From Thioalkalivibrio sp. ALJ24 (GTDB taxonomy: Bacteria; Pseudomonadota; Gammaproteobacteria; Ectothiorhodospirales; Ectothiorhodospiraceae), in contig NZ_KB898729.1 in the NCBI RefSeq assembly GCF_000377785.1, positions 1 to 64,000 of the forward strand: a DNA stretch of 64,000 nucleotides, in the 5' to 3' direction. The position numbers and the translations under genes are program-made. This document shows positions 1 through 64,000 of the stretch, piece after piece. The notes below the pieces were generated by a model, which did not search any database, was not told where the DNA came from, and saw nothing but the letters and a program-made list of their open reading frames with translations. Numbering within the stretch: position 1 is the first letter of the stretch; every line of letters starts with the position of its first letter.

Positions 1-207
1 CATCTGCTTGAGCCGGCGGTTCTCCTCCTCCAGCTCCTTGAGGCGCTTGAGGTCCGAGGCGGCCATGCCGCCGTACTTCGACTTCCAGTTGTAGAACGTC
101 GGCTGGCTGATCCCGTGCTTGCGGCAGATCTCCTTAACGGACTGCCCGGCATCCGCCTCCTTCAGGATCGACAGGATCTGGTTCTCGCTGAAGCGTGACT
201 TCCGCAT
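1..207 (-). CDS. IS3-family transposase OrfA, cut by window edge
   Basis: This is the amino-terminal 69 residues of an OrfA-type transposase subunit, the DNA-binding half of an IS3-family transposase. The protein starts MRKSRFSENQIL, has a helix-turn-helix (KEICRKHGISQPTFYNW) and runs into a leucine-zipper-like stretch (LKRLKELEEENRRLK) that ends at base 1 with no stop. The catalytic OrfB would lie to the left, outside the window. The gene reads out of the window, so only the 5' end of the element is seen. About 50 bases upstream there is a TGG.. sequence (complement of 258-260) that could be the element's terminal inverted repeat, but without the other end this is only a guess. Family assignment is firm; completeness is unknown. 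Confidence 0.85.
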   Translation of the reverse strand, partial: MRKSRFSENQILSILKEADAGQSVKEICRKHGISQPTFYNWKSKYGGMAASDLKRLKELEEENRRLKQM

Positions 208-479
208 GGCTCCCCTCCCGGCGGCTCGACCTCGATTGTGCCAGAGCACTCTAATAACCACTGGTCCTCGTGGATGGGAAGCTTACGAGCCAGCGGCGAA
301 AGGGCCGCCAAACAAAACCGGGGCTGACTCGTTTTAGCAGTCTGTAGGTCTCGCTCATGGTCTGTTCTTTCCCTGATCAAGAGGAGACGATGCGTTGGTT
401 CTCCCGTAGAACCGTCTCACCGCCAAATCTCTATCCGGGGACGGTTTTCCTGCGCTCCGGAGTTTTCGAAAAAGTACCA
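208..479. other. Non-coding stretch, IS end and junk
   Basis: This stretch carries the leader of the IS3-type element and then about 220 bases in which I see no convincing gene, RNA or repeat. The element probably ends near 255-262. The sequence is more A/T-rich than the housekeeping part of the window, like the sugar-transferase gene beside it. Confidence 0.4.
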
Positions 480-1547
480 TCAAGATGCCCCGCGTTTCCG
501 ATTGAATCGCAAGAATGACTCTGCTATGCGGCGCATCTTTCCGATAGCTCGTAGCATCCACCGGTAATGTCGAACACTGTGCGCAAGCTCCAGGTAGACG
601 GCGCGATGCTGGCTCGCGTTTCGTATATCCACTTCTGGCTTTCTTGTGCCGTCAGGGTCAGCTCCCGGCAGCGTTTCCGTTATCCCGGAAACGCCCGGAA
701 ATGCCTCCTTTACAGTGGTTGCCGGGGCCTTGGGCAAGAATTTCATGTAGGAGTGGTCGCCAGAATCGTTTACACCGTTTACGGTCGCCAAGTAGCCTGG
801 ATAACGCGAGTCGATAATCACGGGGTATCGGGTGTCGATGCTGACATGAGATCCACAATTGTGTATGTGGAAGGTCTCTTCGTCGAAATAACGCCCGCCG
901 CTATCCGGTTCGTATCTATTGAAATAAGCAAGCCCCAGCGCAATCTTGGGAAACGACCAGTGCCTCAAGTCGGTCATGTTTCGCTGGGTGGCATCGAGTT
1001 CGCACAAAAAACCAACCGGCATCGAAAATACATACCCAGCCATGTCGGGGCCCAGATGGCCACATAAGGTTTTTACATATTGTGTCGAGAGGGCGTCGTC
1101 GTCATCCAGACGTACGGTGGCAAAAAGAACCGGCTCTTCGTTTTTTTCACATTTTTCGTGGACTTGCTGCCGAATCGCAGCATCGATGTTGGCCGGGTGC
1201 GCGTCGTTGGCCAAACCGCAAGACCCTGGTGCGACTTTGACGACCCTCAAATGGGCATGTTGATCCGCCAGGGACTCGAGTTTCCTCAAGAAATCTGGTG
1301 GTAGTTCGGTAGAGGTGAGAACCAGATGAACGATTTCCACGTTCGGTTCTGCCGGTATCTGCTGCGCGCTGATTGAAGGCAACGTAAAGGTCTCGAAGGT
1401 GCGCATTCTTGTCGACAAGCGTTCATCATCAAAAATCTGCTGCTTGTGCTCTTCGAAAGCCATCTCGATGGATGCCCACTCCGAGCCGCGCTCCTGCGGA
1501 GGAAGGAGTACACTAAAGCGTGTTACAAAAAAGATAACTACACGCAT
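480..1547 (-). CDS. Putative rhamnosyltransferase family glycosyltransferase
   Basis: A 355-residue protein resembling the 'putative rhamnosyl transferase' family (Pfam Rhamno_transf). It begins MRVVIFFVTRFSVLL and keeps the early ERGSEW and RMRTFETFTLPSI segments and a central acidic RLDDDDALS motif, the expected nucleotide-sugar/metal-binding site. Members are cytoplasmic glycosyltransferases used for capsule or O-antigen chains; the true donor sugar cannot be read from sequence. It lies in a polysaccharide locus on the same strand as the next pyruvyltransferase gene but is separated from it by 291 bases, so it may have its own promoter. The gene is clearly more A/T-rich than the core genes, suggesting transfer. 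A seven-A tract (1141-1147, complement) lies in the coding sequence. Confidence 0.75.
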   Translation of the reverse strand: MRVVIFFVTRFSVLLPPQERGSEWASIEMAFEEHKQQIFDDERLSTRMRTFETFTLPSISAQQIPAEPNVEIVHLVLTSTELPPDFLRKLESLADQHAHLRVVKVAPGSCGLANDAHPANIDAAIRQQVHEKCEKNEEPVLFATVRLDDDDALSTQYVKTLCGHLGPDMAGYVFSMPVGFLCELDATQRNMTDLRHWSFPKIALGLAYFNRYEPDSGGRYFDEETFHIHNCGSHVSIDTRYPVIIDSRYPGYLATVNGVNDSGDHSYMKFLPKAPATTVKEAFPGVSGITETLPGADPDGTRKPEVDIRNASQHRAVYLELAHSVRHYRWMLRAIGKMRRIAESFLRFNRKRGAS

Positions 1548-1639
1548 CTACAGGTCCAAATTGTGTTGTAATCGGGGATCAATAGCCCGTTATCTGGCGC
1601 AGTTTTTCAACAATTCGCGTCTGGAGGGGTATTGTAGTC

Positions 1640-1651
1640 ACAGTATACTGT
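1640..1651. promoter_or_regulatory. 12-bp perfect palindrome, possible operator
   Basis: ACAGTATACTGT is a perfect 12-base palindrome about 93 bases upstream of the rhamnosyltransferase-like start, in the 291-base gap 1548-1838. That gap holds no gene I can support. A palindrome of this type could bind a dimeric regulator, but no second copy was noticed near other genes of the locus, so the role is open. Confidence 0.3.
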
Positions 1652-1838
1652 TCTACCCGTGTGACGGTTGGATGGATCGGTCACCGGGAGGTTTTCGGGC
1701 AATACGCTCCGTGCAGCGGTAACCCGATTGGGTCGCGCTCGCTACAACTTCAGCCACGCTGAACAGGCGGCATAGCTGCTCGGTGCCTTTCTTCATACTC
1801 GAAGAGCAGGCCGTGTGATGGCCCGAAATTGAGTTGTT

Positions 1839-2663
1839 TCAGACTTCATTGAACGCATTCAAGATGCCTTCCATTCGGGCGAGGCGCTCATTCAACCGAT
1901 GATCCGAGCCTAGGCGGAAGTGGCGCGAGCGTGCAAGGGCGCGCATTCGATGCTCGAATGCCGTCGCCTTCGCTCGGGCGACCAAGCGACCCTTGATCGA
2001 GGATTCGGGTGGCGACCAGAGGGTTGGGAGCTTCCGGAATGAAACGGTGATATTCAGACTGGCTGCCCAATCCTGCCACTTGTCGGGGACGATCTCGGGG
2101 CTGGTGATGACGGGCAGCCAGGGGACGCGAAGTGCTTCCGCGGCAATGGCGCCGTGCATGGCGGAACAGATGAGCTTCCGGCTGCGGCCGATCTGGTCGA
2201 TGACGCTCTCGCAGGATGCTTCTGGGTGGATGAAATGTACGCCGGCGTCTTCGCACAGTGCTTTCATGCGGTCGTGGCACAGGCCGTGATGTGGCATGAA
2301 AGCGCAGTCGATGTCTTTTTTTTGGTCGAGGTCTTCCGTTCGGTTCAGCAGGATGCCCGGGTCCGAGATGGCCAGAGACGGGTCCAGACCCAGCGTCTTC
2401 GCGGTCAGCGGCCCACGGACAAAATGGATCTTTGCGCGGCGCATCGCGTCCGGGGTGGGTGGCGCACCATAGCCGTAGCCAGTACCGAGGATGTGCAATG
2501 TACCCTGCTCCGGAAGGCGCTCATTCAGCAGCGTGCCGATCCCGACTAGTACGTCCTCGGAGCCCGGCTCCGGCTCGAGGGGAGCGCGTATGAAACGGGG
2601 CCAGAGATATTCATTCAGCTCGTCGCCGAAGTTGGGCCGTTTGCGGTAGCGGTAGAGATACAT
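1839..2663 (-). CDS. Polysaccharide pyruvyl transferase family protein
   Basis: A 274-residue protein of the polysaccharide pyruvyl transferase family (PS_pyruv_trans; succinoglycan ExoV type), which adds ketal-linked pyruvate from phosphoenolpyruvate to a sugar of an exopolysaccharide repeat. The family hallmarks are visible: N-terminal NFGDELNEYLWPRF, the central HFVRGPLTAKTLGL, AISDPGILL, and the C-terminal ICSAMHGAIAAEALRVPWLPV. It is cytoplasmic. It faces the glycosyltransferase gene that starts at 2766, with about 100 bases of shared divergent upstream region. An eight-A homopolymer (2316-2323, complement; codons for QKK) lies in the coding region and could be prone to slippage. Family call is good; the acceptor sugar is unknown. 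Confidence 0.85.
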   Translation of the reverse strand: MYLYRYRKRPNFGDELNEYLWPRFIRAPLEPEPGSEDVLVGIGTLLNERLPEQGTLHILGTGYGYGAPPTPDAMRRAKIHFVRGPLTAKTLGLDPSLAISDPGILLNRTEDLDQKKDIDCAFMPHHGLCHDRMKALCEDAGVHFIHPEASCESVIDQIGRSRKLICSAMHGAIAAEALRVPWLPVITSPEIVPDKWQDWAASLNITVSFRKLPTLWSPPESSIKGRLVARAKATAFEHRMRALARSRHFRLGSDHRLNERLARMEGILNAFNEV

Positions 2664-2765
2664 CCGGGTCTCCAGCAGAATCCACTTGGTATCGTGCCAT
2701 CCAGGCGCGGTGCGAAACGACGCCCGCAGCCATCATGCAAGCCGCCTGCGCCGAGGGCAAAACAG

Positions 2766-3776
2766 ATGTCGAACACCGAAGCCAAAATTGCCGTCATCGT
2801 ACCGTATTTCCAGCGCGAACCCGGGCTTCTGCGGCAGAGCGTGCAATCCGTGCTGGATACTAGGGGCGGGACACCTGTGCGGATTCTCGTTGTAGACGAT
2901 GGATCACCGCTTCCGGCGGAAAAGGAAATCGGCGATCTGGAGGATGGCGAGACGGTGAGCATTATCCGTCAGGAGAATGCCGGGCCTGCCACGGCGCGCA
3001 ATACGGGGCTGGACCATGCGGGGGATGCGGCCTTCGTGACCTTTCTGGACTCGGATGACCAGTGGACGGGGCCTTTCCTGCAGGATGCCGTGCGGGCACT
3101 GGAGAAGGGGTACGACCTGTTCGTCGGCGACAGCTTGCGTGGCGGCGTTCCAGGTACGCGATTCCACTGGGGACCTTCGGCCGCCGACAATATCCGGCAC
3201 GACCAGCACCGGCTGGTGGAGACAGAACACCAGCTTTACGAGTTTGTGGGTGATTTCCTCGATCTACTGATTCGTCGCAGCAACATTATCAGTGCGAATA
3301 CGATGGCCTACCGGCTTGATCGATTCGCGGGTGTCCGATTTCCGGAAAACCTGGTCCATGGCGAAGATAGGTTGTTCAAGCTTAGGCTGGGCGCCCAGCT
3401 GCAGCGCGTTGCGTTTTCGCCGCGGGTGTATGCGGATGAGGGCGAAGGCGTGAACATCTTCGACAAGTCGGGCTGGGATACCGAGGGCTATCTGGGGCTG
3501 ACCGCCAATTACGTTGCACTGGCGCACATGGTCCTGAACGAGATCCCGTTGAACTCCCGGCAGAAGGCGTTTGTGCGGGGCCAGCTCGGCCGCTCCCGCC
3601 GAGAGTTTCTGGCCGGTGTGCTGCACCAGCTTCGCCACCGCAAGCCGCTGGACTGGCGGGTGATTGGACAGACCTTTCGTAACGATCCTGCCGGCGTTGC
3701 GCTGCTGGTCCCGAATTTCTTACGGCTGATGGCCGGCCGCCTCGCCCGGCGGGATGAGCCACCCGAGAGCAACTGA
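2766..3776 (+). CDS. Glycosyltransferase family 2
   Basis: A 336-residue GT-A glycosyltransferase. I chose the ATG at 2766 because the protein then begins MSNTEAKIAVIVPYF and enters the conserved first strand at once; upstream residues from an earlier ATG are Arg/Pro-rich and look non-coding. Visible family motifs are VIVPYFQRE, ILVVDDGS (nucleotide binding), GPATARNTGLDHA and the metal-binding FLDSDDQW. The region around HGEDRLFKLRL contains the likely catalytic acidic residue. No membrane segment is evident. It should add one sugar to the lipid-linked repeat. It ends 6 bases before the convergent gene at 3783. Confidence 0.9.
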   Translation: MSNTEAKIAVIVPYFQREPGLLRQSVQSVLDTRGGTPVRILVVDDGSPLPAEKEIGDLEDGETVSIIRQENAGPATARNTGLDHAGDAAFVTFLDSDDQWTGPFLQDAVRALEKGYDLFVGDSLRGGVPGTRFHWGPSAADNIRHDQHRLVETEHQLYEFVGDFLDLLIRRSNIISANTMAYRLDRFAGVRFPENLVHGEDRLFKLRLGAQLQRVAFSPRVYADEGEGVNIFDKSGWDTEGYLGLTANYVALAHMVLNEIPLNSRQKAFVRGQLGRSRREFLAGVLHQLRHRKPLDWRVIGQTFRNDPAGVALLVPNFLRLMAGRLARRDEPPESN

Positions 3777-3782
3777 GTTTGG

Positions 3783-5645
3783 CTACTCACGCCTGTGCGT
3801 CGCCATAGATCCAGACGACTGGTCGGTCCAGGTGACCTGTAGCACCGCCTCATAGCGGCCTCGCGGCAGCTCCAGCGGGGCGAGGCTGCGTCCCACAGCC
3901 CCTGCGATTGCCGACGGCAGGGATGTCTCAAGCCAGTTGTCCGTACCCGGTGACTCAGCGCGGAAGGCGCACTCCGAGGGCGCCGCATCGGTGACCGCGT
4001 GTCCGCCCAGATTCAGGTAGCGCACGCCATGTTCGCCCTGGTGATCCAGAGTCAGTCTCTGCTCGATGCGCGGATGATCGAGGTGAACGGTCCACTCCAG
4101 GGACCCTGTGATGCCGGCAAGCGGTGGACGGCGCAGGGCGGCCTTTCGGCCGAGCGTGCCGCCCAGCAGACGCCAGTCCAGCGCGGCCAGTGTGCGCTGA
4201 CCGAGCCCTCCGGGCGACGGTCGGATCAATGCCCGTGGCGCGCCCGACAGCGCGATCCGTACGCTTCGCCCGTCACGTTCGATTTCGCATGTATCGAAAT
4301 CCGTCAGGCCGTAGAGCATCCCCTCACACTCGAAGATCGGTGTCCAGCCCGCCAGGGCCGGGTTCTCCTCCAGCGCCTTGCGTGAAACGCGAACCGGCGC
4401 CGGGCAAAGCGGGCGCCCCTGCCAGGTCAGATGCAGCGGGATGCCCCCGGCGTAGCGCAGTTCCACCCCGCTGCGGCTGAAGGCCTGCGGCGGCTGTCCG
4501 CGGCCGGCGATCAGCGCAAAGGTCGCACCAGGATCGCCGACGCGAAACTGGGCGGCATTCAGATCGTTTGTGGCGCAGGGCTCGAATGCCGAAAGGTCGA
4601 CGGGAATGGCGGTTCGCCCGGTACTTGCGATGCGGTCCCGCGCCCAGGCAACGATGGCGGCCGCCCAGGCGTTGTAGACCGACAGGTGCATGTAGGAGTC
4701 GTACCCGCAGCCGGGTGCCGCGCGATCCGCCGGATTCAGTGCAAGAAAGCCATCCGGCCGGGTCTGTTCCCGCCAGCGATCCAGAATGCCTTGCAGCATT
4801 CGCTCGGCGGGCGTGCTGCGGCCCGGCTCCTGTCCGGCACCCAGCAGGATCAGGCTGGCCACCAGGCAGGCATCCCCGAACAGGGCGTGACTGCTGCGGC
4901 CCAGGCCACCGACATGACCGTGTCCGTCCCAGGTTTGCAGGCTCCATTGCAGCAGTCGCGTCACGATCGACTGCCATTCACCGGGATGGCCGTATTCCGC
5001 CGCCATTACGGCCACGTACAGGGCCTTGTGGTGGTAGGCGGCCGGAGTGGCCCCTGTGCGGGTCGGCTCCGGACGTGCGGGATAGTCGATAAAGCCGCCA
5101 TCAGGCCCGGACCAGGCCGCGAACAGCTGCTGCAACTGCCCCGCTGCACGAGGCCGGCGGTTGGCCGGTGCCTCCTGCAGCTCGCACAGCCGAGCCAGCA
5201 GTGCCCAGTTGTTGGAGGGATACCGACGGGCCAGTGGGCACTGGCGGGCGAGTGCGCGAAGGTTCTCCGCCTCTTGCTCGCCGCCGCCTTTCTGCGCGGA
5301 ATGTCCGGCCAGCAGGTTCAGCAGAAAACGATTGAACGGTGCGTGCCCCCGCTCCCGGGGAGCCATCGACTGCCAGGCCCCGAGAGCGTGGCGGGCGGCC
5401 GCGGAGCCGCCCCCGTGCACGAGGGTCAGGGCCAGAGCGGTGGCGGTCTGGCCGTAGTGGTCCTGCGGGGTGGCTGCCTGCTCGCCGGGGTCCCACAGCC
5501 CGGAGCCAGGGCGGGTGTGGTCGCGCAGGGCGCCGGCCAGAGTCTGCAGCGCGGCATCGAGCTCTGGCATGTCCGTCCCTGCGGGCGAGGAGGCCGGCTC
5601 GACGGTCCCGGGACCCGGTTCGCGCTCAGCGCGTTGAGGGCGCAT
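3783..5645 (-). CDS. Putative polysaccharide-active protein, heparinase-like fold
   Basis: A 620-residue protein with no signal peptide visible. The N-terminal ~350 residues are helix-rich with repeated Trp/Leu/Gly hairpins (YHHKALYVAVMAAEYG, GYDSYMHLSVYNAWAAAIVAW), like the alpha/alpha-toroid of heparinase/alginate-lyase families. The C-terminal ~250 residues look all-beta (IAGRGQPPQAF, EWTVHLDHPRIEQRLTL, RYLNLGGHAV). That two-part plan fits heparinase II/III-like lyases often found in exopolysaccharide clusters, but I cannot point to a complete catalytic set. The ATG at 5645 overlaps the stop of the upstream membrane protein by 20 bases, indicating co-transcription; an inner ATG at 5570 (MPELDAALQTL) is an equally possible start. 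Function is tentative. Confidence 0.6.
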   Translation of the reverse strand: MRPQRAEREPGPGTVEPASSPAGTDMPELDAALQTLAGALRDHTRPGSGLWDPGEQAATPQDHYGQTATALALTLVHGGGSAAARHALGAWQSMAPRERGHAPFNRFLLNLLAGHSAQKGGGEQEAENLRALARQCPLARRYPSNNWALLARLCELQEAPANRRPRAAGQLQQLFAAWSGPDGGFIDYPARPEPTRTGATPAAYHHKALYVAVMAAEYGHPGEWQSIVTRLLQWSLQTWDGHGHVGGLGRSSHALFGDACLVASLILLGAGQEPGRSTPAERMLQGILDRWREQTRPDGFLALNPADRAAPGCGYDSYMHLSVYNAWAAAIVAWARDRIASTGRTAIPVDLSAFEPCATNDLNAAQFRVGDPGATFALIAGRGQPPQAFSRSGVELRYAGGIPLHLTWQGRPLCPAPVRVSRKALEENPALAGWTPIFECEGMLYGLTDFDTCEIERDGRSVRIALSGAPRALIRPSPGGLGQRTLAALDWRLLGGTLGRKAALRRPPLAGITGSLEWTVHLDHPRIEQRLTLDHQGEHGVRYLNLGGHAVTDAAPSECAFRAESPGTDNWLETSLPSAIAGAVGRSLAPLELPRGRYEAVLQVTWTDQSSGSMATHRRE

Positions 5646-7107
5646 CGCGGCCGGGGTCGTCCATCATTGAACCCGACATGATGGTGTCCTGCGATGTTGC
5701 GACCGTCCCCGGGGACGATGCGGTTTGCGCCGGCGACGGAGCTACCTCGGGTCCCGTTCCGGAGGTGGCGGGCCCGGCAGCCGTCGGCGCAACGCTCGGG
5801 CGCGCATCCGTCAGCGGTACCGATTCCAGCTCCCGCCGCATGATCACCGCCAGGGCGATGAAGGCATACAGCAGGTTGAAATAGGCCACGTCGAGGAATG
5901 CACCCGCGACCAGGTAACCCAGAAGGCCGATTTGCAGAGCCCATGCATATTCGGACAACCAAATCTGTCCTGTGCGGTTCCGGGCGGTGCGCCGGACGCG
6001 GTTGAGCGTGAAAAAGGTGAAACCGATCAGCAGCAGGAACACGGCAAGGCCACCGAACCCGTGCTGTCCCAGGATGCCGAAGTAGACGCTGTGAGGCGAT
6101 AGCACATGACGCCAGTCACCTTCGAAGTTGGCGTATGACACCCACCAGTCGTAACCCAGAGCGGAGTTGCCAAACCCCATGCCGGTCAGGGGTCGCTCCA
6201 TCGCCATGTTCCAGGCCACGCCCCAGGACTGGATGCGCTGCATCGCGGACCGGTCTTCCTCGTAGGTCTCAATGGTCTGCCAGCGTTCGACCAGGGGTTC
6301 CGGGGCGGTCACGCCAACCACGGCCACCAGGATGATGCCCGACAACACCATCAGCCATTTCTTCTGCATGTGCCAGAACAGGAAGGGCAAGATCGCAGCC
6401 AGACCCACAAAGGCACCACGCGAGTGCGTGGCCAGGATCGCGATCGCGGTCAGCCAGAAAACGGCATAGGCAAACCACCCGATGGGCCGTGAGAAGCGGT
6501 TCAGCAGGTTCACGCCAAGATCCGCCGCCCAGCGCCGGTCGAACATCCGCGCGGTGGCCAGGATCAGCGGCAGGACCATGAGCATGGCCAGCCCGATGTA
6601 GGTGTTGCCGGAGAGGTAGGAACCCGTGGGGCCAAGCACGTGATGAGCGCCGCCAGTCTGGATCGCAAAGATTCCGCCCTTGAAGCCGTAGAAGGCGAGC
6701 GAAGCGGTGATGATCAGCAGCAGCCAGACGATACGGCGCTCGCCGTAGATCAGCATCGGCGTGACGAAGGTGATGAGCAGGATCTTCATGAAATGGATCC
6801 AGAAGTCCCACGCGCCACTGGAGTTGACCGCAAAGTGGCTGGTCATCGCGAAGTAGCCGGCCAGCACGAACAGCATGACCGTCTCCCGCGTAAACGGGAA
6901 CGGCTTTCGATCCTTGGCCAGGAAGAGCGCGATCAGGGTGACACCACCGACGTAGGTAGCCAGGGGCGCGCCGCGCATGAATGTCCATGTGTGCCACTGC
7001 GGGGCAAACAGCCCGATCCAGAACCAGGCCAGCACCCCGATCCATGCATAGCGCACGATCAGAGGCAGGAGCACGGCGATGATCAGGGCGAGAAGATAGT
7101 CACGCAT
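5626..7107 (-). CDS. O-antigen-ligase-like protein, exosortase A-associated type
   Basis: A 493-residue polytopic membrane protein. I placed the start at 7107 (MRDYLLALIIAVLLP), directly before the first transmembrane helix; the longer frame to 7233 adds an unlikely Arg/Pro/Ala leader. It resembles the 'putative O-glycosylation ligase, exosortase A-associated' family: YAWIGVLAWFWIGLFAPQ at the start, ATHSRGAFVGLAA in the middle and the large periplasmic loop with TGMGFGNSALGYDWW and SPHSVYFGILGQHGFGG. Such Wzy/WaaL-like proteins transfer or polymerise lipid-linked glycans on the outer face of the inner membrane. The next gene (3783-5645) overlaps its end, so they form one operon. Residues after ~460 are an Ala/Pro/Thr/Ser-rich cytoplasmic tail. 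Confidence 0.85.
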   Translation of the reverse strand: MRDYLLALIIAVLLPLIVRYAWIGVLAWFWIGLFAPQWHTWTFMRGAPLATYVGGVTLIALFLAKDRKPFPFTRETVMLFVLAGYFAMTSHFAVNSSGAWDFWIHFMKILLITFVTPMLIYGERRIVWLLLIITASLAFYGFKGGIFAIQTGGAHHVLGPTGSYLSGNTYIGLAMLMVLPLILATARMFDRRWAADLGVNLLNRFSRPIGWFAYAVFWLTAIAILATHSRGAFVGLAAILPFLFWHMQKKWLMVLSGIILVAVVGVTAPEPLVERWQTIETYEEDRSAMQRIQSWGVAWNMAMERPLTGMGFGNSALGYDWWVSYANFEGDWRHVLSPHSVYFGILGQHGFGGLAVFLLLIGFTFFTLNRVRRTARNRTGQIWLSEYAWALQIGLLGYLVAGAFLDVAYFNLLYAFIALAVIMRRELESVPLTDARPSVAPTAAGPATSGTGPEVAPSPAQTASSPGTVATSQDTIMSGSMMDDPGRDAPSTR

Positions 7108-7321
7108 GCGGTTCTTCGCTGGCGCCGCCGGGTTGGATGGTGCGGGAAGGCGGCGCGTAATAGCCCATAGTACACGTTCGAGACCATGGTGAATAAGCCA
7201 GCAATCGACGGGGCTTTTCCACGCGTGCCCCAAGTGCCAGATCCGAGCCTACGGGATGTGCTCGCCCTCGGGCTCAGGGCAGCACGATCCCTGGCGGCGA
7301 GCGACCCGGCGTCACGCGCGA

Positions 7322-8047
7322 TCAGTTTCCAGAGCGCATGGATCTCGCGAGGTGTTCCCAGAAGCTCCGGTGCTGAATTCGCCGGAAGAACGGAATTCGC
7401 CAGCCCATATCCTGCTCAATCGCAAACTTGCACGGCGCGCAGCGACCACAGGGCCTTCCCCTGCGAGGTGAGTGGCAGAACCATGTTCTTTCCATGGTGG
7501 CGCGGAATCCCCTTTCATCGGAGATCCGGAACATATCATTCTTTGACAGGTGAATGATTGGGAAACGAAATGGCGCGAAAAGCCTTAGCAAGGCGTTTTC
7601 GAACTCCGATTCCCCGCCCCCCCCCCTGACGACTCCATTTTCCACATGGGGCCTGAGAATGTTCTCAATCCGCCCTCCACCCTGGATCCCCAGCTCCAGA
7701 GGCTCCTCCAAAACCTGCGCGTACCCGGATAGCCACGGGTACTGGCTGCCGATGTCCATCTTTCTAGAGATGATCTTGCAGGCTTCTCGGACCCCATCCG
7801 GCACCGGCCGCCCTCGCGCGGAGGCATAATGTGTCGGAAGAAGGCGCGAGGAATCCACTTGCGGATGCTTTTCCAGGTCGCGCCTGATGCGATTCATTGT
7901 ATGAATCTCTTCACCGGTGGACTTGCGGGTTTCGTCTACAAGGTAATAGGGCTGAACCAGATCGCTTGATTCAGCCAGGATTTGGCAGACCCGGAAAGTA
8001 CTATCGAAGCCGCCGGTCCACAGGACATGGCGTGTTGGCGTACTCAT
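7322..8047 (-). CDS. QueC-like PP-loop ATPase in polysaccharide locus
   Basis: A 241-residue protein of the adenine-nucleotide alpha-hydrolase (PP-loop) superfamily. Residues 10-17 (WTGGFDST) form the PP-loop, and the C-terminus has the QueC-type zinc cluster C191-x8-C200-GR-C203-AP-C206. QueC makes 7-cyano-7-deazaguanine from carboxy-deazaguanine and ammonia, but no queD/E/F gene is near, and the middle of this protein (VRGGGGESEFEN) does not look like housekeeping QueC. A role in amidating or thiolating a sugar or a secondary metabolite is therefore possible. A ten-G tract (7617-7626, complement) codes for the Gly run at about residue 142 and would be frameshift-prone. It is divergent from the acyl-CoA ligase gene. 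Confidence 0.7.
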   Translation of the reverse strand: MSTPTRHVLWTGGFDSTFRVCQILAESSDLVQPYYLVDETRKSTGEEIHTMNRIRRDLEKHPQVDSSRLLPTHYASARGRPVPDGVREACKIISRKMDIGSQYPWLSGYAQVLEEPLELGIQGGGRIENILRPHVENGVVRGGGGESEFENALLRLFAPFRFPIIHLSKNDMFRISDERGFRATMERTWFCHSPRRGRPCGRCAPCKFAIEQDMGWRIPFFRRIQHRSFWEHLARSMRSGN

Positions 8048-8401
8048 TATTGGAAATGGCCTTGTGTCCGATTGTGGATTTCAGGCGTCCTGACTTCGAA
8101 AGTCGTTTACCTGCCGTGGAGTCTGAACCCTGCCCGCGGGCGCAACGCCACATCATCGGCGGCCGTCTAGCCCCACGCGGCACTGAGAACAATCAATTTG
8201 TGCCTCAACGCGGGTCGCCCGGCTTGCACAGCCCCTCACATTTAACCCGAGAGCGTAGCTACCGTAAAACCATTCTTCTACGAAGCCGGCAAGCCGTAAG
8301 CTCCGCTGCGCCAATCGAACATGCGTGCCATCGCGCCACGAGCGGTGTCCCGTGGGTTACCATGTCGTTGCAATCACCGGGGGATCACAGGCCGACCGCA
8401 C
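8048..8401. other. 354-bp divergent intergenic region
   Basis: This gap separates the QueC-like gene from the acyl-CoA ligase operon and must hold promoters for both directions. I do not see a convincing -35/-10 pair or a proper sigma-54 motif. Near the ligase start there is a G-rich stretch (CGGGGG at about 8378-8384) but no clean Shine-Dalgarno at the usual distance. Confidence 0.4.
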
Positions 8402-9991
8402 ATGCCCTACCTTGTTCACGACGCCATACTGGCGCATGCCGATTCCACGCCGCACGCCCCGGCCCTGCGCCACCGCGATTCGGTGGAGGATTACGCGTCG
8501 CTGGCCGCCAGCGTCGAAGCCGCAGGAGCGCGTCTGCTGGGCGCCGACATCGAGCATCAGGAACGCGTGGCCGTGTATCTGGACAAGCGCCCGGAGACGG
8601 TCCACGCGCTGTTCGGCGCCACGCTGGCCGGAGCCGCCTTCGTACCGGTGAACCCGTTGCTGAAGGCCGAACAGGTCACGCACATCCTGCGTGACTGCAA
8701 CGTACGCATCCTGGTCACCTCGGCGGATCGGCTGTCGGGTCTGCTGGACGCACTGCCGGCCTGTCCGGATCTGCACACCGTGCTCGTGGTGGGCGAGGTG
8801 CCGGAGGATGCCGAGGCCGGTCATGTCCGGATCGAGCCATGGGCGTCCGATGCCCCCGCGCCGGATGTCCGTCCCCATCGGGTGATCGATACGGACATGG
8901 CGGCGATCCTGTATACCTCCGGCAGCACCGGACGGCCGAAAGGGGTGGTGCTCTCGCACCGCAACATGGCGGCCGGCGCCGAGAGCGTGGCGACCTATCT
9001 GGACAACCGGCCCGACGACCGCCTGCTGGCGGTGCTCCCGTTCAGCTTTGATTACGGCCTGAGCCAGCTGACCACGGCCTTTCGGGTGGGTGCCGAGGCG
9101 GTGCTGCTCAACTACCTGCTGCCGCGCGACGTGATCCGCGCGGTGGCCCGTTACGGCATTACCGGGCTGGCGGCGGTGCCGCCGCTTTGGATCCAGCTCG
9201 CCCGGCTCGACTGGCCGGAAGAAGCGCAGCAGTCCCTGCGCTACATCACCAACTCGGGCGGGGCGATGCCGCAGGAAACCCTGGCCGGGCTGCGCAGCCA
9301 GCTGCCGCGGACCGACTGCGTGCTGATGTACGGCCTGACCGAGGCATTCCGCTCCACCTATCTGCCCCCTTCCGAACTGGACCGGCGCCCGGGTTCCATG
9401 GGCCGTGCGATCCCCAATGCCCGGATCGAGGTGGTGCGCGAGGATGGCAGCCCGTGCGCCCCGGGCGAGCCGGGCGAGCTGGTGCATCGCGGGGCGCTGG
9501 TGGCACAGGGCTACTGGAACGACCCGGAACGCACGGCGGAGCGCTTTCGGCCGGCGCCGGGGCAGCCTTCCGGCATGCCCCTGCCGGAGATCGCCGTGTG
9601 GTCGGGCGACACGGTGCGCATGGACGAAGACGGCTATCTCTACTTTGTCGGGCGCCGCGACGAGATGATCAAGACCTCCGGCTACCGGGTCAGCCCCAAC
9701 GAGGTGGAGGAAGCGGTCTACGCCACCGGCCTGGTGGCGGAGGCCGCGGCGTTCGGGGTGGCCCATCCGACGCTGGGCGAGGGCATCGTGCTGGTCGGGC
9801 AGCCGCAGGGCGAAGAAGCAACCGCGGAGGCCCTGATCGACGCCCTGCGCCCGCACCTGCCGGGGTTCATGCTGCCGGCCCATGTTCACCTGCGCGCCGA
9901 GCCGCTGCCGCGCAATGCCAACGGCAAGATCGACCGCAAGGCCCTGGCCGGCGAATTCGGGGACATTTTCCAGCAAGGAGAAACAGCGTGA
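8402..9991 (+). CDS. Acyl-CoA ligase (AMP-forming), exosortase A-associated
   Basis: A 529-residue ANL-superfamily adenylating enzyme. It activates a carboxylic or amino acid as acyl-AMP and transfers it to a thiol. The ATG at 8402 gives MPYLVHDAILAHAD, a normal start for the family; the longer frame to 8321 is an Arg/Cys-rich leader unlike the family. Core motifs are all present: YTSGSTGRPKGVVLSH (P-loop), YGLTEAFRS, the hinge DGYLYFVGRRDEMIKTSGYRVSPNEVEE region, and the catalytic lysine in NANGKIDRKAL near the C-terminus. It overlaps the decarboxylase by GTGA, the pairing typical of exosortase A loci where the two are taken to process one unknown substrate. No acyl-carrier protein gene is visible nearby. 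The substrate is unknown. Confidence 0.9.
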   Translation: MPYLVHDAILAHADSTPHAPALRHRDSVEDYASLAASVEAAGARLLGADIEHQERVAVYLDKRPETVHALFGATLAGAAFVPVNPLLKAEQVTHILRDCNVRILVTSADRLSGLLDALPACPDLHTVLVVGEVPEDAEAGHVRIEPWASDAPAPDVRPHRVIDTDMAAILYTSGSTGRPKGVVLSHRNMAAGAESVATYLDNRPDDRLLAVLPFSFDYGLSQLTTAFRVGAEAVLLNYLLPRDVIRAVARYGITGLAAVPPLWIQLARLDWPEEAQQSLRYITNSGGAMPQETLAGLRSQLPRTDCVLMYGLTEAFRSTYLPPSELDRRPGSMGRAIPNARIEVVREDGSPCAPGEPGELVHRGALVAQGYWNDPERTAERFRPAPGQPSGMPLPEIAVWSGDTVRMDEDGYLYFVGRRDEMIKTSGYRVSPNEVEEAVYATGLVAEAAAFGVAHPTLGEGIVLVGQPQGEEATAEALIDALRPHLPGFMLPAHVHLRAEPLPRNANGKIDRKALAGEFGDIFQQGETA

Positions 9992-11223
9992 CGGACTCGC
10001 GCCCGGAACACAGCCCGATCGATCATTTTTCCGTGGTGGACGATTGCCTGCAGATCGGCGACCGGTCGCTGACGGATCTGGCGGCACGCGTGGGGCAGAC
10101 CCCGTTCTATGCCTACGACCGCGCGCTGATGACCCGGCGCGTGGAGCATCTGCGCGCCAGCCTGCCGGACGGCATCGCCCTGCACTATGCGATCAAGGCC
10201 AACCCGATGCCGGCGGTGGTCCGGCACATGGCCGGCCTGGTGGACGGGCTGGATGTGGCCTCCAGCCGAGAGATGCAGGTGGCGCTGGACAGCGGCACGG
10301 CGCCGGGCGATATCAGCTTTGCCGGGCCGGGCAAGTCGGTGGCCGAGCTGGAGGCGGCGGTGGCGGCCGGGATCACCATCAACGTGGAATCGCCCACCGA
10401 ACTGGAACGGCTCGGCGCCATCGCCGAACGCACGGGCCGGCTCCCGCAGGTCGCGGTGCGTGTCAATCCGGACTTCGAGCTGAAAAGCTCCGGCATGCGC
10501 ATGAGCGGCGGCCCCAAGGCCTTCGGCGTGGATGCCGAACGCGTACCCGAACTGCTGGCCCGCATCGGCGAACTGGGCCTGCATTTTCGCGGGTTTCACA
10601 TCTTTTCCGGCTCGCAGAACCTGCGCCCCGAAACCCTGATCGAGGCGCAGTCCCGGACCTTCGAGCTGGCCCTGCGCCTGGCCGACGCCGCCCCGGGGCC
10701 GGTGGAGATGCTGAACATCGGGGGCGGCTTCGGCATCCCGTATTTCCCGGGGGAGAAGCCGCTGGAGCTGGGACCCATCGGTGAACATCTGGCCCGCGAA
10801 CTGCCCGCCGTGCGCGAGCGCCTGCCCCGCGCGGAGATCATCCTGGAACTGGGCCGTTACCTGGTCGGCGAGGCCGGCATCTACGTGGCCGAGGTGCTGG
10901 ACCGCAAGGAATCACGCGGGCAGGTCTTCCTGGTCACCAACGGCGGCCTGCACCATCACCTCGCCGCGTCGGGCAACTTTGGTCAGGTGATCCGCAAGAA
11001 CTACCCGGTGGCAGTCGGCAACCGCGTACAGGGCACCGAGCGCGAGGTGGTGAACGTGGTCGGCCCGCTGTGCACGCCGCTGGATGTGCTGGCGCAGCAG
11101 ATGGAGATGGCGCGCGCCGACGTGGGCGACCTGATCGTGGTCTTCCAGTCCGGCGCCTACGGCTTTACCGCGAGCCCCACGCGCTTTCTGAGCCACCCGG
11201 AACCGGTGGAGGTTCTGGTCTGA
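9988..11223 (+). CDS. PLP-dependent decarboxylase, exosortase A-associated
   Basis: A 411-residue fold-III PLP enzyme of the diaminopimelate/ornithine decarboxylase superfamily. The start is GTG at 9988, overlapping the ligase stop (GTGA) and preceded by AAGGAG at 9975-9980. The PLP lysine is in LHYAIKANP (K70). Other site motifs are HIFSGSQN, NIGGGFGIPYF (phosphate loop), ELGRYLVGEAG, TNGGLHHH and the dimer-partner cysteine in VGPLCTPLD (about residue 362), followed by FQSGAYGFTASP. It matches the exosortase A system-associated decarboxylase type. Coupling to the ligase suggests the two make an amine-bearing acyl or amino group for the polysaccharide; this is inference. A paralogue with a damaged active site lies at 24976-26214. 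Confidence 0.92.
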   Translation: MTDSRPEHSPIDHFSVVDDCLQIGDRSLTDLAARVGQTPFYAYDRALMTRRVEHLRASLPDGIALHYAIKANPMPAVVRHMAGLVDGLDVASSREMQVALDSGTAPGDISFAGPGKSVAELEAAVAAGITINVESPTELERLGAIAERTGRLPQVAVRVNPDFELKSSGMRMSGGPKAFGVDAERVPELLARIGELGLHFRGFHIFSGSQNLRPETLIEAQSRTFELALRLADAAPGPVEMLNIGGGFGIPYFPGEKPLELGPIGEHLARELPAVRERLPRAEIILELGRYLVGEAGIYVAEVLDRKESRGQVFLVTNGGLHHHLAASGNFGQVIRKNYPVAVGNRVQGTEREVVNVVGPLCTPLDVLAQQMEMARADVGDLIVVFQSGAYGFTASPTRFLSHPEPVEVLV

Positions 11224-12188
11224 TGGACGGTGGCTCCGCGCCCTCGGCGTCGACGGATCTGCCGCTTGCGCAGCAGGCGGTGTACCTGCCCATTCGCTTT
11301 GGTTATCGCACCCTGGCGGAGCCGATGCGGACCATGCAGGTGCTGCAGCTCCCTTTTACGCGGATCGAGGCGCGACATGCCGAAGAAATCCTGAAGGCGG
11401 CCCCGGAAGAAGACTGCCTGATACGCTCGATGCCGGTAGAAGCGCCGCTACCGAGGGTTTCTCGTTTCCACGGGCGGTTGCGTTTTGTACCCCGTCAGTA
11501 CCAGCGGCACTTCATCGACCTGACGACCGGCTGGGACGCCTATCAGGCACGGTTCTCGTCCAAGTCGCGCTCCAGCATGCGCCGCAAGGTCCGCAAGCTG
11601 GCGGAGGCCTCGGGCGGTTCGATCGACTGGCGCCAGTATGGCTCCCCGGATGAGATTCGGGAGTTTCATCGGCTGGCTCGGGAAGTCTCGGCGCGTACCT
11701 ACCAGGAGCGCCTGCTGGATGCGGGCCTGCCCGGAGGTCAGTCATTTGTCGACCAGATTCTCGAGCGGGCCCGCGACGGGCGTGTTCGGGGCTACCTTCT
11801 GTTCCTTCATGGACAGCCGATCGCCTATTTGTACTGCCCCATTGACGATGGCGTCTTGCGCTACGCGTTCCTGGGCTACTTGCAGGAACATGCGGACCTG
11901 TCACCCGGAACGGTGCTGCAATGGCTGGTGCTGGAGTCCCTGTTTCGCGAAGGGACGCATTCCCTGTTTGACTTCAGCCCCGGAGAGGGGGCGCACAAGT
12001 CCCTGTTTGGCAAGGACTACTACTATTGCGCGGATGTCTACCTGCTGCAGCCGACGTGGAGAAATCGGGCCCTCGTGTACACCCACACGGCGATCACGAA
12101 TGGCTCCCACTGGGCAAGCAAGGCACTCGGATTTCTGCGGCTCAAGGGGCGAGTCAAACGCATGGCCAGGTCGACTTCGGCCGGTTAG
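11223..12188 (+). CDS. FemAB/GNAT-type acyltransferase
   Basis: A 321-residue protein starting at the ATG that overlaps the decarboxylase stop (TGATG), so it is translationally coupled. It resembles the FemAB-like half of the GNAT superfamily (Acetyltransf_6): the conserved FSSKSRSSMRRKVRKL segment, then a C-terminal GNAT domain with RGYLLFLHGQPIAYLYCP, FLGYLQEHADLSPGTVLQW and FDFSPGEGAHKSLFGK. These proteins transfer acyl or aminoacyl groups to amino sugars. Given the adjacent ligase and decarboxylase, it may load their product onto a sugar of the exopolysaccharide, which is inference. No signal peptide is visible. Confidence 0.82.
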   Translation: MDGGSAPSASTDLPLAQQAVYLPIRFGYRTLAEPMRTMQVLQLPFTRIEARHAEEILKAAPEEDCLIRSMPVEAPLPRVSRFHGRLRFVPRQYQRHFIDLTTGWDAYQARFSSKSRSSMRRKVRKLAEASGGSIDWRQYGSPDEIREFHRLAREVSARTYQERLLDAGLPGGQSFVDQILERARDGRVRGYLLFLHGQPIAYLYCPIDDGVLRYAFLGYLQEHADLSPGTVLQWLVLESLFREGTHSLFDFSPGEGAHKSLFGKDYYYCADVYLLQPTWRNRALVYTHTAITNGSHWASKALGFLRLKGRVKRMARSTSAG

Positions 12189-12197
12189 GGGGGCAGC

Positions 12198-12863
12198 TTG
12201 CGTCCATCCCTGACTTTCTTCGAAGCCGGCGGGTTCTGGTTTCTGAAACGCCTTACCGGAGTCCAGGTGCACTGGATCTACGAGCTGCGGGCGGAAGATG
12301 CCCCGGACGAGCGGCAAGCCGATCGAGTGTCGGGCCTGAATCAGGTCGTATTGCGGCATCCGGATGAATTCCGAGCCTTACCAACAGACCAGGCGCAGTC
12401 GATCGCTGGACACACGGGCAGGGCGCCGCAGCGTATTCTCGGAGAAGGTGGCCAGATCCATGCATTGCGGTCCGAGGAGCGCATCGCCTCGCAATTGAAT
12501 ATCCAGTTTGCGCGATTCGACGTTTCTACCCCCATCCCGCTGAACGTCTCCCTGCCGCAAAGTGCCTTCTTTGTTTCTTTCCTGTACACACCGGAACTGG
12601 ACCGAGGGAAGGGGTATGCCCGGTTCCTGGTGAGAAAGGCCTGTGCGTCCCTTTTTGACGCGGGTTACCGGCGTGCGTACTGCCACATACGGTCGACCAA
12701 CGTGGCGTCACGCAGGGCTTTTCGCCGCGCCGGTTGGCGGCCGGTCGCGCTGATTCTTACGACTACCAAAGGGGGTTTCCTCGGCACCCCCGGGGCCGGT
12801 CGTCGGGGCCTTGAAATCCGGGCCGTCAGCGTTGCCTCAGACGCTTCCGGGCCCACTCCCTGA
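12198..12863 (+). CDS. GNAT acetyltransferase
   Basis: A 221-residue protein starting with TTG at 12198, nine bases after the previous stop; GGGGGGCAG just upstream may act as the ribosome-binding site. The C-terminal half shows the GNAT fold: FFVSFLYTPELDRGKGYARFLV (acetyl-CoA pyrophosphate loop R-G-K-G-Y-A) and AYCHIRSTNVASRRAFRRAGW. The N-terminal half (MRPSLTFFEAGGFWFLKR) is not recognised. It is the fourth gene of the ligase operon. Its 3' end overlaps the convergent gene at 12826 by 38 bases, which is unusual. The substrate is probably a sugar or amino group of the polysaccharide repeat. Confidence 0.75.
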   Translation: MRPSLTFFEAGGFWFLKRLTGVQVHWIYELRAEDAPDERQADRVSGLNQVVLRHPDEFRALPTDQAQSIAGHTGRAPQRILGEGGQIHALRSEERIASQLNIQFARFDVSTPIPLNVSLPQSAFFVSFLYTPELDRGKGYARFLVRKACASLFDAGYRRAYCHIRSTNVASRRAFRRAGWRPVALILTTTKGGFLGTPGAGRRGLEIRAVSVASDASGPTP

Positions 12864-13980
12864 TGCCCAGACGCGATGCAATGCCCGTCAGCCCATCCGA
12901 CACGGCGTTGAACCATTTCAGCGCAAGGTACTGCGCCGTTCCACGCCAGGTGCGCGGGAACAGATAGAACTTGCCTTCCCGTCGCATCGCATTGGCGAGC
13001 TTGCGTTTGGCCGGGTTGTCACCGTGCAGCAGATCGATCTCTTCTACCCAGATATTGAGCGAAGCGAAGTCCCGGATGGATTTGATATGCAGTACCAAAC
13101 CCGGGGTCCACGCCGCGTAGTCCGGATCGAAACCAACATGATGGCTGAAGTACCGGCCTTTGAAGAGAAATCCGATCCTCCAGGCGATGACCTCTCCATC
13201 CACGTAGAGACCGTAACAGCGGGCCTGTCCGCGATTGGCAGCCGCAACGAGCTGACGTTCCAGAGCGCCACCAGGACCTACGCCGAGCTTCAGTAGGCGA
13301 CTCTGATAGGTGCGTCGGGAGACCGGCGCAACCTCCTCCAGAAAGCGCTTGATTTCGTCTTGCCCAGTCAGCACCCTGACCTCGCTCTGGCCTCCGAACT
13401 CTCGTTCGAAGCGATTTTCTCGCCTCTTCAGATCCTTGCGGTGGTTACGCGGGATGCTCGCAAGATACTCATCGAAATCAGCGCCCAGCCGGATTGTGCG
13501 GCGGGCGTCTGTGGCACCGCTTTGCAGCACGCGGTAGTTACATCGCAGCTCGGGGTCCTGTAACGCCTGCCACAAAGGTTCGTTCTCGACGACGCCGATC
13601 AGAAACACCACGCCATTTCGGCCCAGATGCCCGCGCAGGGAGCGGAGAATGGCGATCAGATCCTCCCGCGACCAGTCCGGCAGGTTGCCGGTCAGGACGT
13701 GGCGGCGAATGTCGATGCGACGCACGGCGATGCCACCCAGGACGAAACTGAGGGCCCCGTCGTGGACTTGAATTGGCAGGTACCGCTCGTCCTTCTCGGC
13801 CAGCAGGACCTCACCGTGCCCCGGGTGGCGAATGGCCAGAAGCCATTCCGGGTCATGCTCCATCATGGGGCCGGGCCCGGGCGGGCTGAAGGATTCGTCC
13901 GGCCGCACCGTGCGCACACGCCAGTCAGCGACCGGCGCTGCGGCTTCCTCCGCCGGGCTGGATTTGGGGGCACGGGCCAT
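12826..13980 (-). CDS. FemAB-like GNAT acyltransferase
   Basis: A 384-residue protein with the FemAB-type arrangement: an N-terminal domain with a beta-rich core (VLLAEKDERYLPIQVHD, FVLGGIAVRRIDIRRHVL), then RTIRLGADFDEYLASIPRNHRKDLKRRENRF, the conserved basic stretch of Acetyltransf_6 proteins, and a second GNAT domain (GQARCYGLYVDGEVIAWRIGFLF, HHVGFDPDYAAWTPGLVLH). No signal peptide. It is the last gene of a four-gene minus-strand operon running from wecB and is only 2 bases after the deacetylase-like gene. It probably acylates an amino sugar freed by the deacetylases; this is inference. Its 3' end overlaps the convergent GNAT gene. Confidence 0.8.
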   Translation of the reverse strand: MARAPKSSPAEEAAAPVADWRVRTVRPDESFSPPGPGPMMEHDPEWLLAIRHPGHGEVLLAEKDERYLPIQVHDGALSFVLGGIAVRRIDIRRHVLTGNLPDWSREDLIAILRSLRGHLGRNGVVFLIGVVENEPLWQALQDPELRCNYRVLQSGATDARRTIRLGADFDEYLASIPRNHRKDLKRRENRFEREFGGQSEVRVLTGQDEIKRFLEEVAPVSRRTYQSRLLKLGVGPGGALERQLVAAANRGQARCYGLYVDGEVIAWRIGFLFKGRYFSHHVGFDPDYAAWTPGLVLHIKSIRDFASLNIWVEEIDLLHGDNPAKRKLANAMRREGKFYLFPRTWRGTAQYLALKWFNAVSDGLTGIASRLGIREWARKRLRQR

Positions 13981-13982
13981 GT

Positions 13983-14981
13983 CTACACGCCGATGGATGC
14001 CTGGTTGAAGCGGTTGACCAGCATCCGGGCCAGGGTCTGTTGCAGGGGAACTTCCAGCGCCATGTTTCGATGGTCTCCGGTTGCGGATTCAGGCGAATCG
14101 CCGATGCAGCCCGGTTCCAGCCCCGGCTCTGCGGCAATGTACGCGCACAGCTTCTCCAGGCGGTGACGGTTGATCCGGTCGATGCGGGGCGGCTTTGACG
14201 GATCGGAGTCGTGTTTGACGAACTCGAAGGGATGAGTGAGCAGCACTACATCCGGAATCCGGTTCGCCTGTGCCCGCCGAAGCAGTGAGCGGATTTCCGG
14301 CCAGGAGCATCCGGTGACCGTCAGGGTCTTGTGGTGTTGCTTCCCGGGCAGGCGCCAGTCGATGTAACTGGTCACCGGAAACTCGCGCACCCCGTCGATC
14401 TCATGATCACCGCTGAACAGATGCAGCTCGGGCTCCTCCGGTCGAAAGATCGCCAGGCCGACATTCGAGGCCATAGGCATGCCGCATTCCCGCATCGCCC
14501 GGTAAACGCCCAGCCCCACACGAAGACCACCGGTGCGCAATACCCGGGGTTCCGGCAGGGCCCAGCGGCGAAACGCCTGCTGGCCCAGTTCGATCAGACG
14601 AACCAGCTCATCATGATCGCGACGGGTCATGTCGTCGTTGGGTGGATTCCTGGTCAGTTGCTCCTTCCAGTCAGGCTGCTCGAAATAGGTCCAGCAAGGG
14701 TGCAGATGCAGCTGCACCTCGTGTCCCCGCGCGTGGATCTCCCGGGCGATCCTGCCCATTGGTTCATCGCCGAAATAGCAGGTATTCAGGGCTTCCACGA
14801 AGAACGTACCGCGAATGCCATGCTGCTCCAGAGTGTCGAGGAGATAGCCGAGCCCTTCCGAGCGCCCCTCGCGTTCACAGTACACGGCGGGCGGCCCTAC
14901 CGGTTGCCGGTTTTCGGGGTCCTCGAAAGCCCCTCCGATGTTGAATTCGGTATCGACGGTGATATGGACACGGGTGGTCAT
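13983..14981 (-). CDS. Polysaccharide deacetylase-like protein
   Basis: A 332-residue protein of the NodB/polysaccharide deacetylase superfamily in its WalW-like form: VHITVDTEFNIGG at the N-terminus (first catalytic Asp), GIRGTFFVEALN, the metal-binding HEVQLHLHPCW and LRTGGLRVG, and LLTHPFEFVKHD near the end. Such enzymes remove N-acetyl groups from glycans or act on the linked precursor. No signal peptide is visible, so it would act in the cytoplasm. Its start overlaps the stop of the next upstream deacetylase gene by four bases (14978-14981), showing translational coupling. Confidence 0.8.
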   Translation of the reverse strand: MTTRVHITVDTEFNIGGAFEDPENRQPVGPPAVYCEREGRSEGLGYLLDTLEQHGIRGTFFVEALNTCYFGDEPMGRIAREIHARGHEVQLHLHPCWTYFEQPDWKEQLTRNPPNDDMTRRDHDELVRLIELGQQAFRRWALPEPRVLRTGGLRVGLGVYRAMRECGMPMASNVGLAIFRPEEPELHLFSGDHEIDGVREFPVTSYIDWRLPGKQHHKTLTVTGCSWPEIRSLLRRAQANRIPDVVLLTHPFEFVKHDSDPSKPPRIDRINRHRLEKLCAYIAAEPGLEPGCIGDSPESATGDHRNMALEVPLQQTLARMLVNRFNQASIGV

Positions 14982-15943
14982 GCGGCACGCCTCTCCCGGG
15001 GTTCGGCAAGATTGCGGGCCAGACGCAGGCCAAAGCGCATCGGGGTCCGGTCCCAGGGCGTGAAGCGCGGGAGCTGAAAGGGGTCGGAATCGGGACGCGC
15101 GGCACCCGGCGCAGTGGTGACGGCCGCCTCGAATCCGCTCTCGCGCGCGATGCGCACGTGCTCGGCGGCGTAGTCCTTCTCGGGACGCCCGTTCGGGTAG
15201 GCGAACAGGTGCGGCGCCCGTCCCAGCAGGGCCTCGAGGTCGTCCCGCCCCCGCTCGATCTCGGCTCGGGCGCTGGCCTCGTCCACCTCGGTCAGGATGG
15301 GATGGGTCGCGGTGTGGCCTCCGATCCCCATGCCTGCGGCCGCGAGGTCGCGCACTTGCTGGCCGGTCATCATCAGATTGTCCGGAAGCCGGACGTCGAA
15401 GCGCCGGGCAAGGGCCTCGGTTTCGGCCGTTCGCTGTTCGGCGGGCTGGTACTTGAACCGGCCGATCAGTTCGCGGATCAGGGCCGGACGATCGGCGTCG
15501 GTTTCCAGTTTTCGTTCGCCCAGCCCCTCCGGTGTCAGGTCGACCCGACCCGATGGCAGGCGCCGCACGGTCTCGATCAGGGTGTCGTTGAACATGCGGC
15601 CGCCGTCGAGATAACCGGTGGCGATGAAGAACGTGGCCGGGACGCCCTCCTCGCGCAGGATGGGCAGGGCGACTTCGGCGTTATCGGCATAGCCGTCGTC
15701 GAAGGTCACGCAGACCGCGCGGGGGGGCAGGCTCCGCTCCTGCAGGCGCCGAACGGCCTCGTCGAGTGGCAGCGGATTCATGGAGCGGGCGAGCAGGCGC
15801 ATCTGCCAGCGAAAGTCGTCGGCGTGCGGGTCGCCATCCAGCAGCGGGTCGGGTTCGGGCAACACGCGGTGGTAGATCAGGATCGACAGCCGCCCCCGCG
15901 AACCGCCGGGCGAGAACAGTGAAAACAGGGATCGCAGCAGCAT
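14978..15943 (-). CDS. Polysaccharide deacetylase (NodB domain)
   Basis: A 321-residue carbohydrate esterase family 4 protein. It shows LSILIYHRVLPEPDP, AVCVTFDDGYADNAEVALPIL (catalytic DD motif), VPATFFIATGYLDGG, the metal-binding GIGGHTATHPILTEV, and FAYPNGRPEKDY near the C-terminus. It removes an acetyl group from an N-acetylhexosamine of the polysaccharide. The first residues MLLRSLFSLFSP are weakly hydrophobic but not a full signal peptide. It lies 5 bases after wecB and overlaps the next gene by four bases, so the operon is wecB, two deacetylases, then a FemAB-like acyltransferase: make the sugar, free its amine, re-acylate it. Confidence 0.92.
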   Translation of the reverse strand: MLLRSLFSLFSPGGSRGRLSILIYHRVLPEPDPLLDGDPHADDFRWQMRLLARSMNPLPLDEAVRRLQERSLPPRAVCVTFDDGYADNAEVALPILREEGVPATFFIATGYLDGGRMFNDTLIETVRRLPSGRVDLTPEGLGERKLETDADRPALIRELIGRFKYQPAEQRTAETEALARRFDVRLPDNLMMTGQQVRDLAAAGMGIGGHTATHPILTEVDEASARAEIERGRDDLEALLGRAPHLFAYPNGRPEKDYAAEHVRIARESGFEAAVTTAPGAARPDSDPFQLPRFTPWDRTPMRFGLRLARNLAEPRERRAA

Positions 15944-15948
15944 GCCGT

Positions 15949-17103
15949 TCAGCCTGTCGCCCGTGTAGCGCCCGGCAGCCCAAGCCAGTCACCGATGATG
16001 CCCGCGATGCGCTCTCCGGCATTGCCGTCCCAATAGTACGGAATACGGCCCTGTTTGCCGCCATGCTGCATCAAATCGCGGAACGCCGCCTGCAGTTGCT
16101 CGGTGTCGTGCCCCACCAGGACATTGGTGCCCTCGTCGATGGTCACGGGACGCTCGGTATTCTCGCGGAGGGTAATGCAGGGGACGCCCAGCGCCGTGGT
16201 CTCCTCCTGCATGCCGCCGGAGTCGGTGAGCACGACCTTTGCATCCTTCATCAGCCCCAGCATCTCGAGGTAGCCGGCGGGTGGAAGTACGGCGATGGAA
16301 ACATCTTCAAGGTGCTGTTCCAGTCCGAAAGAGCGCAGACGATTATGGGTGCGCGGGTGCAGGGGAAAGACCAGCGGCAGATCTTTCGCGATCGTGGACA
16401 GAGTGGTGACCAGGGGCTCGAGGATTTCTGCAGCATCGACGTTGGACGGACGATGCAGGGTCAGGACGCCGTAGCGTCCGGCGGGGGCAAACTCCTCCGG
16501 CTCGATGCCGGCAGCCTGCAGGGTCTCGCGCCAGGGCACGGCACGGTCTAGATTATGGAGCTGGGTGTCGATCATCACATTACCGACAAAGTGCACCCGA
16601 TCACGCTCGATACCCTCGCGTTCAAGGTTGTCCAGCGCGTGCCGTTCGGTGGTGAACAGCAGGTCCGAGATCTGGTCGGTCAGAACGCGATTGATCTCTT
16701 CAGGCATACGGCGATCGTAACTGCGCAGCCCTGCCTCGACATGGATCACTCCGATGCCTTTCTTGGCCGCAACCAGGGCACAGGCGATGGTCGAGTTCAC
16801 GTCGCCCACAACAAGGATGGCTCGCGGATTGAGTCGGTCGAGAACGGGCTCGAAACGGCTCATGACCTCGGCCGTCTGCACCGCGTGCGAGGAGGAACCG
16901 ACCTCGAGGTTGACATCAGGCCGGGGGATGTTCAGATCGGCAAAAAAACGCTCGTTCATTGCCGCATCGTAGTGTTGCCCGGTATGCACGAGCTGGGCCC
17001 GGATGCCGGCATTGTCCAGTGCCCGCATGACGGGACCGATCTTCATGAAGTTCGGGCGCGCGCCGACGACACAGACGATTTCGCATTGGCGTAAGTCTGA
17101 CAT
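15949..17103 (-). CDS. wecB: UDP-N-acetylglucosamine 2-epimerase (non-hydrolysing)
   Basis: A 384-residue enzyme interconverting UDP-GlcNAc and UDP-ManNAc in the cytoplasm to supply ManNAc-type sugars. The sequence has VVGARPNFMKIGPVM at the N-terminus, HTGQHYD, VVGDVNST, HVEAGLRSYDRRMPEE, LTLHRPSNVD and DSGGMQEETTALGVP with RENTERPVT, the complete set for the family at the usual length. It is the first gene of the minus-strand operon with the two deacetylases. A weak purine-rich sequence precedes the ATG. The 123-base gap to the divergent beta-helix gene must hold promoters in both directions. Confidence 0.95.
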   Translation of the reverse strand: MSDLRQCEIVCVVGARPNFMKIGPVMRALDNAGIRAQLVHTGQHYDAAMNERFFADLNIPRPDVNLEVGSSSHAVQTAEVMSRFEPVLDRLNPRAILVVGDVNSTIACALVAAKKGIGVIHVEAGLRSYDRRMPEEINRVLTDQISDLLFTTERHALDNLEREGIERDRVHFVGNVMIDTQLHNLDRAVPWRETLQAAGIEPEEFAPAGRYGVLTLHRPSNVDAAEILEPLVTTLSTIAKDLPLVFPLHPRTHNRLRSFGLEQHLEDVSIAVLPPAGYLEMLGLMKDAKVVLTDSGGMQEETTALGVPCITLRENTERPVTIDEGTNVLVGHDTEQLQAAFRDLMQHGGKQGRIPYYWDGNAGERIAGIIGDWLGLPGATRATG

Positions 17104-17226
17104 GGGAGAGCCTGATGTCCTGTTGGTTATAAAGGATCATAACGCAGGGTCGCTGCACCGAGTTTGCGGCTGAGCACACGGGTTGCACAACCATCGGGCG
17201 CCGGGCGGCACGCGGAGGGTTCAAGC

Positions 17227-18675
17227 ATGGGAAGAAATCGGATGCGGCTGGAAGCCCGGACCAGGTTGGTGTGGTGGCGGCCGGCAGGAGGCGTAGTCCT
17301 CCTGATGCTCGCGCTGGTGGTTGCGGGGGGCAGTGCCCCGGTGGCAACGGGCGGAGCGGAATCCGAGACTCGGAAAACGCCCGAAGGGGGCTGGAATCGG
17401 GTGCAAGCCGATCCCGCCAACTACCGCGAAGTCGTGTCGGAGCTGGAACCGGGCGACTGGCTGCAGCTGGCCCCGGGGGACTATCCGCGGGCCCTGCGGC
17501 TGCATGATGTGCAGGGGACGGCGGAGCGCCCGATCGTGATCAGCGGTCCGGAATCCGGCGAGCCGGCGGTGTTCCACGGGCGCCGCGGCGAGAACACGGT
17601 CAGCCTGCTGGATGCCGCGCACGTGGTGATCCGGCACCTGACGCTGGATGGCGGCGGGGAACCGGTCAGCGGCGTGGTGGCCGAGGCGCACGGCGAGTAT
17701 GCGCACGACATTACGCTGGAGTCCCTGACTGTCCGTCGCTACGATCGCTCGCAGGGGAATTCGGCGATCACGACGCGCGTGCCCGCCTGGAACTGGGTCA
17801 TCCGGGACAGCACGATCAAGGATGCCGGGACCGGGATGTATCTGGGGCAGCCCGACGGGGACAACGCCTTCGTCGGGGGGCGGATCGAAAACAACCGGAT
17901 CGTGCGCACGCTGGGGTACAACATCCAGATCAAGCACCAGAACAGTCGCGACGATGTTCCCGGGATGCCGGCCGAGCCGCGCGAAACGCTGATCCGCTAC
18001 AACCTGCTGAGCAAGGCGGAGCGTGGCAGTAGCGGCGGCCGGGCGCGGCCGAACCTGCTGGTCGGGCACTTCCCGCCCACGGGGGCCGGTGCGGAGGATC
18101 GCTACCGGATCGTGGGCAATCTCTTCTATCAGAACCCCCACGAGCGGCTGTTCCAGGGGGAGGGGAATGTGGCGCTGACCAACAACCTCTTCGTGAATCA
18201 CCACGGGGACGCGCTGCTGGTGCGACCGCACAATCACGTGCCCCGCGATGTGAAGATCCTGAACAACACGCTCGTGGCCGAGGGGTTCGGGATCCGTGTG
18301 GACGAGCCCGACCCGGCGCATGTGCAGGTGGTGTCGGGTAACGCGGTGTTCGCCGGGGCGCCACTGCAGCTCTCGGGCGGGATCGACAGCCGTGACAATC
18401 TGACGGCGGAACGGGACGAGGCGGAGCATGCCCTGCGCGCCCCCGATGCGGCACTGGACGCGCTGGACCTGTATCCACGCCCGGGCCGGATGTACGAGCG
18501 CGAGGCGCCCGTGACCGACCAGGTGAAAGCGAAGTGGCCGGAGCTCGAGCACGATTACAACGAGCGCCCGCGACTGCGCCCGGTGTGGGGCGCCTACGCC
18601 GGGCCGACGGGAGCCAACCCCGGCCGGGTTCCGGGGATCGGGCCGGCCGCGCCGGAGTGTGCGCCGTGCCGGTAA
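17227..18675 (+). CDS. Secreted right-handed beta-helix protein
   Basis: A 482-residue protein. The ATG at 17227 follows GGAGGG (17216-17221) and begins a Sec-like leader: basic MGRNRMRLEARTR, a hydrophobic VVLLMLALVVAGG core and a likely cleavage near PVATGGAES. The mature part has repeated strands (VVIRHLTLDGGG, DITLESLTVRR, WVIRDSTIKDAG, VGGRIENNRIVRTLG, YRIVGNLFYQNP, VALTNNLFVNHHG, VKILNNTLVAEG), the coil pattern of pectate-lyase-like parallel beta-helices (Beta_helix family). It may cut or bind the exported polysaccharide. A clear lyase catalytic set was not identified. It heads the plus-strand run to the UDP-sugar dehydrogenase. Confidence 0.82.
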   Translation: MGRNRMRLEARTRLVWWRPAGGVVLLMLALVVAGGSAPVATGGAESETRKTPEGGWNRVQADPANYREVVSELEPGDWLQLAPGDYPRALRLHDVQGTAERPIVISGPESGEPAVFHGRRGENTVSLLDAAHVVIRHLTLDGGGEPVSGVVAEAHGEYAHDITLESLTVRRYDRSQGNSAITTRVPAWNWVIRDSTIKDAGTGMYLGQPDGDNAFVGGRIENNRIVRTLGYNIQIKHQNSRDDVPGMPAEPRETLIRYNLLSKAERGSSGGRARPNLLVGHFPPTGAGAEDRYRIVGNLFYQNPHERLFQGEGNVALTNNLFVNHHGDALLVRPHNHVPRDVKILNNTLVAEGFGIRVDEPDPAHVQVVSGNAVFAGAPLQLSGGIDSRDNLTAERDEAEHALRAPDAALDALDLYPRPGRMYEREAPVTDQVKAKWPELEHDYNERPRLRPVWGAYAGPTGANPGRVPGIGPAAPECAPCR

Positions 18676-18753
18676 GCGCCGTGGTCTTGGCCGTGCTGCG
18701 GTATGCTGCCCGACTCTGCCTCCTTCCCTTTTTGCAACCGGAATGGAACTCGT

Positions 18754-20043
<1,290 letters not shown>

Positions 20044-20090
20044 CGCGGCCCCGGCGACAGGGCCCGGGGCACCCGACTGCGGGAGTCCGA

Positions 20091-23000
20091 ATGAACGCCA
20101 ACGCCCTCCACCACGAACCGCTTTCACTGCGCACCTGCGCATTGTGGGCCTGGCTGGCGCTGGGGGCGGCGTTCTATCTGACGCTGCTGCCGTTCGAGTT
20201 CGGCAATGTCTCCCTCGAGACGGCGTGGGAGACCTACCGCAACATGAGCCTGACCGGGCCGGGCACGAGCGGTCGCCAGCAGTTCATGGCGAACGTGCTG
20301 ATGTTCATGCCGCTGGGGTTCTTCTGGACCGCGTGGCTGACGCATGGTCGCCGCAGTGGTCTGCGGGCCGGGGGCGTCTTCCTGTTCGTGGCCGCCCTCG
20401 GTCTGGCGGTGACGGCCACGGTCGAGTTCTTCCAGGTCTGGCTGCCGTACCGCCATCCGGCCGGGGCCGATATCGCCGGCAACTTCTCCGGTGCAGTGGC
20501 CGGTTCGCTCGCCTGGCTGGCGCTGCGCAATCCGATGCTGCGCTGGCGTCGGGCGCTGGAGGCGTCGGGCGCGCGGACCTTGGGCATGGCGCTGCTCCTC
20601 TATGCGGGGCTGTACGTCACCGTCGGCCTGATCCCGTTTGATTTTGTGCTCTCGCAGGAAGAACTGCGCGCGCGGCTGGCCTCCGACTCGTGGGGCTGGT
20701 GGCTGGCCGCGGATGCCTGCACCAGCGGGATCCGCTGCTACAGCTGGCTGACGCTGGAGCTGGTGGTCAGCATCCCGGTGGGACTGCTGCTGGCGTGGTG
20801 GCTGCAGCGCCGGGGCCTGCCCCTGCTGGCGGCCGGCCTGCCGTTGGCGCTGCTGGGGGCCGCGCTGTTGGAGGTGGCGAACCTGTTCACCCTGTCGGGC
20901 ATCGTCGAGGGCCGCTCGGTGCTGTTGCGATTCCTCGGGCTGGGGGCCGGGCTTCTGCTGTGGCGGCGGCTGCCGGACCACCCGCACGGGGTGATCCGCT
21001 CGCTGCAGCAGGCCGCGTCTGCGGTGCTGGTCGTGGCCATACCGGCGTATGCCCTGCTGCTGTTGGCGCTCAACCACGGCTTTGCGGATTTTCACTTCGA
21101 TCTGGAAGCGGCGCACGCGCAATGGCGCGAACTGAACCTGTGGCCGTTCTACTACCACTACTTCGTCGACGAGATCCACGCACTGCGCAGCACGGCGCTG
21201 CATCTCGCCATGTATGCGCCGCTGGGCGCGCTGGTCTGGGTCTGGCAGCTCAACCGCGCCTGGTCGACGGCCGGGCTGTACTGGCTCGCGGTGGCCGGTG
21301 GGGTCCTGCTGGCCCTGGTCGTGGAACTGACCAAGCTCTTCGTGGACGGCGCCCGACCGGACCCCGCCAGCCTCGTGCTGGCCGGGCTGGCGGCCTGGGT
21401 GGTTGCGGCGGCGCTTCGCTGGCTCGAACAGGCGAGCGGTGCCGCCGCTTCGAACCGGCACGATGCGGGCGAGCCCGCGCAGGCACCGGCTGCTGGACCG
21501 ACCCCGGACCCCTCCGGCCGGATGCGGCAAGCCCTGGGCGGCCTGGTCGCACTCACCACCCTGGGGGTGGCGGCGACCTGGCCGGTGGCGGCACCGGCCA
21601 TGGTGGCGGGACTGCTGGGCTACGCGGTGTTGTTGTGGTGGCGGCCGCAGGCATGGCTGCTGGTCATCCCGGTCGTGCTGGCGACGCTGGACCTGACGCT
21701 GTACACCGGCCGGCTGTTCGTCTCCGAACTGGACCTGTTCCTGCTGATGACAGTGGCGGTGGCCCTGTGGCACGGCGTCCACCCGGGTCATTCCGGTCCC
21801 CTGCTGCCACGCGCCGTTCGCTGGCCGCTGGTGCTGCTGACGGGTTCCACGCTGGTGGCGCTGGCGATCGCCCTGTATCCGCCCGGCGCATGGGATCCGG
21901 GCCAGGCGGTGCACTTTGCCCATGACTGGAATGCCCTGCGTGTCGCCAAGGGACTCCTGTGGACCGTGATGCTGCTGGCGGTCCTGCGTGTTGCGCCGAT
22001 ACCGGTGCGCGAGCAGGTGGAGCGCTGGTTCCTGCCCGGGGTTGCGCTGGCCCTGCTGGCCAAGGTGGCCTATGTGATCCGCGAGCGTGCGACCTATCCG
22101 GGTCTGCTGGATTTCGACAGCGGCTATCGCCTGTCGGGGCTGTTCTCGGAGATGCAGGCCGGCGGGCCGAGTATCGAGACCTTCCTGGTACTGGCCCTGC
22201 CGCTGGCACTGATCTGGTGCTGGCGGCAGCGGCCGGGGATGCTGCTCGCGGGCTCGCTGCTGTTCGGCGCGGGGGCCGCCTATGCGGTGGCGATGACCTA
22301 TTCGCGTGGCGGGTATCTCGGCTTCGGGGTGGCCCTGGCGATCCTGCTGGCCGGCCTGTTGCTGGCGGGCGTGCGGCGGCGGGGGACGCTGCGGCCCGCG
22401 TGGCTGGCCGGGGGGCTGCTGCCCGTGGCGGCAGCAGTTCTGGTCGCGGGCACGACCCTGGGCGGCTTCGGCGAGCAGCGCCTGGGGCAGATCGAAGATG
22501 ACCTGCAGAGCCGGCTGCAGCACTGGCAGGCGGGCCTGGAACTGCCCGGCGGGGGGCCGCTTGCGCCGATCCTGGGGCGCGGAATGGGCAGCTTTCCCGA
22601 CCACTATCGCACCGGCAACGTGGAGGGGCGGCTGCCGGCCAACCTGGCCTTCGTCCGGGATGATGAGGGTTCACAACTGCAGCTGGGCGGGGGCGATTCG
22701 CTGTTCGTGAATCAGCGTGTACGTCTGCCACGCCAGGGCCCGCTGACGCTGGAGATCGAGGCGGCCGGCGCGCAGGCAAACGGGTTCCGCGTATTCGTAT
22801 GCGAGAAGCCCATCCGGCATTCCTTCGAGTGCCGCAGTCAGGGCCTGCAGCTGTCCGGCGACGGCGCGCCCGAGACCCTGGAATGGGAGTTCGATCTGGA
22901 GGGGCTGGAGGATCGGTCCTGGCCCTTCGAGCGGGGACTGGTATTTTCGATCAGCGTGGATCGCGGACTCGACGGCATCATGGAGTTCGAGCATGTGCAG

Positions 23001-23390
23001 ATCCGCGACGCCGACGGTCACGGCTATCTGGACAACGCCGATTTCGAGCAGCGGAGCCGCCACTGGTATTTCATCACCGATCATCTCTGGCCCTGGCGCA
23101 TCGAGAACCAGTGGCTGGAGATCTATTTCGATCAGGGCTGGCTCGGCGTACTGGCCTTTGTCTGGCTCACCCTGGCGGCCATCCTGTTCCTGCTGCGGCG
23201 TGCGATCCGCGGCGACGCCCTGGCGCTGGGAGCCGCGTCCGCAACGGGCGGGGCACTGGCGGTCGGGCTGTTCAGCACGATCTTCTTTTCACCCCGGATC
23301 GCGCTGCTGTTCTACCTGACGCTGCTGCTGGGGGTGGCCGCGGCGCACACGCGCGCATCGCGTGACGGCGGAACTGATACCATTCGCTGA
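20091..23390 (+). CDS. VanZ / O-antigen-ligase giant membrane fusion
   Basis: A 1,099-residue multispanning protein. Residues 1-~430 contain two VanZ-like blocks: FYLTLLPFEFGN, FMANVLMFMPLGFFW and VEFFQVWLPYRHPAGADIAGNF, repeated weakly as VGLIPFDFVL and LHLAMYAPLGALVWVW...VVELTKLFVDGARPDPASL. After an Ala/Pro/Gly linker (~460-485) come Wzy/WaaL-like helices (GYRLSGLFSEMQAGGPSIET, AMTYSRGGYLGFGVAL). A ~180-residue periplasmic loop (LGRGMGSFPDHYR to RIENQWLEIYF) contains a beta-rich, carbohydrate-binding-like insert (LTLEIEAAGAQANGFRVFV). It should act at the periplasmic face on lipid-linked glycan. It is the second ligase/polymerase-type gene of this locus. Confidence 0.82.
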   Translation: MNANALHHEPLSLRTCALWAWLALGAAFYLTLLPFEFGNVSLETAWETYRNMSLTGPGTSGRQQFMANVLMFMPLGFFWTAWLTHGRRSGLRAGGVFLFVAALGLAVTATVEFFQVWLPYRHPAGADIAGNFSGAVAGSLAWLALRNPMLRWRRALEASGARTLGMALLLYAGLYVTVGLIPFDFVLSQEELRARLASDSWGWWLAADACTSGIRCYSWLTLELVVSIPVGLLLAWWLQRRGLPLLAAGLPLALLGAALLEVANLFTLSGIVEGRSVLLRFLGLGAGLLLWRRLPDHPHGVIRSLQQAASAVLVVAIPAYALLLLALNHGFADFHFDLEAAHAQWRELNLWPFYYHYFVDEIHALRSTALHLAMYAPLGALVWVWQLNRAWSTAGLYWLAVAGGVLLALVVELTKLFVDGARPDPASLVLAGLAAWVVAAALRWLEQASGAAASNRHDAGEPAQAPAAGPTPDPSGRMRQALGGLVALTTLGVAATWPVAAPAMVAGLLGYAVLLWWRPQAWLLVIPVVLATLDLTLYTGRLFVSELDLFLLMTVAVALWHGVHPGHSGPLLPRAVRWPLVLLTGSTLVALAIALYPPGAWDPGQAVHFAHDWNALRVAKGLLWTVMLLAVLRVAPIPVREQVERWFLPGVALALLAKVAYVIRERATYPGLLDFDSGYRLSGLFSEMQAGGPSIETFLVLALPLALIWCWRQRPGMLLAGSLLFGAGAAYAVAMTYSRGGYLGFGVALAILLAGLLLAGVRRRGTLRPAWLAGGLLPVAAAVLVAGTTLGGFGEQRLGQIEDDLQSRLQHWQAGLELPGGGPLAPILGRGMGSFPDHYRTGNVEGRLPANLAFVRDDEGSQLQLGGGDSLFVNQRVRLPRQGPLTLEIEAAGAQANGFRVFVCEKPIRHSFECRSQGLQLSGDGAPETLEWEFDLEGLEDRSWPFERGLVFSISVDRGLDGIMEFEHVQIRDADGHGYLDNADFEQRSRHWYFITDHLWPWRIENQWLEIYFDQGWLGVLAFVWLTLAAILFLLRRAIRGDALALGAASATGGALAVGLFSTIFFSPRIALLFYLTLLLGVAAAHTRASRDGGTDTIR

Positions 23391-23417
23391 GTGTGGATAG
23401 CGAGCCAGGACCCTGTG

Positions 23418-24140
23418 ATGGGCGAAGTGATAGACCGATTCGACGAGCATCTGCCGGAACTGGCTCGTTTCGTGGAAGACGCCGACTCGCTGGAAAAGGG
23501 GCTTGAGCGGCTTGCCTCGCTGGTCGGGCATGCGATGAGCTGCGAGCGCTGCTCGATCATGCTGGTGAAACCCGATCCCGATTCGGGTGAGCCGCGACTG
23601 CGGGTGCAGGCGCATCACGGGAACCTTGCGGACCGGGCTTACGAGGAGCACCAGCCCCTGGGCCAAGGGATCTCGGGCCAGGTTTCGGCGTCGGGCAAGG
23701 GGATGCTCATCCGCGATCTGCACCGGACGGCTTACGCGGACGCGGCCAGACGTGAACCCGAAGACCGGCCGGTCGATATCATTGTGGTCCCGATCCGCCT
23801 CGAGGGCGAGGTGATCGGCGTGATCAATCTCGACTCCCCCGCAGACGGACGTCGTCTCTCCACGGAGGATCTGCGCATCGCCTCCATCCTCGCGCTGGTG
23901 GTGTCCCGGTCCATCCTGATCCACCGGCTGAAAGGCCTGTTGCGCACCAGCTTCACGCAGATGGCCCTTGCGCGTCAGCCCGACGCGCTCAACGGACCGA
24001 TCACGCATGAACCCCGGCGTGTCGCCCGCCTGCTGGCGCAGACCATGTATGACGAGATGCAGCGGGCGGGGTTTTCCGACGACCATGTGCTGACCGCCGC
24101 GACCGAGCTGATCAGCCACGTGAGCGAGGCGCGCAAATGA
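23418..24140 (+). CDS. GAF-domain protein
   Basis: A 240-residue protein with one GAF domain (about residues 35-175: LASLVGHAMSCERCSIMLVKPD, GQGISGQVSASGKGMLIRDL, VVPIRLEGEVIGVINLDSP) followed by a helical C-terminal tail. The ATG at 23418 has AGGA at 23407-23410 seven bases upstream and is preferred over a GTG at 23391. No output domain (kinase, GGDEF, HTH) is present, so it may sense a small molecule and act through a partner, as with other stand-alone GAF proteins beside polysaccharide genes. It starts 27 bases after the ligase fusion stop, so it is likely co-transcribed. Confidence 0.8.
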   Translation: MGEVIDRFDEHLPELARFVEDADSLEKGLERLASLVGHAMSCERCSIMLVKPDPDSGEPRLRVQAHHGNLADRAYEEHQPLGQGISGQVSASGKGMLIRDLHRTAYADAARREPEDRPVDIIVVPIRLEGEVIGVINLDSPADGRRLSTEDLRIASILALVVSRSILIHRLKGLLRTSFTQMALARQPDALNGPITHEPRRVARLLAQTMYDEMQRAGFSDDHVLTAATELISHVSEARK

Positions 24141-24180
24141 GGCGGCATCCGCGCGCATGGATGCCCCGGAGGCCTGCGGA

Positions 24181-24924
24181 ATGAACCAGCCGGAGGACTT
24201 CGAACGGCGCTGGCGGCGTCGCTTTGTCGAACGCGGTGCGCAGCTGGATGACGACGCCGGAATCGCCGGCTGGACCCCGACGGGACTGAACAGCCGGGTG
24301 CGGCAGTTTCGGCACTGGTGGGGACAGGCAGACCCGGTACCGGGGCGCTGGCTGGATATCGGCTGCGGCGCCGGCACCTACACCCGGATGCTGCAGGCCG
24401 AGGGATACGAGGCCGTGGGCATCGACTACTCCTCGCCTTCGGTCGGCAAGGCGCGGGATCGCAGCCCGGAGGGCATCGGCTGGCTGGCGGGCGACATCCA
24501 CCGCCTGCCATTTCCGGAGGCGGTCGCCGACGGCATCCTCTGCTTCGGGGTGATGCAGGCGATCGTACGACCGGACACCGCGCTGGCCGAAATGGCGCGT
24601 GTGCTGCGGCCCGGCGGGGAGCTCTGGGTCGATGCGCTGAACGCCGACTGCCTGCCGACCCGGATCCGGGAGGCGCGTCGGCGGCGGGCCGGTCGCCCGC
24701 CCCATCTGCGTTACGACAGCCGCAGCGGACTGCTGCAGGCGGCCGCAGAAGCGGGTCTGGAACGCATCTCCGCGCACTGGATGCCCCTGGTGCCGGGGCG
24801 CGTGGCCTTCCTGCAGCCCCTGTTCGAGAGCGGGCCGGGGCGCGGGTTGCTGCATCTCGCGCCTCCCCTCGGCTCGGCCCTGAGCCACTCCTTCATCCTG
24901 CGCCTGCGACGCCCCGCGGACTGA
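24181..24924 (+). CDS. Class I SAM-dependent methyltransferase
   Basis: A 247-residue methyltransferase (Methyltransf_11 type). The ATG at 24181 follows GGAGG (24168-24172) with 8-base spacing, better than the ATG at 24157. Motif I is WLDIGCGAGTYTRML, the acidic end of the second strand is VGIDYSSPSVGKA, and the post-motif is WLAGDIHRLPFPEAVADGILCFGVMQ with MARVLRPGGELWVDAL. Substrate not readable: a sugar hydroxyl or amino group of the repeat is a fair guess from context. Convergent with the next gene at 24976, with about 50 bases between them and no clear terminator hairpin seen. Confidence 0.87.
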   Translation: MNQPEDFERRWRRRFVERGAQLDDDAGIAGWTPTGLNSRVRQFRHWWGQADPVPGRWLDIGCGAGTYTRMLQAEGYEAVGIDYSSPSVGKARDRSPEGIGWLAGDIHRLPFPEAVADGILCFGVMQAIVRPDTALAEMARVLRPGGELWVDALNADCLPTRIREARRRRAGRPPHLRYDSRSGLLQAAAEAGLERISAHWMPLVPGRVAFLQPLFESGPGRGLLHLAPPLGSALSHSFILRLRRPAD

Positions 24925-24975
24925 CGGGCGCAGGCCCCTTGGCCGCGGATTGCGGCATCCCTCGCAAGGATGGCG

Positions 24976-26214
24976 CTACAGCACGATCTCGGCGGGCAGC
25001 GGGCGATCCTGGAACCCGGCCGGGCTGGCGGTCAGGCCGTAAGCCCCGGACAGGAAGACCGCAATCAGATCGCCGGGCTCGGCATGTGGCAACGGTACCC
25101 GCGCTGCCAGACAGTCGTGCGGCGAATCCAGCGGGCCCAGAATGCTGACGGTCTCGGTGTCCGGGTTGTTGACGCGGGTAGCGATGGCCACCGGCGGGTT
25201 GCTTCGCCCATCCGCCCCGGGGAGGCCGGAAGCCGTCTGACGGTGGTGGGTGCCGCCGTCCGTGAGCAGGAAGGCCTCGCCGCCGGAAACCTTCCGCTCG
25301 ACCACCCGGGTCAGATAGACGCCGGACTCTCCCACCAGGTAACGCCCCAGTTCGAGAACCAGATGGGTTTCGGGCCATTGCTCCTGCAGATCCCTTGCCA
25401 GTTGCCCGAGGCCCTGCGCGACGACGGCGGAATCCAGGGGCCGGTCTTCGGCGCTGGAGGGGATGCCGAAACCACCGGCCAGTGTGACGAATTCCGGGAT
25501 GATGCCGGCCGGGCACAGACTGCGGACCTGATCGACTGCGTGCCTGTGGGCCTCGGCAATCCGGTCGGCCCGGAGGTTGGCGGAGCCGATACGGACCTCG
25601 AAACCGGCAATGTAGACCGGCAGGTGACGGGCTTCTTCCAGCAGTTCCGGAACGGCGCTGGCGTCGATACCCAGGGGCGGGAAATCGGAATCGGACAGCC
25701 ACCGGTCGGACCGGAGATACCGTTCGGGACGGACATGAATGCTGACCGGGATACGGTGGCCGGCGGTACGGGCCTCGTCGGCGACCCGGCGCAGCTGGCC
25801 GGCGGATTCGATACCGAGCACGCATCCGGACTGTGCCGCGGCCTCCAGGTCCTCGGTCGTCTTGGCCGGTCCGGCAAACGAGATCCGGGACGGCGAGATG
25901 CCGGCCTTGCGGGCGCGCAGCAGCTCTCCGGCCGAGACGACCCCCATCCCGTCCAGCCATGGCACCATGCGGTGCAGAAGCTGCGAGTACGGATTGGCCC
26001 GCACCGCGTAGTGGAGGCGGACACGCGCGGGCAACTGGCTGCGCAGCGCCTGAATCCGCTCACCGGTGTCTTCGGCATCGTAGACGTACAGCGGCGTGCC
26101 GTGCTGTTCGACAAGGGAGTGTGCAGGATGCCCGGCGATCAACAACTCGCCCTGATGGTCGCATCCCAGTCCAGGGGGCCAGTAGTACGGGCCGGGTTCG
26201 TGTTCGCGTGTCAT
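24976..26214 (-). CDS. PLP decarboxylase-fold protein with altered active site
   Basis: A 412-residue paralogue of the decarboxylase at 9988-11223, starting at MTREHEPGPYYWPP. The fold-III signature is preserved (GTPLYVYDAED, LAGGFGIPSS, ELGRYLVGESGVYL, TDGGTHHRQTA, FLSGAYGLTASP), but the residues that define chemistry are changed. The PLP lysine position reads HYAVRANP, an arginine (residue 72) from codon CGG. The Cys of the GPLC motif is Asp (GPLDSPHD, residue 363), and the HIFSGSQ-like segment is GFEVRIGSAN without the His. It is unlikely to form an internal aldimine, so it is a probable pseudoenzyme, regulatory subunit or binder of the product. Gene is intact; domain length is normal. Confidence 0.85.
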   Translation of the reverse strand: MTREHEPGPYYWPPGLGCDHQGELLIAGHPAHSLVEQHGTPLYVYDAEDTGERIQALRSQLPARVRLHYAVRANPYSQLLHRMVPWLDGMGVVSAGELLRARKAGISPSRISFAGPAKTTEDLEAAAQSGCVLGIESAGQLRRVADEARTAGHRIPVSIHVRPERYLRSDRWLSDSDFPPLGIDASAVPELLEEARHLPVYIAGFEVRIGSANLRADRIAEAHRHAVDQVRSLCPAGIIPEFVTLAGGFGIPSSAEDRPLDSAVVAQGLGQLARDLQEQWPETHLVLELGRYLVGESGVYLTRVVERKVSGGEAFLLTDGGTHHRQTASGLPGADGRSNPPVAIATRVNNPDTETVSILGPLDSPHDCLAARVPLPHAEPGDLIAVFLSGAYGLTASPAGFQDRPLPAEIVL

Positions 26215-26728
26215 GGTTGCCTGCCCCCTGTGCTGAAGATGCCGCAGCTGATCTTGCCGCGCGCGGCTGAACGCGTCCAACCGCAGAGCGCGCCAGACAG
26301 GTGTCGGATTCTTTTACAATCGCCCGCACCCGAATCCGCGAAGAGGATGAAACACCAAAATTTCCCCGGCATGATCCGATAGTTACACGTGCCCGAAAAA
26401 TATGGCGCCTTTCTTGCTTCCCATGAAATGAGCGTTTGCGCCCTGATGCTAGGCAACAGCCAGCGGGCGCGATAACATGGAATGAGTTCTTTTTGAAGAG
26501 CGGACAACGTCGGGCAACAACCTGAGACGCTGGATGCTCGGGGCCGCAACGGCCGGCGAACAGCCGATGGGTGATTCATCCGTTATCCGGTGGGGTGACA
26601 TCGAGCCTGCTAAAATTTAGAAATAACGGTTGGTTACCGTGTATCTCCGAAATTGCGGCTCGCGCTGGTGCTTTCGGGGCCTCGGTACGGAAGGAAACAA
26701 TGCCGGGGACGGACCTGGAGCAGAAGAC
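26215..26728. other. 514-bp leader/intergenic region
   Basis: This long gap separates the altered decarboxylase from the secreted CTPGFWKN protein. It contains one sigma-54 type motif (26403-26418). It also contains a short open stretch at 26534-26620 (29 codons; MLGAATAGEQPMGDSS...) preceded in frame by NNLRRW, faintly like the Tat-style leader of the next gene, with no clear ribosome-binding site. Otherwise nothing was recognised. It is more A/T-rich than the neighbouring genes. Confidence 0.4.
26403..26418 (+). promoter_or_regulatory. Sigma-54 (-24/-12) promoter candidate
   Basis: TGGCGC-N5-TTGCT has the diagnostic GG-N10-GC spacing of RpoN promoters and differs from the TGGCAC-N5-TTGCW consensus at one position. 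It points toward the secreted-protein gene 311 bases downstream. In exosortase A genomes, EPS and PEP-CTERM genes are often under the RpoN-dependent regulator PrsR, which supports but does not prove a role here. Confidence 0.5.
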
Positions 26729-27466
26729 ATGAACGACGAACACGACCAAGACCCACGCCACAGCCAGAAGGGTGATGAGCGGCCCACCGCGTCGGTGGAT
26801 CGAGATCAGGCCTCTGCCGCCCCCCGCAACCCGGCCCGGCGGCGCCTGGCTACGGCCGGTCTGGGCGGGGCGATGCTGGTCACGCTGCCAGCAAAATCGG
26901 TATGGGGCAATCAGGGCCGATGCTCGCTGTCCGGGGAGATCTTCTCTGCCAATGTCTCCGATATCGATCACGAGTGCACCAAGGGCCAGGGCTGCACCCC
27001 CGGGTTCTGGAAGAACAACACCGAGGCCTGGGACTGCACCGGCTTCGACCCGGGGCAATGCATCGAGCGGAACGAGGACGGCACCTGCGCGGTGTGGGAC
27101 GCCTATGGCGCCGGCACCCGTTTCGACGCTGTCTTCCACAATAGCCCCACCTGCGCCCCTCCCTACGCCACGTTGATGGAGGTGCTGCAAACGTGCAAAG
27201 GCCGCGACTTGGATTGGCACGCGGTGGCCGCCATGCTGAACGCCGCCTGCAATTCGGTGGAGTACGGCGCCACCATGGAGGACGTCAAACAGGCCTACTA
27301 CATGGCCCGGACGGATGCCGACACCGATGCGGAGCTGGTCAAGGATGTTTTCGACAACATGAACAACCGCGGCTGCCCCATCGATCGCTGGGGTGACTGT
27401 GAAGATGGCTACACCAAGAACGAAGCAGACCAATGCATTCCGGTGAAGACGTCTCAGTCCGACTAG
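26729..27466 (+). CDS. Secreted 12-Cys protein with CTPGFWKN motif
   Basis: A 245-residue protein starting at MNDEHDQDPRHSQ. Its first ~45 residues are polar and lead to a twin-arginine-like export signal, PARRRLATAGLGGAMLVTLPA (about residues 49-70), ending near KSVWG. The mature part has 12 cysteines and the motif GCTPGFWKNNTEAW, known from many secreted or surface proteins of unknown role. A second feature is the ADADTDAELVKDVFDNMNNRGCP segment followed by WGDCEDGYTKNEADQCIP. No anchor, no PEP-CTERM. It lies directly before the PqqD/HprK-like/nucleotidyltransferase genes, across a MITE-like repeat, so it is a candidate substrate of that system; that link is inference. Confidence 0.7.
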   Translation: MNDEHDQDPRHSQKGDERPTASVDRDQASAAPRNPARRRLATAGLGGAMLVTLPAKSVWGNQGRCSLSGEIFSANVSDIDHECTKGQGCTPGFWKNNTEAWDCTGFDPGQCIERNEDGTCAVWDAYGAGTRFDAVFHNSPTCAPPYATLMEVLQTCKGRDLDWHAVAAMLNAACNSVEYGATMEDVKQAYYMARTDADTDAELVKDVFDNMNNRGCPIDRWGDCEDGYTKNEADQCIPVKTSQSD

Positions 27467-27490
27467 GCGTATCCCCATTGGCTTGTCCGC

Positions 27491-27659
27491 CTAGGGAGAC
27501 ACTGACGGGTTTGGGCGATCGTCGCGAGCGTAGTGGGAGAGTGGCCCCTTTTTTCGGTCTTTCGAGGCGCATAGTGGGGCTATGCGACGAGAAAGAGCGG
27601 AAAAGGGGCCACTCTCCCATACGCGCAGCAGATCAGTCCTGAATCCGACAGGCTCCTAG
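27491..27659. repeat. MITE-like palindromic element
   Basis: A 169-bp non-coding element bounded by CTAG at 27491-27494 and 27656-27659 (possible 4-bp target duplication or target site). The outer ends are imperfect inverted repeats (CTAGGGAGACACTGACGGG against the complement CTAGGAGCCTGTCGGATTC, with gaps). Inside, 27535-27552 (GGGAGAGTGGCCCCTTTT) pairs perfectly with 27601-27618, and the loop closes with a second perfect stem CGCATAG / CTATGCG (27568-27574, 27580-27586). The transcript would form one long hairpin. It could also dampen read-through from the secreted-protein gene into the modification genes. No transposase is present. Confidence 0.6.
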
Positions 27660-27679
27660 AACCGGCATGAGGCAACGGA

Positions 27680-27985
27680 TTGGTATCAGGCCCTGACCCC
27701 GCAGCACCCACCGGCCTCTGGCAGACAGCGGCCCTGCCGGCGGCGCATATTCGCGAATGGGCGCAACGCTGGGTGGTCTACGACCACCGCACCGGCGAGA
27801 CGCACCTGCTGGAAGGGGCGGCCGGTGCGCTCTTCCAATGGCTGCATCAGACCCCCAGGAACCAGCGAGAGCTGATCGAGAAGTGCATCCAGGACTGGGG
27901 CCACGAGGTGGAAGATGCCGAGGCCTTCATCGAACAACTTCTGGCCGAGCTGCGCCGCCGGCAGTTGGTTTGGGAGCGGAGCTAG
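27680..27985 (+). CDS. PqqD-like protein of HprK-related system
   Basis: A 101-residue PqqD-family protein, resembling the PqqD-like proteins paired with HprK-related kinase A. PqqD-type proteins are winged-helix RiPP recognition elements that bind a leader peptide and present it to modifying enzymes. The visible family pattern is RWVVYDHRTGETHLLEGAAGALFQWL followed by a helical stretch and EAFIEQLLAELRRRQLV. I take the TTG at 27680, with GAGG at 27669-27672 seven bases upstream; no ATG fits. It ends three bases before the kinase gene. Confidence 0.8.
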   Translation: MVSGPDPAAPTGLWQTAALPAAHIREWAQRWVVYDHRTGETHLLEGAAGALFQWLHQTPRNQRELIEKCIQDWGHEVEDAEAFIEQLLAELRRRQLVWERS

Positions 27986-27988
27986 CCC

Positions 27989-28894
27989 GTGGCCGTTGCC
28001 GTTTCTGCCGATCTTCCCCGGATACTGCGCACGCAGGGCGCGCCTCTGGAGATTGGGCCTTTTATCGTACGGCTGAGCTCCCGGCTTCCGGCCATTGCCG
28101 AGAGCATCGGTTTGCACTACACCGAGCAGTTGCTGCCGGCAGACACCCCCTTTAGCGATTTCCACGTGCGCCTGGACCGGGCACCGGGGGTTCGCGGCGT
28201 ATGGCGGCCGCAGGCGCGCTTCTATCTCGATGGCAGTTCCCCCTTCAAGCCACTGCCCCTAAGCCAGGCCTTCCCGCTATTCGAGTGGGGCCTGAACTGG
28301 TGCATTGCCCAGCACGGCCACCACTACCTGATGATCCACGCCGCCGTCGCTGCACGGGACGATCAGGCGCTGATCATGCCCGGCGCGCCGGGGGCGGGGA
28401 AGAGCACGCTGGTGGCCGCGCTGGCGCTCTCCGGCTGGCGGCTGCTGTCAGACGAGTTCGCTCTACTGTCCCTTGAGAATGGCCTGCTTACCCCGCTGCC
28501 GCGCCCGGTCAGTCTCAAGAACCAGGCCATCCCTCTGATCCGCGAGCGCTTCCCGGAGGCGGTGGTGGGCCGATCCGCCCATGAAACGACCAAAGGCACC
28601 GTGGCCCACATGAAACCACCGTCGGCGAGCCTCGCTCGGGCCCAGGCACCGGCCCGGCCGGCGTGGCTGGTTTTCCCGCGTTTCGCCCCAGGTGGCGACG
28701 ACACCCTGCGCGAGATGCCCAAGGCCCACGCCCTGTTGACCCTCGCCGATGCCGCCTTCAACTACAGCGTGCTGGGCGGTCAGGGCTTCGAGGCGGCTGC
28801 CGAGCTGGTGGACCGCTGCGCCTGCGCCCAGCTGGACTACGCTGATCTGGACCGGAGCCTGTCCGCCCTGAACGCCCTGCCCGACGCCCCATGA
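27989..28894 (+). CDS. HprK-related kinase A-type protein
   Basis: A 301-residue protein related to the HPr serine kinase/phosphorylase C-terminal domain. Visible are LMIHAAVAARDDQALIMPGAPGAGKST with the Walker A loop at residues 132-140, and GWRLLSDEFALLSLENG, the equivalent of the acidic segment of HprK. The rest (ARPAWLVFPRFAPGGDDTL, LDRCACAQLDYADLDRS) matches the HprK-related kinase A group. There is no HPr or PTS gene near it. Related HprK-like enzymes (PadeK type) phosphorylate peptide natural-product precursors, so a protein or peptide substrate presented by the adjacent PqqD-like protein is likely. Start GTG at 27989; the nucleotidyltransferase overlaps its end by four bases. Confidence 0.82.
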   Translation: MAVAVSADLPRILRTQGAPLEIGPFIVRLSSRLPAIAESIGLHYTEQLLPADTPFSDFHVRLDRAPGVRGVWRPQARFYLDGSSPFKPLPLSQAFPLFEWGLNWCIAQHGHHYLMIHAAVAARDDQALIMPGAPGAGKSTLVAALALSGWRLLSDEFALLSLENGLLTPLPRPVSLKNQAIPLIRERFPEAVVGRSAHETTKGTVAHMKPPSASLARAQAPARPAWLVFPRFAPGGDDTLREMPKAHALLTLADAAFNYSVLGGQGFEAAAELVDRCACAQLDYADLDRSLSALNALPDAP

Positions 28895-29997
28895 TGCCGC
28901 GAGCGCTCGATCACCTGCTGACCGCACTGACCCAACCCGCCGCCGTCGAATCGCTGCAGCTGAGCGACTGGGACCCGCTCTTGCGGGTGGCGCGGGCCGC
29001 CTCACTGGAGGCACGACTGCATGCCCTGCTCGAAGAGCAAGGGCTGCTCGCCCGGGTGCCAGCGCGCCCCCGGCGCCACCTGGCGGCCGCCGGCAAGGTG
29101 GCGGCCCAACAACACCAGCGCATGCGCTGGGAGGTGGAGCAAGTACACGAGGCATTGGGCGCCCGAGAGGCACCGGTGGTGATCCTCAAGGGGGCCGCCT
29201 ACCTTATGGCCGATCTGCCCTGTGCCCCCGGCCGGCTTTTTGCGGACCTGGACATCATGGTGCCGCGCCGAGCACTGGAGAGCACCGAACGGGCCCTGTT
29301 CGCCCGCGGCTGGCTGGCCCAGGGGCACGATGAGTACGACCAGACCTACTACCGGCGCTGGATGCACGAACTGCCGCCGCTCACCCATATCCGCCGCAAA
29401 AGCGTTCTGGACGTTCACCACACCATCCTGCCACCCACCGCAAGACTCGCCCCGGACCCGGACAAGCTATTCGCCGCAGCCCGTCCGCTGAAGGGCTGGT
29501 GCAACCTGTTAGTACTGGCTCCGGCGGACATGGTGTTACACAGCGCTACCCACCTGTTTCACGACGGCGAGCTGGAGAACGGCTTGCGCGACCTGGCCGA
29601 CCTGGATGCGCTGCTGCGGCACTTTGCAGAGCGGGACTCGGGCTTCTGGGAACAGCTCACCGCGCGCGCCTTCGAGATGGATCTGGCGCGTCCGCTGTAC
29701 TACGCGCTGCGCTACGGTCGCGAGTTTCTGGCGACACCGATCCCCGACACGGTCTATGCGCGCCTTTCCCCGGCGCGGCCCGCCACCCCGTTGCTGGTGG
29801 TGATGGATGCCCTTTTCCGGCGTGGTCTCAAGCCCCATCACTGGATATGCGATGGCCCATTATCCGGCACCGCCCGCTGGTGTTTGTACGTGCGCTCGCA
29901 TTATCTGCGCATGCCCCTGCGCCTGCTGCTGCCGCACCTGGTGCGCAAGGCGATCAAGGAGCGCCGTGCTGGCAAGAGGGAACAGCCCGACCCTTGA
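28891..29997 (+). CDS. Uncharacterised nucleotidyltransferase family protein
   Basis: A 368-residue protein of the uncharacterised nucleotidyltransferase family (Pfam NTP_transf_5). The sequence has the expected helical N-terminus, VVILKGAAYLMADLP, then the metal-binding GRLFADLDIMVPRRALE and a long helical C-terminus including LDVHHTILPPTARL, DMVLHSATHLFHDGELENGLRDLADLD and SHYLRMPLRLLLPHLVRKAI. It overlaps the kinase gene by ATGATG/ATGA at 28891-28894, so all three genes form one tight unit. Similar genes sit beside PqqD-like and HprK-like genes in lasso-peptide and related clusters, but their reaction is not settled. No transport gene is in the cassette. Confidence 0.8.
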   Translation: MMPRALDHLLTALTQPAAVESLQLSDWDPLLRVARAASLEARLHALLEEQGLLARVPARPRRHLAAAGKVAAQQHQRMRWEVEQVHEALGAREAPVVILKGAAYLMADLPCAPGRLFADLDIMVPRRALESTERALFARGWLAQGHDEYDQTYYRRWMHELPPLTHIRRKSVLDVHHTILPPTARLAPDPDKLFAAARPLKGWCNLLVLAPADMVLHSATHLFHDGELENGLRDLADLDALLRHFAERDSGFWEQLTARAFEMDLARPLYYALRYGREFLATPIPDTVYARLSPARPATPLLVVMDALFRRGLKPHHWICDGPLSGTARWCLYVRSHYLRMPLRLLLPHLVRKAIKERRAGKREQPDP

Positions 29998-30101
29998 GGG
30001 AGGCACCACTCTGCACCCATGGCCCCTGCGCTGGTCGTCTCGATTCCCGGCGTGGCACGCGCGAGTAGCGGTTCTGTCCTGACCGTGGTCGATCCGGGTG
30101 T

Positions 30102-31037
30102 TCAGCCGATCGGGGCCAGCGTCAGATCGGCGCGGAACAGCACGCTCGAGTCGGCCAGCAGTCCCAGGCAACGGTAGCGCTGCTGGCCTGTGCCGGGTTT
30201 CACCAGGCCGCGATCGGCGGGCGCCACGTATTCGGGCGGGCTGACCAGGATGTGCAGGGCATCGGCGCTGCGCAGGCCGCGGACCAGGCGCCGGTCCACA
30301 CTGATGTGGTGCGTGGTGTAGACCAGTGGCTGGGCGTAGAAGTCGTGCCCGGTGGCGTGGGCCCGCTCCAGCAGCGCGCAGGAGATCAACGAGACCGGGA
30401 ACATGTCCGGGAAGTTGACGCAGTCCTCCAGTTCATCGAAGTAGTCGGCCTGATGCACCAGGGACCCTGCCAGCAGATTCTTGGCATTGCCGTTGGACAT
30501 GAATTTGCGCTTGTGAAACCACCCGGAGTCGGCGATGACGCTGCGATCCTCGAGCTGTTCCAGCGGCGTCTGCGCCGGCAGGGGGAGTGTCGCGTCTGCC
30601 AGGGCCAGTGGCGTCTGGGTGTCGCGTACATGACCCAGCAACACCAGCCCGTCGCCCTTGCGCATCACGACACGATTGGCCACCTGGGGCGATCCCGCCG
30701 AGGCCGTGCGCCGCACGGAGGGCTTGACCACCGTGGTGAAGGCTTCGTCCGTACGCAGGGCACCGGCAAAGGTGAACTGGTAGTTGCGAAACGGCAGTGC
30801 GGTGTCCTCGTGGCCGCCCTCGGCGCGGCGCACCGCGTTCACGAGGTCCTCGGCCAGCGATTCGAGCTGAAAGCCGAGCACGATCGGACCGCCAAAGGGG
30901 TTGCCGCGAATCCTGTCCCACTTGTCCCCGTCATGAAAGGGATTGAAGTCGTCCGTGGAGTTGCGGGCGACATCAATGTGGATCTGCTGGAAGACACGGG
31001 TGGTGTCGGTCGGGCTGTCAGCCATGCGGGCGTCCAT
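30102..31037 (-). CDS. MaoC/hot-dog-like hypothetical protein
   Basis: A 311-residue protein with a MaoC-like hot-dog signature in the N-terminal part: ARNSTDDFNPFHDGDKWDRIRGNPFGGPIVLG, equivalent to the D-x-N-P-x-H motif of enoyl-CoA hydratases, followed by a second beta-rich half. It may bind or hydrate an acyl-CoA or ACP thioester, but catalytic Asp/His placement cannot be confirmed without a model. It is monocistronic. It is convergent with the nucleotidyltransferase gene, about 100 bases apart. The start at 31037 is used; an inner ATG at 31025 is possible. Confidence 0.5.
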   Translation of the reverse strand: MDARMADSPTDTTRVFQQIHIDVARNSTDDFNPFHDGDKWDRIRGNPFGGPIVLGFQLESLAEDLVNAVRRAEGGHEDTALPFRNYQFTFAGALRTDEAFTTVVKPSVRRTASAGSPQVANRVVMRKGDGLVLLGHVRDTQTPLALADATLPLPAQTPLEQLEDRSVIADSGWFHKRKFMSNGNAKNLLAGSLVHQADYFDELEDCVNFPDMFPVSLISCALLERAHATGHDFYAQPLVYTTHHISVDRRLVRGLRSADALHILVSPPEYVAPADRGLVKPGTGQQRYRCLGLLADSSVLFRADLTLAPIG

Positions 31038-31126
31038 TTCTTCATCCGTTTGGCGGGCGCGGCCAGCACTGCGCCTCGTTCATGCGCATCGAATTCGGAG
31101 CGCGAATGCGCTCCCGGGTTGGCGCC

Positions 31127-31954
31127 TTACTGGTCCCGGTAACGCGCCAGCAGGGGCCGGATGCGATCCGCCGGGATCGCATAAGTGATGCCGCTGGGCT
31201 GGCCGATGGCCGCCTCGCGCCCGCCCTGCACGAAGACCTGGTTGATCACCCCGACAACCTCTCCCGAGTCCATGCGAAACAACGGACTCCCGCTGTTGCC
31301 GGGATAGGCGGTCGCGTCCAGCTGGAACACCATCGGAGGATCGTTGCGCAGCGCCCGAATACGTCGCTCGTCCAGCTCATCCGAATGGCGGGCCGGTATG
31401 ACCATCGGGGTGCGGGCGGAAACGGTCGCCCGATGCGTTGCCGGGTAAAGCCCCAGAATCATGCCGATGGGGTAGCCGGTGAAGGCAACCTCCTCTCCGA
31501 CCCGCACCGCATCCGATGAACCCAGAGGCAGCGCGGGCAGCGACGACCCGTCAATCTCCAGCAGGGCAAGATCATGATCGACGGACCGGGCCACGACCTC
31601 CCCCGAATGGACTTCGGTATCCCGGCCCTGGCCGCTGACCACCACCAGGCGTTCCCGCCGCTCGCTGTCCAGGTCCTCGGGGATCACATGATGATTGGTG
31701 ACCACCAGCCGGCCGTTGCCGACCACGAAGCCCGTTCCCTTGTATTCCGCACGGGGACTGCGGGTCGCCTGATAAGTACCGACCGCGACGATCGAGGGCT
31801 CGACCCGATCGACCGTATCTGGCAGATCCCCGGACTGGACGGCCCCTGACAGGAACGCGAACACCGCTCCCAGCACGAACGACACCACCCATCGCGCCAG
31901 GCGATGGCGGCCGCCAGCCGGCGGCTGGAACACGGCGTAGCGATACGGGCTCAT
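31127..31954 (-). CDS. Trypsin-like serine protease, membrane-anchored or secreted
   Basis: A 275-residue S1-type protease of the HtrA/Deg fold without PDZ domain. The N-terminus has a hydrophobic segment (residues 21-39, RWVVSFVLGAVFAFLSGAV), a signal anchor or Sec signal, so the domain acts in the periplasm. The catalytic triad is visible: His88/89 in VVTNHHVI, Asp128 in HDLALLEID and Ser221 in AYPGNSGSPLF. The S1 pocket strand is GITYAIPADRI. It follows the hot-dog protein on the same strand order (upstream), separated by about 90 bases, and seems to have its own promoter. HtrA itself also has PDZ domains, so this is a minimal relative. Confidence 0.85.
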   Translation of the reverse strand: MSPYRYAVFQPPAGGRHRLARWVVSFVLGAVFAFLSGAVQSGDLPDTVDRVEPSIVAVGTYQATRSPRAEYKGTGFVVGNGRLVVTNHHVIPEDLDSERRERLVVVSGQGRDTEVHSGEVVARSVDHDLALLEIDGSSLPALPLGSSDAVRVGEEVAFTGYPIGMILGLYPATHRATVSARTPMVIPARHSDELDERRIRALRNDPPMVFQLDATAYPGNSGSPLFRMDSGEVVGVINQVFVQGGREAAIGQPSGITYAIPADRIRPLLARYRDQ

Positions 31955-32217
31955 GGTCGCGACCCTCCAGCATTCTTTCGGATGAGTCTAGCCCAGAATG
32001 CACCGCGGGATGCGGGCGGTCGACACCAGCCCCTTGCCCTGCTCGACGGCTACGCGAGTTCCACGCGGAAGCACAGGACCCGTGCCCGGTTCAGCTCACG
32101 CCGCCGGGCGCTCCATGAGGTCCGCTGAACGGGGTGGTTATGCCGCAATAACTTCCACCATGGGATGGCTCACTTTCATATCCGGAACCCTCGATCATCC
32201 AGCACAGGGCGGCGGGT

Positions 32218-34065
32218 TCAGGCCTGCTCGGCCTCGCCAATGCGGCGGAGGAAGGGGGCCTGCGGCGGGCCGGTGACGATCAGCTCGTCCATGGCACGGG
32301 TCATGGCCACGTAGAGCAGGCGGGCCTCTTCGGCCTCGCGCTCCTCAGCGGTATCCATCTCGCCCAGGCCGGTCAGGGCCACCACGGGAAACTCCAGGCC
32401 CTTGCTGGAGTGCATGGTCACCATCTTGACCGTGTCGGCCGGGGTGGCCGACTTCTGGCGGTTACGGTCCCCGAGGTTTTCCAGCGGGATGCCCGCGCGC
32501 TCGAACACTGCGCGGATCTTGCCGGCGGCGGGCACGCGGCGGTGCAGCACGGCCATCTCGCTCCAGGGGCGGCCCTGTTCGTGCAGCCGCTTGAAGTGCC
32601 CGGCGATGTATTCAATCTCCTGCGGCTGGGCGGGCAGGGGGATGATCGCGGGCTCCGGGCCTTCGCGGCCCGCGCTTTCCGGCGGCACCAGCGGGATGCC
32701 GTCTTCCTCGGCCTCCTGCGGATCCAGCAGTTCGCGGGCGAAACGGGTGGCCAGGTCCAGCACCTGCCGGGTGTTGCGGTAATTCACCCGGAGGATGGTG
32801 GTGCGCCCGCGGGCCTCCACGCCTACGCTGGAGAAGCTGAACCGGCTCTGGCTGCGGCCGTAGATCGACTGGGCGTCGTCGTACAGCACCAGCACCGAGT
32901 TGGTGTCCGGGTCGACCATCTGCGTGGCCAGCCGGAACCAGCGCGGTTCGAAGTCGTGGCCCTCGTCGATCATCACCGCGCCGTACTGCCCGCCGGGGAT
33001 CTGCCCCTGGTCGACGCCGTCGATCACCTGCTGCACCAGCTGGTCGAAGAAGGCCCGCTTGTCCGTGTTATTCGGCGGTGGCGGCACGTTGTAGGTGCGC
33101 AGCTGCGCGTGGCACCAGCGGTGGAAGTTGTACACCACCACCTGATCGCCCGCGCCCTTCTCCGCCAGGATGGCCTGCAGGCGGTCAGCCAGGGTGCGGT
33201 TGTAGCACAGCACCAGGATCGGCTTGCGCAGGGCCCGCGCCAGATGCAGGCAGCGGTAGACCAGGATCAGCGTCTTTCCCGCCCCGGCCGCGCCATGGAT
33301 CACCCGGTGCCCGGTTCCCAGGCTGCGCGCCAGCTGTTCCTGCTGCAGGTCCATCACCCGCATCAGGTCCGGGAGCACTTCGGCCGGCGATTCGGTCTCG
33401 TCCGCGTCGGGCGCATCGTCGAAAAGGCTGCCCTGGCGGATGCGGATCTCGGGGAACAGGTGACCGCGGATGCGGTCGATCTGCGGCAGCGACAACCGGT
33501 GCGGGAACTGCACGGTGAACATGTCCCACAGCCGCTTCTGAAAATCCTCCGGATCCTGGGACTCGGTCATCTCGTCGCGACAGATGACCCGATTGCCCGG
33601 GATCACCTCGCCCAGCTCCTGCTGCTCGAACTGCGCGCGGGTAATATTGGCCAGCACCACCCCGTGCCCGAAGGGCAGCATCAACCGACCCTGCAGCGAA
33701 GACCCCGGCGGATACACCAGCTGCGGATCGCGCTCCAGGGGCTTGATGACCTGATAGGCATACTGGCGCGCCTGCTCCAGCGGGTTGGGCACCACCTTCA
33801 GGCCCCGGTCCGTCAGGATGGTCGCCTCCTGGCGATCGATCTGCCGGATGGTCTCCAGCCGCCAGTCCTTGACCTCCAGGATCAGCAGCCCACGCTGCGG
33901 ATGCAGCACGATGAAATCCGGATGCTCCGACCGCCCGCCCACCGGCACGTCGTACCAGCACAGGTAGTCATCCTCCAGGAAGTGCTCCAGCCGCCGCGCA
34001 AAGCGCTTCTCGCCCGACGTCATCCGTGGGAGGCAGCTGTTCAGCGAAGGTATTAGCGTGGTCAT
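32218..34065 (-). CDS. NERD-domain UvrD/Rep-type helicase
   Basis: A 615-residue protein with an N-terminal NERD (nuclease-related) domain, about residues 15-125. PDFIVLHPQRGLLILEVKDWRL has the D..E-x-K pattern of the PD-(D/E)XK fold, so it may be a nuclease. The helicase core follows: Walker A GAAGAGKT (258-265), DEGHDF (Walker B), and the C-terminal motifs RVNYRNTRQVLDLA and VKMVTMHSSKGLEFPVVALTGLGE typical of UvrD-like superfamily 1. The combination is typical of accessory regions and proposed antiphage roles, but not proven here. It is transcribed alone; the 102-base gap to the caspase-like gene may hold its promoter. Confidence 0.9.
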   Translation of the reverse strand: MTTLIPSLNSCLPRMTSGEKRFARRLEHFLEDDYLCWYDVPVGGRSEHPDFIVLHPQRGLLILEVKDWRLETIRQIDRQEATILTDRGLKVVPNPLEQARQYAYQVIKPLERDPQLVYPPGSSLQGRLMLPFGHGVVLANITRAQFEQQELGEVIPGNRVICRDEMTESQDPEDFQKRLWDMFTVQFPHRLSLPQIDRIRGHLFPEIRIRQGSLFDDAPDADETESPAEVLPDLMRVMDLQQEQLARSLGTGHRVIHGAAGAGKTLILVYRCLHLARALRKPILVLCYNRTLADRLQAILAEKGAGDQVVVYNFHRWCHAQLRTYNVPPPPNNTDKRAFFDQLVQQVIDGVDQGQIPGGQYGAVMIDEGHDFEPRWFRLATQMVDPDTNSVLVLYDDAQSIYGRSQSRFSFSSVGVEARGRTTILRVNYRNTRQVLDLATRFARELLDPQEAEEDGIPLVPPESAGREGPEPAIIPLPAQPQEIEYIAGHFKRLHEQGRPWSEMAVLHRRVPAAGKIRAVFERAGIPLENLGDRNRQKSATPADTVKMVTMHSSKGLEFPVVALTGLGEMDTAEEREAEEARLLYVAMTRAMDELIVTGPPQAPFLRRIGEAEQA

Positions 34066-34167
34066 TCTCCAGAACCTACCTGTACGGATAACGCCCAGCG
34101 TAACCGGACGGCTTTGGCGCGCCAGCGGAAAAGCCGGTCCGCGTTGACGCTGTTGTTAGCGATCTCG

Positions 34168-34914
34168 TCATCTTGGTCCCGCTTTCAATCTACCTGCGCG
34201 CCATAACCTAAAACTAGCCGTCCCCGGTACTCCTTCTCGCGCATCCCTAAATGCAACTCCAACGGTTCTGCCTTCCAAAAGATGGCTTGCGAGGAATGTC
34301 TGGCAAAACTGTGAAGCTGTGGCGCCGGGGACGGAATGAAATGGCCCAATGAAATCACTACATATGGTAGAACGCGATATTTCTGCCCCGTAAGACTTAT
34401 ATCCATGTTCACAGCACAATGAAATATATGTCTTACGGGGCGCACATCGAAGCCGCAGAGTACTGTTAAGCCGAGCCGGAGCAACCCATCCATCAACTGC
34501 GAAGTTTATTCCATTTCGTGAACCGTGACCAACCCAAACGACATGCGAGTACAGGGACTGTTCTCGCTTCCATAGATTCTCAAGCTCTGCGAGACTTCGC
34601 ACTCGAACCTGCCGCATTTGGTCCTCAGGCACCAATAGTCGGCAAAATTGACCTACCGATTTTGCAAGCGGGTCAAGCAAACCGTATTCTGAGAAAAAAT
34701 CACCAACATTTATTATTAGTATCCCTACATTCCTATGCAAAAGAGGAAACCCGATCCAGCCTGATGCTACGCCACCAGGCAGATCTACACGGGCACGCTG
34801 GCCTTGAACATCAACCACTTGGGTCTCGTAAAGCGCAACGCCTCTGTCTCGCAGCACCGGTATTCGAGCGCAAGGTACGTAGACCCTTTCCCCTACTTGT
34901 AGATTACCTGCCAT
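34168..34914 (-). CDS. Putative caspase-fold (clan CD-like) peptidase
   Basis: A 248-residue protein that I do not recognise by family name, but whose second half looks like a caspase/gingipain-like fold. Strand GILIINVGDF is followed by a long helix, then HVVWVGHGSRNGINF (candidate His130 in a V-G-H-G turn) and TYISLCCEHGYKSYGAE (candidate Cys167/168) at the right spacing. About 60 residues at the front form an all-beta module. The gene is clearly more A/T-rich than the surrounding core and lies next to the NERD helicase, which suggests transfer and perhaps a defence or toxin role. Upstream (34940-34973) is a long palindrome. Confidence 0.45.
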   Translation of the reverse strand: MAGNLQVGERVYVPCARIPVLRDRGVALYETQVVDVQGQRARVDLPGGVASGWIGFPLLHRNVGILIINVGDFFSEYGLLDPLAKSVGQFCRLLVPEDQMRQVRVRSLAELENLWKREQSLYSHVVWVGHGSRNGINFAVDGWVAPARLNSTLRLRCAPRKTYISLCCEHGYKSYGAEISRSTICSDFIGPFHSVPGATASQFCQTFLASHLLEGRTVGVAFRDAREGVPGTASFRLWRAGRLKAGPR

Positions 34915-34939
34915 GTGATCTCGCTAACAGTAGATTAGA

Positions 34940-34973
34940 CAGAATCTGTCATATTGGTGATATACAGATTCTG
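34940..34973. promoter_or_regulatory. 34-bp interrupted palindrome upstream of caspase-like gene
   Basis: CAGAATCTGT (34940-34949) is exactly inverted as ACAGATTCTG (34964-34973), with an inner ATAT..ATAT pair, leaving TGGTG in the middle. It begins 25 bases upstream of the caspase-like start, an ideal position for an operator of a dimeric regulator. It has no T-run on either strand to be a terminator. Confidence 0.5.
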
Positions 34974-35371
34974 CATATCATCCCGGCGTTCTCCTCTCGG
35001 CGGCACACCACCACAGCTAAACCATGCTTTTATCATGGTAGTGTGCGTCGCGTCGAGTGGCAGGGCGTCCGGCCGACTGGGACGAAGAGTCTTTGGCAGT
35101 TGATCAAAGACTTACATCGGCCCGCCGATCCAACATAGGCGAGATTCAGGGGCCGACGTTAAAGGCTTGGGGTTGGACTGATTCGGGGCGAGACGTGGAA
35201 GGCGGCTGCTCGGGCGTGATAGAGCGCGGTGCTATACAGAATCGGGATATCAACGTTACCCGGTGTGGCGTGACGGGAGGAGCGACCACGTGGGGCCCGG
35301 GGATCGGGCTTCCGGCGGGAGCCGTGGCGGCGTTCCCTGGTACGATCCGGCCAGAGGTTAAGGGAGAGCCG
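34974..35371. other. 398-bp gap before Nudix gene
   Basis: The left part continues the A/T-rich character and includes a hairpin ACCATG/CATGGT (35021-35039). The right part is GC-rich and open in the Nudix frame back to 35057 but the encoded residues (Arg/Thr/Gly-rich, without family similarity) look like leader, not protein. No gene is supported. A promoter for the Nudix/helicase operon should lie here. Confidence 0.4.
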
Positions 35372-35788
35372 GTGTTGGCAACGCTCATAGAAGCGAATCA
35401 GGCGGTGGTGGTATGCGGCATTCTGGAGGATGCGCAGGGGCGGATCTTTCTGGCGCGTCGCGGGGCCGATCAGGCGCTGGCGGGGTATTGGGAATTCCCC
35501 GGCGGCAAGGCAGAGCCGGGCGAGAGCCTGGAGGTTGCGTTGTGCCGCGAATTCCGCGAAGAGCTGGCGCTGGAGCTTCGAGTCGGGGAAGAGATCGGTC
35601 GTACGCCGATTCCGGGTAACGGAAGCCTTGAGCTGGTGGCGCTGCGGGCGTGGACGGACGACGAGAGCCCGGTTCTGACGGTGCACGATCGCTGGTGCTG
35701 GGTGTCGCCGTTGGAGGCGCGCGGGCTCGAGCTGGCGCCCGCGGACATCCCGTTGCTCGAAGCCTTTATTGCGGGACCTTCCGCATGA
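35372..35788 (+). CDS. Nudix (MutT-like) hydrolase
   Basis: A 138-residue protein whose core starts VLATLIEANQAVVVCGILED. I place the start at GTG 35372 (TTG 35375 is equally good), after GGGAG at 35362-35366. The Nudix box GGKAEPGESLEVALCREFREELAL fits the G-x5-E-x7-REUxEExGU signature, and YWEFPGGK precedes it as in MutT/(d)NTP pyrophosphohydrolases. It hydrolyses a nucleoside diphosphate linked to something; MutT-type cleans 8-oxo-dGTP, but this one is coupled to a helicase rather than to DNA repair genes. Its stop overlaps the helicase start as ATGA (35785-35788). Confidence 0.85.
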   Translation: MLATLIEANQAVVVCGILEDAQGRIFLARRGADQALAGYWEFPGGKAEPGESLEVALCREFREELALELRVGEEIGRTPIPGNGSLELVALRAWTDDESPVLTVHDRWCWVSPLEARGLELAPADIPLLEAFIAGPSA

Positions 35789-38700
35789 ACCGGGATAACG
35801 CAGCCAAATCCCTGCCCCGGGGCGAATGGGTCGGCCTGCATGAACGGCTGGATACGCCGCGGGTACGGCAGGCGCTGGAGGCCCTGGGGCTGGAGGACCA
35901 TGCCCGCTGGAGCCAGGGGCTGGAGGGTGACGACCTGGCGATGACCCTGGCCGCCGAGCTGGCCCAACGGCTTGCAGAGCGGGCCGGAAAGCTGCGCGAG
36001 AAGGGGCGTGAAGACTGGACGCAGGCCGTGCAGATCCTGGCGGATGCGCTGGCGGCGGCCGGGCATCCGCTGTCGGGCATAGAGGAAGACCTGCCGCAGC
36101 CGCCGTTTCGGCAGTTGTTGGAGGTGCGCTCTCCGACCGCCGACCAGGTGGGGCAGCAGGAGACACCGCGGCCGGATATTCCGTTGGCCCTGTCCAGCCT
36201 GCTCACGGGATCCGATCGCACGCCCAGCCTGGTCACGCAGATCGAGAAGGAGCTGGCCAGTGCGGAGCGGGCCGACTGGCTGGTGTCGTTCATAAAATGG
36301 AGCGGGATTCGCGCTCTGCGCGAGACGCTCAAGCGCTTTACCGAGACCCCGACGGCCGATGGCTCGCCCAGGCTGCGGATCGCGACGACCTCGTACCTCG
36401 GGGCCACCGATCTCAAGGCGATCGAATTTCTGCTGGACCTGCCGAACACCGAGATTCGGGTCTCGTACGACACGCACCGCACGCGCCTGCACGCCAAGGC
36501 CTACCTGTTTCATCGGAGCACGGGGTTTGGCAGTGCCTACATCGGCTCGGCGAATGTCTCACGCGTGGCGATGGATGAGGGGTTGGAGTGGACGGCCAAG
36601 GTCAGCGAATACGAGCTGCCGCATATGTGGCGCCAGATCGAGGCCTCGTTCGAGGCGCACTGGGCAGACCCGGCCGAGTTTGAACCGCTCACCACGGATG
36701 ACCTACCCCGGCTGCAACAGGCGCTGGAATCGGAATCCAGCTCAGGACCCGCTGCGCAGAAAGACGCCACCACGTTCTTCGACCTGCGGCCGTATGCCTT
36801 TCAGCAGGAGATCCTGGAGGACATCCAGCGCGAGCGCCGTTCAGGGATCGACCGCCATCTGGTGATCGCCGCCACCGGGACCGGCAAGACCATGATCGCC
36901 GCGTTCGACTATCGGCGGTTTGCGCGCGAGCAGGCGGATAAGGGGCGGCCGTCACTGCTGTTCATCGCCCACCGCGAGGAGATCCTGCGTCAGGCGATGG
37001 CGAGCTTTCGGCAAGTGCTGCAGGACCGCGAGTTTGGCGACGTGCTGGTGGGCGGGGCGCGTCCGAGTCAGGACCGCCATCTGTTCTGCACGGTGGCGAG
37101 TTGGAATTCACGGGACCTCGATCGCCTAGACCCGGCGCATTTCGATTACGTGGTACTGGATGAGGCGCACCACAGTACCGCGGGGAGCTACCAGCGCATC
37201 CTCGAGCATGTACGGCCCAAGTGCCTGCTGGGCCTGACGGCGACCCCGGAGCGCACGGATGCCGATGACATCCGCCAGCACTTCGGCCAGCGTTACACCC
37301 ACGAGATCCGCCTGCCGGACGCGATCGAACGGCGCCTGCTGGTGCCGTTCCATTACTTCGGCGTGGCCGACCACGAATCTGTGGACCTGAGCCGGGTGAG
37401 CTGGCAGCGCGGGGGCTATGACGCCCAGGAACTCGAAGGCGTGTTCACCGGCAACCAGGCGCGGGCCGACTGGGTGTTGCGGCAGGCCCATGAACACGCG
37501 ACCGACCTGGGCTCGGTTCGGGGCCTGGGGTTTTGCATCAGCCGCGCCCACGCGCGGTTCATGGCGGAGCATTTTTCGGCCAGGCAGGTGCCCAGCGCGG
37601 TGCTGACCGGCGAGAGCCCAGACCACGAGCGCGAATCGGTGCAGCGCGACCTGCGCGAGGGGCGCATCCGCTTCATCTTTACCGTGGACCTCTACAACGA
37701 GGGCGTGGATCTGCCGGAGGTGGACACCCTGTTGCTGCTGCGCCCGACCGAGAGCCTGACGGTCTACCTGCAGCAGCTCGGCCGCGGGCTGCGGCTGCAT
37801 GAAGGCAAGCCGCACCTCACGGTGCTGGATTTCGTGGCGCCGCAGGACCGGCGCTTTCACTATGCCGCGCGGTTCCGGGCGCTCAGCGCGCGGCCGGAGA
37901 AGCGGGTCGACCACCAGATCGAGGAAGGCTTCCCCTGGCTGCCCAGCGGCTGCCTGATCCACCTCGACCGCCTGGCCACCCAGCGGGTCCTCGACAACAT
38001 CCGCGCGCAGATCAACCGCCAGCGTCCGCAAATCGTGCGCGAGCTGAAGGGCTGTTTCCAGGAGGACATCGACTCGGCAAGCCTGCCCAAGATGCTCGAC
38101 TGCCTGCATATGGACGAGGCAGAAGACCTGCTGCGCAAGGATCTGCCCTCACGGCTGCGCGCGGACTGCGGAGGGGAGTCGACCGAGGCGCTGAAGCCGT
38201 ATGCCAACGGCCTCAAGCGCGGGCTGCAACGCCTGGTCCGCTGTGATGACCAGCAGTTGCTGGAAACCCTGCAAAGCCATCTGGCGGAATCCGCGGCGAA
38301 CGTGGATGAGCTCAGCGAGGAAGAACGGCTGCGGCTGGCCCTGATCCACAGCACGCTATGGGGCAAGACGCGCCCGGGGAATGGCGATCTCGCCTCGGTG
38401 GCCCGCTTCGTCCGCGAACAACGCCCGCTTTACCGGGATCTCCAGGAGGTCGCCGAATGGCGGCGCGCGCGCATGGTGCCGGCCAGCGGCATCACCTTCC
38501 CGGAGCAGACCGGGCCGCTGGAACTGCATGCGTCCTACACCCGCGAGCAGATCCTGCTGGCGCTGGGGCTCGGGAGCCTGGAGAAGCCGATCACTCAGCA
38601 AGAGGGTGTGCGGCATGTGCCGGAACGGCGAGTGGATGCGCTGTTCGTGACCCTGGAGAAATCCGAGCAGGAGTTCTCGCCCACCACCATGTACGAGGAC

Positions 38701-38985
38701 TACGCCCTCAACGAGCGGCGGTTCCATTGGCAGTCGCAGTCCGGCACCTCACCCACCTCGGAGACCGGGCAGCGCTACATCCACCACGAACAGCTCGGCT
38801 ACACCCCCATGCTGTTCATACGCCCGGCCAAGCGCGACGGCACCGGCCTGAGCCAACCGTTCACCTTCTGCGGCCCGGTGCGCTACCAGCGCCATGAAGG
38901 CAGCAAACCGATGAGCATCGTCTGGGAACTGGATTACGAACTGCCCGCCCGCCTCCTGCACTTCGCCCGCCGCACGGTCCTGTAG
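35785..38985 (+). CDS. PLD-like / DEAD-type helicase with DUF3427
   Basis: A 1,066-residue protein. Residues about 140-290 resemble a phospholipase D-type nuclease half (RLHAKAYLFHRSTGFGSAYIGSANVS, an H-x-K motif), followed by a superfamily 2 helicase: ATGTGKTMIAAF (Walker A, about residue 363), VVLDEAHHSTAGSYQ (DEAH box), LGLTATPERTD (motif III) and TVDLYNEGVDLPEV and QQLGRGLRLHEGK (motifs V/VI). The C-terminal 350 residues end in a DUF3427-like domain (GPLELHASYTREQILLALGL, VRHVPERRVDALFVTLEKSE). The layout is shared by a known family found in accessory loci; role in phage defence is suspected but unproven. Translationally coupled to the Nudix gene. Confidence 0.9.
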   Translation: MNRDNAAKSLPRGEWVGLHERLDTPRVRQALEALGLEDHARWSQGLEGDDLAMTLAAELAQRLAERAGKLREKGREDWTQAVQILADALAAAGHPLSGIEEDLPQPPFRQLLEVRSPTADQVGQQETPRPDIPLALSSLLTGSDRTPSLVTQIEKELASAERADWLVSFIKWSGIRALRETLKRFTETPTADGSPRLRIATTSYLGATDLKAIEFLLDLPNTEIRVSYDTHRTRLHAKAYLFHRSTGFGSAYIGSANVSRVAMDEGLEWTAKVSEYELPHMWRQIEASFEAHWADPAEFEPLTTDDLPRLQQALESESSSGPAAQKDATTFFDLRPYAFQQEILEDIQRERRSGIDRHLVIAATGTGKTMIAAFDYRRFAREQADKGRPSLLFIAHREEILRQAMASFRQVLQDREFGDVLVGGARPSQDRHLFCTVASWNSRDLDRLDPAHFDYVVLDEAHHSTAGSYQRILEHVRPKCLLGLTATPERTDADDIRQHFGQRYTHEIRLPDAIERRLLVPFHYFGVADHESVDLSRVSWQRGGYDAQELEGVFTGNQARADWVLRQAHEHATDLGSVRGLGFCISRAHARFMAEHFSARQVPSAVLTGESPDHERESVQRDLREGRIRFIFTVDLYNEGVDLPEVDTLLLLRPTESLTVYLQQLGRGLRLHEGKPHLTVLDFVAPQDRRFHYAARFRALSARPEKRVDHQIEEGFPWLPSGCLIHLDRLATQRVLDNIRAQINRQRPQIVRELKGCFQEDIDSASLPKMLDCLHMDEAEDLLRKDLPSRLRADCGGESTEALKPYANGLKRGLQRLVRCDDQQLLETLQSHLAESAANVDELSEEERLRLALIHSTLWGKTRPGNGDLASVARFVREQRPLYRDLQEVAEWRRARMVPASGITFPEQTGPLELHASYTREQILLALGLGSLEKPITQQEGVRHVPERRVDALFVTLEKSEQEFSPTTMYEDYALNERRFHWQSQSGTSPTSETGQRYIHHEQLGYTPMLFIRPAKRDGTGLSQPFTFCGPVRYQRHEGSKPMSIVWELDYELPARLLHFARRTVL

Positions 38986-38999
38986 CGCTCAGCGGCGGT

Positions 39000-39365
39000 T
39001 CAGGTGCCGAGCGCTTCTTTCAGCTGATGGAAAGCGGGGAGGTAATCCGGCAGCCGGGAGTAGAGCTGTGCGGCCAGTTTTTCGTCGTAGGTGTGCGCGG
39101 CGCGGTTGCGATCATCCAGCATGGCCAGCCAGACCGTTTCCTCGGTTATCCAGCCCTGGCCCAGAGCCAGCCGCAGGCACGAACGCGGCGAGGCGCACTC
39201 CAGGCCTTCCTCTGCCGCGGCGGCCTTCACCGATTTCCACGCCAGGTCAAAGGTGAACTCGAACCGCTGGATGCTGGCATCCCGCGCCAGATCGCTGGCG
39301 GGGGCGGCCAGAGCTTGGTCAAGACGGTCGAGCGCCTTGCCAAAACTCTCGAGGGGCTTGTTCAA
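39000..39365 (-). CDS. HEPN-type nucleotidyltransferase substrate-binding protein
   Basis: A 121-residue all-helical protein of the HI0074-like family. QRFEFTFDLAWKSVKAAAAEEG and the C-terminal DDRNRAAHTYDEKLA are characteristic; RNRAAH resembles the R-x4-H HEPN catalytic motif. In MNT/HEPN modules the HEPN part is an RNase toxin neutralised by the nucleotidyltransferase antitoxin, or an older 'substrate-binding' partner. Its start overlaps the stop of the nucleotidyltransferase by four bases (39362-39365). Confidence 0.85.
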   Translation of the reverse strand: MNKPLESFGKALDRLDQALAAPASDLARDASIQRFEFTFDLAWKSVKAAAAEEGLECASPRSCLRLALGQGWITEETVWLAMLDDRNRAAHTYDEKLAAQLYSRLPDYLPAFHQLKEALGT

Positions 39366-39706
39366 AGCGGGATTCCATGGTCTTCGACGTCGCGGCGCAG
39401 TTCGTCGCTGGCCTCGGTCAGGTCGACCAGATCGAAGGTGTAGAGCGTCCGCAGGTCCTCGATGCGGCCGCGCAGCCGGCCCCAGTCGCTGATGGCAACG
39501 TCCCGGGCCGGCACGATCGCCAGGTCGATGTCGGAGTTCCAGCGCGCCGTGCCACGCGGCCAGGAGCCGAACCAGATTACCCGGGCATCGTCACCGAATT
39601 CCTCGCGCACGATGGCGGCGGCGTCATGCGCCAGCCCGGTCACCCGCTCGCGCGGCGACTGCGCCTCTTCGGCCTTCGGGATGTTGGCGTAACCCGCGGT
39701 TTCCAT
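39362..39706 (-). CDS. MNT-type nucleotidyltransferase
   Basis: A 114-residue minimal nucleotidyltransferase: VIWFGSWPRGTARWNSDIDLAIV has the GS-x9-DxD motif, and the third acidic residue is in TLYTFDLVDLTEA. I use the ATG at 39706 (METAGYANI) rather than the one at 39760, since the extra residues are unlike the family. It is the antitoxin/partner of the HEPN gene that follows. The gene pair lies between a defence-like helicase gene and purU. Confidence 0.85.
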   Translation of the reverse strand: METAGYANIPKAEEAQSPRERVTGLAHDAAAIVREEFGDDARVIWFGSWPRGTARWNSDIDLAIVPARDVAISDWGRLRGRIEDLRTLYTFDLVDLTEASDELRRDVEDHGIPL

Positions 39707-39823
39707 GCTCTGACCGTCCCCTGAGTACAGGAAAACTATAGCATCCGGGGTTGCTGACAAGCCTCGGGTCCGAGCGTCAACTTCAATGTTGGGAAGTGAG
39801 GCATGCCCGGGAACGGGCTGTCG

Positions 39824-40690
39824 TCAGTCGAAGACGACGGTCTTGTTGCCGTGGGTGAGCACGCGGCCTTCGAGGTGGTAGCGCAGGCCGCGGGCGAGGA
39901 CCCAGCGTTCCACGTCGCGGCCCTTGCGGATCATGTCCTGCACGCTGTCGTCGTGGCGTACGCGGGTCACGTCCTGTTCGATGATGGGGCCGGCGTCCAG
40001 TTCTTCGGTCACGTAGTGGCTGGTGGCGCCGATCAGCTTGACCCCGCGGGTGTGCGCCTGGTGGTAGGGGCGCGCGCCGGAGAACGAGGGCAGGAAGCTG
40101 TGGTGGATGTTGATGATGCGCTGCGGGTAACGCTCGCACATCCACGGCGGGAGGATCTGCATGTAGCGGGCGAGGACCACGGTGTCGGGCTGCAGGTCGT
40201 CGAGGCGTTCCTGCAGTCGGGCGAAGGCGGTCGCGCGGTCGTCGCGCGGGACGGGGATGTGCTCGAACGGGATGCCGTAGCAGCGCGCCAGGGGTTCGTG
40301 GTCGGTGTGGTTGGAGAGGATGGCGGGGATGTCCATGGGCAGCTCGCCGGCGTGCCAGCGGGCGAGCAGGTCGCTGAGGCAGTGGCCTTCGCGGCTGACC
40401 ATGAGCACCACGCGCTGGCGGCTGCACGAGTCGGCCAGCACCCAGTCCATGCGCATGTCTTCACCCAAGTGCAGCAGGCGGTCGCGCAGTTCGCCTTCGC
40501 GCGCGGGGTCGAGGGCGAAGACCCAGCGCATGAAGAACCAGCCGGCCTCGGCGTCGGTGTGCTGGGCGGCTTCGGTGATCCAGCCGTCGGTGCCGGCAAT
40601 GGCCTCGGCCACCCGGGCCACGATCCCGTGCTGGTCGGGGCAGACGATGCTGAGGCGGAAGTCGTGGCGCGCGGGGGTGATTTCTGTCAT
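39824..40690 (-). CDS. purU: Formyltetrahydrofolate deformylase
   Basis: A 288-residue enzyme that hydrolyses 10-formyl-THF to formate and THF in one-carbon and purine metabolism. The N-terminal ACT domain (about 10-90: RLSIVCPDQHGIVARVAEAIAG) senses Met/Gly in E. coli, and the C-terminal formyltransferase-type domain holds AILSNHTDHEPLARCYGIPFEHIPV, YPQRIINIHHSFLPSFSGARPYHQA (catalytic His) and GATSHYVTEELDAGPIIEQD. Length is normal. It seems to be transcribed alone. Confidence 0.96.
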   Translation of the reverse strand: MTEITPARHDFRLSIVCPDQHGIVARVAEAIAGTDGWITEAAQHTDAEAGWFFMRWVFALDPAREGELRDRLLHLGEDMRMDWVLADSCSRQRVVLMVSREGHCLSDLLARWHAGELPMDIPAILSNHTDHEPLARCYGIPFEHIPVPRDDRATAFARLQERLDDLQPDTVVLARYMQILPPWMCERYPQRIINIHHSFLPSFSGARPYHQAHTRGVKLIGATSHYVTEELDAGPIIEQDVTRVRHDDSVQDMIRKGRDVERWVLARGLRYHLEGRVLTHGNKTVVFD

Positions 40691-40849
40691 GGTCGAGATA
40701 TTCCGGGGAGATTGAAGCGGTCAGGGTACACCGGGGCGCCCGGGAGACCGATATCCGGCAGGAATGACTACGGGCTCGACCGGACGCGCTCCCCGGCCCA
40801 GCTGGCAAAGGCGGAATACACGTCCAGGGCGTCGGGGACGGCATCGGTA

Positions 40850-41236
40850 TCAGGAGGTATCCGTGCCCTCTATCCGTAGTTGCTGGAAGAGTACGGAATC
40901 GGCGTGCAGGAAGAAGGCGCGGTCCTGCTCGGCGTGGAAGCGCCCGGCCTGTGCTTCGTACAGGCAGACGCCATCCCGGAAGACCTCGAACCGGGTCAGC
41001 GGGGAAGTACCTTCGCTCAGGACCAGCAGATCAACCGGGCAGGGTTGCAGGATCTCTTCCAGTTGCCGTTGCCAGCGGCCCTGGGTCATCAGGTCCGGCA
41101 TCTCCGCCGGCTGAACGGCAAGGTCGATGTCGCGGCCGGTGCCGTCCCGCGCCGTGGAGCCGAACAGGACCAGCAGCTCCCAGCCATGCTCTCTGGCGAG
41201 GCGCTCGAGCTGCGAAGTTTGTTCGGGAGAAAGCAT
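40850..41236 (-). CDS. Orphan MNT-type nucleotidyltransferase
   Basis: A 128-residue protein with the nucleotidyltransferase motif VLFGSTARDGTGRDIDLAV and a third acidic residue in VDLLVL. There is no HEPN gene beside it, unlike the pair at 39000-39706, so it could be a solitary antitoxin or have lost its partner. The C-terminal 40 residues (YEAQAGRFHAEQDRAFF) are longer than a minimal MNT. Confidence 0.75.
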   Translation of the reverse strand: MLSPEQTSQLERLAREHGWELLVLFGSTARDGTGRDIDLAVQPAEMPDLMTQGRWQRQLEEILQPCPVDLLVLSEGTSPLTRFEVFRDGVCLYEAQAGRFHAEQDRAFFLHADSVLFQQLRIEGTDTS

Positions 41237-41314
41237 GGGGCACCGCGGCAGCGAATCCGAAAGACCCCAGATTAGGACAACTACAGTTCGCGGCCAAGGA
41301 CGCTCCTGCGGGGG

Positions 41315-42262
41315 TCAGGCGGTGTCGCGCAGGCCCGGGGGGATTGAGAAGGTGATGGTCTCTTCCTGGCCGGCGACTTCGCTCACCTCGTTCACGCCGC
41401 GCTCCCGCAGGTAGTCGATGACTTCCTGCACCAGCAGTTCGGGGGCGGAGGCGCCGGCGGTCACGGCGATTCGGTCGCGGCCTTCGAGCCAGGCGGGGTC
41501 GATGTCGGCGGCACCGTCCACCAGATACGACGGCACGCCGGCGCGCGCGCCGATCTCGGCCAGGCGGTTGGAGTTGGAGCTGTTCTTCGAGCCGACCACC
41601 AGCAGCAGGTCGCAGTCGTCGGTGAGGGTCTTCACCGCGTCCTGGCGGTTCTGGGTGGCGTAGCAGATGTCCATCTTGCGCGGCCCCTCGATGTTGGGGA
41701 AGCGCGCGGTAAGGGCGTCGATGATGTCGGCGGTGTCGTCCATCGACAGCGTGGTCTGGGAGACGAACGCCAGCCGGTCGGGCTCGCTCACCTCCAGGCG
41801 TTCCACGTCTTCCACGGTTTCCACCAGCATCATGCGCCCGCCGTTCGAGGTGTCGAACTGGCCTAGGGTGCCTTCCACCTCGGGGTGGCCGGCATGGCCG
41901 ATGAGGACCACTTCGCGCCCCTCGCGGGCATGCTTCGAGACCTCGAGGTGGACCTTGGTCACCAGCGGGCAGGTGGCGTCGAACACGGTCAGGCCGCGTT
42001 GCTCGGCCTCTTCCTGCACGCGGCGCGGCACGCCGTGGGCGGAGAAGATGACCACGTGGCCGTCCGGGACCTCTTCCAGTTCTTCCACGAACACCACGCC
42101 GGCGTCTTCCAGGCGCCCGACGACGTGGCGGTTGTGCACCACCTCGTGGCGGACGTACAGCGGGGCGCCGTGGATCTCCAGGGCGCGTTCCACGATCTCG
42201 ATGGCGCGTTCGACGCCGGCGCAGAAGCCGCGCGGGTTGGCGAGCCGGACCTGCATGTTCAT
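41315..42262 (-). CDS. ispH: 4-hydroxy-3-methylbut-2-enyl diphosphate reductase
   Basis: A 315-residue 4Fe-4S enzyme making IPP and DMAPP at the end of the MEP pathway. The three cluster cysteines are visible in [29 protein letters not shown] and [23 protein letters not shown] and [14 protein letters not shown] hold the catalytic His and related residues. It is the last gene of the ileS-lspA-fkpB-ispH operon, a typical gammaproteobacterial order, and starts about 20 bases after fkpB. Confidence 0.97.
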
Positions 42263-42281
42263 GGCCTGTTCTCCTCGCGGA

Positions 42282-42719
42282 TCACTCGTCCGCCGGGTGC
42301 ACTTCCAGGATCTCCACCTCGAAGGTGAAGTTCTTGCCCGCCAGCGGGTGGTTGAAGTCCACGGTCACGGTCTCCTCGCCCACTTCGGTGATGCGGCCGG
42401 GCACGGCCTCGGCCGAGGGGCTGGTGAACTCGTAGATCTGACCCTCTTCCAGTTCCGCCTCGGGCGGGAACTGATTGCGGGGCACCGGCTGGAAGGCCTC
42501 TTTCTCGGGCCAAGGGAACATGGTCCCGGCCTCGATCGCAAATTCCCGCTGATCGCCCGGCTGCAGGCCGATCAGCAGGTCTTCCAGCCCGGGCAGGATC
42601 TCGCCGGCGCCGACCTCCAGCTCGGTGGGTTCCTCGCCGGTGGAATCCACCACCAGGCCGTTTTCCAGCACCAGCCGGTAGTGCATGAGCACGCGTTTCT
42701 CTTTCACTACGGTCGTCAT
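42282..42719 (-). CDS. fkpB: FKBP-type peptidyl-prolyl isomerase (SlpA-like)
   Basis: A 145-residue cytoplasmic prolyl isomerase of the SlyD/SlpA group: [44 protein letters not shown] and a C-terminal [21 protein letters not shown]. There is no metal-binding tail as in SlyD. The insert-in-flap domain is present. It lies between lspA and ispH as usual; the gap to lspA is 17 bases. Confidence 0.93.
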
Positions 42720-42736
42720 GTTCGCTCCAGTTCGAT

Positions 42737-43234
42737 TCAGTCGCGGCGGGTGGCCTCGCCCTCGGTGAAGGCGGCCACGATCAGCAGCACCGCGCCCACG
42801 GTGATGGCCATGTCCGCCACGTTAAAGGCGGGCCAGTGATGCCCGGCCCAGTGGAAATCGAGAAAATCGACCACCTTGCCGATGCGCAGGCGGTCCACCA
42901 GGTTGCCGATGGCCCCGCCCACGATCAGCCCCAGCGAGGCGATGGTCAGCCAGGCATGGCGCGGCAGGCGGGCCAGCCACACGGTGATCAGCACCCCGGC
43001 GGCGATCGCGATGCCGGACAGCAGCCAACGGCCCCAGTCGCCGGCGTCCGCCAGCAGGCTGAAGGCCGCGCCCGGGTTGTACAGCAGGGTGAAGTTGAAG
43101 AACGGCGTCACCTCCACCGAGGCGAACTGGGTGAGCGCGCGCTCGGCCCAGAACTTGGTGATCTGGTCGAGGACCAGCACCACCGCGGCCAGCGCCAGAC
43201 CGGGAGCCAGTCCGGAACGCCCCGGCAGCCTCAC
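42737..43234 (-). CDS. lspA: Lipoprotein signal peptidase
   Basis: A 165-residue inner-membrane aspartic protease that removes the signal peptide from prolipoproteins. Start GTG at 43234 ([12 protein letters not shown]), overlapping the ileS stop by four bases (GTGA). The catalytic Asp pair is in [22 protein letters not shown] and [12 protein letters not shown]; four transmembrane helices are visible. The longer reading frame to 43348 overlaps ileS heavily and is not used. Confidence 0.96.
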
Positions 43235-46074
43235 GCGAACCGCCGGGTCTCGCCCGGCCCCTCCACGTTGGTCACGCAGCGCCCGCACAGCTCCGGATGC
43301 GCCGGGTTCTCGCCCACGTCGGGACGCAGGTGCCAGCAGCGCACGCACTTGGCGTGTTCGCTGCGGTGCACCACCACGCCGATCGCGGTGCCGTCGCCCA
43401 GGGTGGCGGTGTGCGCGTCGTCCGGCGCGGGTTCGGGCCGCAGGCGCACCTCCGAGGTGATGAACACGAAGCGCAGTTCGTCACCCAGGCGCTCCAGCGG
43501 GCCGCGCACTGCGGCGTCGGCCGGCACGTGCAGGTCGATCTCCGCGGTCAGCGAGGCGCCGATGCGCTGCTCGTTGCGGGCGGTCTCCAGCGCGCGGGCC
43601 GCGTGGGTGCGCATCTCGAGGATGCGGTCCCAGTCGGCATTGCTGAACGCGGCGTCATCCGGCAGCGGGGCCAGGCCCTCGTACCAGGTGGCGAACAGTA
43701 CCGAGTCGGCGCGCTCGCCCGGCAGCAGCTCCCAGATCTCCTCGGCGGTGAAGGTCAGGATCGGCGCGATCCAGCGGGTCAGCGCCTCGGCCACGTGGTA
43801 CAGCGCGGTCTGCGCCGAGCGCCGCGCGTGCGAATCCGCCGGGGTGGTGTACTGGCGGTCCTTGATCACGTCGAGGTAGAAGCTGCCCAGCTCCACCGAG
43901 CAGAAGTTGTGCACCCGCTGGTAGATCGGGTGGAACAGGAACTCGTCGTACGAACGCGTGACCTGTTCCTGCACCTGCAGCGCGCGCGCCACGATCCAGC
44001 GGTCCAGCGGCAGCAGCTCGTCCAGCGGCACCGCGTGCTGCTGCGGGTCGAAGCCGCTGAGGTTGCCGAGCAGAAAGCGCATGGTGTTGCGGATGCGGCG
44101 GTAGGCGTCGGCGGTGCGCTCGAGGATGTTGTCGGAGATCGCCATCTCGCCGGAGAAGTCGGTCGCGGCCACCCACAGGCGCAGGATGTCCGCGCCCAGG
44201 GTGGAGACCACTTCCTGCGGCGCGACCACGTTGCCCCGCGACTTCGACATCTTCTCGCCGTTCTCGTCCACCGTGAAGCCGTGGGTCAGCACCCCGCGGT
44301 AGGGCGCCTCGCCGCGCATGGCCACGCTGGTCAGCAGGCTGGACTGGAACCAGCCACGGTGCTGGTCCGAGCCCTCCAGGAACAGATCCGCCGGCAGGCC
44401 GCCCAGCTCGGGGCGCTTCTCCACCACCGTGCTGTGAAGCACGCCGGAGTCGAACCACACGTCGAGGGTGTCGGTGAGCTTGATGTATTCCTCTGCCTCG
44501 TCGCCCAGCAGTTCGGCCGGGTCGAGGCGGAACCAGGCCTCCACGCCTTCCTGCTCGATGCGCTGCGCCACCTGTTCGGTAAGCTCGGGGGTGTGCGGAT
44601 GCACGCGGCCCGTCTTGCGGTTGAGGAAGAACGGGATGGGCACGCCCCAGTGGCGCTGGCGCGAGATGCACCAGTCGGGCCGCCCGGCGACCATGCCGTG
44701 GATGCGCGCCTGCCCCCATTCCGGCATCCAGCGGGTCTGGTCGATCGCGCGCAGGGCATCGGCGCGCAGTTCCGCGCGCTCCATGCTGATGAACCACTGC
44801 GGCGTCGCGCGGAAGATGATGGGGGTCTTGTGCCGCCAGCAGTGCGGATAGCTGTGGTGCAGCTTGCGCGCGACCACCAGCGCGCCATGCTCGCTCAGCA
44901 CGTCGATCACGTGGCCGTTGGCCTGGTGCACGTTCTCCCCGGCGAAATGCGGCGTGCCCTCCACGAACACCCCGTCCGGGCCCACCGGGTTGTCGACCGG
45001 CAGGCTGTACTGCAGGCCCACCGTGTAGTCGTCCTGGCCATGGCCGGGCGCGGTGTGCACGCAGCCGGTGCCGGCCTCGGTGGTCACGTGGTCGCCCAGG
45101 ATCAGCGGCACCTCGCGCTCGAGGAACGGGTGCTGCAGCATCAGGCCTTCCAGCGCCGCGCCCTTCACCCGCGCCAGCACACGGCCTTCGCCCAGCTCGT
45201 AGCGAGCCAGGCAGTCCTCCAGCAGTTCTTCCGCCAGCAGCAGGCGTTCGTGCTCCACCTCCACCAGCGCGTAGTCCAGCTCGGGATGCACCGCCACCGC
45301 CTGGTTGGCCGGCAGGGTCCACGGCGTGGTGGTCCAGATCACCACGCTCACCGGGCCGTCGGCATCGGCGCCGGAGAAGCGCCGCACCAGATCCACGTCG
45401 TCCACCACGCGGAAACGCACGTCAATCGCGCGGGAGATCTTGTCCTCGTACTCCACCTCGGCCTCGGCCAGCGCGGAGCCGCAGTCCACGCACCAGTGCA
45501 CCGGCTTCTCGCCCATCTGCACGTGGCCGCGTTCGTAGATGCGCGCCAGCGCACGCACGGTGTCCGCTTCGACCTGATAGTCCATGGTCAGGTACGGGTG
45601 GTCCCAGTCGCCCAGCACGCCCAGGCGCTGGAAATCGGCCGACTGGCCGGCGACCTGTTCGGCGGCGTAGGCACGGCAGGCCTCGCGGAACGCGGCCGCG
45701 TCCACCTCGTGGCCGGGCTTGCCGATGTTGTGCTCCACCTGCAGCTCGATCGGCAGCCCGTGGCAGTCCCAGCCCGGCACGTAGGGGGCGTCGAAACCCG
45801 CCAGCGTGCGGCTCTTGACGATGATGTCCTTGAGGATCTTGTTGACCGCATGCCCCACGTGGATGGAGCCGTTGGCGTACGGCGGGCCGTCGGCCAGCAC
45901 GAAGCGCGGGCGCCCGGCGCAGTGCTCGCGCAGGCGGCGGTAGCGGTCTTCCGCGCGCCACTGCTCCAGCCATTCCGGCTCGCGCTTCGCCAGGTTCGCC
46001 CGCATGGGGAACGCGGTCTGCGGCAGGTTGAGCGTATCCTTGTAGGGATTCGGCGGTGCCTGTTTCTTGGCCAT
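43231..46074 (-). CDS. ileS: Isoleucyl-tRNA synthetase
   Basis: A 947-residue class I synthetase. The HIGH equivalent is [13 protein letters not shown] near residue 60, the KMSKS motif is [10 protein letters not shown] near residue 600, an editing domain lies between, and the C-terminal zinc-finger has [24 protein letters not shown]. Bacterial type without mupirocin-resistant eukaryotic features being assessed. It starts after ribF with a 77-base gap and is coupled to lspA by GTGA overlap. Length typical. Confidence 0.98.
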
Positions 46075-46151
46075 GGCTTTTCCGGATGGGCCCCGCGGGC
46101 CGGTTGCTTGTGGAATGGTGGATTCGGGTCCGTGTTTCGGCGGCGGTCGGT

Positions 46152-47150
46152 TCAGCGGGCGCCGGGCCCGTTGCCCGGTACGGCGCCCGGGGTGTCGTCC
46201 GCGAGGCAGGCGCGGGCGGCCTCCGCATCGCGCGCGATCTGCGCCTTGAGCGCGTCCAGCCCGTCGAAGCGCTGTTCGCCGCGCACCAGGGCACGCGGCT
46301 CGAACGCCACGCGCATGCCGTAGAGATCGGGCGCGGCATCCAGCACGTGGATCTCCAGACGCTGCTCGTTGCCCTGCACCGTGGGCCGCCAGCCGATGTT
46401 CGCCACCGCGGCCAGCGGCTCGCCGCCCGCGCCATGCAGCCAGCCGGCATACACCCCGCGCAGCGCCATGGGCCAGCGGCCCAGGCGCACGTTGGCGGTG
46501 GGGAAGCCGATGGTGCGCCCCAGACGGTCGCCATGCGCAACCCGCCCGTGCAGCCGGTAGGCGCGCCCCAGCAGCCGCGCGACCTCGTCGAATCCGCCCT
46601 CGCGCGCCGCCGCACGCACCCGGGTACTGCTGATGCGCCCGTCGCCATCGCTGACGGTGGGCGTGGACTCCACGCTGAAGCCCAGCCGCGCACCTTCGCT
46701 GCGCATCAGTTCGTTGTCGCCCTCGCGCCCGCGGCCGAAACGGAAGTCGTCGCCCACCAGCACGTGGCAGGCGCCCAGCCGCCGGTACAGGACCTCCTCG
46801 AGGAAGTCGCGCGCCGGCAGGCCGGCCAGGCGGGCATCGAAACGCAGCACCCAGGCGGCATCCAGACCGCGACCGTCGAGGGTCACCAGACGGTCGCGCA
46901 GGCGCTGCAGCCGGCCCGGCGGCGTAGGCGCCCCGGCATGCTCGGCAAAATATTCGCGCGGCAGCGGCTCGAAGGTCATCAGGACCGACGGCGCGTCATG
47001 CTCGCGCGCAGCCGCCAGCAGGCGGTCGACCACCGCCTGATGCCCGCGGTGCAGGCCATCGAAGTTGCCGATGGTCACCACGGCGCCGCGTACCGCAGTC
47101 AGCCCGGAATCCGTACCGTCGGGCCTTCCCAGCCCTCGAATCAGCCGCAT
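46152..47150 (-). CDS. ribF: Riboflavin kinase / FMN adenylyltransferase
   Basis: A 332-residue bifunctional enzyme making FMN then FAD. I take [12 protein letters not shown] at 47150 as start. The N-terminal adenylyltransferase has [17 protein letters not shown] and [15 protein letters not shown]; the C-terminal kinase has [11 protein letters not shown] and YAGWLHG with [16 protein letters not shown]. It follows murJ as in many gammaproteobacteria. Confidence 0.97.
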
Positions 47151-47201
47151 CGCCCCGCATCCAGACAAAAGCGCGAGTATAACCCGGCGCAGGTCCCGAG
47201 A

Positions 47202-48761
47202 TCAGGCCTCCCGCAGCAGGAAATGCCGCGGCCGCAGCCCGGCCAGCCACAGGGTCACCCCGAGACTGGCGACCCCGGCCAGGATCAGCCCGCTCAGCGC
47301 GGTCCCGCGCTCGGGTATCGACCAGTCCGTCCACGCGTCCAGCGCTGGCGACAGGAACACCAGCACCGCCACCATCACGGCCAGCGCGGCCGGCAGCCCG
47401 TAGCGCAGCCGCCACAGGGCGGGCCCCGGGTGATAGATCCCCTCGCGCACCAGGCCGCGATACAGCAGCCCGGCATTGATATAGGCCGAGGCCGAGGTCG
47501 CCAGCGCCAGCCCGGCATGCGCCCCGGGGACCCCGGACAGATACCACGGCAGCACGAACAGGCCGTTCAGCAGCATGTTCCAGAGCATGGCGATGATCGC
47601 GATGCGGACCGGGGTCTTCGTGTCCTGGCGCGCGAAGAAACCGGGCGCCAGGACCTTGATCAGGATGAAGCCGGGCAGCCCGAGGGCGTAAGCGGACAGC
47701 GCCATCGCGGTCATGTAGGTGTCGAACTGGCTGAACTCCTGGTACTGGATCAGCGTGGCGAGGATCGGCACCGCCAGCACCACCAGCCCGGCCATCGCCG
47801 GCAGGGCCACCAGCATCGCCAGGCGCAGGGCCCAGTCCAGAGTCCGGCCGAAGGCCTCGGGGCGCTCCTCGTTGAACTGCTTCGCCAGGCGGGGAAGGAT
47901 CACCGTTCCGATGGCGATGCCGAACAGCGCCAGCGGCAGCTCGACGAAGCGATCACCGAAATACAGCCAGGAGATCGACCCGGCCACCAGGAACGAGGCG
48001 ATCAGGGTGTCCACCAGCAGGTTGATCTGCACCACCGAGGTCCCGAGGATCGCCGGCAGCATCAGCTTGACGATCCGGCGCACGCCCTCGTGTGCGCGGC
48101 GGAAACGCGGCCGCGGCAGCAGCCCCGCGCGCCACAAAAACGGGATCTGGAAGGCCAGCTGCAGCGCCCCGGCGATGAACACGCCCCAGGCCAGCGCGAC
48201 CACGGGTTCGGCAAACATCGGCGCCAGCCACAGCGCCGCGGCGATCAGCGCGAGGTTGAGGAACACCGGGGTGAAAGCCGGCACCGCGAAGCGCCCGATG
48301 CTGTTGAGGATGCCCGCCGCCATCGCGGTCAGCGAGATGAACAGCAGATACGGGAAGGTGATCCGCAGCATGTCCGCGGCCAGGTCCTGGCGGCCTGCCT
48401 CCTGCGCCAGCCCGGGGGCGAAGATCCAGATCAGGGCCGGGGCCGCCAGGATGCCCAGCAGCGTGACGATGGCCACCGCGCCCAGCAGCGCCCCGGCGGT
48501 ATGGTCCAGCAGATCGCGCAGGGCCTCGCGCCCGCGCTTCTCGCGGAATTCGGCGAACACCGGCACGAAGGCCTGGTTGAAGGCCCCCTCGGCAAACAGC
48601 CGGCGCAGGAAGTTGGGGATGCGGAAGGCGACGAAGAAGGCGTCGGTGGCCGCGCTGGCGCCGAAGGTCACCGCCAGTACCATGTCGCGCAGATAGCCCA
48701 TGATCCGCGAGATCATGGTCATGCCGCTGACCACGGCGGTGGAACGGAACAGTCGGTTCAT
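47202..48761 (-). CDS. murJ: Lipid II flippase MurJ
   Basis: A 519-residue MOP-superfamily inner-membrane protein flipping lipid II for peptidoglycan. I use the ATG at 48761 (MNRLFRSTAVVSGMTM), not the longer frame to 48833, since the upstream residues are not family-like. About 14 helices are visible; key motifs are RIMGYLRDMVLAVTFGAS, AFRIPNFLRRLFAEGAFNQAF (with conserved Arg) and QINLLVDTLIASFL. Length is normal. Confidence 0.97.
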   Translation of the reverse strand: MNRLFRSTAVVSGMTMISRIMGYLRDMVLAVTFGASAATDAFFVAFRIPNFLRRLFAEGAFNQAFVPVFAEFREKRGREALRDLLDHTAGALLGAVAIVTLLGILAAPALIWIFAPGLAQEAGRQDLAADMLRITFPYLLFISLTAMAAGILNSIGRFAVPAFTPVFLNLALIAAALWLAPMFAEPVVALAWGVFIAGALQLAFQIPFLWRAGLLPRPRFRRAHEGVRRIVKLMLPAILGTSVVQINLLVDTLIASFLVAGSISWLYFGDRFVELPLALFGIAIGTVILPRLAKQFNEERPEAFGRTLDWALRLAMLVALPAMAGLVVLAVPILATLIQYQEFSQFDTYMTAMALSAYALGLPGFILIKVLAPGFFARQDTKTPVRIAIIAMLWNMLLNGLFVLPWYLSGVPGAHAGLALATSASAYINAGLLYRGLVREGIYHPGPALWRLRYGLPAALAVMVAVLVFLSPALDAWTDWSIPERGTALSGLILAGVASLGVTLWLAGLRPRHFLLREA

Positions 48762-48831
48762 GCGGAAGCCGGGCCCCAGGGGAAACAGGCGGCCCGGAGT
48801 GTAACCGACTCGGCCGCCGCAAGGCGCGGCC

Positions 48832-48862
48832 ATGGCGACCCGTGGGAACCACGGGTCGCCAT
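48832..48862. terminator. 14-bp hairpin, terminator-like without T-run
   Basis: A perfect 14-bp stem (ATGGCGACCCGTGG / CCACGGGTCGCCAT) with a GAA loop lies after the DsrE-like gene and before murJ on the minus strand. There is no poly-T tract, so it may attenuate, protect RNA, or be a small repeat. Confidence 0.45.
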
Positions 48863-48873
48863 CGGGAAGGGGG

Positions 48874-49395
48874 TTACTCGATCTTCAGGTAGGCGAAGCC
48901 TTCCTCGTTCTGCAGTTCGGCGATGCGAACCACGCCGGAGGGCACCAGGTCCACGCCGTCCATCAGCTCGTCCTCGGCCAGCCCGACCTCGCTGCGGGTG
49001 ATGTCGCACAGCTCCAGCTTCACATCGTAGGTATTGGCCAGGTTGCGCAGACGGCTCTGCAGGCTGTCCCGCTCTTCCAGCAGCTCCTCGTCGGCCTCGA
49101 ACGGGGTGCCTTCCAGGTTGTCCTCGGTGAGGAAACGGATGCCGTGCGACACGAACACGATGCGCACGTCCGCTTCCATGAACTCGTTCTCGTAGTGCAT
49201 GACCATGTTGTTGATGCTGCCGATCATCGCCGAGAGGCGCCGCGGATCGGCAAAATCGGCGTGATAGACGACCTTCGCGTCGGGCTCGAAGGCGCGCGCC
49301 TGCTGCGGGGCGAGCACCAGGCTGGCGGCGAACAGCGCCAGCAGGGCCAGGACAAGCCCGGGAAACAGGGTCGTGCGGGTAGCGGAATGACTCAT
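48874..49395 (-). CDS. Periplasmic DsrE-like protein
   Basis: A 173-residue protein with a Sec-like signal (TLFPGLVLALLALFAASLVLA, ending QQARA) and a DsrE/F-like sulfur-relay fold: KVVYHADFADPRRLSAMIGSINNMVM, VRIVFVSHGIRFL, LANTYDVKLELCDITRSEVG (the cysteine matches the sulfur-carrying position) and DLVPSGVVRIAELQNEEGFAYLKIE. I use the ATG at 49395; AGGAG (49403-49407, complement) lies seven bases upstream, whereas the ATG at 49401 is too close. A role in periplasmic sulfur or stress biology is inferred. It sits between murJ and rpsT, an unusual insertion in that conserved order. Confidence 0.7.
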   Translation of the reverse strand: MSHSATRTTLFPGLVLALLALFAASLVLAPQQARAFEPDAKVVYHADFADPRRLSAMIGSINNMVMHYENEFMEADVRIVFVSHGIRFLTEDNLEGTPFEADEELLEERDSLQSRLRNLANTYDVKLELCDITRSEVGLAEDELMDGVDLVPSGVVRIAELQNEEGFAYLKIE

Positions 49396-49493
49396 CTCCA
49401 TGCTCCTTTCTTGTTGTGATGCCTGCAATGTAGACGCGCGGGACACGGGAATCCATTCCGGTTTGCTTGTATTACCGGCCAGCACCGCTTCGC

Positions 49494-49522
49494 TTGACCC
49501 TGACCGGCGCCCCGGGTATGCT
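49494..49522 (+). promoter_or_regulatory. Sigma-70 promoter of rpsT
   Basis: TTGACC (49494-49499) and TATGCT (49517-49522) with a 17-base spacer, about 47 bases before the rpsT start. This is a near-consensus sigma-70 promoter. Confidence 0.8.
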
Positions 49523-49568
49523 TTGCCGCCTTTCAAAGAACCCGGCGAAGAACGCGAGGGATAGAGTT

Positions 49569-49835
49569 TTGGCGAATATTGCTTCTGCCCGCAAGCGGGC
49601 CCGACAGGCTGTCAAGAACCGCGCCCACAACATGGCGCTGCGGTCGCGTTTCCGCACCTACATGAAGGCGGTCCTCAAGCCGCTGCGCAAGGGAGACGTC
49701 GAGGCGGCCCGCGAGGCGTATCGCCAGGCGGTGCCGATCATCGACAAGACGGCGAACAAGGGCCTGATCCACAAGAACAAGGCGGCCCGGCACAAGAGCC
49801 GCCTGAACCAGCGGATCCGCGCACTGCAGAGCTGA
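49569..49835 (+). CDS. rpsT: 30S ribosomal protein S20
   Basis: An 88-residue ribosomal protein beginning (M)ANIASARKRARQ. The start codon is TTG at 49569, as is UUG in E. coli rpsT, where weak initiation allows autoregulation. GAGGG (49556-49560) lies eight bases upstream. The longer frame from 49467 is promoter and leader. S20 binds 16S rRNA early in 30S assembly. The gene is monocistronic with a strong terminator behind. Confidence 0.97.
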   Translation: MANIASARKRARQAVKNRAHNMALRSRFRTYMKAVLKPLRKGDVEAAREAYRQAVPIIDKTANKGLIHKNKAARHKSRLNQRIRALQS

Positions 49836-49894
49836 TCGCTGATGACTCGGACCTGCGCGCAGGTCCGGGGCTGCAGCGAGCCGCGCAAAAACAG

Positions 49895-49928
49895 AACGGG
49901 CCCGCCCCTTGCGAGGGGCGGGCCCGTT
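49895..49928. terminator. Bidirectional terminator between rpsT and proB
   Basis: A perfect 14-bp stem (AACGGGCCCGCCCC / GGGGCGGGCCCGTT) with a six-base loop lies between the convergent ends of rpsT and proB. It is followed on the plus strand by a short TT run and on the minus strand by TTCTGTTTTT, which suits termination of both transcripts. Confidence 0.85.
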
Positions 49929-49955
49929 TGCGTGGATGATCGACGCTGAAAGCGG

Positions 49956-52176
<2,221 letters not shown>

Positions 52177-52204
52177 ACGGCGATCCGCGTAGCGGCCAGC
52201 CGGA

Positions 52205-52465
52205 TTACTGCTGCGGCTGGACCGTCACGAAACGGCGGTTGAAACGACCGCCCTTCTTGAAGACGACCTGACCGTCAACCTTGGCGAACAGCGTGTGATC
52301 CTTGCCGCAACCCACGTTCTCGCCGGGATGATACTGCGTGCCGCGCTGCCGCACGAGGATATTGCCGGCGCGCACGACCTGGCCGCCAAAGCGCTTCACG
52401 CCAAGGCGTTTACTCTCTGAGTCGCGCCCGTTCTTGGAACTGCCGCCTGCCTTCTTGTGTGCCAT
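52205..52465 (-). CDS. rpmA: 50S ribosomal protein L27
   Basis: An 86-residue ribosomal protein: [22 protein letters not shown], then [19 protein letters not shown] and the Lys/Arg-rich end. L27 reaches the peptidyl-transferase centre. It follows rplU with about 34 bases between. There is no N-terminal extension requiring Prp cleavage. Confidence 0.98.
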
Positions 52466-52499
52466 GTTCTCGTTCTCCCGAGTACTGTCGTGCCGCAGC

Positions 52500-52811
52500 T
52501 CAGCCGGCGATGCCGGTGATGCGCACGGTGGTGTAGTGCTGCCGGTGGCCCGCCTGCTTCATGCTGTGCTTGCGGCGCCGGAATTTGATGATGCGGACCT
52601 TGTCGCCGCGGCCGTGATCCTCGACCTTGGCGGTGACCTTGCCGCCATCGACCACCGGGGCCCCGACGCGGACATCGTCACCCGCACCCACCATCAGCAC
52701 CTGGTCGAAATCGACCTCGGAACCGACTTCGGCGTCGAGCTTTTCGATGCGGATCACGTCGCCTTCGGCGACGCGGTACTGTTTACCACCTGTTGCGATG
52801 ATCGCGTACAT
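52500..52811 (-). CDS. rplU: 50S ribosomal protein L21
   Basis: A 103-residue protein: [18 protein letters not shown], and C-terminal [19 protein letters not shown]. Start at 52811; the longer frame to 52895 is leader. L21 binds 23S rRNA. First gene of the rplU-rpmA operon. Confidence 0.98.
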
Positions 52812-52882
52812 TTCCCTGGGACTCCGTTGCGATGACCTGTGTGGACCAGGTGCTGATGAACTGGTCTCGCGAAAGGGCGGCA

Positions 52883-52911
52883 ATGCTAGCAGCACGGGGT
52901 CGGACGGTCAA
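52883..52911 (-). promoter_or_regulatory. Sigma-70 promoter of rplU-rpmA
   Basis: On the minus strand TTGACC (complement of 52906-52911) and TAGCAT (complement of 52883-52888) are separated by 17 bases, about 70 bases before rplU. Confidence 0.8.
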
Positions 52912-52932
52912 CGCCACAGGGCCCGGGATTGC

Positions 52933-52961
52933 TTGACACCCCGCAACCCCCTTTCTAGCAT
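52933..52961 (+). promoter_or_regulatory. Sigma-70 promoter of ispB
   Basis: TTGACA (52933-52938) and TAGCAT (52956-52961) with a 17-base spacer, a near-perfect sigma-70 promoter about 47 bases before the ispB start. It is back to back with the rplU promoter, only 21 bases apart. Confidence 0.85.
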
Positions 52962-53008
52962 GCCGGGCTGCCTCCATCACCCCCACCCTCACCGGCCTGC
53001 CGAACCGC

Positions 53009-53977
53009 ATGTCCATAGAGACCATCCGAGAGCTCGCTGCCGAAGACATGCAGGCAGTCGACACCTGCATCCGAGAGCGGCTCCGCTCGCCGGTGGTGCT
53101 GATCAACCAGCTCGGCAACTACATCATCCACAGTGGCGGCAAGCGGCTGCGCCCGCTGCTGGCGACGTTGTCCGCCCGTGCCTGCGGGTATCAGGGCGAC
53201 AAGCACGTCACGCTGGCGGCGCTGGTGGAGTTCATCCACACCGCGACCCTGCTGCACGACGACGTGGTGGACGCCTCCGAGATGCGCCGCGGCAACGAGA
53301 CCGCGAACCACATCTTCGGCAACGAGGCCGCGGTGCTGGTGGGCGACTTCCTCTACACCCGCGCATTCGAAATGATGGTCGAGATCGACTCGATGCGGGT
53401 GATGGAGATCCTCTCGCGCGCCACTAACGTGATCGCCGAGGGCGAGGTGATGCAGCTGATGAACTGCCACGACGCCGATGTCGACGAGACGCGCTACATG
53501 GACGTGATCCAGTCGAAGACCGCCAAGCTGTTCGAGGCCGCCTGCCAGATCGGCGGGATCCTCGCGCAGCGCGACGCCGACGACGAGGCCGCGCTGGCAC
53601 GCTACGGCATGCACCTGGGCACCGCCTTCCAGCTGATCGACGACGTGCTCGACTACTCGGCCGACCCGGAGGTGACCGGCAAGCAGCTGGGTGACGACCT
53701 CGCCGAGGGCAAGCCGACCCTGCCGCTGATCCACGTACTGCGCGAGGGCAGCGAGAGCGAAAAGGCGGTGGTGCGCCGGGCGATCGAGGAAGGCGGGCGC
53801 GAGGAGACCGAGGCGGTGCTGGCGGCGATGCGCTCCACCGGGGCACTGGAGTATGCCCGTGCACGGGCGGAGGCAGAGACCGACGCCGCGATCGCCGCGA
53901 TCGCCGATCTCCCGGAAAACGACCACCGCCGCGCGCTGGTGGATATCGCCCGCTTCGCGGTGGGGCGCGACCACTGA
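53009..53977 (+). CDS. ispB: Octaprenyl diphosphate synthase
   Basis: A 322-residue trans-prenyltransferase extending FPP to the ubiquinone side chain. Aspartate-rich motifs are LLHDDVVDASEMRRG and QLIDDVLDYSAD. NYIIHSGGKRLRPLL is the usual FARM-preceding segment. Standard rplU/ispB divergent arrangement in proteobacteria. Confidence 0.96.
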   Translation: MSIETIRELAAEDMQAVDTCIRERLRSPVVLINQLGNYIIHSGGKRLRPLLATLSARACGYQGDKHVTLAALVEFIHTATLLHDDVVDASEMRRGNETANHIFGNEAAVLVGDFLYTRAFEMMVEIDSMRVMEILSRATNVIAEGEVMQLMNCHDADVDETRYMDVIQSKTAKLFEAACQIGGILAQRDADDEAALARYGMHLGTAFQLIDDVLDYSADPEVTGKQLGDDLAEGKPTLPLIHVLREGSESEKAVVRRAIEEGGREETEAVLAAMRSTGALEYARARAEAETDAAIAAIADLPENDHRRALVDIARFAVGRDH

Positions 53978-54829
<852 letters not shown>

Positions 54830-54832
54830 CCC

Positions 54833-55108
54833 ATGGCCCGTATTACCGTCGAGGACTGCCTCGAGAAAGTCGACAACCGCTTCGAGCTGGTGATGATGGC
54901 CGCCCGTCGCGCGCGTCATATCGCCCACGGCAAGGAGCCGCGGCTCCCCGAGAACAACGACAAGCCGACGGTCATCGCGCTGCGCGAGATCGCCGCCGGC
55001 GAGGTCGGGGCCGAGGTGTTCGACGAGCACGACGAGCGCCCGCAGAACCAGATGCTGGATTTCTCCACGATCCGGCACCTGGAACAGCTCGAAGCCGACG
55101 AACGGTAG
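54833..55108 (+). CDS. rpoZ: RNA polymerase omega subunit
   Basis: A 91-residue protein: [44 protein letters not shown]. It promotes RNAP assembly and forms part of the ppGpp site. It sits in its usual gmk-rpoZ-spoT place. Confidence 0.98.
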
Positions 55109-55117
55109 GTCGCACCC

Positions 55118-57301
55118 ATGGCCGCTGGGCTCTCCGCGCCCGGGGCCGTCTCCTCGGCTTCGGCGGACTCCACCCGTTTCCTGATCAGTGACCTGTGCGC
55201 TGAGCTGGAGGCATACCTGGAATCCGACCAGGTCGAGGAGGTCTATCGCGCGTATCTGTTCGGCGCCGAGGCCCACGACGGTCAGACCCGCAAGACCGGC
55301 GAGCCGTACATCTATCACCCGCTGGCCGTGGCCCGCACCATGGCCGAGATGCGCATGGACGACCGCGCGATCTGCGCGGCCATCCTCCATGACGTAATGG
55401 AGGACACCCCGACCAGCAAGGACCGCATCCACGCCGAATTCGGCCAGGAGGTGGCGGAGCTGGTCGACGGGGTCTCCAAGCTGACCCACCTGCAGTTCCA
55501 GTCGAAGGCCGAGGCGCAGGCGGAAAACTTCCGCAAGATGATGCTGGCGATCACCCGCGACATCCGGGTGATCCTGATCAAGCTGGCCGACCGGCTGCAC
55601 AACATGCGCACCCTGGGCGTGATGCGCCCGGACAAGAAGCGGCGCATCGCCAACGAGACCCTCGAAATCTACGCCCCCATCGCCCAGCGCCTGGGCATGA
55701 ACGCGATGCGCCGCGAGCTGGAGCACCTCGGCTTCACCGCCAAGCATCCCTGGCGGGCGGCGGTGCTGGAGAAGGCCATGCGCGAAGCCCGCGGCAACCG
55801 CCGCGAGCCGATGCGCAACATCGAACAGGCGATCTGCTCGCGCATGGAGGCTGCGGGCATCGAGGGTCGCATCTCCGGACGCGAGAAGTCGCTCTACAGC
55901 ATCTACCGCAAGATGCGGTCGAAGCGCCACTCCTTCGAGGACGTGTTCGACGTGTTCGCCATCCGCATCGTGGTGGACGACGTCGACACCTGCTACCGCT
56001 CGCTGGGCGTGGTGCACAACCTGTACAAGCCGGTGCCGGGCCGCTTCAAGGATTACATCGCGATCCCCAAGTCCAACGGCTACCAGTCGCTGCACACCAT
56101 CCTGTTCGGCCCGCACGGCATCCCCATCGAGATCCAGATCCGCACCACCGAGATGGATCGCGTGGCGGAGAGCGGGATCGCCGCCCACTGGCAGTACAAG
56201 GCCGGCGGCGAACTGGCGCAGACCGCGCAGAGCCGCGCGCGCGAATGGCTGAAGGATGTCCTCGAGATCCAGAACAGCGTGGGCAACTCGATCGAGTTCC
56301 TGGAGAACGTGAAGGTCGACCTGTTCCCCGACGAGGTCTACACCTTCACCCCGGGCGGCGACATCCTGGTGCTGCCGCGCAACGCGACTCCGGTGGATTT
56401 CGCCTACGCGGTGCACTCCGATGTCGGCAACCGCTGTGTGGCGGCCAAGATCGACCGCCAGCTGGCACCGCTCTCCAGCCAGCTGCAGAGCGGCCAGACC
56501 GTGGAGATCGTCACGGCACCGGGCGCCCGACCCAACCCCGCCTGGCTGTCGTTCGTGGTCACCGGCAAGGCGCGCAGCGGCATCCGCCACTGCCTGAAGT
56601 CGATGCAGGCCGACGAGGCCCGCGCCCTCGGCCGGCGGCTGCTGGAGAAGGCCCTCGCCGCACTCGACTCCAGCCTGGCCCGGATCTCCCCCGCGCAACT
56701 GGATCAGCTGCTGGACACCATGCAGCTGAACGATCTCGACGCCCTGCTGGTGGAGATCGGACTGGGCAACCGCATGGCCGGCCTGGTCGCGCGCCAGCTG
56801 ACGGGCATGGAGGCCGCCGAGCCCGCCGAGGGGGAGGGCGATGGCGAGGGTGGTCGGCAGTCCCTGGCGATCCGCGGGACCGAGGGCATGGTGCTGAACT
56901 ACGGCCGCTGCTGCTATCCCATCCCCGGGGATCCCATCGTCGGGCAGCTGAGTGCCGGGCGCGGCCTGGTCGTGCACCGCGAGAGCTGCCGCAACCTGCA
57001 CGAGAGCCGCGAGCGCCCCGATCGCGTGATCGACCTCGAGTGGTCACACGAGCCGGGACTGCAGTTCACCGCCGCGGTCCGCACGCGCACCGCCAACCGG
57101 CGCGGGGCGCTGGCTGAAATGGCCGCGAACATCGCCGATCAGGGCTCCAACATCGAGCACATTTCGTTTAACGAGCAGGACGGGCACACCACCGCGATGA
57201 CCTTCCTGCTCACCGTGCGCGACCGCCAGCACCTGGCGCAGATCATGCGCATGCTGCGGCGCCTGCCCGACGTCCTGAAGATCTCCCGCCCGCGCGGCTG
57301 A
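55118..57301 (+). CDS. spoT: Bifunctional (p)ppGpp synthase/hydrolase
   Basis: A 727-residue RSH protein. The hydrolase HD residues are in [15 protein letters not shown] and [11 protein letters not shown]; the synthetase domain has [17 protein letters not shown] and [18 protein letters not shown]; a TGS domain ([28 protein letters not shown]) and C-terminal zinc/ACT regulatory domains follow. As both HD and synthetase motifs are intact, it should be bifunctional. It is linked to gmk and rpoZ. Confidence 0.97.
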
Positions 57302-57353
57302 TGCGGTAAGGTGCCCGGCGCATCGTTATGGCGCACAGTTATCAGGAGATCCC

Positions 57354-57743
57354 ATGTCCCGCGAAGTGATCCAGACCGAAGCCGCGCCGGCCGCCATCGG
57401 CCCCTATTCCCAGGCCGTGCGTACCGGCGACACCGTGTACCTGTCCGGGCAGATCCCGCTGGACCCAGCGACCATGGAGCTGGTCGAGGACGGCATCGAG
57501 GCGCAGATCCGCCAGGTGTTCGACAACCTCGCCGCGGTGCTGGACGCCGCCGGCGCCGGGCTGGGCGACATCGCCAAGCTCAACATCTACCTCACCGACC
57601 TGACCCATTTCCCGCTGGTCAACGAGCTGATGACCGAGTACTTCAGCGAGCCCTACCCGGCGCGCGCGGCCATCGGCGTGGCCTCCCTGCCCAAGGGCGC
57701 GCAGGTGGAGATGGACGCCATCGCCTGGTGCCCGCGGGGCTGA
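57354..57743 (+). CDS. ridA: RidA enamine/imine deaminase
   Basis: A 129-residue YjgF/YER057c/UK114 protein that hydrolyses reactive enamines from PLP enzymes. The sequence has [29 protein letters not shown] and [23 protein letters not shown], including the active-site Arg. It sits between spoT and recG as in many gammaproteobacteria; the gap before it is about 50 bases, with AGGAG just upstream. Confidence 0.96.
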
Positions 57744-57768
57744 GGCCCCGCATCCCGGAGCGCTGCAG

Positions 57769-59832
57769 ATGGACCTGCAGGCCCCGCTGACCGCTCTCAA
57801 CGGGGTGGGCCCGCGCCAGGCCGAGCGTCTGGCGCGGCTGGGCCTGCATGTCTGCGGCGACCTGCTGTTCCACCTGCCGCTGCGCTTCGAGGACCGCACC
57901 CGCATCACCCCGCTGGATCGCCTGCGCCCCGGCCGCCCGGCCCTGTTCGAGGGCGTGGTGGAACGCAGCGAGGTGGTGATGCGACGGCGGCGCATGCTGG
58001 TGGTGACCCTGGGGGATGGCCGGGGCCTGATTACGCTGCGCTTCTTCCACTTCGGCAACGCACAGCAGAAACGCCTGGCGACCGGGACCCGCGTGCGTGC
58101 CTTCGGCGAACCGCGCGGGCTGGCCGGGGCGCTGGAATGCGTGCACCCGGAGACCGAGATCGTCGATCCGGACGCACCACCGACGCTGGAACAGCGCCTG
58201 ACGCCGGTCTATCCGGTCACCGACGGCGTATCGCAGCCGCTGCTGCGCAAGCTGGTGCGCCAGGCCCTGCCCGGGATCCGGCAGCTGCCCGACCTGTTGC
58301 CGGAACTGGAGCGTGACGGCCTGCCGCCGCTGCAGCAGGCCGTGCAGGACCTGCACCAGCCACCCCCCGACACGCAGACCGCGACGCTCGAGCCCGGCAT
58401 CGACGGGCGCTCCGCCGCGCAGACCCGGCTCGCGCTGGAAGAACTGGTCGCGCACCAGCTCGCGCGCCTGCAGCATGCCCGCAGCGAACCCGACGAACAC
58501 GCCCCGGCGCTGGACCCGCCCGGCGACCTGTGGGAACGCCTGCATGCCGGGCTGCCGTTCCCGCTGACCGGGGCCCAGCAGCGGGTGATCGGCGAGATCC
58601 GGTCGGATCTCGCCCGCGAACGCCCGATGAACCGCCTGCTGCAGGGGGACGTGGGCTCGGGCAAGACCCTGGTCGCGGTGGCCGCGACGCTGGCCGCGGT
58701 GGAGGCGGGGTACCAGGTCGCCTTCATGGCCCCTACCGAGCTGCTGGCCCGCCAGCACGCACGCAACTTGGCTGCCTGGCTGGAACCGATGGGGATCCCC
58801 ATCGCCTGGCTGGGCGGACGCCAGGGGCGCAGCGAACGCGGCCAGCTGCTGAACGAACTGGCCAGCGGGGCGCGGCCGGTGGCCGTGGGCACCCATGCGC
58901 TGTTCCAGGAGGACGTGCATTTCCATCGCCTCGGGCTGGCGGTGGTGGACGAGCAGCACCGCTTCGGCGTGCATCAGCGCATGGCGCTGCGCGAGAAGGG
59001 CAACGGACGCACCCCGCACCAGCTGATCATGACCGCCACGCCCATCCCGCGCACCCTCGCCATGACCCTGTACGCCGGACTGGAGACCTCGATCATCGAT
59101 GAACGCCCGCCGGGCCGCACCCCGGTACGCACCGCGCTGATCAGCCACGAGCGCCGCGACGAGGTGATCGAGCGCATCCGCGTGGCCTGCGGCGACGGCA
59201 CCCAGGCCTACTGGGTGTGCCCGCTGGTGGAAGACTCGGAGCAGCTCGAGGCCGAATCCGCCGAGGCCACCCGAGCGCGCCTGGCCGAGGCCCTGCCGGG
59301 GCTGTATATCGGGCTGGCGCACGGACGCATGAAGGGCAGCGAACGCGATCAGGTGATGGAGGAATTCCGCCGCGGTGCGATCGACCTGCTGGTGGCGACC
59401 ACGGTGATCGAGGTCGGCGTGGACGTGCCGAACGCCAGCCTGATGATCATCGAGAATGCCGAGCGCATGGGCCTGTCGCAGCTGCACCAGCTGCGCGGGC
59501 GCGTGGGGCGCGGCAACGCCGCCAGTGCCTGCGTGCTGCTGTATCGCCCGCCGCTGGGCGACACCGCGCGCGAGCGCCTGGAGGCGATGCGGCGCACCGA
59601 CGACGGCTTCGAGATCGCCGAGGTGGACCTGCGGCTGCGCGGGCCGGGCGAGCTGCTGGGCACCCGCCAGACCGGCGACCGCAGCTTCCGCGTGGCCGAC
59701 TGGTCGCGCGACCAGGACCTGCTGCCGCGCGCGACCCGCATCGCCGAGGGGCTGCTGCAGGACCCGCCACGCGGCGGCGCGCTGATCGAGCGCTGGCTGG
59801 GAGACGCGACCCGTTACGGCCAGGTCGGCTGA
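57769..59832 (+). CDS. recG: ATP-dependent DNA helicase RecG
   Basis: A 687-residue branch-migration helicase. The N-terminal wedge/OB domain (MDLQAPLTALNGVGPRQAERLARLG) precedes the helicase core: GDVGSGKTLVAVAA, DEQHRFGVHQRMAL, MTATPIPRTLAMT, and the C-terminal motifs VIEVGVDVPNASLMIIENAERMGLSQLHQLRGRVGRG. It converges with the minus-strand gene at 59839, leaving six bases. Confidence 0.97.
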   Translation: MDLQAPLTALNGVGPRQAERLARLGLHVCGDLLFHLPLRFEDRTRITPLDRLRPGRPALFEGVVERSEVVMRRRRMLVVTLGDGRGLITLRFFHFGNAQQKRLATGTRVRAFGEPRGLAGALECVHPETEIVDPDAPPTLEQRLTPVYPVTDGVSQPLLRKLVRQALPGIRQLPDLLPELERDGLPPLQQAVQDLHQPPPDTQTATLEPGIDGRSAAQTRLALEELVAHQLARLQHARSEPDEHAPALDPPGDLWERLHAGLPFPLTGAQQRVIGEIRSDLARERPMNRLLQGDVGSGKTLVAVAATLAAVEAGYQVAFMAPTELLARQHARNLAAWLEPMGIPIAWLGGRQGRSERGQLLNELASGARPVAVGTHALFQEDVHFHRLGLAVVDEQHRFGVHQRMALREKGNGRTPHQLIMTATPIPRTLAMTLYAGLETSIIDERPPGRTPVRTALISHERRDEVIERIRVACGDGTQAYWVCPLVEDSEQLEAESAEATRARLAEALPGLYIGLAHGRMKGSERDQVMEEFRRGAIDLLVATTVIEVGVDVPNASLMIIENAERMGLSQLHQLRGRVGRGNAASACVLLYRPPLGDTARERLEAMRRTDDGFEIAEVDLRLRGPGELLGTRQTGDRSFRVADWSRDQDLLPRATRIAEGLLQDPPRGGALIERWLGDATRYGQVG

Positions 59833-59838
59833 CGGCCA

Positions 59839-61545
59839 CTACCGATTGCCGCGCAGGTGCTCCTTGAGCCGCTGGAGCTCGTCCTCCGACCAGTTTTCGG
59901 GGTCGGTCACGTGGCGCCAGGCATAGACGTAGTGCTCGGGGGCATACACATGGCCGTACCCCACCGGGGCATCGTCGCCGGCGGCGATGTCGATCGCCAG
60001 CTGGAGCATGGTCACCACCGGATACCACTGCAGCTTGTCGGACACATCCGGGCCGCGCGGTTCTTCCATCCACTCCGGCTGGCGGTAGAAGGCCTCGGGC
60101 TCGAAAAAGGTAATGGGGTCGCTGGCGTACTGCAGGTAGACGATGCGCATCGCGCCCCAGCGGGCCCCGGGGATCTCCAGATGCGGATCCTGGTTGGTGA
60201 AGCGCACGATCGAACTGTCGCGAAAGCGCGGCAGCCACGCGGGCGAGTCGGGCTCGCGCTGCGCGGTGATCTCGCGCCAGGCCTCGGACCGGAACGGCGG
60301 CCCGCTCCACAGCGCGCCGGAAAACGGATCGCCGACGATATCGTACAGGTCCGCCGCACGTTCGGAGTTCAGCGCCCCGAGACTGAGGCCGTGGAGGTAC
60401 AGCTCGGGGCGTTCGTCGGCGGGCAGCTCGCGCCAGTAGCCGTAGATCTCGGCGAACACCGCCTGCGCGGTCTCCAGCCCGTAGGACGACTCCGACATCA
60501 GCGACAGCCAGCTCGGCAGGTAGGAGTACTGCACCGCCACCGAAGCCACGTCACCGCGGTGCAGGTATTCCACCGCCTGCATCGCGTCACGATCCACCCA
60601 GCCGCGGCCGGTGGGCGTGACCAGCACCAGCACCGAGCGGTCGAAGGCATCGGTGCGCCGGAGTTCGTCCAGCGCCAGGCGGGCACGCTCCTCGATGGTC
60701 TCGCCGGCATTCAGCCCGACATAGGCCCGCAGCGGCGCCGGGGTCGGCTCGCCGAAGAACTCGCTCATCTCGCCACTGGTGGGGGTGAAGCCCACGTAGC
60801 GCCGGCCGTGCTGGCCGAGGTCTTCCCAGGCGATCAGCGACTCCTCGCTGCCCGACAGCAGCGGGTCGCCCGGGTGCTCCACGTCCGCTTCCATGCGCAC
60901 GTCGAACTGCTGGAAGGTGCGGTCGGCGGTGCGCAGGCCGTACTCCAGCAGCACGCCGTCGATCACCGCCCAGAACAGTGACAGCGCGACGATGACGCCG
61001 GTCACGTTGGCCAGTCGGCGCGGGATGAAACGGTGCAGGCGCACGGCGATCAACCGGAAGCTCAGCACGAACAGCCGGCCCACCGCGAGGGCCCCGGCGA
61101 AGATCGCCATGCCGATCAGGCCGACGCGGAACGGATGGGCGCTGTCCACCGGATCCATCTCCATCAGCTCGCGGATGGAGTTCTGCCACTGGGCCGCCTG
61201 CATCAGGAAGCCCACCGCGATCACCGCGCAGAACACCGCGGCCACGATCACCATGATGCGGTGCGCCCGCTCGCCGGCCTCCGGCAGTTCGAGGTAGGCC
61301 CACAACCAGTGCAGGAAGACCCCGAGCAGATAACCCGCCGACAGGGAGATCCCGGACAGGATGCCCTGCATCTCCCAGGTCCGCGGGATCAGGCTGGGCG
61401 ACAGCGACGCGGCAAAGAACAGCGTGGCCAGCAGCAGCCCGGGCACCGACAGCGAGGCCGCCAGGCGCCGTGCCCAGCCGGGCGCCAGCCAGTGAGGCAA
61501 CGGCAGCCGTGCGACCAGGCGAGCCAGCGGTTGAGGGAGAACCAT
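59839..61545 (-). CDS. Abhydrolase_9-type integral membrane hydrolase
   Basis: A 568-residue protein with about four N-terminal transmembrane segments (VPGLLLATLFFAASLSPSL, GYLLGVFLHWLWAYL, VIVAAVFCAVIAVGFLM, GVIVALSLFWAVI), and a C-terminal alpha/beta hydrolase domain with nucleophile elbow HGLSLGALNS. It fits the Abhydrolase_9 family of bacterial membrane hydrolases with periplasmic domain. The substrate is unknown; members are proposed to act on lipids or peptidoglycan-linked material. It is followed (upstream on its strand) by the lipid A acyltransferase. Confidence 0.8.
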   Translation of the reverse strand: MVLPQPLARLVARLPLPHWLAPGWARRLAASLSVPGLLLATLFFAASLSPSLIPRTWEMQGILSGISLSAGYLLGVFLHWLWAYLELPEAGERAHRIMVIVAAVFCAVIAVGFLMQAAQWQNSIRELMEMDPVDSAHPFRVGLIGMAIFAGALAVGRLFVLSFRLIAVRLHRFIPRRLANVTGVIVALSLFWAVIDGVLLEYGLRTADRTFQQFDVRMEADVEHPGDPLLSGSEESLIAWEDLGQHGRRYVGFTPTSGEMSEFFGEPTPAPLRAYVGLNAGETIEERARLALDELRRTDAFDRSVLVLVTPTGRGWVDRDAMQAVEYLHRGDVASVAVQYSYLPSWLSLMSESSYGLETAQAVFAEIYGYWRELPADERPELYLHGLSLGALNSERAADLYDIVGDPFSGALWSGPPFRSEAWREITAQREPDSPAWLPRFRDSSIVRFTNQDPHLEIPGARWGAMRIVYLQYASDPITFFEPEAFYRQPEWMEEPRGPDVSDKLQWYPVVTMLQLAIDIAAGDDAPVGYGHVYAPEHYVYAWRHVTDPENWSEDELQRLKEHLRGNR

Positions 61546-61551
61546 GAGCCG

Positions 61552-62454
61552 TCAGCGACGCGCGTACACCGGGGGATGTCCCGGCGGCGGTGGATGAAAG
61601 CGCTTGTAGGCCCAGTTGTACTGGTCCGGGCAGCGCCGCACCAGGTCCTCGACGATGCGGTTGACCGCAGCGGCGGCGCGCGCGGGATCCGGGTCACGGA
61701 CCTCGGGCCCGGCCTCGATCTCGTGGTAACGAAAGCCCCGCCCGCGCGGCAGGCGTTCGGCGAACAGGAACACCACATGGTCGTCGCGCCCGCGCAGCAG
61801 CCGCGGCAGCAGGGTCATGGTCAGGGCCTGCCGGCCGAAGAACGGCGCGTACACGCCCGAGGCTCCTTTCGGGCTCTGGTCGGGCAGCACGCCGATGATC
61901 TCGCCGGAATCGCGTGCCTTCTGCAGGATGCGCAGGCCGGAGCGATCGGCCGGCGCCAGCTTCGCCCCGGTGGCGGCGCGCGCCTCGCGCACCCAGCGGT
62001 CGATCTCGGCGGTCGGGAGCGGGCTGTACAGCGTGGCCATGGGGCCGTGGGTGGCCGCCTGCAGGCCGGCGAATTCCCAGGAGCCCAGATGCGGGGTGGC
62101 CAGGAACAGGGCCCGCCCGGGCTCGCGCTGCTGCAGTCGCGCGTAGCGCGGCGGCGCCTCGGCCAGCGCCGCCAGGCGCTCGGGCCCGGCACTCCACAAC
62201 CACGGCGATTCGGTCAGCGAGCGCGCCATAGCCTGCAGCGAACGCCGCGCGGTGCGGCGGTGCCAGGCCGCGTCCTTGTCGGGAAAACAGAGCGCCAGGT
62301 TGATCCGCGTGAGCCGCGCCGAACGCGTGGGCAGCAGCCAGACCAGGGTGCCGAGCAGCCCGCCCAGCGCGTGATTGACCCGCAGCGGCAGGTGCCCCAG
62401 CACCCGCAGGACCATGCCGATCAGGCGGTCGCGCAGCTGGCGTCGCTCAGCCAT
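61552..62454 (-). CDS. Lipid A biosynthesis acyltransferase
   Basis: A 300-residue LpxL/HtrB-family membrane-bound acyltransferase adding a secondary acyl chain to lipid A (Kdo2-lipid IVA or later). The HX4(D/E) catalytic motif is TPHLGSWEFAG, and GVLPDQSPKGASGVYAPFFGR and RGFRYHEIEAG are typical. Start at 62454 (MAERRQLRDRLIG); it overlaps the ttcA stop by eight bases. LpxL versus LpxM cannot be decided from sequence. Confidence 0.9.
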   Translation of the reverse strand: MAERRQLRDRLIGMVLRVLGHLPLRVNHALGGLLGTLVWLLPTRSARLTRINLALCFPDKDAAWHRRTARRSLQAMARSLTESPWLWSAGPERLAALAEAPPRYARLQQREPGRALFLATPHLGSWEFAGLQAATHGPMATLYSPLPTAEIDRWVREARAATGAKLAPADRSGLRILQKARDSGEIIGVLPDQSPKGASGVYAPFFGRQALTMTLLPRLLRGRDDHVVFLFAERLPRGRGFRYHEIEAGPEVRDPDPARAAAAVNRIVEDLVRRCPDQYNWAYKRFHPPPPGHPPVYARR

Positions 62455-63268
62455 CGGCCGGCTCCCCGCGGGGCACCGGTTCCGCGGCCCGGCCCCCGTT
62501 TGAAGCGGCGCGAGCATCGGGGGCCTCGTCCGGACCCGGGATCCCGCCCTCGGTCATCAGCGGGCGCAGGGTGGTGCGCAGGTTGCGGAACAGTTCGCCA
62601 AATTCGCCCTCCTCGCGCGCCAGCAGCGCCTTCATGTGCTCGCGCCGGGTCGGCATGGAGAAGCAGGCCGGGCAGTTGTCGAGGATGACCGGCAGTCCGG
62701 CCGCCTCGGCAAAGTCGCGGGTCTGGCGTTCACGCACGTAGACCAGCGGCCGGATCACGCGCAGGTCGCCGGCGTCGATGCGGTAATGGGCCTTCATGGT
62801 GCGCAGCTGACCGCCATGGAACGCGCTCATCAGGAAGCTCTCGGCGAGATCGTCCAGGTGCTGGCCCAGCGCCAGCACGTTGTAGCCGTGCTCGCGCGCG
62901 GTGCGGTACATCAGGCCGCGTTTCATGCGCGAGCAGAAGGAACAGAACGAGTCATTCTCCATGTGCTCGCCGGCCAGCTCGGCGATCGGTTCGGAGACGA
63001 AGTGATACGGGATCCCGTAGCCGCCGAGGTAGTCCTGCAGGCGCTCCGGGTCGAAGCCGTCGATCTCCGGGTCGATGGTCACCGCGCCCACCTCGAAATG
63101 CACCGGCGCGCGACGCGCCAGCTCGTGCAGCAGCCACAGCAGGGTCAGCGAGTCCTTGCCACCGGACAGGCCGACCAGCACGCGGTCGCCGTCACGGATC
63201 ATGTCGAACTCGCGGATCGCCTGGCCGGCCAGACGGCGGATGGAGCGGGGTACGGACGGTATTTCCAT
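62447..63268 (-). CDS. ttcA: tRNA 2-thiocytidine synthase TtcA
   Basis: A 273-residue PP-loop ATPase that forms s2C32 in tRNA using a 4Fe-4S cluster. The PP-loop is VLVGLSGGKDSLTLLW, the cluster cysteine motif is SFCSFCSRMKRG with a third cysteine in LDNCPACF, and LALGQHLDDLAESFLM is the conserved helix. I use the ATG at 63268; the longer frame is Arg-rich and unlikely. Confidence 0.93.
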   Translation of the reverse strand: MEIPSVPRSIRRLAGQAIREFDMIRDGDRVLVGLSGGKDSLTLLWLLHELARRAPVHFEVGAVTIDPEIDGFDPERLQDYLGGYGIPYHFVSEPIAELAGEHMENDSFCSFCSRMKRGLMYRTAREHGYNVLALGQHLDDLAESFLMSAFHGGQLRTMKAHYRIDAGDLRVIRPLVYVRERQTRDFAEAAGLPVILDNCPACFSMPTRREHMKALLAREEGEFGELFRNLRTTLRPLMTEGGIPGPDEAPDARAASNGGRAAEPVPRGEPADG

Positions 63269-63383
63269 GCCCGCAACATAGGGACGGGGCGCGGCCCGCG
63301 CAAGCCCCGACGCCGGCCGCGAGGGGATGCACCGGCGGATGCGGTCCGCCGGGTGCGCAACAACCTGATCGGGCCGGCGCCGC

Positions 63384-63647
63384 CTACGCGGCCATGTGGC
63401 GGCGCGCCTCCTCCAGGTCATACGTATTCTGCAGTCGCAGCCAGTAGCCCTCGGTGGTGCCGAAGTAGCGCGACAGACGCAGGTCGGTCTCCGCAGTTAT
63501 GCCGCGGCGCCCCAGCGTGATGTCACCGATGCGCGTGGCCGGAACGCCGATCGCGTCGGCCAGGGCCCGTTTGGTCAGGCCGGCGGGCACCATGAAGTCC
63601 TCCCACAGGATCTCCCCCGGGTGCACATTGGGCAGTTTGTCGGTCAT
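63384..63647 (-). CDS. higA: HigA-family antitoxin
   Basis: An 87-residue XRE-type antitoxin: MTDKLPNVHPGEILWEDFMVPAGLTKRALADAIGVPATRIGDITLGRRGITAETDLRL shows the HTH, and YFGTTEGYWLRLQNTYDLE is the HigA C-terminus. It neutralises HigB and should repress the operon via the inverted repeat at 63975-63989. It lies 13 bases after higB on the same strand. Confidence 0.92.
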   Translation of the reverse strand: MTDKLPNVHPGEILWEDFMVPAGLTKRALADAIGVPATRIGDITLGRRGITAETDLRLSRYFGTTEGYWLRLQNTYDLEEARRHMAA

Positions 63648-63660
63648 GGTCCCGCCTCCT

Positions 63661-63948
63661 TCAGTGGTAATCGACGATTTCCACGTCATGGGCATTACCG
63701 TGTTCGAACCGGAAACACAGCCGCCACTGATCATTGATGCGGATGCTGTACCAGCCCTCCCGATCGCCCTGCAGCGCTTCAAGCCGGTTGCCGGGCGGGA
63801 TGCGAAGATCCTGCAGCCGGGCCGCAGCATCCAGCTGCCGGAGCTTTTTCAGGGCATTGCGCTGCATCTCCCGGGGCAACTTCCGTGACACATTGCCGTT
63901 CGCAATCGTCATGGTCTCGCGGTCCCTGAAGCTCTTGATCACGGACAT
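63661..63948 (-). CDS. higB: HigB-family toxin (RelE/ParE fold)
   Basis: A 95-residue ribosome-dependent mRNA interferase by family. It has MSVIKSFRDRETMTIANG, the conserved KLPREMQRNALKKLRQLDAA, PPGNRLEALQGDREGWYSIRINDQWRLCFRFEHGNAHDVEIVDYH with the Arg residues of the active site. Toxin-first order is the usual higBA arrangement. Confidence 0.92.
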   Translation of the reverse strand: MSVIKSFRDRETMTIANGNVSRKLPREMQRNALKKLRQLDAAARLQDLRIPPGNRLEALQGDREGWYSIRINDQWRLCFRFEHGNAHDVEIVDYH

Positions 63949-63974
63949 CCCCTGTCATCGCATCACGGTCAGTG

Positions 63975-63989
63975 TAACGAATACCGTTA
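63975..63989. promoter_or_regulatory. TAACG-N5-CGTTA operator candidate for higBA
   Basis: A perfect inverted repeat TAACG..CGTTA with a five-base spacer lies 27 bases upstream of the higB start, a position where HigA would cover the promoter. HigA and GraA-type antitoxins use TTAACG-like half sites. Confidence 0.55.
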
Positions 63990-64000
63990 TCCATTTCACG

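Follow-up and report, generated by a model that had tools for sequence, protein, structure and literature searches.

Tat-like exported proteins encoded beside the HPr-rel-A kinase: candidate clients of a putative RiPP-recognition-element-guided modification system

We uncovered a family of Tat-like exported proteins whose genes are persistently coupled to those of the HPr-rel-A system. By its profile matches, the enzymatic trio of this system, namely a PqqD_rel_X protein (TIGR04353), an HprK-related kinase A (TIGR04352) and an NTP_transf_5 nucleotidyltransferase (PF14907), is the HPr-rel-A system of NCBIfam, a named but functionally orphan set; the inclusion of NTP_transf_5 as a component is our own definition. 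Hence, the trio is not the new cassette that the first-pass annotation took it to be, as NCBIfam already holds it under that name. The new part is the adjacency of the exported protein to the kinase: the CTPGFWKN protein, by which we were led to the family, is no one-off neighbor. In the open-licence literature we found no mention of the HPr-rel-A name or of CTPGFWK variants, and no report of a substrate for the HPr-rel-A kinase.

The window, a stretch of 64,000 nucleotides from Thioalkalivibrio sp. ALJ24, carries the four genes on its forward strand. The gene for the 245-residue Tat-like protein with the CTPGFWKN motif (26729..27466), henceforth the client, i.e., the proposed substrate, has homologs near the kinase in other genomes and gave no Pfam or NCBIfam match (E 0.01). 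It is followed by genes for PqqD_rel_X, a peptide chaperone resembling the RiPP recognition element (RRE) (27680..27985, TTG start; TIGR04353 at 68.9 bits against a cut-off of 35, PF05402 at 27.4 against 23.4), the kinase (27989..28894; TIGR04352, 405.8 bits against 200) and the nucleotidyltransferase (28891..29997; PF14907, 206 bits against 31.2). These coordinates and scores bear out the gene positions annotated at first; the accompanying description of three tightly overlapping genes holds for the kinase and nucleotidyltransferase (a 4-nt overlap), not for PqqD_rel_X and the kinase, which are separated by 3 nt. Further upstream, profile matches identify a SAM methyltransferase (24157..24924, forward strand), and a gene of 244–256 residues, matched by length only, precedes the client in 12 of the 15 listed Thioalkalivibrio loci. 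The gap between client and PqqD_rel_X measures 213 nt in the window versus 27–67 nt in six close relatives, so the window contains extra sequence here. In this gap lies a 97-bp imperfect palindrome or hairpin (27528..27624), whose arms (27534-27552 and 27601-27619) pair at 19/19 positions. It had been called a MITE-like repeat, a reading that requires multiple copies; the palindrome occurs once in the genome (the second row of the search being its match to itself), so a MITE is not demonstrated and we discarded that reading.

The linkage of client and kinase recurs across loci. Among 24,392 ORFs, called by codon usage as learned from the window and the collected loci to suit their high-GC DNA, the client profile matched 147, of which 145 lie on the same strand as a kinase within about 4.1 kb and two on the opposite strand. 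Where the match is upstream, the PqqD gene sits between client and kinase in 120/128 cases; the 17 downstream matches (13 loci) are all placed behind the nucleotidyltransferase. Of 158 loci, 144 have NTP_transf_5 and 145 have PqqD no more than 4 kb from the kinase. Once redundancy is removed, 135 of 152 kinase loci encode a client relative, nearly always on the kinase strand, and a pattern search recovered another upstream Tat-like protein in nine of the 17 loci missed by the profile. This leaves eight of the 152 without a Tat-like neighbor by profile or pattern (L138, L162, L189, L190, L203, L210, L225 and L228, the last at a contig edge), and six of these also have no PqqD match, L138 and L225 being those that do. 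The loci were gathered via the kinase, with the best 80 of 543 making up the named ones, a choice that favors close relatives in the set. At the level of genomes, the kinase scores above its cut-off in 61 of 398 sampled members of the phylum, and in 185 gammaproteobacterial genomes the client is present in 18/19 that have the kinase, there beside it, versus 10/166 that do not (p 5e-17), or 14/15 versus 10/166 (p 1e-13) once the four genomes that supplied profile rows are removed; the one kinase genome missed by the profile (G559) carries a gene for a Tat-like protein ahead of that for PqqD. Thus, the co-occurrence search proposed with the first-pass annotation finds the pairing well outside this locus, supporting, as judged from gene order, the view that enzymes and exported protein belong to a single system. 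Moreover, since nearly all loci have a Tat-like neighbor, the export tag itself is suggested to guide the modifying enzymes too. To be set against this, the mature domain also occurs unlinked to a kinase in G051:C37, G508, G526 and G512, and weak further matches to the client profile were seen in G605:C4 and G528:C60. No match to the client was obtained among plasmids.

The client has three distinct parts. The first is a predicted twin-arginine signal, RRRLATAGLGGAMLVTLPAKSVWG (residues 37-60, 26837..26908, forward strand; cleavage point guessed), recognized by its conserved arginine pair (residues 37-38), which is present in 145/145 aligned family rows; the structure model assigns this region low confidence and no secondary structure. 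The Tat consensus reads RRxFLK. When 56 client representatives were compared with NCBIfam and Pfam, only weak Tat or stray models matched, none of them specific for the client, and the NCBI Tat models TIGR01409 and TIGR02811 hit three and two, respectively, all weakly. Nevertheless, the family shows the twin-arginine motif and an uncharged hydrophobic stretch in the alignment, and the genome codes for TatC (232 bits). Hence, although no dedicated transporter had been noted at the locus, a Tat-type signal and TatC would offer an export route. The second part, CSLSGEIFSANVS (residues 65-77, 26921..26959, forward strand), is the proposed modification segment, again modeled with low confidence. 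In 43 hand-picked sequences of the main group, group A (the window and 42 of 79 listed), C65, S68 and S73 are invariant, and N75 and S77 are conserved in at least 90%, giving the motif C-x-x-S-G-x-x-S-G-N-x-S with G or A before N. Across the whole family, Ser occupies the S68 and S73 positions in 119/141 and 118/139 sequences; groups B and C are without SGNxS, so no Ser column is universal. The third part is a folded, helical mature domain with two short hairpins (residues 90-240, 26996..27448, forward strand), predicted at a pLDDT of about 90 or above over most of residues 91-210; a Foldseek search of the PDB with this model returned no match at E 0.001 or better, the best being E 0.6. The 12 cysteines of the window protein, all at residue 65 or later, and its CTPGFWKN motif were initially regarded as defining features. 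We reject them as hallmarks of the family, given that 117 of 143 partner proteins have 2-6 cysteines and many display SPGYW-like or unrelated mature parts.

Both modifying enzymes retain their sequence motifs. In the kinase, H117, K138 of the P-loop and D155-E156 are intact, are invariant among family members (alignments of 13 and 15) and align with the H, K and D-D of the HPr kinase 1jb1, a weak match (E 0.019). The K-G-x-A and D-x-D motifs of the nucleotidyltransferase are likewise intact, their residues being found in 144-145 of 145 family rows. Against the PDB, the sequence of the nucleotidyltransferase gave no matches and that of PqqD_rel_X three weak and unrelated ones. From the computed linkage, leader, motifs and enrichment, we infer the binding, modification chemistry, Tat transport and surface role of a system that, on balance, probably modifies a dedicated Tat-exported protein under RRE guidance prior to its export. 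The client would be made with its twin-arginine signal, and PqqD_rel_X would bind the signal region as RiPP RREs bind a leader, thereby keeping it off the Tat pore and offering the flexible segment right behind it. The kinase would then phosphorylate a Ser in this segment, S68 and S73 being the best candidates in group A, and the nucleotidyltransferase might place a sugar or nucleotide on the phosphate. Subsequently, Tat would export the folded, modified client, and removal of the signal would leave the modified residues at the very N-terminus of the mature protein; on the cell surface, this protein might serve an exopolysaccharide/exosortase program under sigma-54 control.

The genomic context points to such a program. 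A sigma-54 (-24/-12) type site, TGGCGCCTTTCTTGCT (26403..26418, forward strand), an exact TGGCGC-N5-TTGCT, precedes the client gene by 326 nt. Allowing at most one mismatch, the motif occurs three times in the whole window versus 5.9 expected by chance, so the single site proves little. Upstream of the homologous genes, by comparison, strict sites occur in 17/135 cases versus 0.9 expected and relaxed ones in 59/135 versus 4.65, the expectation coming from windows placed at random in the same loci, in coding and noncoding DNA alike. The sigma-54 link drawn at the outset is thereby strengthened, albeit not for every lineage: in 8 of 16 listed Thioalkalivibrio loci there is no site within 600 nt. 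The supposed tie to exopolysaccharides also stands, for the window is an exosortase-A-associated, polysaccharide locus (TIGR03097, TIGR03098, TIGR03099) that additionally codes for a nucleotide-sugar dehydrogenase, a UDP-GlcNAc epimerase and a deacetylase. The genome has PrsK, with its exosortase on another contig (C9), and exosortase is present in 17/19 kinase genomes. The type of locus and the exosortase co-occurrence would also suit an alternative in which the enzymes act on another molecule, such as a sugar, lipid or exopolysaccharide precursor, and the Tat-like protein merely shares their operon and program, for example, as a periplasmic or surface partner of the product. We regard this as unlikely: the presence of a PqqD-type RRE implies that the client is a peptide, client-less loci usually lack PqqD as well (6/8), and the client is also linked in group B and C loci.

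Divergence comparisons over 106 loci, with significance from 500 permutations, speak against it too. With the kinase and nucleotidyltransferase controlled for, PqqD divergence tracks that of the leader (0.164, 0/500; group A alone, 0.253, 0/500), and under the same controls it tracks neither the Ser segment (397/500) nor the mature part (145/500). Likewise, in four related two-client loci the leader is the best-kept part, the two clients being identical at 28/30, 20/27, 16/26 and 19/28 positions from the RR to the C, versus 54/124, 53/155, 47/142 and 52/150 over the remainder. This centering of conservation and PqqD coupling on the signal would also suit a Tat-proofreading set akin to the redox-enzyme chaperones, wherein the kinase phosphorylates PqqD or the signal to control release, and the protein is exported unmodified once the signal is cut off. 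Consistent with such a set, nucleotidyltransferase divergence also tracks the leader (0.465), more strongly than that of PqqD, which our preferred explanation does not predict. However, kinase divergence tracks both the Ser segment (0.445) and the mature part (0.506; 0/500 each), even if its coupling to the former is weak within group A (0.076, 25/500); none of the 43 picked group A clients deviates at S68 or S73, which follow the leader, known relatives modify a core Ser, and a nucleotidyltransferase has no evident role in mere proofreading. Hence, we consider proofreading improbable. That the client is instead a true RiPP, cut beyond the signal to release a modified N-terminal piece as a small-peptide product, recalls the precursors, up to 200 residues long, of linear polyphosphorylated peptides (LPP; PMC13381572) and the short Tat-like proteins (63-153 codons) adjoining PqqD-/HprK-like genes in L262, L263 and L264, but is very unlikely given the confidently modeled domain behind the segment, the position of all the cysteines and the sole peptidase among the scanned neighbors being a trypsin/HtrA-like gene (31127-31954).

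Returning to RRE-guided modification prior to export, the conserved adjacent client family of this common kinase reduces the question of its substrate to named residues. If correct, it would join Tat export to RRE-guided modification, extend phospho-RiPP chemistry beyond peptides to folded surface proteins and add a component to the sigma-54/exosortase program. More tentatively, the Tat signal may double as a RiPP-type leader, with the RRE directing the Ser kinase and the transferase that caps the phosphate to the residues that follow, and only folded, modified protein passing through Tat. We found nothing related to such a combination of twin-arginine signal and RRE in the open-licence literature. 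Were this to hold, it would imply a widespread modification of proteobacterial surface proteins in which leader/core logic governs whole proteins instead of peptides, and the short Tat-like proteins beside the distant HprK-like kinases of L262-L264 would follow the same principle.

Among known systems, PEP-CTERM/exosortase shares the type of locus and probably the sigma-54/PrsK program, which has been linked to floc formation (PMC9850573); unlike its substrates, the client ends in ...QCIPVKTSQSD, with no PEP motif, transmembrane segment or basic tail. The tailoring of paeninodin-type lasso peptides (PadeK, ThcoK, PsmK/PsmN) likewise combines an HprK-like kinase with a nucleotidyltransferase: according to the review PMC9266682, PadeK phosphorylates a C-terminal Ser and PsmN is required for the hexose on phospho-Ser. 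In contrast to these His-Lys-Asp-Asp kinases, the one described here displays His-Lys-Asp-Glu and its proposed Ser is near the N-terminus. A scan of selected window proteins between 483 and 38982 found no lasso cyclase (C) or leader protease (B2), in agreement with the first reading of the locus, and no SipW-like signal peptidase or MsbA-like ABC transporter. The latter two bear on LPP, which is the nearest known system and, according to PMC13381572, has a dedicated SpI peptidase and an MsbA-like transporter alongside a YxxPxVLxHQ leader; the full precursor motif YxxPxVLxHQxIxFETxxS is absent from the client, whose first Tyr is residue 126. LPP is also mainly from Bacillota, whereas the present systems are from Pseudomonadota and feature a Tat-type leader, a folded-protein client and sigma-54 sites. 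The common thread is a discrete RRE, an HprK-like kinase and an NTP transferase without a lasso cyclase. In LPP, a signal-peptidase-type enzyme removes the leader to leave the modified Ser near the new N-terminus, with LppK phosphorylating Ser3 of the leader-cut core, and we propose a similar outcome here; the LPP clusters, like the genes of the window, are situated in polysaccharide loci (PMC13381572).

The enzyme trio of the HPr-rel-A set is already known by name; what is new here is a dedicated, conserved Tat-like protein coded beside it, the proposed substrate (hereafter client), and the logic of its leader. In the window, the client gene (26729-27466) codes for a protein of the CTPGFWKN type, 245 aa long, with twin arginines at residues 37-38 and 12 cysteines, all from residue 65 on, and without a family match in Pfam or NCBIfam. 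The three genes following it, PqqD_rel_X (TIGR04353), HprK-related kinase A (TIGR04352) and the nucleotidyltransferase NTP_transf_5 (PF14907), each exceed their curated cut-off. Their tight overlap, as described in the first-pass annotation, holds for the kinase and nucleotidyltransferase, which share 4 nt, but a 3-nt gap separates PqqD from the kinase. Judged by sequence, the predicted catalytic residues H117, K138 and D155-E156 of the kinase and the K-G-x-A and D-x-D motifs of the transferase are retained. The 213-nt gap holding a single-copy 97-bp palindrome (27528-27624) corresponds to 27-67 nt in six relatives.

We assembled kinase loci from three sources: 58 related genomes, 20 of them above the TIGR04352 cut-off with the window's own counted (the 19 others were taken, plus G015, below cut-off); a phylum sample of 398 genomes, 61 above cut-off (57 of the 60 others were taken; G132, G078 and G227 were omitted); and a named-genome scan contributing the best 80 of 543 relatives. 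With the window this gave 158 loci, or 152 once identical kinases were removed; no more than 4 kb from the kinase there is a PqqD gene in 145 of the 158 and a nucleotidyltransferase gene in 144. The gene preceding PqqD in the first loci read mostly encoded Tat-like proteins, the CTPGFWKN type being just one kind. A profile built from 15 such proteins was iterated over the complete set of 24,392 ORFs in these loci and picked up 147 matches, spread over 141 of the 158 loci. With matches in 135 of the 152 non-redundant loci, relatives of the CTPGFWKN protein do co-occur with these enzymes beyond the window; a lack of such co-occurrence would, by the first-pass annotation, have spoken against its reading. 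On the kinase strand, 128 matches (127 loci) lie upstream, with PqqD between client and kinase in 120, and 17 (13 loci) lie downstream, after the nucleotidyltransferase, the first frame beginning 88-174 nt past its end in 12 of the 13 and overlapping it in one; a second client follows the first in four of these. The two opposite-strand matches are an adjacent one (L187) and a short stray (L111).

Because the iteration had covered only ORFs near kinases, we searched 185 whole gammaproteobacterial genomes, of which 19 carry the kinase and 28 a match to client profile A2. The profile matches 18 of the 19 kinase genomes versus 10 of 166 others (Fisher p 5e-17), and 14 of 15 versus 10 of 166 (p 1e-13) when the profile donors G000, G044, G051 and G057 are excluded, though the profile's named loci may stem from species also in this draw. 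In each of the 18, a client match and the kinase match are under 1 kb apart; in G559, missed by A2, the iterated profile detected a Tat-like gene that lies upstream of PqqD.

Of the 17 loci unmatched by the profile, eight (L215-L217, L219-L223) carry a third client type upstream of the kinase, marked by RRRALMLGAVGASAIVSIRPALAQ...CEIPVPDPGRAG (...CEIPVP) and separated from the kinase frame by 4-668 nt, and L051 (below cut-off) has another Tat-like gene 1,550 nt before the kinase, adjoining the nucleotidyltransferase. A Tat-like pattern search found no such protein in the remaining eight; in six the PqqD profile likewise gave no match (a contig edge cuts L228, one of the six), and L138 and L225 possess PqqD.

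Away from TIGR04352 kinases, the strong matches in G051:C37, G508, G526 and G512 cover only the mature domain, with no cassette within 1.5 kb. In G051:C37 (L243) and G512:C6 (L247) this domain sits in larger open frames of 479 and 1352 codons, with no cassette near. Among the weak leader-covering matches surveyed, with G605:C4 and G528:C60 set aside, the ones in G605:C15, G588 and G528:C1 have a sub-cut-off HprK-like kinase nearby, joined in G605 and G588 by a PqqD-like gene; around the matches in G466 and G464 (11 kb examined) and in G536 and G551 (1.5 kb flanks) no such kinase was found, and the G536 match is an ordinary Tat ferredoxin-type protein. Short Tat-like proteins of the RRxF[IV]KKAAY.APVVLTL type (L262 5434-5706; L263 5729-6187; L264 4555-4746 and 6200-6388), near HprK-like kinases under the cut-off and in two cases a PqqD-like gene, possibly form a wider class.

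All 145 aligned client rows have the twin arginines, and 140 have a cysteine following the leader. Of the two main positions in the C-x-x-S-G-x-x-S-G-N-x-S motif, one is a serine in 119 of 141 rows and the other in 118 of 139. R37, R38, C65, S68, S73 and C83 are invariant in 43 picked sequences of the main, motif-bearing group A. An AlphaFold2 model (mean pLDDT 73.3) predicts residues 1-83 at low confidence and without secondary structure, and residues ~90-212 confidently, as a mostly helical domain for which no match was found in the PDB; as modelled, the client is a flexible tag and a flexible Ser segment ahead of a folded body. We compared divergence across 106 of the 152 loci, leaving out those without an enzyme or client match and those whose client has an atypical leader or too short a mature part. 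After controlling for kinase and nucleotidyltransferase, PqqD divergence correlates with that of the leader (0.164, 0/500 permutations), and not with the Ser segment (397/500) or mature part (145/500), which agrees with leader recognition by an RRE. For the kinase, divergence follows that of the Ser segment (0.445) and of the mature part (0.506), with a weak link to the leader (0.123, 2/500); the nucleotidyltransferase diverges along with the leader (0.279) and the mature part (0.131), but shows no such relation to the Ser segment. Within 58 loci selected by the group-A motif, the PqqD-leader coupling persists (0.253, 0/500), that of nucleotidyltransferase and leader, which the mechanism proposed below does not predict, is stronger (0.465), and those of the kinase with Ser segment (0.076, 25/500) and mature part (0.097, 34/500) are both weak. 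The leader is also the best-kept part in four mutually related loci with two full-length clients.

Compared with expectations from random windows of the same loci, a strict sigma-54 site lies upstream of 17 of 135 client genes (0.9 expected) and a relaxed one upstream of 59 (4.65 expected). Of 16 Thioalkalivibrio loci listed singly, eight have a relaxed site and eight, mostly those with the other client type, have none. An exosortase (PF09721, E 0.001) occurs in 17 of 19 kinase genomes versus 44 of 166 others (p 1e-7); the window contains TIGR03097, TIGR03098 and TIGR03099, and contig 9 of its genome carries an exosortase and PrsK. Floc formation involves a sigma-54-dependent PEP-CTERM gene with PrsK/PrsR, according to PMC9850573. 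The window also has two exosortase-A-type PLP decarboxylases, at 9988-11220 (+; 623 bits) and 24976-26280 (-); the latter, beside the client, scores only 363 bits against a cut-off of 478 and therefore looks like a diverged paralogue. A 1099-aa VanZ plus O-antigen-ligase-like protein (20091-23390) is followed by a lone GAF-domain protein (23391-24140); length-matched genes precede the client in six of the seven other loci that share the window's client type; in the seventh the contig breaks off.

Known RRE-associated HprK-like kinases phosphorylate serine (PMC13381572, PMC9266682): LppK adds phosphates to Ser3 of the leader-cut core, where S3A abolishes modification, its system's NTP transferase having shown no activity in the test host (PMC13381572), and PadeK targets a C-terminal serine, with PsmN required for the addition of one or two hexoses to the phospho-Ser (PMC9266682). 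Given these relatives and the apparently intact kinase and transferase motifs, we propose that the kinase would phosphorylate a client serine just behind the Tat signal, that the phosphate would then be capped, and that the client would be exported by Tat thereafter; binding, chemistry and transport are here predicted. HPr-rel-A and its client appear to belong to the RRE-guided phospho-modification systems, with a predicted chemistry.
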